From positions 1 through 32,533 of the forward strand of contig JAAZDK010000168.1 in NCBI GenBank assembly GCA_012512855.1: a stretch of 32,533 bases of DNA, read 5' to 3'. Of this stretch, positions 1-32,533 are shown one piece after another (position 1 is the stretch's first letter; each line of letters opens with the position of its first letter). Position numbers and translations under genes: made by a program. The notes beneath the pieces are model-generated. The model saw only the letters and a program-made list of their open reading frames with translations, was not told the origin of the DNA and did not search any database. The stretch is from Clostridiales bacterium (GTDB taxonomy: Bacteria > Bacillota > Clostridia > Lachnospirales > Lachnospiraceae).

Positions 1-37
1 CTGCCATTTGGCTTAATTTCTGAATCGTGTACTCCAT
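1..37 (-). CDS. MerR-family transcriptional regulator, N-terminal fragment (runs off left edge)
   Basis: Reading the minus strand from the ATG at 37, the first 12 codons give MEYTIQKLSQMA, the typical opening of a MerR-family winged-helix DNA-binding domain (the family usually continues with a G-V-S/T-x-R-T-L-R-Y-Y motif, which would lie outside the window). A purine-rich GGGCAGGG stretch precedes the ATG by a few bases. About 120 bp upstream is a promoter with MerR-operator character, which supports the call and suggests autoregulation. Only 12 residues are visible, so the ligand class cannot be told. The family assignment is inference from this short start plus the operator. Confidence 0.55.
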   Translation of the reverse strand, partial: MEYTIQKLSQMA

Positions 38-157
38 TTCAACCCTGCCCTTCTGATATTGCCACATACCGGATAGATACTGCCATTACCCCTTGCAGGG
101 TATTTTCAATTATGCATCTGTATAAGCAGGTATAGAGTCCTTTATTTGCTCACTGCA

Positions 158-193
158 AGCATAGACTAAACCTTTACGTAACGTCAATGTCAA
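158..193 (-). promoter_or_regulatory. Putative MerR-type promoter/operator
   Basis: On the minus strand TTGACA (188-193) and an overlapping TTGACG (182-187) precede possible -10 elements TAGTCT (162-167) and TATGCT (158-163). The spacers are 18-20 bp, longer than normal, as is typical of MerR-activated promoters. The spacer holds a near-palindrome, CCTTTACGTAACGTCAA on the plus strand, which resembles the dyads bound by MerR-family activators. It faces the MerR gene that starts at 37. Confidence 0.5.
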
Positions 194-272
194 TAGGGTT
201 TATATAAAATTATTTATCTTACTTACACTGCAAATGCAATACCATGAGAGTTAAATATCAAGCCTTATCCTT

Positions 273-359
273 CTAAACACCCATCTGATAACGGTACATA
301 TCACGGAATAAGGTCTGCTTTTCCATCAGCTCCTGAAAGGTTCCCTCTTTGCAAAATTG
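273..359 (-). pseudogene. Remnant of an ABC transporter ATPase C-terminus
   Basis: The minus-strand frame ending in TAG at 273-275 reads ...KEGTFQELMEKQTLFRDMYR... and ends YQMGV. This is the usual tail of an MsbA/LmrA-type exporter ATPase after the H-loop (the 'G-T-F/H-x-E-L' segment). The frame is closed by a TAG at 360-362 and no Walker or signature motif is found upstream in any frame. What survives is about 28 codons of a decayed or deleted exporter gene. Its position beside a MerR-family gene fits a former regulator/drug-exporter pair, but that is inference. Confidence 0.55.
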
Positions 360-413
360 CTACTGACCAAAGATTACTTGTTCTTACAATTTTATAGCGG
401 CAAAAACGGATCC

Positions 414-461
414 AAAAAATTCAGATAATTACGATAATGAAAATTTCGCAATTACCTGAAT
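414..461 (-). terminator. Intrinsic terminator of the trp operon
   Basis: Minus-strand hairpin with 12-nt arms: ATTCAGGTAATT pairs with AATTATCTGAAT (one G-U pair), loop about 19 nt, followed by six Ts (plus-strand A run 414-419). It lies about 60 bp after the stop of the last trp-operon gene. Confidence 0.75.
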
Positions 462-520
462 AATATAACATATTATAACATTTTTAATGCATATTGCAAA
501 TTCCAGCATGTGCTTGCTTA

Positions 521-1558
521 TTACAAATCCTTGTATTCATGCGAAGCCTCTGTCAGTTCATTCAGCTTGCGCTGGGCAAGGCCGGAATCTATTATTTCTT
601 TTGCCAGCTCTACCCCTTCCTTAAGGCTGTCAGCCTTCTCCCCTATCATCAGGGCTGCTGCCGAATTCAGCAGTACTGCCTGCCTGTGGGGGCCCTTGTT
701 CTTGCCAGAGAATACATCCCTTATCATCAAGGCGTTGGCCTCAGGTGTACCCGTGATTATATCTAAAGGCCTGCAGCGGGACAGTCCTAAATCCTCCGGG
801 GTTATCGTATAGCTTTGTATCTCACCGTTTTTCAGTTCATTTATTCTGCTTTTTCCCAGTAATGATATTTCATCCATTCCGTCCTCACCATATGCAAATA
901 TGGCTCTGCTATAGCCCAAATCAAGAGCCACCCTTGAAACCTTATCAAGAAGCTCCGGCTTATATACCCCCATCAGATGCCTGGTGGCATTGGCGGGATT
1001 AATAAGCGGGCCGATTATGGTATAAAAGATTGTCTTAATTCCCAGCTCCTTCTCAGGATGCAGCATTTTCTTCATAACAGGGTGGAATATCGGAGCATAC
1101 AAAAAGGCTATACCAACCTCCTCTATCAGCCTTTCAACTCCTTTTGGGCTCTGCTCTATAACTATACCCAATGCTTCAAGGACATCTGCGCTTCCCGTCA
1201 AATTCATGTTGGATTTGCTGCCTGTCTTTGCTACTTTTATACCAGCTGCTGCTGCCACAAAGGCTGTAGCTGTCGAGATATTGAAGGTACTGATTCCGCC
1301 GCCTGTACCACAGGTATCCATAAGCTCCTGATCTATTTTTGGACTTACATGTATACATATATCCCTCATTGCCTTTGCAATGGCAGATATTTCATCCAGG
1401 GTAGGCCCCTTCATTAGCAGCGCCACCTGAAAGGACATTATCTGAATATCTGTCATTTCATCATTATTTATTGCAATAATGGCATTGTATGCCTCATCCT
1501 CGGTCAGGTTAATGCCACTGTTGAGCTTCTGCAGTATTGAATTTACATCAGTTGACAT
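521..1558 (-). CDS. Divergent anthranilate phosphoribosyltransferase paralogue (second trpD-like gene)
   Basis: 345 residues, full family length. It has the TrpD/nucleoside-phosphorylase class II fold signatures: CGTGG at 83-87, TFNISTA, GSADVLEALG at 122-131, IGPLINPAN at 182-190 and the metal-binding DGMDE at 226-230. Against the canonical trpD in the same operon, the diagnostic active-site residues differ: GTGGD has become GTGGG, the KHGNR-x-x-S loop has become KTGSKSNM (111-118), and the Arg of the APVRKELG segment is Glu (HPEKELG, 167-173). The ATG at 1558 shares one base with the trpA stop (TAATG), so translation is coupled; a longer frame from 1612 would overlap trpA and lacks a good ribosome site. 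I infer a phosphoribosyltransferase-like protein that does not use anthranilate in the usual way. A duplicated trpD of relaxed function, or a regulatory role, is also possible. Confidence 0.8.
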   Translation of the reverse strand: MSTDVNSILQKLNSGINLTEDEAYNAIIAINNDEMTDIQIMSFQVALLMKGPTLDEISAIAKAMRDICIHVSPKIDQELMDTCGTGGGISTFNISTATAFVAAAAGIKVAKTGSKSNMNLTGSADVLEALGIVIEQSPKGVERLIEEVGIAFLYAPIFHPVMKKMLHPEKELGIKTIFYTIIGPLINPANATRHLMGVYKPELLDKVSRVALDLGYSRAIFAYGEDGMDEISLLGKSRINELKNGEIQSYTITPEDLGLSRCRPLDIITGTPEANALMIRDVFSGKNKGPHRQAVLLNSAAALMIGEKADSLKEGVELAKEIIDSGLAQRKLNELTEASHEYKDL

Positions 1559-2328
1559 TACAGCATTGCTCCCTTCATTTTTCTTACATATTCCGTTACG
1601 AATGGCACGCATTCCCTTCCATGCTCTGCAATTATCCTGATTATCGCACTGCCGACTATAACTCCATCCGATATGGCTGAAAGCTTAGCTGCCTGCTCAG
1701 GAGTAGACACACCAAAGCCTATAGCGCAGGGAATGTCCTTAACTTCCTTCACCAGCTTAATCATATTCTCTGCATCGGAACCGATATTTTCCCTAACACC
1801 CGTAACACCCAGTGATGAAACACAGTATATAAAGCCTTCCGCCTCTTTGGCTATCATTCTAATCCTTTCTTTGGAGGTGGGCGCTATCATGGAGATAAGG
1901 CATATATCATATTTATCACAGAAGGGCTTGATCTCATCTCTTTCTTCAAAGGGAATGTCAGGGACGATAACTGCGTCAATTCCACCCCTTTTGCATGCTG
2001 ACATAAATCGCTCAGTTCCATAAGTATATATCGGATTTGCATAGGTCATAAATGCCAGAGGAATGTCGCTTTCCTTGCGTATCTCCTCCACCATGTCAAA
2101 TATCATGTCGGTAGTAACACCACCTGAAAGAGCGCGATAGTCTGCCTCCTGAATGACAGGTCCTTCCGCTACCGGGTCAGAAAAGGGTATACCCAGCTCT
2201 ATTAAATCAGCTCCTGCCTGCTCCATGGCCAGCACAAGCCTTTTAGTTGTTTCCAAATCAGGATCACCCGCTGTAATAAAAGGAATAAATGCTTTTTTAT
2301 TTTCAAATACCCGGTTAAGTCTACTCAT
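1558..2328 (-). CDS. trpA: Tryptophan synthase alpha chain
   Basis: 256-residue TIM barrel that cleaves indole-3-glycerol phosphate to indole and glyceraldehyde 3-phosphate and passes indole to TrpB. Visible motifs are the N-terminal [10 protein letters not shown], the [11 protein letters not shown] segment with the catalytic Glu (Glu44, equal to E. coli Glu49), the MTYANPI segment, and phosphate-binding [11 protein letters not shown] and VGSAII near the C-terminus. The residue equal to catalytic Asp60 is Glu55 ([10 protein letters not shown]). It overlaps trpB by a few bases at its start and is coupled to the trpD-like gene by TAATG at its end. Identity is secure. Confidence 0.97.
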
Positions 2329-3505
2329 ATATCTGCACCCCCCTGTATCTGGCTATTGCAGCAACATCCTTATCGCCTCTGCCGGAAAGATTGATAACAA
2401 TAATCTGCTCCTTTGCCATCTTAGAAGCCAGCTTCATTGCATATGCCACAGCATGGGCGCTTTCAATAGCAGGAATAATCCCCTCAGTTCTTGCCAGATA
2501 TTCAAAGGCTTCAACCGCCTCCTTATCGGTAACAGGTACATATTCAGCCCGCCCGATATCGTGCAGATACGCATGCTCAGGCCCTATTCCCGGATAATCA
2601 AGGCCGGCGGAAATCGAATATACCGGTGCTATCTGACCATACTCATCCTGGCAGAAGTAGGACTTCATTCCATGGAAGATGCCCATAGTACCGTTCGCAA
2701 TCGTTGCGGCAGTCTTATCTGTATCTATCCCCAGGCCTGCCGCTTCACATCCTATCAGGCGAACATCCTTATCTTCTATAAAGTCATAGAATATACCAAT
2801 GGCATTGCTGCCACCGCCTACACAGGCTATAACCGCATCCGGCAGCCTGCCTTCCTTTTCTAATAGCTGCTCCTTTACTTCCTTTCCTATAATACTTTGG
2901 AAGTCACGAACCATTGTGGGGAAGGGGTGGGGCCCCATAACAGAACCGATGACATAATGGGTGTCCTCAACCCGTCTGCTCCACTCTCTTAAGGCTTCAT
3001 TTACAGCGTCCTTCAGGGTCATTGTGCCTGTAGTAACAGGATGGACCTTTGCTCCCAAAAGCTCCATGCGGTATACATTCAGAGCCTGCCTTACTGTATC
3101 CTCCTTGCCCATAAATATTTCACACTCAAGGCCTAACAGCGCAGCTGCTGTCGCAGTTGCAACTCCGTGCTGACCGGCTCCTGTTTCGGCTATAACCCTT
3201 TTTTTACCCATTTTTTTAGCTAACAGCACCTGACCCAGCACATTGTTAATTTTATGGGAGCCGGTATGATTAAGATCCTCTCTTTTTAGATATACTTTTG
3301 CTCCGCCAAGATCCCTTGTCATCTTTTCAGCATAATAAAGCAGGGACGGCCTTCCGGCATAATTTTTCAGCAAATCATCAAGTTCTCTGCAAAAGCCCTC
3401 GTCATTTTTGTAATGCTGATAGGCTTCATCTATTTCAATAACCGCATTCATCAGCGTTTCAGGTATAAACTGTCCTCCATGCTTTCCAAATCTGCCCTTA
3501 GTCAT
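2321..3505 (-). CDS. trpB: Tryptophan synthase beta chain
   Basis: 394-residue PLP enzyme (TrpB1 type) that joins indole to L-serine. The PLP lysine is Lys85 in HTGSHKINN, the catalytic Glu107 lies in AETGAGQHG, and the phosphate cup is GGGSNAIG. The C-terminus has SGRGDKD. The start ATG at 3505 overlaps the trpF stop (ATGA), with an AAGGAG site about 10 nt upstream inside the trpF end. The stop lies inside the start of trpA, so B and A are coupled as expected for an alpha-beta complex. Identity is secure. Confidence 0.97.
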
Positions 3506-4119
3506 TTACTCACACTCCTTACCGTATTCACCATATTCACTACCTTGTTAAAATCCTTGTATCCGTTCGTTTCCACTCCACTGCTGACATCAATACAGTA
3601 GGGAGCGACTCTTTTAATGGCTTCGACAATATTATCCTGATTTATTCCGCCGGCCAGGAAAAATGGTTTGTCGCACCCCTCAATCAGGCTCCAGTCAAAG
3701 CTTATACCACTTCCTCCGTATGTGTCTTCCCTGAAGCTGTCAAACAGCAGATAGTCGCAGCTTTTGTATTCCGGCCGGCTTGCATCGCTGCTGTCTTTTA
3801 CCCTGACTGCCTTGATAATCGGTTTATCCACAGCCGCCTTAAGTCTGCAAATATATTCCTCCGTTTCATCGCCGTGCAGCTGCACCATATCTATGACATT
3901 CTCCCTGCAAAGGCTTATAATCGCATCCAGCACTTCATTTACAAAAACACCTACAGCCTTTATATCAGGATTTAGCATCATTTTTAATCCAGCGGCTGTC
4001 CTTTTGTCAACCTGCCTTCTGCTTTTAGCAAATACAAAGCCGATATAATCAGGCTTTGCTACATTGACAATCTCAATATCGGCCGGTCTGCAAAGTCCGC
4101 AGATTTTAACTCTGGTCAA
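3502..4119 (-). CDS. trpF: Phosphoribosylanthranilate isomerase, TTG start
   Basis: 205-residue TIM barrel that isomerises phosphoribosylanthranilate to CdRP. It has the N-terminal [12 protein letters not shown] with the catalytic Cys, the [11 protein letters not shown] segment, VQLHGDE, LLFDS with the catalytic Asp, FFLAGGI and the C-terminal DVSSGVE. The frame is open back to 4191, but that ATG has no ribosome site and adds 24 residues that do not belong to the family. A GAAAGGAAG site 6 nt before the TTG at 4119 fits the normal N-terminus (LTRVKICG). The gene is separated from trpC by 143 nt, which hold a 14-bp tandem duplication, and is ATGA-coupled to trpB. Confidence 0.93.
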
Positions 4120-4126
4120 ACGTTCA

Positions 4127-4135
4127 CTTCCTTTC
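4127..4135 (-). promoter_or_regulatory. Ribosome binding site that decides the TTG start of trpF
   Basis: Minus strand GAAAGGAAG lies about 7 nt before the TTG at 4119-4117. No comparable site precedes the in-frame ATG at 4191. The tandem repeat (4134-4161) abuts and slightly overlaps this site. Confidence 0.7.
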
Positions 4136-4161
4136 AAGATTAACAGCTCAAGATTAACAGC
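4134..4161. repeat. Perfect 14-bp tandem duplication in the trpC-trpF gap
   Basis: The unit TCAAGATTAACAGC occurs twice head to tail, at 4134-4147 and 4148-4161, directly upstream of the trpF ribosome site. A 14-bp unit is not a multiple of three, which agrees with the stretch being untranslated and with the TTG start downstream. Confidence 0.9.
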
Positions 4162-4262
4162 AAGCATGACTGCCTCAAGCCCACTAATCATATATTAACA
4201 GTCAATAAATCCAATCATGTAAAAGTACATTCCTATGATTGATAATTCTGCAACATATCCCC

Positions 4263-5069
4263 TCACAGCTCTTTACCTTTCAGCTGAGCCAGAGCTGCAG
4301 CTTTATCCGGACTCTTCATAAGAGTTTCGCCAATCAATACGGCATTGACTCCTGCCGCTTTCAGCCTTTTTATATCTTCTGCCGTTTTAATACCGCTTTC
4401 GGCAACAAAAGGAATTTCAGCCGGTACATACGAGCGCAGCCTGATGCTGTTTTCCAAATCCACCTTAAAGGTTTTGAGATTTCTGTTATTTACCCCTATC
4501 AGCCTTGCTCCGGCTGTCAGAGCCATATCCAGCTCTTCCTTTGTATGGGCTTCCACAAGGGCAGATAAGCCCAGCTCATCACAAAGGGCTATGTATGATC
4601 TGATGGTTTTTTCGTCCAGCAGACTGCATATGAGAAGGACAGCGTCCGCCCCAATTGCTTTGGCCTCATATATCTGATATTCATCTATGGTAAAATCCTT
4701 GCGAAGCACGGGGATAGATACAGTCCTGCTTATTTCAGTCAGATATTTGTTGTCCCCCTGAAAATATTCCGGCTCTGTAAGAACTGAAATTGCCGCAGCA
4801 CCGGCTTTCTCATAATCTCCTGCAATCTCAAGATAGGGAAAATCCTCTGCTATTATCCCCTTTGAGGGGGAGGCCTTTTTAACCTCACATATAAAGGCTA
4901 TATCATCAGAAGCCATTAGAGCCTTCTCAAAAGCAAAGACTGGTCTGCTGACTATATCTTTTATACTTTCGCCGTCATATATCATGGCCCTGAGCTCTTT
5001 AAGACTTAGCTTTTCCTTTGACCTTTTTACTCTCTCCTGTGTTGAACGGGCTATTTTATCCAGTATCAT
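4263..5069 (-). CDS. trpC: Indole-3-glycerol phosphate synthase
   Basis: 268-residue TIM barrel that closes the indole ring from CdRP. It carries CEVKKASPSKG (catalytic Lys64), VLRKDF (Lys124), LVEAHT, IGVNNRNL and FVAESGI with the catalytic Glu; the C-terminal phosphate loop is VLIGETLM. The start at 5069 (MILDKIARST) follows AAGGAGG by about 10 nt. The frame stays open to 5156, but those 29 extra residues are not family sequence. It is preceded by a 256-nt gap after trpD that contains a 12-bp inverted repeat, and is followed by a 143-nt gap before trpF. It is not fused to trpF as it is in enterics. Confidence 0.95.
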   Translation of the reverse strand: MILDKIARSTQERVKRSKEKLSLKELRAMIYDGESIKDIVSRPVFAFEKALMASDDIAFICEVKKASPSKGIIAEDFPYLEIAGDYEKAGAAAISVLTEPEYFQGDNKYLTEISRTVSIPVLRKDFTIDEYQIYEAKAIGADAVLLICSLLDEKTIRSYIALCDELGLSALVEAHTKEELDMALTAGARLIGVNNRNLKTFKVDLENSIRLRSYVPAEIPFVAESGIKTAEDIKRLKAAGVNAVLIGETLMKSPDKAAALAQLKGKEL

Positions 5070-5096
5070 AAAAACACCTGCCTCCTTAGCTTTTAT

Positions 5097-5256
5097 GTGC
5101 AGCCTGTCGCAAACATATTTCCTTATATTTTCCTTTGCAAAATAAGTGTTTTTCACAATTGATCGTCAGTAAACAATACCTTAATCCCTGAAAGAAAACT
5201 TCAAGTTTCCAGAAAACCGCCATATATATACATCTACTATAACTGACAGGCTGCAC
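5097..5256. repeat. 12-bp perfect inverted repeat flanking the trpD-trpC gap
   Basis: GTGCAGCCTGTC at 5097-5108 and its exact reverse complement GACAGGCTGCAC at 5245-5256 enclose 136 bp. In the operon transcript the 3' arm sits just upstream of the trpC ribosome site (plus strand CCTCCTT, about 5081-5087). The pairing could fold the gap into one long-range stem. No gene is seen inside; the 64-codon frame there has no family features. Confidence 0.8.
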
Positions 5257-5325
5257 TACCGGATTGCCTGCCGAAAGCAAGCAATAGATTTATTGCATTC
5301 AGCCGCTAATAAAACAATGCTGAAA

Positions 5326-6333
5326 TTAGGAATTCGTCAGCTTTATGAATTTGCTCAGCTGCTCCATGGCCCTGCCGCTGTCTATTGTATCGGCTGCCAT
5401 CCTGACACATTCCCTTAGGGTTACATTATTGTATGTCATATACAGGCATACGGCACTGTTAAGCAATACTATATCCCTCTTGGGTCCCCTTACACCGTTA
5501 AGTATGTCAATTGCTATTCTTGCATTAGTTGCCGGATCTCCTCCTGTCAATTCCTCCGGCTTGCAATAGTCAAAGCCGAACTGATGGGGATCCATAAAGA
5601 AGCTGTTGACCTGCCCATTATTAACCTCACATACCGTGGTTTTGGCGCTTAAGGACACCTCATCCAATCCATCATGGCCATGCACCACCATAGCTCTTTT
5701 TACGCCCAGATTGGCCAGAACCCTTGCCATCGGCTCAACAAGGTTCTCGTCATATACGCCCAAAAGCTGCAGGTTTGCATTTGCCGGGCTGCAAAGGGGT
5801 CCGAGAATATTAAATATTGTCCTTACCCCCAGCTCCTTCCTTACAGGAGCGGCATGGCGCATGGAGGAATGGTAAAGGGGAGCAAAGAGGAAGCATAAGC
5901 CTATTTCCTTAAGTATCTGCTCGCTTTTTTCCACCGGAATGTCTATTTTTACCCCAAGCGCCTCCAGAACATCTGCGCTGCCACATTTACTGGATACGCT
6001 CCTGTTGCCGTGCTTTGCCACAGGTATTCCTGCAGCAGAAATAACGATTGATGAAATCGTTGATATGTTAAAGGTATAGGCTTCATCTCCGCCGGTTCCT
6101 ACTATGTCCAGTACATCCCCCTCATGCTTCAGCTTTAAGCCTATAGCTCTCATACTGGTAGCACATGCCGTAATCTCATCTATTGTTTCTCCCTTCATTC
6201 TTAATGCGGTAATGAAGGCTGCAATCTGGGCATTGGTGGCATTTCCCGTCATTATTTCATCCATTACGGCCTTTGCCGTATCAAAAGACAAATCCTCTTT
6301 ATTCAAAAGCTGCTTAATAGCCTGTTGAATCAT
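5326..6333 (-). CDS. trpD: Anthranilate phosphoribosyltransferase (canonical)
   Basis: 335 residues. Transfers phosphoribose from PRPP to anthranilate. All diagnostic motifs are intact: VGTGGDEAYTFNIST for PRPP pyrophosphate, AKHGNRSVSSK for the PRPP/anthranilate loop, APVRKELGVRTIFN with the anthranilate-binding Arg, and GHDGLDEVSL for the metal site. The ATG at 6333 follows a GGAGGGG site by about 6 nt. It is separated from trpG by about 106 nt, so it is not fused to or overlapping with the glutaminase. It is the reference copy against which the divergent paralogue at the operon end should be compared. Confidence 0.96.
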   Translation of the reverse strand: MIQQAIKQLLNKEDLSFDTAKAVMDEIMTGNATNAQIAAFITALRMKGETIDEITACATSMRAIGLKLKHEGDVLDIVGTGGDEAYTFNISTISSIVISAAGIPVAKHGNRSVSSKCGSADVLEALGVKIDIPVEKSEQILKEIGLCFLFAPLYHSSMRHAAPVRKELGVRTIFNILGPLCSPANANLQLLGVYDENLVEPMARVLANLGVKRAMVVHGHDGLDEVSLSAKTTVCEVNNGQVNSFFMDPHQFGFDYCKPEELTGGDPATNARIAIDILNGVRGPKRDIVLLNSAVCLYMTYNNVTLRECVRMAADTIDSGRAMEQLSKFIKLTNS

Positions 6334-6439
6334 CTATACCCCTCCATTAATCATGAACTTTTTATTTATATGACAGCATATTTTATATTGCTGAAAAGAC
6401 TTGCTGCATTTAGCGACTGTATCTGCTTAATCCCTATGC

Positions 6440-7015
6440 CTACATAATCCTAATTCTCAGAAAGTTTTTCATAATAGCATCTCCCTGGGGAGTCAGTATT
6501 GATTCCGGATGGAACTGCAGCCCATATATTTCATAGGATCTGTGCTGGACTGCCATAATTTCACCGTCGTCATCCTCTGCTATCACCAAAAGCTCATCAG
6601 GTAAGGTCTCCTTTACTGCCGCCAATGAATGATATCTTGCCGCCTGAATCATCGGTGCCAGACCATGGAAGATCGTTGCCCCGTTGGCTATATGAATATT
6701 GCTTTGCTTGCCGTGCATCAGGAGCTTTGCATGGCTTATGGTTGCTCCAAAGGCCTCGCATATTGCCTGATGGCCCAGGCAAACACCCAGTATGGGAACC
6801 TCCCCCTTAAGCTCCCTGATTACGCTTATGGATATACCGGCATCCTTCGGATAACCGGGACCGGGAGATATAATAATATGTGACGGCTTAAGCTCCCTAA
6901 TCTCGCTAACTGTCATTGCATCATTTCTTATTACCTTAATGTCATATCCCAGGCTGCCCACCTGCTGAACCAGGTTATATGTGAAGCTGTCATAGTTATC
7001 AATCATCAATACCAT
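6440..7015 (-). CDS. trpG: Anthranilate synthase glutaminase component
   Basis: 191-residue class I glutamine amidotransferase that supplies ammonia to TrpE. The triad is visible: Cys79 in GVCLGHQ, His169 and Glu171 in FHPESI. It also has IDNYDSFTYNL at the N-terminus, the SPGPGYP oxyanion segment and the trailing ILTPQG. The start codon shares one base with the trpE stop (TAATG), so E and G are translated together, as expected for a 1:1 complex. It may also serve aminodeoxychorismate synthase, as in Bacillus, since no separate pabA is in view; that part is inference. Confidence 0.96.
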   Translation of the reverse strand: MVLMIDNYDSFTYNLVQQVGSLGYDIKVIRNDAMTVSEIRELKPSHIIISPGPGYPKDAGISISVIRELKGEVPILGVCLGHQAICEAFGATISHAKLLMHGKQSNIHIANGATIFHGLAPMIQAARYHSLAAVKETLPDELLVIAEDDDGEIMAVQHRSYEIYGLQFHPESILTPQGDAIMKNFLRIRIM

Positions 7016-8478
7016 TATTCATCCACCTCGCTTGCCTTTATAATGGCTTCTATTACCGCCTTTGCCTTATTTTCAGATTCCTCATACTCCTTTTGCGGAT
7101 CACTGTCTGCAACAATACCCGCTCCGCACTGGATGTAAACCTTATCATCCTTTTTTACTGCCATCCTGATTGCTATGCAGGTGTCCATGTTGCCGGTAAA
7201 ATCAATATAGCCGATGGCTCCGCCATATAGTCCTCTGGGTGCCTTTTCAAGCTCTTCAATGATTTCACATGCCCGTATTTTGGGGGCACCGGATAAGGTA
7301 CCCGCAGGCAGGATAGCTTCGATTGCATCAAATGCGTCCTTATCCTTATGCAGCTGCCCTTCCACCTCCGAGGTTATATGCATAATTCTTAAGTAACGGT
7401 GAATCCGCCTGTAATCGGCTACCTTTACTGTTCCAAAGTCTGAAATCTTGCCAAGGTCGTTTCTTGCCAAATCAACCAGCATGTCATGCTCTGCCAGCTC
7501 CTTCTCATCAACCAGCAGCTCCTTTTCCAGCCTGAGATCCTCCTGTGCATCCTTTCCTCTGGGCCTTGAGCCTGCTATCGGCAAAGTCACCAGCTTTCCG
7601 TCCTTTAGTCGTATAAGAGTCTCAGGTGAAGTGCTAATAATCTGCAAATCGTCATATTGAATAAATACCATGTAAGGTGAAGGATTGGTTGTTCTAAGTA
7701 CCCTGTAGGCATTCAGCAGGCTGTCGGGATAGTGACTCTCATATCTTCTTGATATTACTGCCTGGAATATATCACCGTCTTTTATGTATTCTTTGGTTTT
7801 TTCAACCATTTTGCAATATTCCTCCCTGCTGACATTGCAGCTGAAGGCCGGTCTGCTTCCACTGCCCTTTAATTGACTGTTGCCAACTGAGCTATCCAGC
7901 AAAAGCCTTGTCAGTCTTTCGATATCTGCTACAGCTTTGCCGTAGTTTTCAAGTACCTTGTCAGTTTTCATATTAACCACAATGATTATTTTTTGCTTCA
8001 GATGGTCATAGGCAATAACCTTGTCAAAAAGCTTCAGCTCAAAATCCTTTAAATCACTGCTTCTCAATTTAAGGACAGGCTCTGCATAAGCAAACAATCC
8101 ATAGGAGAAATACCCTACCAGTCCACCTGTAAAGGGCGGCAGCTCCGGCAATCTTGGCGACCTGTATTCCTTCATAAGCTCTCTTAAATACTCAAAGGGT
8201 TTATCTGTATGTATTTCCTGGCGCTCTCCATTGTCAATCACCAGTAGCTTATCCTTGCATGAAATGCTTACAACCGGATCAAATCCCAGGAATGAATACC
8301 TGCCCCATTTCTCGCCACCTACAACACTCTCAAGCAGAAAATAGTTTTTACTGATTGCAGCCAGCTTCCTCAGAACTGCTATCGGTGTTGTGATGTCGGC
8401 ATATATTTCCTTACTGATTGGAATAATCTTATATTCCTTTGCCAAAGCTTCAATTTCATTACTGTTCGGTCTTATCAT
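7015..8478 (-). CDS. trpE: Anthranilate synthase component I
   Basis: 487-residue chorismate-utilising enzyme that makes anthranilate with TrpG. It has the regulatory LLES at 48-51 and NPSPYM, the segments that form the tryptophan feedback site in known TrpE proteins, so the enzyme is probably inhibited by Trp. Catalytic-domain motifs are ISTSPETL, PIAGSRPRG, EHDMLVDLARND, TLSGAPK and QCGAGIVADSDPQKE. It is the first gene after the T-box leader. The ATG at 8478 is preceded by an AAGGAAGGG site. Identity is secure; PabB is excluded by the intact LLES and by the operon. Confidence 0.97.
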   Translation of the reverse strand: MIRPNSNEIEALAKEYKIIPISKEIYADITTPIAVLRKLAAISKNYFLLESVVGGEKWGRYSFLGFDPVVSISCKDKLLVIDNGERQEIHTDKPFEYLRELMKEYRSPRLPELPPFTGGLVGYFSYGLFAYAEPVLKLRSSDLKDFELKLFDKVIAYDHLKQKIIIVVNMKTDKVLENYGKAVADIERLTRLLLDSSVGNSQLKGSGSRPAFSCNVSREEYCKMVEKTKEYIKDGDIFQAVISRRYESHYPDSLLNAYRVLRTTNPSPYMVFIQYDDLQIISTSPETLIRLKDGKLVTLPIAGSRPRGKDAQEDLRLEKELLVDEKELAEHDMLVDLARNDLGKISDFGTVKVADYRRIHRYLRIMHITSEVEGQLHKDKDAFDAIEAILPAGTLSGAPKIRACEIIEELEKAPRGLYGGAIGYIDFTGNMDTCIAIRMAVKKDDKVYIQCGAGIVADSDPQKEYEESENKAKAVIEAIIKASEVDE

Positions 8479-8590
8479 ATCTTTTCACCCTTCCTTCATT
8501 GATAAATTGAACTTCAAGATTTTAATTACATTAATGAAGATGGTTAGAGTGGATATTGGAAATAAAAGCTTTCTTCAAGTTTCAGGAATT

Positions 8591-8626
8591 AAAAAAAGCT
8601 TTTATCCCGTAAAGGGACAAAAGCTT
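8591..8626 (-). terminator. T-box attenuator terminator before trpE
   Basis: Minus-strand hairpin AAGCTTTTGTCCC / GGGATAAAAGCTT (one mismatch) with a short loop, followed by a run of seven Ts. It lies immediately after the T-box sequence, and the antiterminator would use part of the upstream arm. Premature termination here would set trp operon expression. Confidence 0.9.
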
Positions 8627-8903
8627 AAAACTTCTGCGGTGCCACCCAATTTGATGTATAAAACATCCACTCATTTTGCATACCATCATATGCACCCTAC
8701 TGATAACGGACAGGGTTCCCGTAAGCGACTACTCTCATATTACTTACCTGTAATATGATTTCGGGCTTCCCTCACAAGGCCATTCAGTATTACCTCTGCA
8801 ACCGCATTCCCACCAGCAGCGGCTCTCTGTATACATCCGGTAAAACCTACTATTCTTGCTCAACGGTTTAATTCTTATTTCATTGGCTTGGTTTTTTATA
8901 TTT
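8591..8903 (-). ncRNA. Tryptophan T-box leader RNA
   Basis: The conserved T-box GGGTGGCACCGCAG is present on the minus strand (plus 8635-8648), followed by the terminator. Upstream are the stem I elements: AGAGAGCC with the distal GGTGGGAA loop, then TGAATGGCC, where the specifier codon reads UGG (8780-8782). A stem II hairpin (CATATTAC/GTAATATG), a CGGGAACCCTGTCCG hairpin and a stem III hairpin (GGATGT/ACATC) follow. UGG names tryptophan, matching the genes downstream: uncharged tRNA-Trp should stabilise the antiterminator. About 110 nt separate the terminator from trpE. The transcription start is estimated from the promoter. Confidence 0.93.
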
Positions 8904-8909
8904 AAGCGC

Positions 8910-8939
8910 ATTATAACAACAGACAAAATTAGTTGTCAA
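8910..8939 (-). promoter_or_regulatory. Sigma-A promoter of the trp operon
   Basis: TTGACA (8934-8939) and TATAAT (8910-8915) with an 18-bp spacer, both perfect consensus, just upstream of the T-box leader. Confidence 0.85.
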
Positions 8940-9116
8940 GAAGAATTTTTAAAATTTTTTAAGGATTTGATCTTTTATATTTTACCATATGTATAAAATA
9001 AGCTCACTTTCAAATGTGGAGTTCGCTTATAAATGGGAAAAATGGTTTTGTAATTTGCCAAAATAAATCACGACTGATAATAATTAAATTTTTCGTTTAC
9101 TTTAATATATAAATTA

Positions 9117-9145
9117 TTGACAGTCAGATATAAATAAGTTATATT
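9117..9145 (+). promoter_or_regulatory. Sigma-A promoter of purE
   Basis: TTGACA (9117-9122), 17-bp spacer, TATATT (9140-9145). The roughly 75-nt leader holds a small hairpin CTCCAT-TGT-ATGGAG at about 9168-9182. I recognise no purine riboswitch and no clear PurBox. Confidence 0.65.
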
Positions 9146-9228
9146 GCATTTACAACACGAAATCATGCTCCATTGTATGGAGTTACGATTATCTAATGCC
9201 CATATCTTACATAAAGGAGGAGATAAAA

Positions 9229-9726
9229 ATGACCAAAAAAGTAGCTATATTAATGGGCAGCGACAGTGACATACCTGTAGTCAACGGAGCGATTAATGCC
9301 TTAAAGGGCTTCGGCATTCCGGTTGAAGTACATATTATGAGTGCCCACAGAACTCCAACTCAGGCGGCTGAATTTGCATCCAAAGCAAAAGAAAACGGCT
9401 TTGGCGTTATAATATGTGCAGCAGGAAAGGCCGCCAATCTGGCAGGTGTTATTGCCGCCCATACTACTCTTCCGGTGATAGGTATACCGATAAAATCCTC
9501 CACACTGGACGGACTGGACGCTTTACTGTCAACGGTACAAATGCCAAAGGGTGTTCCTGTAGCTTGTGTAGCAATTGATGGAGCTGACAATGCAGCTATT
9601 CTGGCAGCCCAGATATTAGCCGTAAATGACGAAGAACTCAGCAGTAAACTGGAGAAAATGAAACAGGATATGACTGATGATGTTATCCGCAAAGACCAAA
9701 AGCTCCAGGCTGAAATGAACAGTTAA
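9229..9726 (+). CDS. purE: N5-carboxyaminoimidazole ribonucleotide mutase (PurE)
   Basis: 165 residues, normal PurE length, with the substrate-binding GSDSD, the SAHRTP segment carrying the catalytic His, and IVQMP-like TVQMPKGVPV. It works in de novo purine synthesis, converting N5-CAIR to CAIR. The ATG at 9229 follows AAAGGAGG by about 7 nt; an open frame back to 9196 has no site of its own. The usual class I GGAAHLPG segment reads GKAANLAG here, so the His of that loop is Asn. The gene stands alone, with no purK, purC or other pur gene in the window. The family is secure; class I versus class II is less certain because of the changed loop. Confidence 0.92.
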   Translation: MTKKVAILMGSDSDIPVVNGAINALKGFGIPVEVHIMSAHRTPTQAAEFASKAKENGFGVIICAAGKAANLAGVIAAHTTLPVIGIPIKSSTLDGLDALLSTVQMPKGVPVACVAIDGADNAAILAAQILAVNDEELSSKLEKMKQDMTDDVIRKDQKLQAEMNS

Positions 9727-9868
9727 TCCGCTTCGGATTAATTGCTTGGTGTTGGGAAAAATAATTTATCCGGCTCGTTTTGAAAAATCGTTTCGTAGTG
9801 TGTGATAAAATAACTTTATTGATACTTATAGCCGAGCAATATCCGGTTTGAATACTATAGATAAAGAC

Positions 9869-9951
9869 AACAGATTCATTTTCTGCAGCAGGCCGTCCTG
9901 GTTGGTAAAAGATACAACATGCTCAGGAATAATGAATCTGTTTTATTGTTC
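9869..9951. terminator. Convergent (probably bidirectional) terminator between purE and the protease gene
   Basis: A 12-bp perfect inverted repeat, AACAGATTCATT (9869-9880) and AATGAATCTGTT (9931-9942), closes a ~50-nt loop that can pair further (TTCTG with CAGGAA). It is followed on the plus strand by the U-rich TTTTATTGTT. The minus strand side is less U-rich. A shorter hairpin, TTAATCCG-CTT-CGGATTAA, overlaps the purE stop but has no T run. Confidence 0.6.
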
Positions 9952-9981
9952 TACAATTGTAATCTTGTCATTGCCTCTTTA

Positions 9982-11838
9982 TTACTCGTATATTCTAGCT
10001 GTGTAGAAAATATAATCAATATCTCCTCCGTTATATTCATCATCCTTATGTAATATAGCTATATAATAGGTACCGGGAATCAGGAAGACATCATATAGCT
10101 TGGCAGTATAATCATCTCCCTTTTCCGCAAACAGATAGCTGTCTTCACTATCCATCAGTACAAAATAGCTATCATCAATGCCGATACCGTCCTTGTAATT
10201 TATAAATGCATAGAAATAGCCATAATAATCCATCTCAAACCTGTATATATCCCATAATTCACCCGGTTTCAGTCTTCCTATTACCGCAGTATCGGACGGT
10301 ATCTCCTGACAGGTTGCAAACTTCTTGCTGTTTTGCTCATCTTCAATTATGGCATTGGCAAGCATCTCATCCAAAAGCATTTTGTCATATAATTCAATAT
10401 ATTCCTCGATACTTATGGGCCTGTTGGTATTAATTTTTTGCAGCTCCCTGATATTTATTGCAAAATTGAGATTTTGCCCATCAACAAAATACATGTTAAT
10501 TATGCCAATGACCTCTCCGTATTTATTTATCAGGGGACCACCGCTGTTACCCTTCGATACCGGTGCATCTATCTGAATATAATCCACATTATTATCGGAT
10601 ATTTTTCTGGAGGCTGAGGTTACCATACCCTTGGTCATCGTTGCAGTCAGTCCAAAGGGGCTACCAATTGCATATACATCCTGGCCTACTGCAACCTTAT
10701 CCTGACTTATGATTAAGGGAGCATTTTCCTTATCTGTGGCAAGTATGGCCAGATCCAGCTTCTTATCAAAGCCAAGTATGGTTTTTATTTCAACAGTCTC
10801 TTCGTCGTAACCCTTGACAGTAATCTTTTTTGCACCCTCTATTACATGATAATTTGTTACTATTATGCCTTTATCAACATAAAAGCCGGAGCCAATAGAC
10901 TGCATATCGTCAGAAACAGCATTTATCTCGACAGTAGATTTTCCACATAACTCATAAATTTCTTCCGCAGTCAGAGCTTTCTTCTGCTTGGGCTTTTCTG
11001 TTACGATAACATTTATAAAAAGCTTGTCGTTTGTCTTATTACTGCTTATTGTTATTGTATCTGTCCCGATCTTAAGGGGCTTAATGGTCAGGGCAATCCT
11101 GTCCCCATCAAAAGTCTCCGCCCATTCACAGCTCACTATATCACTGCTGCCTGTTTGAAATTGGAGGCTTTCTCCCTCCATTATATCTGTTACCCTAATC
11201 CATACGGTAAAGTCATTATATAAGCTAATTTCGGTAGAAAAGCTTCCTAAACGGTTTGTACCAATTTCTAGCTTGCACTTGGCAGTCAAATCACCCAGCC
11301 TTGCATAGATCGTAGCCTGACCTCCATTTTTGGCGGTAACCTTACCCTTGGAGGAAACCTCTGCTACATCAGGATTTGACGAGCTCCAGCTGATTTCGCC
11401 ATCTATACCATATGCCTTAGCTTTAAATTGAGCTGTCTCTCCTGCATTAAGATAGCTTGTCGATTGGGTAATGGATATATATGGCTTTTTAACAGTAACC
11501 TTCAGCTTAAGGCTGAATGTTTTTTTATTCTGCTTAACTGTTGCAGTAATCGTAGCGCTGCCTGCTGATATTGCCTTTACTACACCCTTTGCCGATACCT
11601 TTGCAACCTTTTCATTGCTGGATTTATATGAAAGCTTCGCTCCCTTGGCAAGATTATTTATCTTGATTGTATAATCCTTATATCCAAGATAAAGTGTTAT
11701 CTTTTGCTCCTTCAGTGCAGGGGCTTTCTCGGCAGCATAGGCCGTCATGACCACATTCATATCAAACATGGCCGGTATGCCATATGAGATTATTAACACC
11801 ATAATCAGACTTACTATAATTTTTTTAAATTTATACAT
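9982..11838 (-). CDS. Secreted BIG2-domain / HtrA-like trypsin serine protease
   Basis: 618 residues. The start at 11838 (MYKFKKIIVS) is chosen because it gives a signal peptide (basic start, hydrophobic core to about 22, further hydrophobic stretch ending in AYAAEK) and follows GGGAGG; the longer frame from 11967 begins upstream of the promoter. Two Ig-like BIG2 domains (about 42-117 and 118-193) show the S-x-N-x-x-V-A-x-V-S-x-x-G-x-V pattern, followed by a third beta-rich, less clear segment. A trypsin-like domain (about 300-490) has the triad His331 (NYHVIEG), Asp362 (KKLDLAIL) and Ser432 (KGNSGGPL), close to HtrA/DegP but with no PDZ domain seen. The C-terminal ~80 residues resemble a pre-peptidase C-terminal beta domain. 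Probably cell-wall associated or secreted; substrates are unknown. Confidence 0.85.
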   Translation of the reverse strand: MYKFKKIIVSLIMVLIISYGIPAMFDMNVVMTAYAAEKAPALKEQKITLYLGYKDYTIKINNLAKGAKLSYKSSNEKVAKVSAKGVVKAISAGSATITATVKQNKKTFSLKLKVTVKKPYISITQSTSYLNAGETAQFKAKAYGIDGEISWSSSNPDVAEVSSKGKVTAKNGGQATIYARLGDLTAKCKLEIGTNRLGSFSTEISLYNDFTVWIRVTDIMEGESLQFQTGSSDIVSCEWAETFDGDRIALTIKPLKIGTDTITISSNKTNDKLFINVIVTEKPKQKKALTAEEIYELCGKSTVEINAVSDDMQSIGSGFYVDKGIIVTNYHVIEGAKKITVKGYDEETVEIKTILGFDKKLDLAILATDKENAPLIISQDKVAVGQDVYAIGSPFGLTATMTKGMVTSASRKISDNNVDYIQIDAPVSKGNSGGPLINKYGEVIGIINMYFVDGQNLNFAINIRELQKINTNRPISIEEYIELYDKMLLDEMLANAIIEDEQNSKKFATCQEIPSDTAVIGRLKPGELWDIYRFEMDYYGYFYAFINYKDGIGIDDSYFVLMDSEDSYLFAEKGDDYTAKLYDVFLIPGTYYIAILHKDDEYNGGDIDYIFYTARIYE

Positions 11839-11874
11839 TTCAGCTGAAAGCCTCCCGATTATCCAGATACTTTT

Positions 11875-11902
11875 ATTATAGCGGTATATTTTGCATATGC
11901 AA
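11875..11902 (-). promoter_or_regulatory. Promoter of the BIG2-trypsin protease gene with a palindromic -35
   Basis: TTGCAT (11897-11902), 16-bp spacer, TATAAT (11875-11880) on the minus strand. The -35 lies inside a perfect 12-bp palindrome, TTGCATATGCAA (11891-11902), which could be an operator. Confidence 0.6.
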
Positions 11903-12131
11903 GCTTGTAATTTCACAATGTTTAATTTTATCTTTATTTTTCTAGATATTAAGCTGTAAAATATCATAATAAATGCACATATCTTAGATGATTATGATTA
12001 TTTCTTGATATTATATAGCTAAATGCCTTGGTTCAAATTGCTAAAGCCTTAATGAAGAAATATATGAAGCTTACTGTTCATGTTGAAAAAGCGAAAATGA
12101 TGAAAGATGGCAATAATAATATACTCTTAAT
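11903..12131. other. Gene-free stretch upstream of the araM leader
   Basis: AT-rich. The only frame of note is a 39-codon plus-strand ORF (12052-12171) with no ribosome site that runs through the terminator at 12132-12165, so I do not call it. A promoter for the RNA that ends at that terminator should lie here, but I cannot place one with confidence. Confidence 0.5.
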
Positions 12132-12165
12132 CCATGATATGATAAAATTATATCATGGTTTTTTT
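12132..12165 (+). terminator. Intrinsic terminator in the araM leader
   Basis: Perfect 9-bp stem CCATGATAT / ATATCATGG (12132-12140, 12150-12158), 9-nt loop, then seven Ts. It lies only about 70 bp before the dehydrogenase start and no plus-strand gene ends upstream, so it may act as an attenuator or end a short leader RNA. Confidence 0.75.
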
Positions 12166-12235
12166 ATATAGCTGGTTTGATTCTTTATTCTTGATAAGGA
12201 CTATCAAATCAAATACGGATAAAGGCGGTAGAATT

Positions 12236-13615
12236 ATGAATTTAGATAAGCAAGCTATTCTTTTGGATGGAAACAGCGACATTAACGAATATCTCAAAGG
12301 CAGCCTTGGCTGTGATTGCGGCAGAGAGCATTCGGCAGCAATAAAGCAAATTGAAATTAAGGAAAATGCCATATATTCACTTATACCCTATCTTAAGGCC
12401 AATAGCTACAGAAGGCCATTCCTTATTTTTGACAAAACCACATACAAGCTGGCCGGTGATTTGCTAATCAATTTATTCAATGAAGCAAATCAGGCCTTCT
12501 CCTGTCACGTTATAGAAAGCCCTGAGCCTGTTCCGGACGAATGGGCGGTCGGTGATATTCTTATCCATTATGATAACTCCTCTGATTGCATTATAGGAGT
12601 CGGAAGTGGAACTATCAATGACCTAAGCCGCTTTGTCAGCTTCAGACTCGGTATTCCATATATTATTGTGGCTACCGCTCCAAGTATGGACGGCTATGCC
12701 TCAAATGTTGCTCCCCTGATTGTCAATCATCTTAAAACTACATACGAAGCCCAAACTGCTCATGCCATTTTTGCCGACAGCAGCCTGCTAAAGAGTGCGC
12801 CCATGAATATGCTTGCTGCAGGTATAGGCGATATTCTGGGCAAATACAGCTGCCTGTGTGACTGGGAAATAGCTCATATAGTCACAGACGAATACTACTG
12901 TCCCACGGTAGCGGCTATTGTAAAAAGGTCGCTGGAGGCTGTTTCATCCGGCATACATGCTGCCGCAGCCAAAAGTAATGATGCTATAAGGGATGTTATG
13001 AATGCCCTTGTTCTGTCCGGTATTGCCATGAGCTATGCGGGCAACTCCAGGCCTGCCTCCGGCAGCGAACATCATCTGTCCCATTACTGGGAAATGACTT
13101 ATCTCTTTGAGGGGAGAAAGCCGGTTTTACACGGCACCAAGGTCGGTATCGGAACCATAGCCGTCATCAGGGCCTTTGAGCTTCTTTTGTCAAGGAAAAT
13201 AGATTTTGATAAGGCCAGGGCTGCCGCTTCAAGCTTTGACATGCATGAATGGGAGGCGGATATGACGGAATCCTTTCGGCAGGCTGCACCCACTGTTATA
13301 GTTCTTGAACGGCAGGTGGGAAAGAACAATCCTGAAAATGTAATTAGGCGCATTAATAAGCTTGAGGCAAACTGGAATGAAATAGCGAAAATTATCGCAG
13401 GCCTGCCTGCTGCAGATAAAATCAGGTCATGGCTCAGGGCTTTGGGAGCAGCCGACAGTCCCATGGCAATAGGTATAGACAGGAAGCTTTTCATAAAAAG
13501 CTTTGCTGTCGCCAAGGAACTGAGAAACCGCTATGGTCTGCTCCAAATCCTCTTTGATCTGAGCTTAACGGAAGAAATTGCTGAAGAAGTATGGGAATAT
13601 TTTCAGCAAAATTAA
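12236..13615 (+). CDS. araM: sn-Glycerol-1-phosphate dehydrogenase, AraM/EgsA family
   Basis: 459 residues, in the iron/nickel alcohol-dehydrogenase-like superfamily. It has GVGSGTIND (121-129) for NAD(P), TAPSMDGYAS (147-156), and likely metal ligands Asp199 (AGIGDILGK), a His of SGSEHHLSH (279-283) and His299 (LHGTKVGIGT). It would reduce dihydroxyacetone phosphate to sn-glycerol 1-phosphate, as the Bacillus AraM enzyme does. The ATG at 12236 follows AAAGGCGG by about 7 nt; the frame is open to 12155 but that part runs into the leader terminator. It precedes sugar-metabolism genes, recalling the arabinose operon setting of B. subtilis araM, though no arabinose gene is in view. The family is secure; the exact substrate is inferred. 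Confidence 0.9.
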   Translation: MNLDKQAILLDGNSDINEYLKGSLGCDCGREHSAAIKQIEIKENAIYSLIPYLKANSYRRPFLIFDKTTYKLAGDLLINLFNEANQAFSCHVIESPEPVPDEWAVGDILIHYDNSSDCIIGVGSGTINDLSRFVSFRLGIPYIIVATAPSMDGYASNVAPLIVNHLKTTYEAQTAHAIFADSSLLKSAPMNMLAAGIGDILGKYSCLCDWEIAHIVTDEYYCPTVAAIVKRSLEAVSSGIHAAAAKSNDAIRDVMNALVLSGIAMSYAGNSRPASGSEHHLSHYWEMTYLFEGRKPVLHGTKVGIGTIAVIRAFELLLSRKIDFDKARAAASSFDMHEWEADMTESFRQAAPTVIVLERQVGKNNPENVIRRINKLEANWNEIAKIIAGLPAADKIRSWLRALGAADSPMAIGIDRKLFIKSFAVAKELRNRYGLLQILFDLSLTEEIAEEVWEYFQQN

Positions 13616-13630
13616 AATAAATTAACACTT

Positions 13631-13694
13631 AAATCCCCTTTGGACAGTTTGTACTAATTATATTTTATATAGACCTGCCTGAAGGGGTTTTTTA
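13631..13694 (+). terminator. Intrinsic terminator after araM
   Basis: AATCCCCTTTGGACAG pairs with CTGCCTGAAGGGGTT (small mismatches) around a ~27-nt AT-rich loop, followed by a T-rich tract (TTTTTTATTTT). Confidence 0.8.
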
Positions 13695-13697
13695 TTT

Positions 13698-14031
13698 TAA
13701 TTTATCGGACGAGGATAAAAAAAGCAAGATTTGCAATATTTTAAACAAGAATAACTTAGATTTTATTTCTCTTAATAATTATAATAAGTATAACGTAATA
13801 AGCCGGACAGGCTGACAGTCGTACTTATATCCACAAGATGATTGAGTACGCTATTTCATTTTAAATATTGCATAAATTATTTCAAATATTAAAACAACAA
13901 GATGCATTATAGTATTGTACTATCATGAGTCCTGTCAGGTAGTTTACAGTCCGGATAAAAAGCCCGTTTATATTCGTCTGCAACAGCACAATTCAATAAA
14001 TATTACATTAAAACAAGGCAGGTATTAAATT
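13698..14031. other. Gene-free region upstream of the oxidoreductase with a palindrome and weak promoter
   Basis: No gene is seen. There is an exact palindrome ATAGTA-TTG-TACTAT (13909-13923), a candidate operator, and a moderate promoter TTTACA (13943-13948) with 18-bp spacing to TTTATA (13967-13972). The ribosome site before 14032 is weak (AAGGCAGG). Confidence 0.45.
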
Positions 14032-15189
14032 ATGGAGAAGCTACGTTTTGGAATTATTGGGATTGGCAACATGGGCTCTGCCCATGCCCGAAGCCTCTAT
14101 AACGGGGAGGTGCCCGGAGCCATTCTTACAGCCGTATGCGATATCAATCCTGAACGGCTAAACTGGGCAAAGAACAACCTGGGCAGTGATGTACAGCTCT
14201 TTGACAATGCAGATGACCTTTTTAGAGCCGGGGTTACAGATGCTGTTCTTATTGCCACTCCCCATTATGATCATCCGCCTCTTGCAATTAAGGGCTTTGA
14301 GGCCAAGCAGCATGTACTTATTGAAAAGCCTGCAGGAGTATATACTAGACAGGTCAGAATTATGAATGATGCCGCAAATGCCTCAGGCAAGGTCTTTGGT
14401 ATTATGTATAACCAAAGGACCAATCCTCTCTACCAGAAGCTAAAGGATCTGATTGACAGTGGTGAGCTGGGAGAAATCCGCAGAAGCAACTGGATTATTA
14501 CAGACTGGTACAGACCCCAGAGCTACTATGACTCAGGAAGCTGGCGTGCCAGCTGGGCAGGTGAAGGCGGCGGGGTTCTTATTAACCAGGCTCCCCATCA
14601 GCTGGATCTCTGGCAATGGATCTGCGGAATGCCAAAACGCATAAGGGCCTTCTGCGGCTTTGGCAAATACCATGACATAGAGGTTGAGGATGATGTAACT
14701 GCTTATGTGGAATACGAAAATGGGGCTACAGGTGTCTTTGTCACCTCAACATCAGACTGTCCGGGAAGCAACCGTTTTGAAATCAGCGGTGATATGGGTA
14801 AAATAGTTATCGAGGACGGCAAGCTCATCTTCTGGAGAAACCGTATGTCAGAGCGAATATTCAATGCAGAATTCAAATACGGCTTTGGACAGCCGGAGGT
14901 CTGGAAATGCGAAATTCCCGTATCAGGCCCCAATCTGCAGCATGTGGGTATATTAAGAAATTTCACAGATGCCATTTTACAAGGAGCAAAACTGCTTGCT
15001 CCCGGACAAGAAGGTATTCGCGGTCTGACTCTGTCCAATGCCATGCATTTGTCGGCATGGACGGACAGCTGGGTTGAGCTGCCTATAGATGAGGAATTAT
15101 ACCTCTCTCTCCTTCAGGAAAGGATTAAAAATTCAAGCAAAAAGAAAAATGTAGAGGCAAGAACCCTGGATATAGACGCAAGCTTCTAA
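14032..15189 (+). CDS. Gfo/Idh/MocA-family NAD(P)-dependent sugar oxidoreductase
   Basis: 385 residues. The N-terminal Rossmann fold has GIIGIGNMG (7-15), a D-I-N acidic end of beta 2, and the family EKP motif (Glu98-Lys99-Pro100; the Lys is catalytic). The C-terminal alpha/beta domain has the Gfo/Idh signature segment GGVLINQAPHQLDLWQW, with the His-x-x-Asp that usually binds substrate. Members oxidise or reduce a hydroxyl on sugars, inositols or sugar acids; this sequence does not tell which. A hairpin terminator follows. It is convergent with an AraC regulator and lies near an isomerase-like gene and an alpha-xylosidase, so a role in catabolism of a plant-derived sugar is plausible but inferred. 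Confidence 0.88.
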   Translation: MEKLRFGIIGIGNMGSAHARSLYNGEVPGAILTAVCDINPERLNWAKNNLGSDVQLFDNADDLFRAGVTDAVLIATPHYDHPPLAIKGFEAKQHVLIEKPAGVYTRQVRIMNDAANASGKVFGIMYNQRTNPLYQKLKDLIDSGELGEIRRSNWIITDWYRPQSYYDSGSWRASWAGEGGGVLINQAPHQLDLWQWICGMPKRIRAFCGFGKYHDIEVEDDVTAYVEYENGATGVFVTSTSDCPGSNRFEISGDMGKIVIEDGKLIFWRNRMSERIFNAEFKYGFGQPEVWKCEIPVSGPNLQHVGILRNFTDAILQGAKLLAPGQEGIRGLTLSNAMHLSAWTDSWVELPIDEELYLSLLQERIKNSSKKKNVEARTLDIDASF

Positions 15190-15229
15190 TACATCTATAT
15201 CTTTATACAATAAAGTAAACTCTCCCCTT

Positions 15230-15287
15230 CCGGCTTAACTAAGCAAGGCTGCCGGCAGATGCCTGCAGCCCTGCTTTGCCGGCTTTT
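15230..15287 (+). terminator. Terminator between the oxidoreductase and araC-like genes
   Basis: AAGCAAGGCTGC (15241-15252) pairs with GCAGCCCTGCTT (15265-15276) with one mismatch. An outer CCGGC/GCCGG pair (15230-15234, 15278-15282) extends it, followed by CTTTTG. The tail is short, so efficiency is uncertain. Confidence 0.6.
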
Positions 15288-15290
15288 GAC

Positions 15291-16151
15291 TTAGCTTTGC
15301 ATTATATACATTCCTGATTTTGAATATTTCTGTGGTGATATACCTACTATTTTCCTAAAAGCCCTGTAAAAGCTGGAATAATCGCCAAAACCGACCTCAT
15401 CGGCAGCCTCAAGAACAGGTACATTTTTATTAAGCAGCTCCTGGGCCTTCATAATTCTCTTGTAGGTAATATACTCGTTAACCGTAAAGCCGGTATTCTG
15501 CTTGAAAATATGACAGAGATAGTATTTGTTGACAAAGAATTCATTTTCAAGCAAATCCAGAGTCAGCCTTTTATTGAGATTGGCGTTGATGAAATTTAAT
15601 ATATCTGTAAGTTTATCATATTTGGCAACAGGCTCGGTAATAATGCTTTTGTCTGATGCATAAATCCTGTTTATCTCTATCAGCATCTGCATAAAAAGCA
15701 GCTTGATAAGAAAATGATCTTCATTTTGGTCTCTTCTGGCGGCTGCCTCTATCTTGTCAAGTATTTCAGGGATACCGCCGGCGATAACCTCCTTGGCGCT
15801 GATCTTATTATATAAACCGAGCTTTCTGCGATCCAGATAATGAAAGGGATTGTACACCTCACTTTGAAGAAATGACAGTACATATTCGGGCTTGAATTGA
15901 ATGTATTTCCGCTTGTAGGGCTCCTGGGAATGGAATACGATCCTGTGAAGCTCCCTGCGATTGGTTATTATAATGTCCTGCGGTTCCACCTGATAGGCCT
16001 GTCCTTCTATATAATAGGTGAGGTCCCCCGACAGATAGTAAAATATTTCATATCCCTCATGTATGTGGGTATTTATGTCAAAAGGATTTACAGTCAGATT
16101 ATGGGCAAACATAAAATTATCTCTAATATATGTAAAGCTGAAATCCTGCAT
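15291..16151 (-). CDS. AraC-family transcriptional regulator with N-terminal cupin domain
   Basis: 286 residues. The N-terminal ~130 residues form a cupin-like sensor (HIHEGYEIFYYLSGDLTYYI, then QPQDIIIT-like VEPQDIIITN and RRELHRI). The C-terminal ~100 residues are two helix-turn-helix motifs: LTLDLLENEFFVNKYYLCHIFK and the AADEVGFGDYSSFYRAFRKIVG recognition unit followed by SPQKY. It is divergent from the isomerase-like gene, separated by 199 bp, and convergent with the oxidoreductase, so it probably controls one or both in response to a sugar. The ATG follows ACGGAGTGAAGG. The inducer cannot be inferred from sequence. Confidence 0.92.
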   Translation of the reverse strand: MQDFSFTYIRDNFMFAHNLTVNPFDINTHIHEGYEIFYYLSGDLTYYIEGQAYQVEPQDIIITNRRELHRIVFHSQEPYKRKYIQFKPEYVLSFLQSEVYNPFHYLDRRKLGLYNKISAKEVIAGGIPEILDKIEAAARRDQNEDHFLIKLLFMQMLIEINRIYASDKSIITEPVAKYDKLTDILNFINANLNKRLTLDLLENEFFVNKYYLCHIFKQNTGFTVNEYITYKRIMKAQELLNKNVPVLEAADEVGFGDYSSFYRAFRKIVGISPQKYSKSGMYIMQS

Positions 16152-16186
16152 ACTGCCTTCACTCCGTTTTTTCTGCTAATATTTAT

Positions 16187-16215
16187 ATTATAAGTCATAT
16201 ATCTCAATATAACAA
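16187..16215 (-). promoter_or_regulatory. Promoter of the araC-like regulator
   Basis: TTGTTA (16210-16215), 17-bp spacer, TATAAT (16187-16192) on the minus strand. In the same intergenic space a CGGCAT/ATGCCG inverted repeat (16261-16282) lies on the isomerase side. Confidence 0.6.
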
Positions 16216-16350
16216 CTTTTATTAGAAGCATTAGACTATATAAGCATACAGGAATTTTAACGGCATGTCGGGTCAAATGCCGAACTGCTGCTATTTGCTG
16301 CAAATCATCTTACTGCATGTAAATTTTCATATTAACTGAAAGGAGTATAT

Positions 16351-17211
16351 ATGAGTCGCTTTATTCTATCCGCATTTGCCGATGAAATATCGGCTGATCT
16401 GAAAACCCAGATGGATGTGCTTGCTGAGCATGGTATCTCTTATATTGAAATTCGTGGCGTAAATGGAAAAACCATAACTGATTATAGCCTGGATGAGGCA
16501 AAAAAGATAAAAAAAGAGCTGGATGCCAGAGGCTTTAGGATTTCATCAATCGGTTCACCGATTGGAAAAATAGGTATTACTGATGATTTCAGCCCCCATA
16601 GGGAGCTGTTTAAGCACACCCTGGAGCTGGCCCTGCTGCTGGAAAGCAAATATATCCGTATGTTCAGCTTCTATATTCCCAGAGGGGAGGCTCCTGACAA
16701 ATATCGCAATGAGGTGCTTGAGCGCTGGTTTGAATTCGTGGAGCTGGCAAAAGGAAGCGGTATTACTCTTCTGCATGAAAATGAAAAGGACATCTATGGT
16801 GAGGATGCAGAGCACTGTCTTGACCTTTTGCAGTCACTGAATTGCGATTATGTAAAAGCGGTTTTTGACCCCGCCAACTTTATCCAGGCGGATGTCCAAA
16901 CCTACCCCCATGCATATGAGCTTCTTAAGGATTATATAGCTTACATGCATATCAAGGATGCAGTATATTCCGATCATCATGTGGAACCGGCAGGTTATGG
17001 CGACGGCAGGCTAAAAGAAATCCTATCCGCCCTATACAATAATGGCTATGATGGTTTTCTATCCCTTGAGCCGCATCTGTGGAGCTTTGAAGGCTTTGAC
17101 AAGCTGGAGCTGGAGCCGGTCTGGAGCAAATACGAAGGAGGTGGCCCCAAGCTGTTTAGTGTGGCTGCCACCGCATTAAATAAGCTGCTGGATGAGATAA
17201 TACAGGATTAA
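16351..17211 (+). CDS. Sugar phosphate isomerase/epimerase-like TIM-barrel protein
   Basis: 286 residues of the xylose-isomerase-like TIM barrel family (AP endonuclease family 2). The expected metal ligands are present: Glu143 (LLHENE), Asp173 (FDPANF), His200 (YMHIKD) and Glu240 (SLEPH). Members isomerise or epimerise ketoses, inosose or hydroxypyruvate-type substrates, and often work with Gfo/Idh/MocA oxidoreductases like the one 1.2 kb away. The ATG follows GAAAGGAG by about 7 nt. It is divergent from the AraC regulator and ends at a strong terminator. The specific reaction is unknown. Confidence 0.85.
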   Translation: MSRFILSAFADEISADLKTQMDVLAEHGISYIEIRGVNGKTITDYSLDEAKKIKKELDARGFRISSIGSPIGKIGITDDFSPHRELFKHTLELALLLESKYIRMFSFYIPRGEAPDKYRNEVLERWFEFVELAKGSGITLLHENEKDIYGEDAEHCLDLLQSLNCDYVKAVFDPANFIQADVQTYPHAYELLKDYIAYMHIKDAVYSDHHVEPAGYGDGRLKEILSALYNNGYDGFLSLEPHLWSFEGFDKLELEPVWSKYEGGGPKLFSVAATALNKLLDEIIQD

Positions 17212-17252
17212 TTTAAATATGCCAACTAGTACCATTGCTTCATTCATAAACC

Positions 17253-17300
17253 GGTCACGCTTTTATACAATGGATATTGTATAAAAGCGTGACCCTTTTT
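17253..17300 (+). terminator. Strong intrinsic terminator after the isomerase-like gene
   Basis: A perfect 19-bp stem (17253-17271 with 17276-17294), GGAT loop, then CTTTTT. The stem is unusually long and also reads as a near-perfect palindrome between converging genes. Confidence 0.92.
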
Positions 17301-17432
17301 ATAGCAAATAGCTTTACCGTGGCTTGCCGGATAGCTATAGTCGATTTCGTCTGTAGCGTCCCAAAATCAAAGCTTTGCAATGCCCTTATAATACTGCATA
17401 TATTACCGGCTCACAGCTTTTTATAAGGCTGC

Positions 17433-19778
17433 TTATTTTAGATTCACTCTTATAATACCGCCTTTTTCCGCTGTTATAACAGTATCGTTTCCGTCTATGA
17501 TAAAGCTGGCGTTGTCCACAGAGGCAACATTTGTAACATTAACCAAAATCAGCTTAAAGCTTTTTGAAGTCTTAGCATCTATTAAAATCAAATCCTTTTC
17601 CCTGCTTATCCGGGCTTCCAGCCCAAGCCCTGCCTTGTCATCATACACCTGAAAGGATGCACTCTTTCCTACAGTCAGCTCATAAGCCTTAAGGATAACT
17701 CCATCGGAATAATCATAAACCGCGTCGTCATCTCTTGCTCCGACAGCTATAATGCTGTTTTCCCTGACATATAAAGGAAGGCTAAGATAATCGTGCTTTT
17801 CATTGTACCAGGCACCACCCTGCTTTAGCTCTCCTGTCAGGTAATTGGTCCACCTGCCGGCAGGCAGATAAAACTGTGCCAGTCCCTCTTCATTAAATAT
17901 TGGCGCTACCAGCAGCGAATCCCCCAGCATATATTGCCTGTCAAGATAAGCACAGGTCGGATCATCATTGAATTCCATAACCATGCTTCTTACGGAAGGT
18001 ATTCCAATCCTTGAGGCAGTAACCGCTGTAGCATAAAGATATGGCATCAGTGCCGCCTTAAGCCTGGTAAAGAATTTAACCACCTCAACCGCTTCCTCGT
18101 CATAAGCCCATGGCACCCTGTAGGAGTAGCTGCCATGAAGCCTGGAATGGGTTGATAAGAGTCCAAAGGCACACCAGCGTTTATATACGTCCGGTGTTGA
18201 TGTACTTTCAAAGCCCCCTATATCATGGCTCCAGTAGCCAAAGCCGGACATAGTCAGGGACAAGCCGCCACGGAGACTTTCGGCCATCGATTCATAATCC
18301 GACCAGCAATCTCCTCCCCAGTGCACGGGAAATTTCTGACCACCTGCTGTCGCACTTCTGGCAAAGAGTACGGCCTCGCCCCTGCCCCGCTTTCTCTCCA
18401 GCAGCTCAAATACAGTCTTGTTATACAGATAGCTATAGTAATTATGCATCTTCATCGGGTCGGAACCGTCATAATAAACTGCATTTGTCGGTATTCTCTC
18501 ACCAAAATCGGTCTTAAAGCAGTCAACCCCCATATCCAGCAGCCGCTCAAGCTTTTCGCAATACCATTTACAGGCCTCCGGATTGGTAAAATCAACAATT
18601 GCCATACCCGGCTGCCACATATCCCATTGCCATACATCGCCATTTGGCCGTTTCAGGAAGTAGCCGCCCTTGACCCCCTCCTCAAAGAGAGGTGATTCCT
18701 GCCCGATATAGCTGTTAATCCAAACACAAATTTTCAGTCCTTTGGCCTTAAGCCTTTTTATCATACCTTCCGGATCAGGGAATACCCTGCTGTCCCAGAG
18801 AAAATCACACCAGTTAAATTCCCTCATCCAGAAGCAGTCAAAGTGAAATACCTTGAGCGGTATTCCCCTGTTTATCATTCCGTCAACAAAGCTGTTTACA
18901 GTCTCCTCATCATAGCTGGTTGTAAAGGAGGTGGAAAGCCACAGACCAAAGGTCCAGGCAGGCGGCAGTGTCGGCTTGCCGCTTATGTCGGTATAGCGCA
19001 TAAGCACTTCCTTCATCGTCGGGCCATTGATGAAGAAATAATCAAGCGACTCTCCTGATACGGAAAACTGCACCTTTTTTACCATCTCTGAGCCTACCTC
19101 AAAGGAGACTCTTTCCGGATGGTTTACAAACACACCATAGCCCTTATTTGATATGTAAAAGGGAATATTCTTGTAGGATTGCTCAGTGGATGTACCGCCA
19201 TCCTCATTCCAGATATCAACAGTCTGACCGTTTTTTACAAAGGGAGTAAATCTTTCTCCCAATCCATATATTAACTCACCCACAGACAGCGACAGGCGCT
19301 CTCTCATAAAAGTGTTCTCCAGGCTGCAGTCATCATAAGCAAGTCCCTTCCAGCCGGTCTTAATATATGCCAGATCCTTGCTGCCGCTTTCGGTTATCCT
19401 TTCATTATTCCGGTAAAAGATCATTTTCCAGTTGGCCTTATTAATCTCAAGTCGCAAACTGCCTGAGAAAACCTTGATAAGCTCATCACTTTCCTCATAA
19501 ATAAGCTGGGAATTTTCATCAATATTAAGCTCAAAGGAAGGCTTTCTCTCTGCCAGACCCATATAGTGATCCGCCCTGATCCGCAATACCTCGGGCGCAG
19601 GGGCACTTATCCTGATTGTCAGGTTTGGTCCACCCAGAGTATCTCCCCTGTGGTTAATCCTGTGGGTCGGTGCGCATATTCTCAGATGATTATTCTCCTG
19701 TCTGGCAAAATACACCTGTACCGGAGAAAAATCCTGTACTCCCTCTTTATTCAGCCAACATCCGTTGCTAAACTTCAT
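17433..19778 (-). CDS. GH31 alpha-xylosidase (YicI-like), intracellular
   Basis: 781 residues, close to the E. coli YicI length. It has the N-terminal beta-sandwich and the (beta/alpha)8 catalytic barrel with nucleophile Asp424 (FKTDFGERIP) and acid/base Asp490 (WGGDCWSD). The spacing of 66 residues equals that of YicI Asp416/Asp482. The KTDFGERIP form is typical of alpha-xylosidases rather than alpha-glucosidases. No signal peptide is seen, so it should act in the cytoplasm on imported isoprimeverose or xyloglucan fragments. The ATG at 19778 follows AAGGAGG. It is divergent from the chemoreceptor-like fusion gene. Family secure; xylosidase specificity likely. Confidence 0.92.
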   Translation of the reverse strand: MKFSNGCWLNKEGVQDFSPVQVYFARQENNHLRICAPTHRINHRGDTLGGPNLTIRISAPAPEVLRIRADHYMGLAERKPSFELNIDENSQLIYEESDELIKVFSGSLRLEINKANWKMIFYRNNERITESGSKDLAYIKTGWKGLAYDDCSLENTFMRERLSLSVGELIYGLGERFTPFVKNGQTVDIWNEDGGTSTEQSYKNIPFYISNKGYGVFVNHPERVSFEVGSEMVKKVQFSVSGESLDYFFINGPTMKEVLMRYTDISGKPTLPPAWTFGLWLSTSFTTSYDEETVNSFVDGMINRGIPLKVFHFDCFWMREFNWCDFLWDSRVFPDPEGMIKRLKAKGLKICVWINSYIGQESPLFEEGVKGGYFLKRPNGDVWQWDMWQPGMAIVDFTNPEACKWYCEKLERLLDMGVDCFKTDFGERIPTNAVYYDGSDPMKMHNYYSYLYNKTVFELLERKRGRGEAVLFARSATAGGQKFPVHWGGDCWSDYESMAESLRGGLSLTMSGFGYWSHDIGGFESTSTPDVYKRWCAFGLLSTHSRLHGSYSYRVPWAYDEEAVEVVKFFTRLKAALMPYLYATAVTASRIGIPSVRSMVMEFNDDPTCAYLDRQYMLGDSLLVAPIFNEEGLAQFYLPAGRWTNYLTGELKQGGAWYNEKHDYLSLPLYVRENSIIAVGARDDDAVYDYSDGVILKAYELTVGKSASFQVYDDKAGLGLEARISREKDLILIDAKTSKSFKLILVNVTNVASVDNASFIIDGNDTVITAEKGGIIRVNLK

Positions 19779-20027
19779 ATATTATGTACCTCCTTGTTAT
19801 GTTTGCATAGTCCCTTCATCAGGTGATTGCTCCGAATTTCCTATAAAAGAATTTCAAAGTATAAAGCCCGATGCTTCTAAGCATATAAAGCATAATAAGC
19901 AAATTTATTATATCAAAAATTAACAATAAAATGAATTATATTCTGTCTTTTTTTATCGATTATTTTCGAAAATATATTTCTTATATCCCTAATGTTTCTA
20001 CAAAACCTATTTTTTTCTTCTAAAAGA
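19779..20027. other. Intergenic region between divergent alpha-xylosidase and chemoreceptor genes
   Basis: AT-rich, no gene seen. It should hold the minus-strand promoter of the xylosidase gene, but I see no element close to consensus. The plus-strand promoter lies just to its right. Confidence 0.4.
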
Positions 20028-20056
20028 TTGCAAATTCTACATATATATACTATAAT
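20028..20056 (+). promoter_or_regulatory. Sigma-A type promoter of the chemoreceptor/sugar-binding fusion gene
   Basis: TTGCAA (20028-20033), 17-bp spacer, TATAAT (20051-20056). It does not look like a sigma-D motility promoter, so the gene may be expressed with metabolism rather than with flagellar genes. Confidence 0.65.
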
Positions 20057-20118
20057 TATTATGCTAAATTGTGCTGTTTATACAATTCTATATTTATCTT
20101 TAGAGGGGTGCTGAGATA

Positions 20119-22071
20119 ATGAACTGGCCAAAATGGTTCAAAAAAACAGATGAACATCAAAATGAAAATGAAATATTGGAAAAACTACTTCAATGGGATT
20201 TTACTGAAGAATTGACATCAGCGGCTGACGGAGTAAATGAGACCTTTATCACCTTGCATGATAATTACAGAAAATATTTTGAAGAATTTAATCAGGATTT
20301 CGATGAAATCAAGCTTGTTGCAGATCAGCTAGAAGGTGTCATTGACGGCCTGGTGGATTCCTCCAACAATGTTCGAATGGCTGCAGAATTCATCGCAGAG
20401 GGAGCTCAAAGCCAGACCGAGGAGATTAATACTTGTCAATCTGTTGCTGATATTATAGCAGATAAAATTAACAGGATGAGCCAGCGCTCTAAAGAATTAA
20501 TAGATTCAGCACAAGAAATGGGCAAGGTAAGCAATGATGGCAAGATAGCCATTGAAAATCTGTCTGAGAACCAGCATAAGAACATTGAAGCTAACAATGC
20601 CATTACCAGAGAGATATATAATCTACTGGACAAAACAAAAACCATTAATGAAATTACAAATGTCTTGTACGATATAGCAAGCCAGACTAATCTTTTATCA
20701 CTTAATGCTTCTATAGAAGCAGCCAGAGCAGGCGATGCCGGCAAAGGCTTTGCAGTTGTTGCTGAAGAAGTAAGAAAGCTTGCTGAACGCAGCCGAGCCG
20801 CCAGTGCAACAATCAATGAGAACATCTCTGAAATTAATAAGCAGCTCAGCAATCTTAAAAATGTTACCGATGATTCAAAGGAAACCTTCTACAACCAGTC
20901 ACTTGCAGTTAATAAGGTAATTGAAGCCTTTGAAATAATCAATAACTATGTTGACAATTTCATTAGCAGTCAACAGGATTTCTATGAAGAGGTTCAAAGT
21001 CTTACAAACGAAAAGGAGCGTCTTATAGATTCCTTCTGCAGTATTGCTTCCGTTATTCAGGAGTCCTCTGCCACTACCGAAGAGGTGGCTTCACTTACCA
21101 TAAGCCAGAACAGTACTGCCAATATAATCTTTAAGATGGCCCAGGATTTAAGCGAAAAGGTTGGCAAGATAGCGAAAAACTCGGAGAAAATCAAGACTAA
21201 GCACCTTACCAGAAGCCAAAGGAAGGTTGGTGTCATCTTTGATATTGAAGATCCCTTCTGGGATCCTACCATAAGGGAAGGTAAAAAGACTGCCAAAGCG
21301 TTAAACTTCTATCTGGAATTTTATGCTCCCAAGACAAGACAAAATGCAGCTGCCGATATTCTTGCCGCAATAAAGGATTTTCTGTCCAGAGGCTTTGATG
21401 CACTGATTATCAGCCCTGTTGAGAGTCCTGAAATTTCCCGGATTCTCAAGGAAGCCGCAAGCAACGGAGTCAAGATAGTATTCATCAACTCCGCACTTGA
21501 TGATGTTCCTTATGTATCACTGATAGAAACCAATGGCTATGAGCTGGGAAAGAACGCTGCCAGGACAGCAAAGCAGCTGCTTAATAACCAGGGTGAAGCG
21601 GCTGTCGTTCTATGGTCGGATGTAAAAATCCGTTCCATCGAAAAGCGTGCTGAGGGCTTTATTGAGGAACTGCAGAATAATTCCAATATTAAGGTTTATC
21701 CCAAGAGCGCTCCCAGTACTCCGACGGAAGAGATTCTTGACAAACTTTTTGCCGAGCTTAAGCGTGACCATCCCAATCTTAAGCTTCTATATGCCACCAA
21801 TGTTAACTGGGGTGTGGCATACGGAAATTATATTCACAAGCATAATCTGAACTACGATGTATTAACGGTTGATTTAACCAAGGCTGTCGCTGATCTTATT
21901 AAGGAAGGCAAAATCAGGGCTGCTATCGCCCAGCGTGCCTTCACCTGGGTTACCCAGGGGCTTGAATTATTGGTGGACGCCTTCCAGAGCAAGCCAGTTG
22001 TAACATACACCGATACAGGTACATATGAGGTTAACAAATCCAACATATCTATTTATGAACATAGAGTATGA
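20119..22071 (+). CDS. Soluble chemoreceptor (MCP) signalling domain fused to a C-terminal periplasmic-type sugar-binding domain
   Basis: 650 residues. Residues ~40-360 are a long heptad-rich helical region with the MCP hairpin tip at about 186-225 ([20 protein letters not shown], then [18 protein letters not shown]), the site that contacts CheA/CheW in known receptors. Candidate methylation pairs lie in both helices (QSQTEEIN and SATTEEVAS). From about 367 to 640 a type I periplasmic-binding-protein fold, ribose/galactose-binding type, begins with [16 protein letters not shown] and includes [12 protein letters not shown]. There is no signal peptide and no hydrophobic membrane segment anywhere, so both halves should be cytoplasmic. 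The domain order is the reverse of ordinary receptors. It starts after AGAGGGGTG and is divergent from the alpha-xylosidase, suggesting it senses an intracellular sugar. A non-chemotactic regulator is the alternative. Confidence 0.9.
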
Positions 22072-22118
22072 CTGCTTAAATTAATAATTGCTTCTTTATT
22101 GAACATATCCCCTGCCAC

Positions 22119-22160
22119 GAAACCCTGCTTTCAGTTTTGCTGATTGCAGGGTTTCATTTT
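22119..22160 (+). terminator. Intrinsic terminator after the chemoreceptor fusion gene
   Basis: 10-bp perfect stem GAAACCCTGC / GCAGGGTTTC (22119-22128, 22146-22155) with inner CAG/CTG pairing, followed by ATTTTG. Confidence 0.7.
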
Positions 22161-22229
22161 GCAGCTTTATTTTCATTATATGAATTGTAATCTTATTAAT
22201 TTGCTCTGATACTCTTTTTTCATATGAGA

Positions 22230-22688
22230 CTATTGCTTCTCGACAGCAGTCATTGCCTCCTCGGCTGTTGCAGCAGCTGCTTTGAAATCTCCTCTCATTA
22301 GCTTTAGAGCTGTCTTTTCGTTATATATTTCATCAGCTGTACGCACTCCCCATTTGCGAACAACCGGCATCAGCGGGCACCAGCCCCAGAAAGCATGCTG
22401 CAGCATGAAAACCGCTACCGTACCGGTAAGCAAAAACCATATCCTGCTGGTTCTGATTCCGAGATATGAGCTTAGGATTATAAGTAATGCGGCATTTACT
22501 CCCAATACCCTTTCCGTATCCCATTCCTGATTCAGCTTATTTATTCTGTCCACAATATCTGCCTCTGTACCATTCTTGTATATATTGATATTCCTGATTG
22601 TCTGATTCCTGATTTCTGCATTGATTTTTGGATCGGTCCGCATGCAGACCCGCTTTGCTGTAGAAGGAAATATATTGCATTTCTTCAT
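22230..22688 (-). CDS. DUF2892-like small membrane protein
   Basis: 152 residues. The segment E-R-V-L-G-V-N-A-A-L-L through two hydrophobic helices (about 62-100), then WCPLMPVVRKWGVRT, matches the YgaP-type DUF2892 inner-membrane domain (ER-x-x-x-G-x-x-L-L and C-P-L-x-x-x-x-G-x-x-T). A hydrophilic N-terminal ~55 residues with Cys near the start and a short C-terminal helix flank it. The start at 22688 follows AGGTGG by 7 nt; the longer frame begins with TTG at 22712 and lacks a site. No rhodanese domain is attached. Function unknown. Confidence 0.65.
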   Translation of the reverse strand: MKKCNIFPSTAKRVCMRTDPKINAEIRNQTIRNINIYKNGTEADIVDRINKLNQEWDTERVLGVNAALLIILSSYLGIRTSRIWFLLTGTVAVFMLQHAFWGWCPLMPVVRKWGVRTADEIYNEKTALKLMRGDFKAAAATAEEAMTAVEKQ

Positions 22689-22909
22689 GCCATCACCACC
22701 TGCTTTGATCAATTTATACTTAGTATGTGTATTGGTAAGAAAAATATGTAATTAAGAATGTCGCATGAGATAAATCTGAAGATTAAAATATTTTTACAAG
22801 AACACACAGAAGCTACAGTCAGGGCTACCGGCAGATTAACAGACTGATTAGCAGGCGTCAAAGCGGACCAAATATATGAAATATTACATTATTTTCATCA
22901 GATATCCTA

Positions 22910-22938
22910 TTTACTCTAAATATCAGATTTTATATTAT
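22910..22938 (+). promoter_or_regulatory. Promoter of the ABC exporter gene
   Basis: TTTACT (22910-22915), 17-bp spacer, TATTAT (22933-22938). An AGGAGG site lies just before the ATG at 22990. Confidence 0.5.
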
Positions 22939-22989
22939 TAAACGAAAGGAAACGGCTATAAGCTAATTAAATCTAGGAGGACAGTAACA

Positions 22990-24723
22990 ATGAAACTTCT
23001 GTGGCGATTGGGCAAGGAAGCTATAAAATATAAAGCACTGTACATAATAGCTATTCTATCCACCTTTGCCCTGACAATCATTAATCTGGCTGCGCCAAAA
23101 TATCTGGCCAATATGACGGAACTAATTCAGAGCGAAAAGATTGAAAACTGGCAGGAGCAGCTGCTGCGCCTGACTTTGACTCTTATTATTCTGTATTTAT
23201 CAAAGATATTATTCCGTTATCTCAGCAATTATCTGGCCCATAAGGCCGCCTGGAATCTGGTGGAGGAAATCCGGATGAGGGTATATAATAAGATTCAGGA
23301 TTTGTCCATGAGCTTCTTTCACGACAAGCAGACAGGCGATTTAATGAGCAGGGTCGTAAATGATACAGCCACCTTTGAGCTTTTATATGCCCACATCATT
23401 CCTGAAATGATAACCAATATTGTAACCGTAGTGGGAGTTGCCGCAATACTGATAAGCATTAATCTTAAGCTGGCACTGCTTACATGCATTCCGATACCAC
23501 TGATCCTCTTTTCGGCATGGTTCTTCTCCGCCAAGGTGCGGCCTAATTTCAAGATAAGCCAAAATGCCCTTGCTGAGCTTAATGCCAAATTGCAGGACAA
23601 CTTCTCCGGTATTCATGAAATTCAGTCCTTTGGTCAGGAGGCTTATGAAAGCGGTCAGGTGGCCTCCAAGGCAAAGGCATATACCAAGGCTATACTGCAT
23701 GCCCTTAACCTGAGCGCAGTTTTCCATCCAGGCGTGGAGTTTTTGTCCTCCATTGGAACAATTATTGTTGTTGGGGCCGGTGGTATTCTGGCTTTTTCCG
23801 GCAGACTGTCGGTATCCGATATAGTAGCATTCTTACTCTATCTCTCACTCTTTTATGCCCCGATAACAGGTCTTGCACGGTTGCTTGAGGATACCCAGCA
23901 GGCATATGCAGGCGCCGAAAGGGTTATGATGATACTTGATACTCCCAATGAAATAAATGAAATGGAAAATGCAACAGAGCTTAAAAATGTAAGCGGTAGC
24001 ATCAGCTTTGAGAATGTCAGCTTTAATTATGAGGAAAATGTACCTGTCCTGAAGGATATAAGCTTTTCCTGCAAGCCAGGTCAAATGATAGCCCTGGTGG
24101 GCCCTACCGGTGTGGGCAAAACCACATTGACCCAGCTTATTTCACGTTTCTATGATCCGGGTGCGGGACGTATACTGATAGACGGGATAGATGTAAAAAC
24201 TGTAACCCTGCATAGCCTCAGGGCCAATATAGCTCCTGTCCTGCAGGATACCTTTCTCTTTAATGGGACTATAGCCGAGAATATAGCTTATGCCAAGCCG
24301 GATGCGACTATGGATGAGATTATAGAAGCAGCCAAGGCTGCAAGAATTCATGAAGACATCTGCCAAATGCCTCTTAAGTATGAAACCCAGGTTGGCGAGC
24401 GTGGAATGAAGCTTTCCGGAGGTCAGAAGCAAAGAATAGCTATTGCGAGAGCAATACTGAGAAATGCCCCCATTATTATCCTTGATGAGGCAACCGCATC
24501 AGTGGATGTAGAAACAGAACGTGAAATTCAGAAAGCCATTGCAAATCTGGCAGGTAGCAGAACCATTGTGGCTATAGCCCACCGGCTTTCTACTATTCGA
24601 AATGCCGATCTGATACTGGTTCTTGAAGAGGGTCGCATTATCCAAAGGGGTACACATAGTGAGCTGATAACCCAGGAAGGCCTTTATAAAAGGCTGAACG
24701 CAGCCCAAAGCAGTATAAATTAG
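22990..24723 (+). CDS. MsbA/LmrA-like ABC exporter (fused permease-ATPase half transporter)
   Basis: 577 residues. Residues 1-310 form a six-helix exporter membrane domain (SFFHDKQTGDLMSRVVNDT coupling segment at about 112-130). The ATPase has Walker A GPTGVGKTT, Q-loop VLQDTFLF, signature LSGGQKQR, Walker B IIILDEATAS and H-loop AIAHRLSTI. It should work as a homodimer, since only one half transporter is encoded here; the neighbour is a small membrane protein transcribed away. The substrate is not predictable; lipids, drugs or peptides are all possible. It starts after AGGAGG. Confidence 0.92.
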   Translation: MKLLWRLGKEAIKYKALYIIAILSTFALTIINLAAPKYLANMTELIQSEKIENWQEQLLRLTLTLIILYLSKILFRYLSNYLAHKAAWNLVEEIRMRVYNKIQDLSMSFFHDKQTGDLMSRVVNDTATFELLYAHIIPEMITNIVTVVGVAAILISINLKLALLTCIPIPLILFSAWFFSAKVRPNFKISQNALAELNAKLQDNFSGIHEIQSFGQEAYESGQVASKAKAYTKAILHALNLSAVFHPGVEFLSSIGTIIVVGAGGILAFSGRLSVSDIVAFLLYLSLFYAPITGLARLLEDTQQAYAGAERVMMILDTPNEINEMENATELKNVSGSISFENVSFNYEENVPVLKDISFSCKPGQMIALVGPTGVGKTTLTQLISRFYDPGAGRILIDGIDVKTVTLHSLRANIAPVLQDTFLFNGTIAENIAYAKPDATMDEIIEAAKAARIHEDICQMPLKYETQVGERGMKLSGGQKQRIAIARAILRNAPIIILDEATASVDVETEREIQKAIANLAGSRTIVAIAHRLSTIRNADLILVLEEGRIIQRGTHSELITQEGLYKRLNAAQSSIN

Positions 24724-24761
24724 AAAATATTTAAAAGGAATTCGGATGAATTTTCAATTGG

Positions 24762-24782
24762 AATGTGCGCCCGCCGGGCGCA
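24762..24782. repeat. GC-rich hairpin after the ABC exporter gene
   Basis: TGTGCGCCC-GCC-GGGCGCACA, a perfect 9-bp stem without a following T run on the plus strand. It may act with the adjacent hairpin as a transcription end zone between converging genes. Confidence 0.6.
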
Positions 24783-24783
24783 C

Positions 24784-24818
24784 AAATAAAGCAGCACGGT
24801 TATCTTTTACCGTGCTGC
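24784..24818 (-). terminator. Terminator overlapping the 3' end of the ligase-like gene
   Basis: 10-bp perfect stem GCAGCACGGT / ACCGTGCTGC (24791-24800, 24809-24818), followed on the minus strand by TTTATTTG. It includes the stop codon and last codons of the minus-strand gene. Confidence 0.7.
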
Positions 24819-25991
24819 AGGCTCCGGCTTTCTACCACATCCGGCCAGAATTAAAAGGAATAAGGGAAGCGTCTGAATCCATAGCAGAGTTATGTCGGTC
24901 ATTCCATGTATAAAGGCTGCTACAGAAACAGCGAATATGAGTACTAAATTTTCGCTGTTCTTTTTATTATTAGTTAACCACGCCTTAACCAGCTCATAAT
25001 AATAAACGGCAAAATAATAAACAAGCATCAATGTTCCTGCCAGGCCGAAATTCAGCAGCATGTCGATTAGTATATTATGGGCATGCGGCACCAAATTACC
25101 ATGATATATTACACCAAACAGAAATCCGTAAGACAATAATCCATGACCTAGCCAGGGAGCTTCCTTAATGGTGTTTATGGCCTGCTCCCATATCTGCTGC
25201 CGCATTCTTAAGGTCACATCCACAAGCGACAGTCTGGGCAGCAGACGCAAGTCAAGGCCAAAAATCAAAAATGCCATAGCAGCCCCTGCAAGCACCCAAA
25301 CGGCCAAAAGATGATGCTTATGTAACAGTGCCAGCAGGATAAGTATTCCGATGAATACCTCAATCCAGGCAAACATACTCATACTCAGATACAGGCTTAT
25401 CAGATTCAATCCGCCAATAAGATAGTAATTAGCCCTTCGGTCCTTGCCGGTCAATATTTTATATGCACAAATAATTATTACTGTTGCAACAACTGTACCA
25501 AAATAGTTAGGATGAAGAAATACCGCCGATACACGCCGGTTGATTTTACCGTCATATATATAATTAAACAATGCCTCCAGACCTGCAAAGCCTGTACTTG
25601 TTATACTCATATTGCATATAAGGGTTAAAATTCTTTCATAAAGCTCCCCGGTCATTACAGCCCGGATAAATAAGCCCAGAACAAATCCAAGTATCAATAC
25701 TGCTGTGGCTGCCAGACCCATCCAGTTTTTGTACATGAATGCTACAGCCATAGCATATATAAAGAAATATTTCAGGGCCTTTGTACCGTTATGGATAAAG
25801 ATTAAGCTTCTGGTACGCTTATTAGCAATTATATATAGTGACAGAAAAACTAGTATCAACGCAGTCAGGACATACGGTAAAAATAGCGATACAGCTGTAA
25901 AAGCAACAATATTGGAATCTGCTAATGTAATATCCAACCGTTTTCTTGATGTAACAATCAAAGAACGCCGCCTGACAGTTGAATTATCCAT
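24807..25991 (-). CDS. O-antigen ligase/Wzy-like polytopic membrane protein
   Basis: 394 residues, about ten hydrophobic helices. The Wzy_C-type signature is visible around residues 270-330: R-x-x-I-W-x-x-A followed by PWLGHGLLSYG, then LVPHAHNILIDMLLNFGLAG. Family members polymerise or transfer glycans (or, in some Gram-positives, glycosylate surface polymers) at the outer face of the membrane. It starts after AAGGAG. No glycosyltransferase or flippase gene is beside it, which is unusual for this family, so its polymer cannot be inferred. It is convergent with the ABC exporter. Confidence 0.8.
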   Translation of the reverse strand: MDNSTVRRRSLIVTSRKRLDITLADSNIVAFTAVSLFLPYVLTALILVFLSLYIIANKRTRSLIFIHNGTKALKYFFIYAMAVAFMYKNWMGLAATAVLILGFVLGLFIRAVMTGELYERILTLICNMSITSTGFAGLEALFNYIYDGKINRRVSAVFLHPNYFGTVVATVIIICAYKILTGKDRRANYYLIGGLNLISLYLSMSMFAWIEVFIGILILLALLHKHHLLAVWVLAGAAMAFLIFGLDLRLLPRLSLVDVTLRMRQQIWEQAINTIKEAPWLGHGLLSYGFLFGVIYHGNLVPHAHNILIDMLLNFGLAGTLMLVYYFAVYYYELVKAWLTNNKKNSENLVLIFAVSVAAFIHGMTDITLLWIQTLPLFLLILAGCGRKPEPAAR

Positions 25992-26179
25992 CCAATCAAC
26001 TCCTTTGTATGTTACTTTTACTGTTTTAAATTAAACTAGTAGTAACACCGCTATTTTATTTTCACAAGGTATATTTACCGCATATCATAATAGCGTATCG
26101 GCTGAAAATTTTCCAGATATATTTTCACTAAATTTAACAAGCAAGAGGCTTTTCCTTTGTATATATTATACAAATATAC

Positions 26180-26743
26180 TTAAATATTTAAAAAGTATTT
26201 ATGCACATCCAGGCAATTCAATTCCGGATGGAAGGCTGTCGCCAGCATATTCTTCTGTCTTGCAGCCACAATTTTGTCGTTCACTGTTGCCAGAATCTCC
26301 ACTCCTGCTCCTTCATTTACCTCTTCTATATATGGAGCCCGTATAAAGGTCATTGTGATTTTGCCTATTCCCCTGAAAATACTATCAACAGAAAAGCTGC
26401 CCAGCTGTCTGCCATATGCATTGCGTCTAACCCTAATATCCATAAGCGACAGGTATCTGCTGGAATCATATGATATTTCCTTGGCAAGGAGGATCATGCC
26501 TGCGCAGGTTCCCATTACCGGCAGGCCATCCCTTATTATATGTCTTAGATAATCCAGCATATCAAGCTCCTTAAGCAGCTTGCCGATTACTGTGCTCTCT
26601 CCGCCGGGTATGATAATACCATCCAGGCTGTTGTTCAGATCCCTCCTCTGCCTGAGCTCCAGAGCCCTGTGTCCCAGCTGCTCCACCACCTGTATATGCT
26701 CTGCAAAGGCTCCCTGTAATGCCAGCACACCAATTTGCTTCAT
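26180..26743 (-). CDS. pdxT: Pyridoxal 5'-phosphate synthase glutaminase subunit
   Basis: 187 residues. Class I amidotransferase that feeds ammonia to PdxS. It has GVLALQGAFAEH at the N-terminus, the PGGESTVI segment, the nucleophile Cys in GTCAGMI and the His-Glu pair in FHPEL. It starts 4 bp after the pdxS stop, with its GAGGAG ribosome site inside the pdxS end, so translation is linked. It is at the end of the two-gene operon. Confidence 0.96.
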   Translation of the reverse strand: MKQIGVLALQGAFAEHIQVVEQLGHRALELRQRRDLNNSLDGIIIPGGESTVIGKLLKELDMLDYLRHIIRDGLPVMGTCAGMILLAKEISYDSSRYLSLMDIRVRRNAYGRQLGSFSVDSIFRGIGKITMTFIRAPYIEEVNEGAGVEILATVNDKIVAARQKNMLATAFHPELNCLDVHKYFLNI

Positions 26744-26747
26744 AATC

Positions 26748-27620
26748 CTATACTCCTCTCATGGACATCAGCAGCTCTATCTCCTGCTCATTTATACCTA
26801 CCATGGCTTCTCCGAGATCCTCAGAAACCTCAGCCAGAATAGAAGGATCATTAAAATTTGTAACAGCCTTGACAATAGCCTGCGCCCGCTTGAAAGGATT
26901 GCCTGATTTGAAAATACCGGAGCCGACAAATACACCCTCCGCTCCCAGCTGCATCAGCAGGGCCGCATCAGCAGGTGTGGCTACTCCTCCTGCTGCAAAA
27001 TTGACAACCGGAAGTTTGCCGTTTTTATGTACATAGCTGACCAGCTCATAGGGTACCTGGAATTCCTTTGCAGCATTATAAAGCTCATCCTCCCTCATAC
27101 TCTGCAGCTGTCTTATCTGCTTCATAATCAGCCTCAGATGCCTAACAGCCTGGACTATATCACCGGTTCCAGGCTCACCCTTTGTTCTGATCATTGCTGC
27201 TCCCTCATTAATTCTTCTTAACGCTTCTCCCAAGTCCTTTGCTCCGCAGACAAAGGGAACCTTGAATTTCCTCTTGTCTATATGATGAAGATCATCTGCA
27301 GGTGACAGGACCTCGCTTTCATCTATAAAATCAATCTCAATAGCCTGAAGTATCTGCGCCTCGGCAAAATGCCCTATACGAACCTTTGCCATTACAGGAA
27401 TTGATACAGCCCTTTGAATTTCCTTTATCAGTCTGGGATCGCTCATTCTGGCTACACCACCGGACGCCCTGATATCGGCAGGTATTCTTTCCAGCGCCAT
27501 TACTGCACAGGCTCCTGCCGCCTCTGCCACTCTCGCCTGCTCCGGTGAGCTCACGTCCATTATTACGCCGCCCTTCAGCATTTGGGCCAGATTCTTGTTC
27601 AGTTCATAACGATTTTCCAT
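26748..27620 (-). CDS. pdxS: Pyridoxal 5'-phosphate synthase synthase subunit
   Basis: 290 residues, TIM barrel that builds PLP from ribose 5-phosphate, glyceraldehyde 3-phosphate and ammonia. Signatures are [13 protein letters not shown] (with the catalytic Asp), [21 protein letters not shown] with the Schiff-base Lys, [16 protein letters not shown] with the second Lys, and [21 protein letters not shown]. It would form a dodecamer with PdxT. It starts after GAAAGGAG, divergent from pdxR, which likely controls it. PLP made here serves enzymes such as TrpB in this same window. Confidence 0.97.
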
Positions 27621-27672
27621 ATACGATTTCTCCTTTCATTAAATGATATTGCAGCTAAAAAAATTTTGTTAT

Positions 27673-27733
27673 ATTATAATAGCAATTCTGGTGGTGTTAT
27701 AAGTATCAGAAATCGTATATTTGATGGTATCAG
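27673..27733 (-). promoter_or_regulatory. pdxST promoter with PdxR-type direct repeats
   Basis: Minus strand TATAAT (27673-27678) with a poor -35 (TATAAC, 27696-27701). Directly upstream of the -35 are two direct repeats, CTGATAC on the minus strand (plus GTATCAG, 27703-27709 and 27727-27733), 24 bp start to start. A weak -35 with adjacent repeats fits an activator-dependent promoter. MocR/PdxR proteins are known to use direct repeats; that these are the sites is inference. Confidence 0.55.
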
Positions 27734-27821
27734 TTTTATGCTTTGTTTTTGATTTGACTGATTTTCCTGGTGATGTCTTTCTTAGTTTTTATGCCGAACA
27801 ATAAAAAAGGGGCGTGATTTT

Positions 27822-29228
27822 ATGGATATGCTAACATTTCAGATAGATACTGACAGTAAAATCCCTGTCTATCAGCAGCTATACGCTTTTATAAAAAAGG
27901 AAATTCAATCCGGAAATATTAAATGCGATGTAAAGCTTCCTTCCAAAAGAAAGCTGTCCGCTTATCTGAATATAAGTCAGAATACCGTACAGGCTGCATA
28001 TGATCAGCTAATTGAGGAAGGATATATAACATCGATTGAGAAAAGAGGCTATTTTGTCTGCCGTATTGACAATCTGATTAAGCTGCCCGGCTTTTATGAC
28101 AATGAGGCTGTAAAAACTGATACACGCCAAGAGGTTGCCTTTGATTTTTCATATCATGGGGTTGATCATCCCACCTTTCCCTTCGATACCTGGCGCAGGC
28201 TTACCAAGGAGATCATCAATGAATATGACAAGGAGCTCCTAATACCCGGTGACAGTTTTGGCTATCACAGGCTGAGGGCAGCCCTGTCGGAATATCTTCA
28301 CCAGTCCCGTGGGGTTAATTGTACCCCCGACCAGGTCATTATAAGCTCAGGAACGGAAATTCTCATTCAGTCACTGATTCAGCTTTTTGACAGGGACAAA
28401 ATATATGGAATTGAAAATCCGGGATATGAAAAGCTTAATCAGCTTTTTATCAGCAACCGTGCAAAATTCATACCCATAAGCATAGATGACAAGGGAATGG
28501 TGCCATCAGAGGTCCGCATTAAAAATCCTGATATTTTGTGCCTGTCTCCCTCCCATCAGTTCCCTTCCGGCGGGATCATGCCCATCAGCAGAAGAATTCA
28601 ACTGCTGAATTGGGCAAATGAATCAGATAACAGATATCTTATCGAGGATGATTACGACAGCGAATTCAAGTACAGCGGCAAGCCTATCCCATCCCTGCAG
28701 GGAATTGACAGCAACGAAAAGGTAATCTATATGGGCTCCCTGTCAAAATGCATATCTCCTACCCTGAGAGTCAGCTATATGGTTCTCCCTCCTCATCTGA
28801 TAAAGCTCTATCATAAGAAGCTGTCCTATATCCTCTGTCCGGTTCCGATTCTGGAACAGAAGGTGCTATGCAGCTTTATTGAAAAAGGCTTTTTTGAGAG
28901 ACATTTGAACAAAATGAGAACTGTTTATAAGAAAAAAAGAGATACTCTGGTAAGAGCCTTGACGGAACTAAAACGGGGAATAGAAATTCTGGGTGCCGAT
29001 GCAGGCCTGCATGTCCTGATCAGGGTTCCCAACCATATGACCGAGGATGAATTAATAGAGTCCGCACTTGAATATGGGGTAAGAACCTATGGAATATCAA
29101 AATATTATGCTGACAAAAGCTACATAAGCAAAAAGCCTGCCCTCCTGTTAGGCTTTGCCACCATGCAGGAGGATGAAATCATAAAGGCCGTATCACTTCT
29201 CGATAAAGCCTGGTTCGGCTCTGTTTAG
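27822..29228 (+). CDS. pdxR: MocR-type (GntR/aminotransferase) regulator of pyridoxine synthesis
   Basis: 468 residues. The N-terminal GntR winged helix (about 1-75: PVYQQLYAFIKKEIQSG, then LPSKRKLSAYLNISQNTVQAAYDQL) is joined to a type I aminotransferase domain with DDYDSEFKYSGKP and the PLP Lys in GSLSKCISP. PdxR proteins bind PLP and switch pdxST transcription. Divergent placement next to pdxST makes this assignment strong compared with other MocR members. The ATG follows AAGGGGCG. The last 36 bp overlap the 3' end of the convergent metallopeptidase gene. Confidence 0.92.
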   Translation: MDMLTFQIDTDSKIPVYQQLYAFIKKEIQSGNIKCDVKLPSKRKLSAYLNISQNTVQAAYDQLIEEGYITSIEKRGYFVCRIDNLIKLPGFYDNEAVKTDTRQEVAFDFSYHGVDHPTFPFDTWRRLTKEIINEYDKELLIPGDSFGYHRLRAALSEYLHQSRGVNCTPDQVIISSGTEILIQSLIQLFDRDKIYGIENPGYEKLNQLFISNRAKFIPISIDDKGMVPSEVRIKNPDILCLSPSHQFPSGGIMPISRRIQLLNWANESDNRYLIEDDYDSEFKYSGKPIPSLQGIDSNEKVIYMGSLSKCISPTLRVSYMVLPPHLIKLYHKKLSYILCPVPILEQKVLCSFIEKGFFERHLNKMRTVYKKKRDTLVRALTELKRGIEILGADAGLHVLIRVPNHMTEDELIESALEYGVRTYGISKYYADKSYISKKPALLLGFATMQEDEIIKAVSLLDKAWFGSV

Positions 29229-29906
29229 CTCCTTCTTGATCTGGCGCCAGCCTGGCAGGAAGCTGTCCATGTAGGCCTTGAAAAGGTGATTATGGCTACC
29301 CTCCAGCAAATGAACCAGCTCATGTACTACGACATATTCAACGCAGGGAAGGCTTTTTTGCGCCAGCATCAGGGAAAAGCTTAGCCTCCTTGTCCTTATA
29401 TTGCAGCTGCCCCACCTGCTTTTCATGCTTCTTATAGTAAAGCCTTCGGCTTTCACTCCGATTACAGGCTCCCATTTATTAATCAATATGTTTATTCTTT
29501 CATACAAAGCATTCCTGTACCAATTATTTAAAATCTTTTTTCTTTGGTCAGGAGTACTTTTCGGCCTTACAAGCATAATGAGCCTGTCCTCATCCAGGCT
29601 AATACCTGCTTTTTTGCCTTCCTGCAGGGATAGTGTGTATTTTATGCCATTAAAAAGAACCGGCTCTCCGTCCAGATAGCCGATATCACTGCCGATATAT
29701 CCGATATAATTGCTTTTAATCCTCTCCTGTGTTTTCAGCAGCCAGTCCATTCTGTCCAATACAAAAGCCTGTATCCTGTCATTACTCATGCGATATGGGG
29801 CTGATATTCGGATACGCCCGTCAGGAGGCAGCACCTTCAGATACATATTTTTTATTCTTTTCTTCTCCAGCTCAATCTCTATATCATGTATTTTTATTAT
29901 TTTCAT
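29193..29906 (-). CDS. YgjP/M48-like zinc metallopeptidase (DUF45)
   Basis: 237 residues. It has the zinc motif HELVHLLEGSHNHLF (HExxH plus the downstream His) near residues 196-210 and the family's MKSRWGSC segment. Typical of the YgjP-type metal-dependent hydrolases found in many bacteria, whose substrates are largely unknown. No signal peptide, so cytoplasmic. Starts after CAGGAAGTGAG. It is transcribed towards pdxR and their coding ends overlap by 36 bp. Confidence 0.85.
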   Translation of the reverse strand: MKIIKIHDIEIELEKKRIKNMYLKVLPPDGRIRISAPYRMSNDRIQAFVLDRMDWLLKTQERIKSNYIGYIGSDIGYLDGEPVLFNGIKYTLSLQEGKKAGISLDEDRLIMLVRPKSTPDQRKKILNNWYRNALYERINILINKWEPVIGVKAEGFTIRSMKSRWGSCNIRTRRLSFSLMLAQKSLPCVEYVVVHELVHLLEGSHNHLFKAYMDSFLPGWRQIKKELNRAEPGFIEK

Positions 29907-29944
29907 TGTCTCACTTCCTGGTTAATACTTAAATCAGGTCAAAT

Positions 29945-30076
29945 ACAGCAGTAATGTCACATGCTGCAAGAATGCCATACAATGATATCATGTAAAATAC
30001 ACGAACATATTCAATACTGCAATAATACCTAATCTAAGTTCAATGATTGCAGCATATATGTCATATGCTGCAAAAT
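29945..30076. repeat. Pair of related dyad elements (GCAG...ATGTCA...ATGCTGCAA)
   Basis: Two copies of a similar dyad lie about 102 bp apart between the divergent metallopeptidase and DUF5658-like genes. The right copy (about 30047-30073) has perfect 11-bp arms, TTGCAGCATAT / ATATGCTGCAA. The left copy (about 29945-29971) shares GCAG-N-N-ATGTCA-N-ATGCTGCAA with a degenerate left arm. Possible operators; no known box is recognised. Confidence 0.7.
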
Positions 30077-30153
30077 AATATAGGAAAAATTCACCTCTGC
30101 CCTTGATTATTTCTTCATAAATCTGGCAATAATCCAGCCATGGAGGTGAATAC

Positions 30154-30513
30154 ATGGTAGCTTTTATAAAAAATTACAGCCTTTCTGTTATAAAGAAGAA
30201 GTTCATCCTGCTGTATTTTCTGAATGTTACGGACATAATCTTTACCGTGCTGCTTCTTCAAACAGGATATTTTCAGGAAGCAAACATACTTATGGCAAAG
30301 GCCCTGAACAATCCTCTGGTAAGTCTGCTGCTTAAGATTATACTCCCGGCAGTACTGCTTATATATATTTATAAACAGATAAAGGATGCGGATTCAGAAC
30401 AGCTGAGGGCTTCAAATATTGCAGTAAACATATCCTTAACCATATATACCCTGGTAAATCTCTCACATCTGGTATGGACAGTATTGCTTTTTGTAATATT
30501 CCTGCAGCGTTAG
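30154..30513 (+). CDS. Small membrane protein, DUF5658-like
   Basis: 119 residues with about three hydrophobic helices. The segment YFLNVTDIIFTVLLLQTGYFQEAN, followed by a conserved-looking N-P-L, resembles DUF5658 proteins, which keep an N-x-x-D in the first helix and a G-x-x-E-x-N after it. The ATG follows TGGAGGTG by 6 nt. An intrinsic terminator follows at 30604-30646, so it is a single-gene unit. Function unknown. Confidence 0.65.
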   Translation: MVAFIKNYSLSVIKKKFILLYFLNVTDIIFTVLLLQTGYFQEANILMAKALNNPLVSLLLKIILPAVLLIYIYKQIKDADSEQLRASNIAVNISLTIYTLVNLSHLVWTVLLFVIFLQR

Positions 30514-30603
30514 ACCGCTACACACCAAATACTTCAGCAAATCATACAACCAAAGGCCTAAGCTGTCATACAACCTTTACTTAAGCCATTATATATGTAC
30601 GCT

Positions 30604-30646
30604 GTCAAGGGCAAAAGCTGCTTTGTCCTTGGCATTTTTATTTTTT
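30604..30646 (+). terminator. Intrinsic terminator after the DUF5658-like gene
   Basis: GTCAAGGGCAAAAGC pairs with GCTTTGTCCTTGGC (a bulge and G-U pairs), followed by ATTTTTATTTTTT. Confidence 0.8.
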
Positions 30647-30681
30647 GAAATTTTCTGCGAATTCACTTATCTACATAATAA

Positions 30682-31407
30682 CTATTCTGTTATCTCTGCA
30701 TCCGGCAGCTGCCTTATAAATTCAAGCAAATCATCAAAGTCACCCTGCTTGTAAGCGGAGATATCACTGTTTTCCGAGTTTAACAGACAATCCTTCAGCA
30801 AAAATGTATCCATGCCAAGCCTGGCCGCACACATATCCTCCCTGACGTCATTTCCCACCATAATGCACTGGGATGCCCTTTTGCCTAAGACAGCCAGTAT
30901 TTCCTCGTAATAGCTCAGATTAGGTTTGCAATATGAGCTGTTCTCATATGTAGTTATCAAATTGAAATCCTCCGGCTCCAGGCCTGCCCATTTAATTCTG
31001 GTATGAGTTGCTATTCTTGGAAATAAGGGATTGGTGGCAAGTACCAGATTATAACCCTTCTGCTTCAGCAAATCAACGCATAAGGCTGCTTTAGGATTGC
31101 AGCCGGTGGCAATTTTACTTTCTGAAAATTCATTTCTGTAAAAATCATCAAATACCGGTTCAAAGCTTCTGGCATCCTTTCCGATATACTCACAAAACAC
31201 TTGCCAGAAGCGTTCTTCATTGGTCATGCTGCCGTCATTGCCAACCATTGCCATGGTTCCTGCCCAGATTGTCTTAACCAGCTTTTGAGGCTCTATTCCA
31301 TATGCCATCAGTTTCTTAGTTAAGGCGTCAAAGTATTTTTTCAGGAAAAGCTCCTGATCTGGCATCGGCAAAAGAGTCCCATCTAGATCGAATATAAAGG
31401 TATCCAT
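30682..31407 (-). CDS. HAD-superfamily hydrolase (phosphatase)
   Basis: 241 residues. Motif I is FDLDGTLL with Asp7 and Asp9, motif II is LATNP, motif III the Lys of YCKPNLSYY, motif IV is VGNDVREDM. A helical cap sits between motifs I and II, as in subfamily I enzymes (phosphoglycolate-phosphatase-like). The start at 31407 follows GGAGG by 5 nt; the in-frame ATG five codons upstream has a poorer site. It lies 150 bp after a PlsY-like gene, from which it is separated by a weak terminator. Substrate unknown. Confidence 0.88.
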   Translation of the reverse strand: MDTFIFDLDGTLLPMPDQELFLKKYFDALTKKLMAYGIEPQKLVKTIWAGTMAMVGNDGSMTNEERFWQVFCEYIGKDARSFEPVFDDFYRNEFSESKIATGCNPKAALCVDLLKQKGYNLVLATNPLFPRIATHTRIKWAGLEPEDFNLITTYENSSYCKPNLSYYEEILAVLGKRASQCIMVGNDVREDMCAARLGMDTFLLKDCLLNSENSDISAYKQGDFDDLLEFIRQLPDAEITE

Positions 31408-31533
31408 TTTATCCTCCAGCATTTATCAAAAAATTTACATTCTCTAATATACTAACAGAATAACAGAATATAATCAATTGTATAAAATGCATTTTATTCA
31501 GTAATCCCAGGAAGCCTTTCCCTGCTTAAGGCC

Positions 31534-31553
31534 AAAATCAGTTAAAAAACTGA
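31534..31553 (-). terminator. Short terminator after the PlsY-like gene
   Basis: TCAGTT / AACTGA 6-bp stem with a TTTT loop, followed on the minus strand by ATTTTGG, just past the stop at 31558. The short stem and tail make it weak. Confidence 0.45.
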
Positions 31554-31557
31554 CAGC

Positions 31558-32151
31558 TCAATTATTCCTCCCATGATATGCCCTTTCCTTTATAAATTCC
31601 TGCAAATTACTTCTGCAGGCAAAAAAAATCAGGGCTGCATAAAGTATAAAAAAGAAAATTATCTTGTAGGGATAATCAAATATAAATAGCTCAAAGGGTA
31701 AAAATACAAGTGCAAACAAGACAGTAACAGTGTATCTGCGAACAAAGGGAAAGAAAACAATACTGGCGACCAGCCACATAAGTATAACTATCGGATCAAA
31801 AAGCAAAAAGGCCCCGAAAGCGGTCGACAGGCCTTTACCTCCTTTAAAATTTAGCTGAAAGGGAAAAATATGTCCTGTAATAACTAACAAAATACACAGC
31901 AATAAAACAGTATCATCGACTGCCAAAAAGCGGCATATTAATACCGCTATAGCTCCCTTAAGCGCATCACCTGTAAAGGTTATTATAAAACCCTTTTTTC
32001 CGGCCAGTCTGCTGACATTGTAGGCACCGGTAACCTTGGTACCGATTGTCCTGATATCCTGTTTATGAATCAGGCGGACATAATAGTATCCGGTATTAAT
32101 GCATCCCAGCAGATAAGACAATACTATAGCAATTATATCGGTATAGCCCAT
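31558..32151 (-). CDS. PlsY-like glycerol-3-phosphate acyltransferase homologue with altered motif 1
   Basis: 197 residues, about six hydrophobic helices, PlsY length. Motif 2 is clear (GHIFPFQLNFKGGKGLSTAFG). Motif 1, normally G-S-G-N-I-G-A-T-N, reads GTKVTGAYN (37-45), and the usual S-I-P-x-G/F start of the loop is C-I-N-T-G. PlsY makes lysophosphatidate from acyl-phosphate and glycerol 3-phosphate in the membrane. The changed motif suggests a paralogue with a different acceptor, or lower activity. The start at 32151 follows GGAGGG by 6 nt; the frame is open for 16 more codons upstream without a site. I give no symbol because the essential plsY may be elsewhere. Confidence 0.82.
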   Translation of the reverse strand: MGYTDIIAIVLSYLLGCINTGYYYVRLIHKQDIRTIGTKVTGAYNVSRLAGKKGFIITFTGDALKGAIAVLICRFLAVDDTVLLLCILLVITGHIFPFQLNFKGGKGLSTAFGAFLLFDPIVILMWLVASIVFFPFVRRYTVTVLFALVFLPFELFIFDYPYKIIFFFILYAALIFFACRSNLQEFIKERAYHGRNN

Positions 32152-32315
32152 ATTATCCCTCCAACAAATATTGGAACTGTATATATAAAGTATTTCCAAT
32201 ATTTAAGTGCTTATGAAAGCTCTTCGTAGACTACCCTATACTATGTATATCGATTTCATCCGATATTCCTTTGGAATGTTTTTATTCAGCATAAACCTGC
32301 GTATTTCCAATAGAA

Positions 32316-32353
32316 TAAAAAGCTCTCTATATAAGTTAATATAGAAAGCTTTT
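32316..32353 (-). terminator. Intrinsic terminator for the gene at the right edge
   Basis: AAAAGCTCTCTATAT pairs with ATATAGAAAGCTTTT (one mismatch) around a 6-nt loop. On the minus strand it is followed by TTTTTATTC. It lies about 45 bp after the stop of the partial gene at 32398. Confidence 0.75.
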
Positions 32354-32397
32354 GTGTCATATCTGTGTTCGTAAAAATAATTTTATATTTCTTATTA

Positions 32398-32532
32398 TCA
32401 GTTTATCAGATTTATATATGATGGAGTGACAATGGGATCTATACTGCTCTTCTTTTTATCCTCGTCTTCTTTCCTCTCCTTATCTTCCCTGGTTAAAAAA
32501 TCTATTAATCTTAAATAGTCATCATAGGAGAA
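32398..32532 (-). CDS. C-terminal end of an unrecognised charged protein (runs off right edge)
   Basis: The minus frame ending in TGA at 32398 is open to the window edge and gives at least 44 residues: FSYDDYLRLIDFLTRED, a Lys/Glu/Asp-rich linker, then SSIDPIVTPSYINLIN. The intrinsic terminator just downstream supports a real gene end. No family is recognised; the charged linker and short hydrophobic tail do not resemble any neighbour. Confidence 0.5.
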   Translation of the reverse strand, partial: FSYDDYLRLIDFLTREDKERKEDEDKKKSSIDPIVTPSYINLIN

Positions 32533-32533
32533 C

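Follow-up and report, generated by a model that had tools for sequence, protein, structure and literature searches.

A membrane-free chemoreceptor with a C-terminal sugar-binding-protein fold and its fused relatives in the Bacillota

A single open reading frame (ORF) in a 32,533-nucleotide stretch of a Clostridiales genome (contig JAAZDK010000168.1 of assembly GCA_012512855.1; hereafter the window) encodes a chemoreceptor that has no detectable membrane segment and that ends in a domain with the fold of type I sugar-binding proteins. The initial annotation had described such a receptor from the DNA letters alone, and the analyses presented here confirmed that it is real and intact. We consider it probable that the protein acts as a cytoplasmic chemoreceptor in which the sugar-binding-protein fold, attached to the C-terminus of the signalling hairpin in a fixed register, allows a cytosolic sugar or sugar-like metabolite to steer the cell via CheA. 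As judged from sequence comparisons, the receptor is a member of a large and widespread family of such fused receptors in the Bacillota, and receptors of this family probably let cells steer by sugar that is already inside. Sugar chemotaxis has been described mainly as sensing on the outside of the cell, either directly or through docking binding proteins, or as sensing of phosphotransferase flux. If our view is correct, the direct reading of cytosolic sugar by receptors would represent a further route of sugar chemotaxis, which could explain metabolism-dependent taxis in fibre-degrading Clostridia.

Architecture, topology and genomic setting

The receptor gene occupies positions 20119-22071 of the forward strand, exactly as initially annotated, and encodes 650 amino acids. 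A Pfam search identified MCPsignal at residues 162-304 (E-value of 1.5e-30; 106.7 bits versus a curated cut-off of 34.6) and Peripla_BP_4 at residues 375-625 (E-value of 2.9e-32; 112.7 bits versus a cut-off of 35.1), so that the proposed order of these two domains within a single ORF was borne out. No other Pfam family matched, including CZB and helix-turn-helix (HTH) domains, and none of the NCBIfam models reached its cut-off, the best partial scores being those of MCP models and of the D-allose and YtfQ binding-protein models. The following features were assigned:

20028..20056, forward strand: sigma-A-like promoter match upstream of the receptor gene (TTGCAA-17-TATAAT, 10/12; motif scan)
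20119..22071, forward strand: gene of the membrane-free chemoreceptor (650 amino acids; MCP signalling hairpin, then C-terminal Peripla_BP_4 domain)
20239..20724, forward strand: N-terminal arm of the MCP hairpin, helix, residues 41-202 (predicted structure)
20401..20424, forward strand: candidate methylation region of the N-terminal arm, residues 95-102, rich in Q and E, partly conserved
20674..20733, forward strand: hairpin tip, residues 186-205, strongly conserved among relatives
20737..21180, forward strand: C-terminal arm of the hairpin, helix, residues 207-354 (predicted structure)
21061..21096, forward strand: candidate methylation region of the C-terminal arm, residues 315-326, with adjacent E-E, mostly conserved
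21181..21216, forward strand: short linker between hairpin and sensor, residues 355-366 (model; tip-to-sensor spacing constant in relatives)
21217..22068, forward strand: C-terminal type I sugar-binding domain, residues 367-650 (Pfam, model and Foldseek; pocket F/W/R/N-or-D/D/Q kept)

The frequency of such promoter matches is at chance level, with 12 sigma-A-like matches found in the region versus 9.9 expected by chance (standard deviation of 3.7).

An AlphaFold2 model of the monomer, computed with 18 sequences (mean pLDDT of 76.7, pTM of 0.58), showed helices at residues 41-202 and 207-354, a turn at residues 203-206, the linker at residues 355-366 and then an alpha/beta domain. The pLDDT was 84-94 over residues 371-640 of the sensor domain, and blocks of the hairpin had values of 50-78, which represents modest confidence. 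The two helices, together with the conservation of the tip among relatives, support the view that the MCP hairpin is complete, as had been read from the tip and the methylation-like pairs visible in the sequence. Residues 186-205 of the tip are presumably the region that, as in MCPs generally, contacts CheA and CheW. Both candidate methylation regions were named by their resemblance to the methylation motif, and within the N-terminal one G95 and Q99 are invariant in the alignment of relatives. With respect to the C-terminal domain, Pfam, the AlphaFold2 model and Foldseek agreed on the type I sugar-binding fold that had been proposed. The best solved structure found by Foldseek was the Thermotoga maritima glucose-binding protein (2h3h; E-value of 8.3e-18), further matches included 3g1w and AraP (6sw4), with RbsB (2dri) lower in the list, and the best match in a sequence profile search was AraP (6sw4; E-value of 2.7e-28).

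The absence of a signal peptide and of membrane helices, which had also been postulated, was upheld by a Kyte-Doolittle scan (19-residue window, threshold of 1.6): by this simple hydrophobicity measure no membrane segment was found in the receptor, the maximum being 1.24. Moreover, the stop-to-stop frame comprises 655 codons, leaving at most 5 codons before the start, and a wrongly assigned start therefore cannot hide an N-terminal signal or anchor. A frameshift joining two separate genes, or a misassembly, is excluded by the presence of both domains in all 18 window-type proteins scanned, including that of the window, and in all 25 more diverse fused proteins (43/43 altogether).

The genome that harbours the receptor (3.05 Mb in 301 contigs, 87% complete, 4% contaminated) also contains the genes with which a chemoreceptor would be expected to work, CheA and CheW among them. 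It encodes 13 MCPsignal matches, four CheW-domain matches, one of which is CheA, and three CheR proteins, and its contig C149 carries the genes for CheB, CheC, CheD, FliP, FlhB and FlhA. Three of the 13 receptors have a C-terminal sensor, namely that of the window and two anchored ones on contigs C293 (705 amino acids, locus L033) and C25 (736 amino acids, locus L137). The sensor profile did not match the stretches of the other ten at an E-value of 1e-3. One further receptor of this genome, on contig C66 (L167:27-1538 of G000; 503 amino acids), has no membrane segment and extends 274 residues past its tip motif, and its only Pfam match is MCPsignal. By the scan, two further loci, L164 and L168, have no membrane segment either; these proteins may be soluble or cut.

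Relatives, fixed spacing and origin of the fusions

The window receptor has 17 relatives of the same type with identities of 39-68% and the same domain order. Among 34 genomes of the genus, five have the window type, which is intact in G000, G012, G014 and G024 and spread over two frames in G017. This split receptor (L038:7783-8505 and 8598-9719) may be a decaying copy or the result of a sequencing error. A scan of sequenced contigs with the sensor domain gave 20 loci (L046-L065) from Clostridiales metagenome-assembled genomes (MAGs), Herbinix, Kineothrix, Mobilisporobacter, Anaerocolumna, Clostridium guangxiense, another Clostridium, Evansella, rumen Lachnospiraceae and a MAG labelled Anaerolineaceae. 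The public name of the latter (L055; SHOH01000080.1, ‘Anaerolineaceae bacterium MAG4’) looks wrong, the start of its receptor being the same as that in G014. At 18 of these 20 loci the proteins have 613-667 amino acids and no membrane segments; of the other two, L048 is split and L051 is truncated at the end of its contig.

Scans at higher taxonomic levels gave a similar picture. In the class scan (391 genomes), the top 11 matches of the sensor profile were all located in fused frames of 648-764 amino acids, and the twelfth was a 357-residue frame with a lipoprotein-like signal. Altogether, 14 matches in 13 of the 391 genomes had frames of more than 640 amino acids, all of which were checked for both domains (those of G129 and G228 as L050 and L052, which were judged to be the same). 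The order scan (392 genomes), in which up to six candidates per genome were scored, gave at least 15 frames of more than 640 amino acids in 13 genomes among the matches listed; 14 of the 15 listed were checked against Pfam directly or via an identical-looking relative, the exception being L144, the tip of which is a variant missed by the search pattern. The phylum scan (398 genomes) added two long frames in G970, and locus L171 from this genome encodes a membrane-free fused protein. The split receptor of G017 (L048, L013 and L038) and the truncated L051 are outside all counts of fused proteins, and L049, the N-terminus of which is cut by a contig end, was kept in the pocket, spacing and tree sets.

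Of the 45 different fused proteins examined, 22 lack any membrane segment and 23 are anchored by one or two N-terminal helices. The anchored ones comprise L144-L148 with a single N-terminal segment, L074, the N-terminus of which is cut by a contig end, and 17 proteins with two helices, a number that was read by eye, since the script merges several of these pairs into one long segment. No sizeable domain or loop between the N-terminal helices of the anchored relatives was seen upon inspection by eye, and an extra weak hydrophobic segment in L137 (residues 641-660) lies within the sensor fold. The MCP hairpin can meet CheA only in the cytoplasm, and the sensor, which comes after it in the chain, should therefore be located there as well in all 45 fused proteins. 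The earlier suggestion of a cytosolic sensor thus gains support from the anchored relatives, which leave the sensor inside, and from operons with intracellular sugar enzymes. The 37 single-domain loci comprised 33 of the exported type, two LacI-type regulators and two wrong ORF picks. An N-terminal hydrophobic segment was detected in all 33 exported-type loci, in 31 by script and in two by eye; this group includes near-copies and one gene that was fetched twice.

The distance between the tip and the sensor is strikingly constant. Measured from where the tip motif begins to the sensor's first strand, it is exactly 179 residues in each of the 37 proteins of the window's group, and this spacing holds down to 23% identity to the window protein among those for which identity was computed. 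In the second fusion group described below, the same distance is exactly 184 residues in 8 of 8 proteins (seven by script and L144 by hand). The near-copies L060 and L062 were retained in the spacing and pocket counts. On the N-terminal side, the distance from the WDF motif to the tip took eight values (163-171) among the 19 proteins bearing this motif. The tip motif, which is 13 residues long, was found by pattern in eight of the ten other MCPs of the genome, five of which end 155-157 residues past it (the remaining three at 83, 184 and 274). The first strand of the sensor therefore starts about 10 residues beyond the end of a typical receptor of this genome. It should be noted that the fixed length class of the coil explains most of the constancy of the spacing, and that only the linker part is extra evidence. 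The exact spacing makes the coupling mechanism directly testable, and the family would, if it reads cytosolic sugar, offer modular sensors that consist of a sugar pocket, a fixed linker and an MCP hairpin.

To trace the origin of the fusions we used an unrooted tree of the sensor domain with 73 rows, including RbsB. It was drawn from 45 fused and 37 single-domain loci, from which two wrong ORF picks (L124 and L130), the near-copies L060, L062, L088, L121-L123 and L127, and the odd sequence L093 were removed. The fused proteins appeared in two places of this tree. The first place (support of 100/98) contains 35 fused rows, including that of the window receptor, together with three exported proteins (L077, L080 and L090). 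The fork between these three rows, 15 fused rows and the 20 fused rows with the window receptor is not resolved, so that one or two fusions are possible there. The second place groups eight fused rows with two LacI regulators (97/81), both of which have long branches. This second fusion group (L144-L148, L037, L137 and L142) is anchored by one or two N-terminal helices. The labels fused, exported and LacI require four changes on the tree, the rootless form of which does not separate gain from loss. The tree suggests, as far as these sequences can tell, that fusion happened at least twice, once near exported sugar-binding proteins and once near LacI-type regulators; alternatively, the sensor may have been swapped beneath an existing fusion. 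The initial annotation had called the sensor LacI-like, but that of the window groups with exported sugar-binding proteins, and it is the other fusion group that adjoins the two LacI rows. The label membrane-free requires at least three changes on the tree; the anchor has thus come or gone more than once, and throughout these changes the sensor kept its place at the C-terminus.

Binding pocket, gene neighbourhoods and the ligand

The equivalents of RbsB residues F15, F16, R141, D215 and Q235 are F, W, R, D and Q in all 19 window-type proteins, and the equivalent of N190 is N in 12 and D in seven of them. The position of D89, a sugar-contact residue of RbsB, is occupied by N in 10, Q in six, L in two and S in one of the 19. 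In view of this altered position, the ligand may be neither ribose nor glucose and could even be something other than a sugar. Judging by these residues, the window-type sensors keep the putative binding frame, and their ligand need not be ribose. The window sensor resembles RbsB, the T. maritima glucose-binding protein and AraP in its fold and pocket frame. However, RbsB-type proteins are exported and work outside the cell for ABC transporters or transmembrane receptors, whereas the window domain has no signal peptide or lipobox and is fused to a receptor.

The window receptor is divergently oriented to a gene for a YicI-type alpha-xylosidase (NF007940, 1262.6 bits), which had been taken to suggest a xyloglucan-derived ligand. 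We do not accept this suggestion. A tblastn search with the alpha-xylosidase found no GH31 relative in the flanks of loci L046-L065 (20 loci, up to 8 kb per side and shorter at contig ends). Five further flanks were also without a GH31 relative, among which only L045 (G049) represents a new place, L038 and L042-L044 being the same places as L048, L046, L047 and L055. The alpha-xylosidase occurs in 23 of the 34 genomes of the genus (E-value ≤1e-100); it is present in 5 of 5 genomes with the receptor (one copy being split) versus 18 of 29 without it, which represents a weak co-occurrence (Fisher p-value of 0.12). The counter-case is G017, where the alpha-xylosidase lies on the contig of the receptor at a distance of about 8 kb, starting just past the searched flank. 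In G012, G014 and G024 the two genes are on different contigs.

The neighbours of the window-type genes differ, and by eye from the protein starts they revealed no common sugar pathway and no conserved operon. Several fused receptors were nevertheless found among sugar genes, at loci that were picked for their context after inspection and that are therefore examples rather than a measure of frequency. The gene for L-rhamnose isomerase (TIGR01748) ends 42 (G024) and 36 (G012) bases before the receptor gene and is preceded by that for rhamnulokinase (TIGR02627); the G024 locus also has an AraC regulator upstream. Downstream of the G049 receptor lie genes for a LacI regulator, glucuronate isomerase, mannonate dehydratase and mannonate oxidoreductase, and the gene of a ROK-family kinase begins 10 bases past the receptor in G021. 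Single cases are located beside or near GH1 (L142), GH3 (L105), GH10 (L148) and GH27 (L037) genes. No link to sugar genes was seen in the neighbourhoods of L097-L102, L143, L145 and L146. The two rhamnose-linked receptors lack the equivalents of D215 and N190, and the sugar of the operon therefore need not be the ligand. A plasmid search with the sensor domain gave no lead: all 121 records were less than 60% identical, and the 20 listed were annotated as ABC or sugar-binding proteins or carried no annotation.

Proposed mechanism, known systems and alternatives

We infer sugar binding, the identity of the ligand, coupling to CheA and the direction of the response as follows. Most likely, a small sugar or sugar-like cytosolic metabolite would close the two lobes of the C-terminal domain, and this closure would shift or twist the base of the dimeric four-helix bundle, which it could reach through the very short and constant linker after the C-terminal helix. 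The change would run along the coiled coil to the tip and alter the activity of CheA through CheW, and CheR and CheB would reset the receptor by methylation. The cell would thereby steer by its intracellular sugar, that is, uptake minus consumption, and not by the sugar outside. More tentatively, we propose that flagellated Bacillota, mostly Lachnospirales and their relatives, may independently and more than once have made this fold a cytoplasmic input of MCPs, joined in strict register to the end of the hairpin's C-terminal arm. A set of such receptors, three of the 13 in this genome, would let them steer by how much of particular sugars or sugar acids the cytosol contains, some of the receptors being tied to the catabolic operon of their sugar.

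Several known systems share parts of this layout. The CZB domain of TlpD-type receptors is C-terminal. TlpD of Helicobacter pylori and the CZB receptors are, like the window protein, fully soluble with a ligand-binding domain, and the available part of the report on intact TlpD describes a structural connection between the ligand site and the distant kinase interface (PMC12871147). These receptors sense with a zinc-binding CZB domain, whereas the window protein carries, after its hairpin, a sugar-binding fold with putative binding activity and has no CZB match. The cytoplasmic receptors of Rhodobacter sphaeroides and Vibrio cholerae, which are membrane-free like that of the window, assemble into arrays of two layers, with the presumed ligand-binding ends as the meeting point, but the available part of the report mentions no sugar-binding domain (PMC3964821). 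LacI/GalR regulators have the same fold and also use it in the cytosol, but their output is DNA binding, whereas the window protein has no HTH and only the second fusion group adjoins LacI rows. According to the accessible sections of PMC9602780, profiles for solute-binding proteins pick up cytosolic sensor proteins as well, and the Peripla_BP_4 members of the strains studied there are predicted to bind xylose, rhamnose and ribose. Excerpts of other papers indicate that a B. subtilis receptor binds ethanol in its cytoplasmic signalling domain (PMC7542364), that Peripla_BP_4 (PF13407) is treated as the LsrB/LuxP domain in work on AI-2 receptors (PMC9540692, PMC12268683), and that clusters of chemoreceptor domains include one Peripla_BP_5 (PMC8547431). 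Our literature search, which covered mostly sources other than subscription journals, found no description of chemoreceptors with a C-terminal Peripla_BP_4 domain and no paper on receptors with rhamnose genes. The order of MCPsignal and Peripla_BP_4 as such is probably already listed in family databases.

The nature of the ligand is the point on which another view has to be weighed first. With an otherwise identical mechanism, the C-terminal domain could sense some cytosolic metabolite other than a free sugar, such as a sugar phosphate, a nucleoside or another polyol, and many LacI/PurR-type domains indeed sense such metabolites. The changed D89 equivalent in all 19 window-type proteins and the lack of a shared sugar pathway among their neighbours by eye are in line with this idea. 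Nonetheless, it appears unlikely, as the nearest solved structures are mostly monosaccharide-binding proteins and several members of the family reside in sugar or uronate operons. It is improbable that the domain no longer binds a ligand and instead docks a partner, such as an enzyme, a regulator or a transporter component, the state of which it would report to the array. Binding proteins that act on a sensor do have a precedent in the XylFII-LytS entries (5xsj) among the structural matches, and some pocket positions vary; on the other hand, the invariance of five core pocket positions in 19 of 19 proteins goes beyond what docking alone would need, and the rigid spacing suits intramolecular coupling. 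That the receptor serves a pathway other than flagellar chemotaxis, for example in gene regulation, seems very improbable: a second pathway could be missing from the incomplete genome, which is nothing direct in its favour, but one of the four CheW-domain matches in this 87% complete genome is CheA, flagellar export genes are present beside it, and the tip has an ordinary conserved sequence. Lastly, although most single-domain relatives of the sensor are exported, the idea that the domain is exported or that the finding is an artefact of a wrong start site or a frameshift is refuted by the hydrophobicity scan, which revealed no signal, by the 655-codon frame without upstream room, by the 43/43 domain scans and by the anchored forms that leave the sensor inside.

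A few observations were made in passing. Locus L106:5183-6922 (G394) encodes a protein of 579 amino acids with an N-terminal hydrophobic segment and two tandem RbsB-like domains, beside transporter-like genes, and frames of 584 amino acids with two sensor matches recur in G610, G535, G521 and G457. Elsewhere in the window, positions 12155-13615 encode a glycerol-1-phosphate dehydrogenase-like protein, the best NCBIfam score of which (198 bits) is below the cut-off of 413, and positions 9982-11967 encode an HtrA-type trypsin-like protease that follows Big_2 domains.
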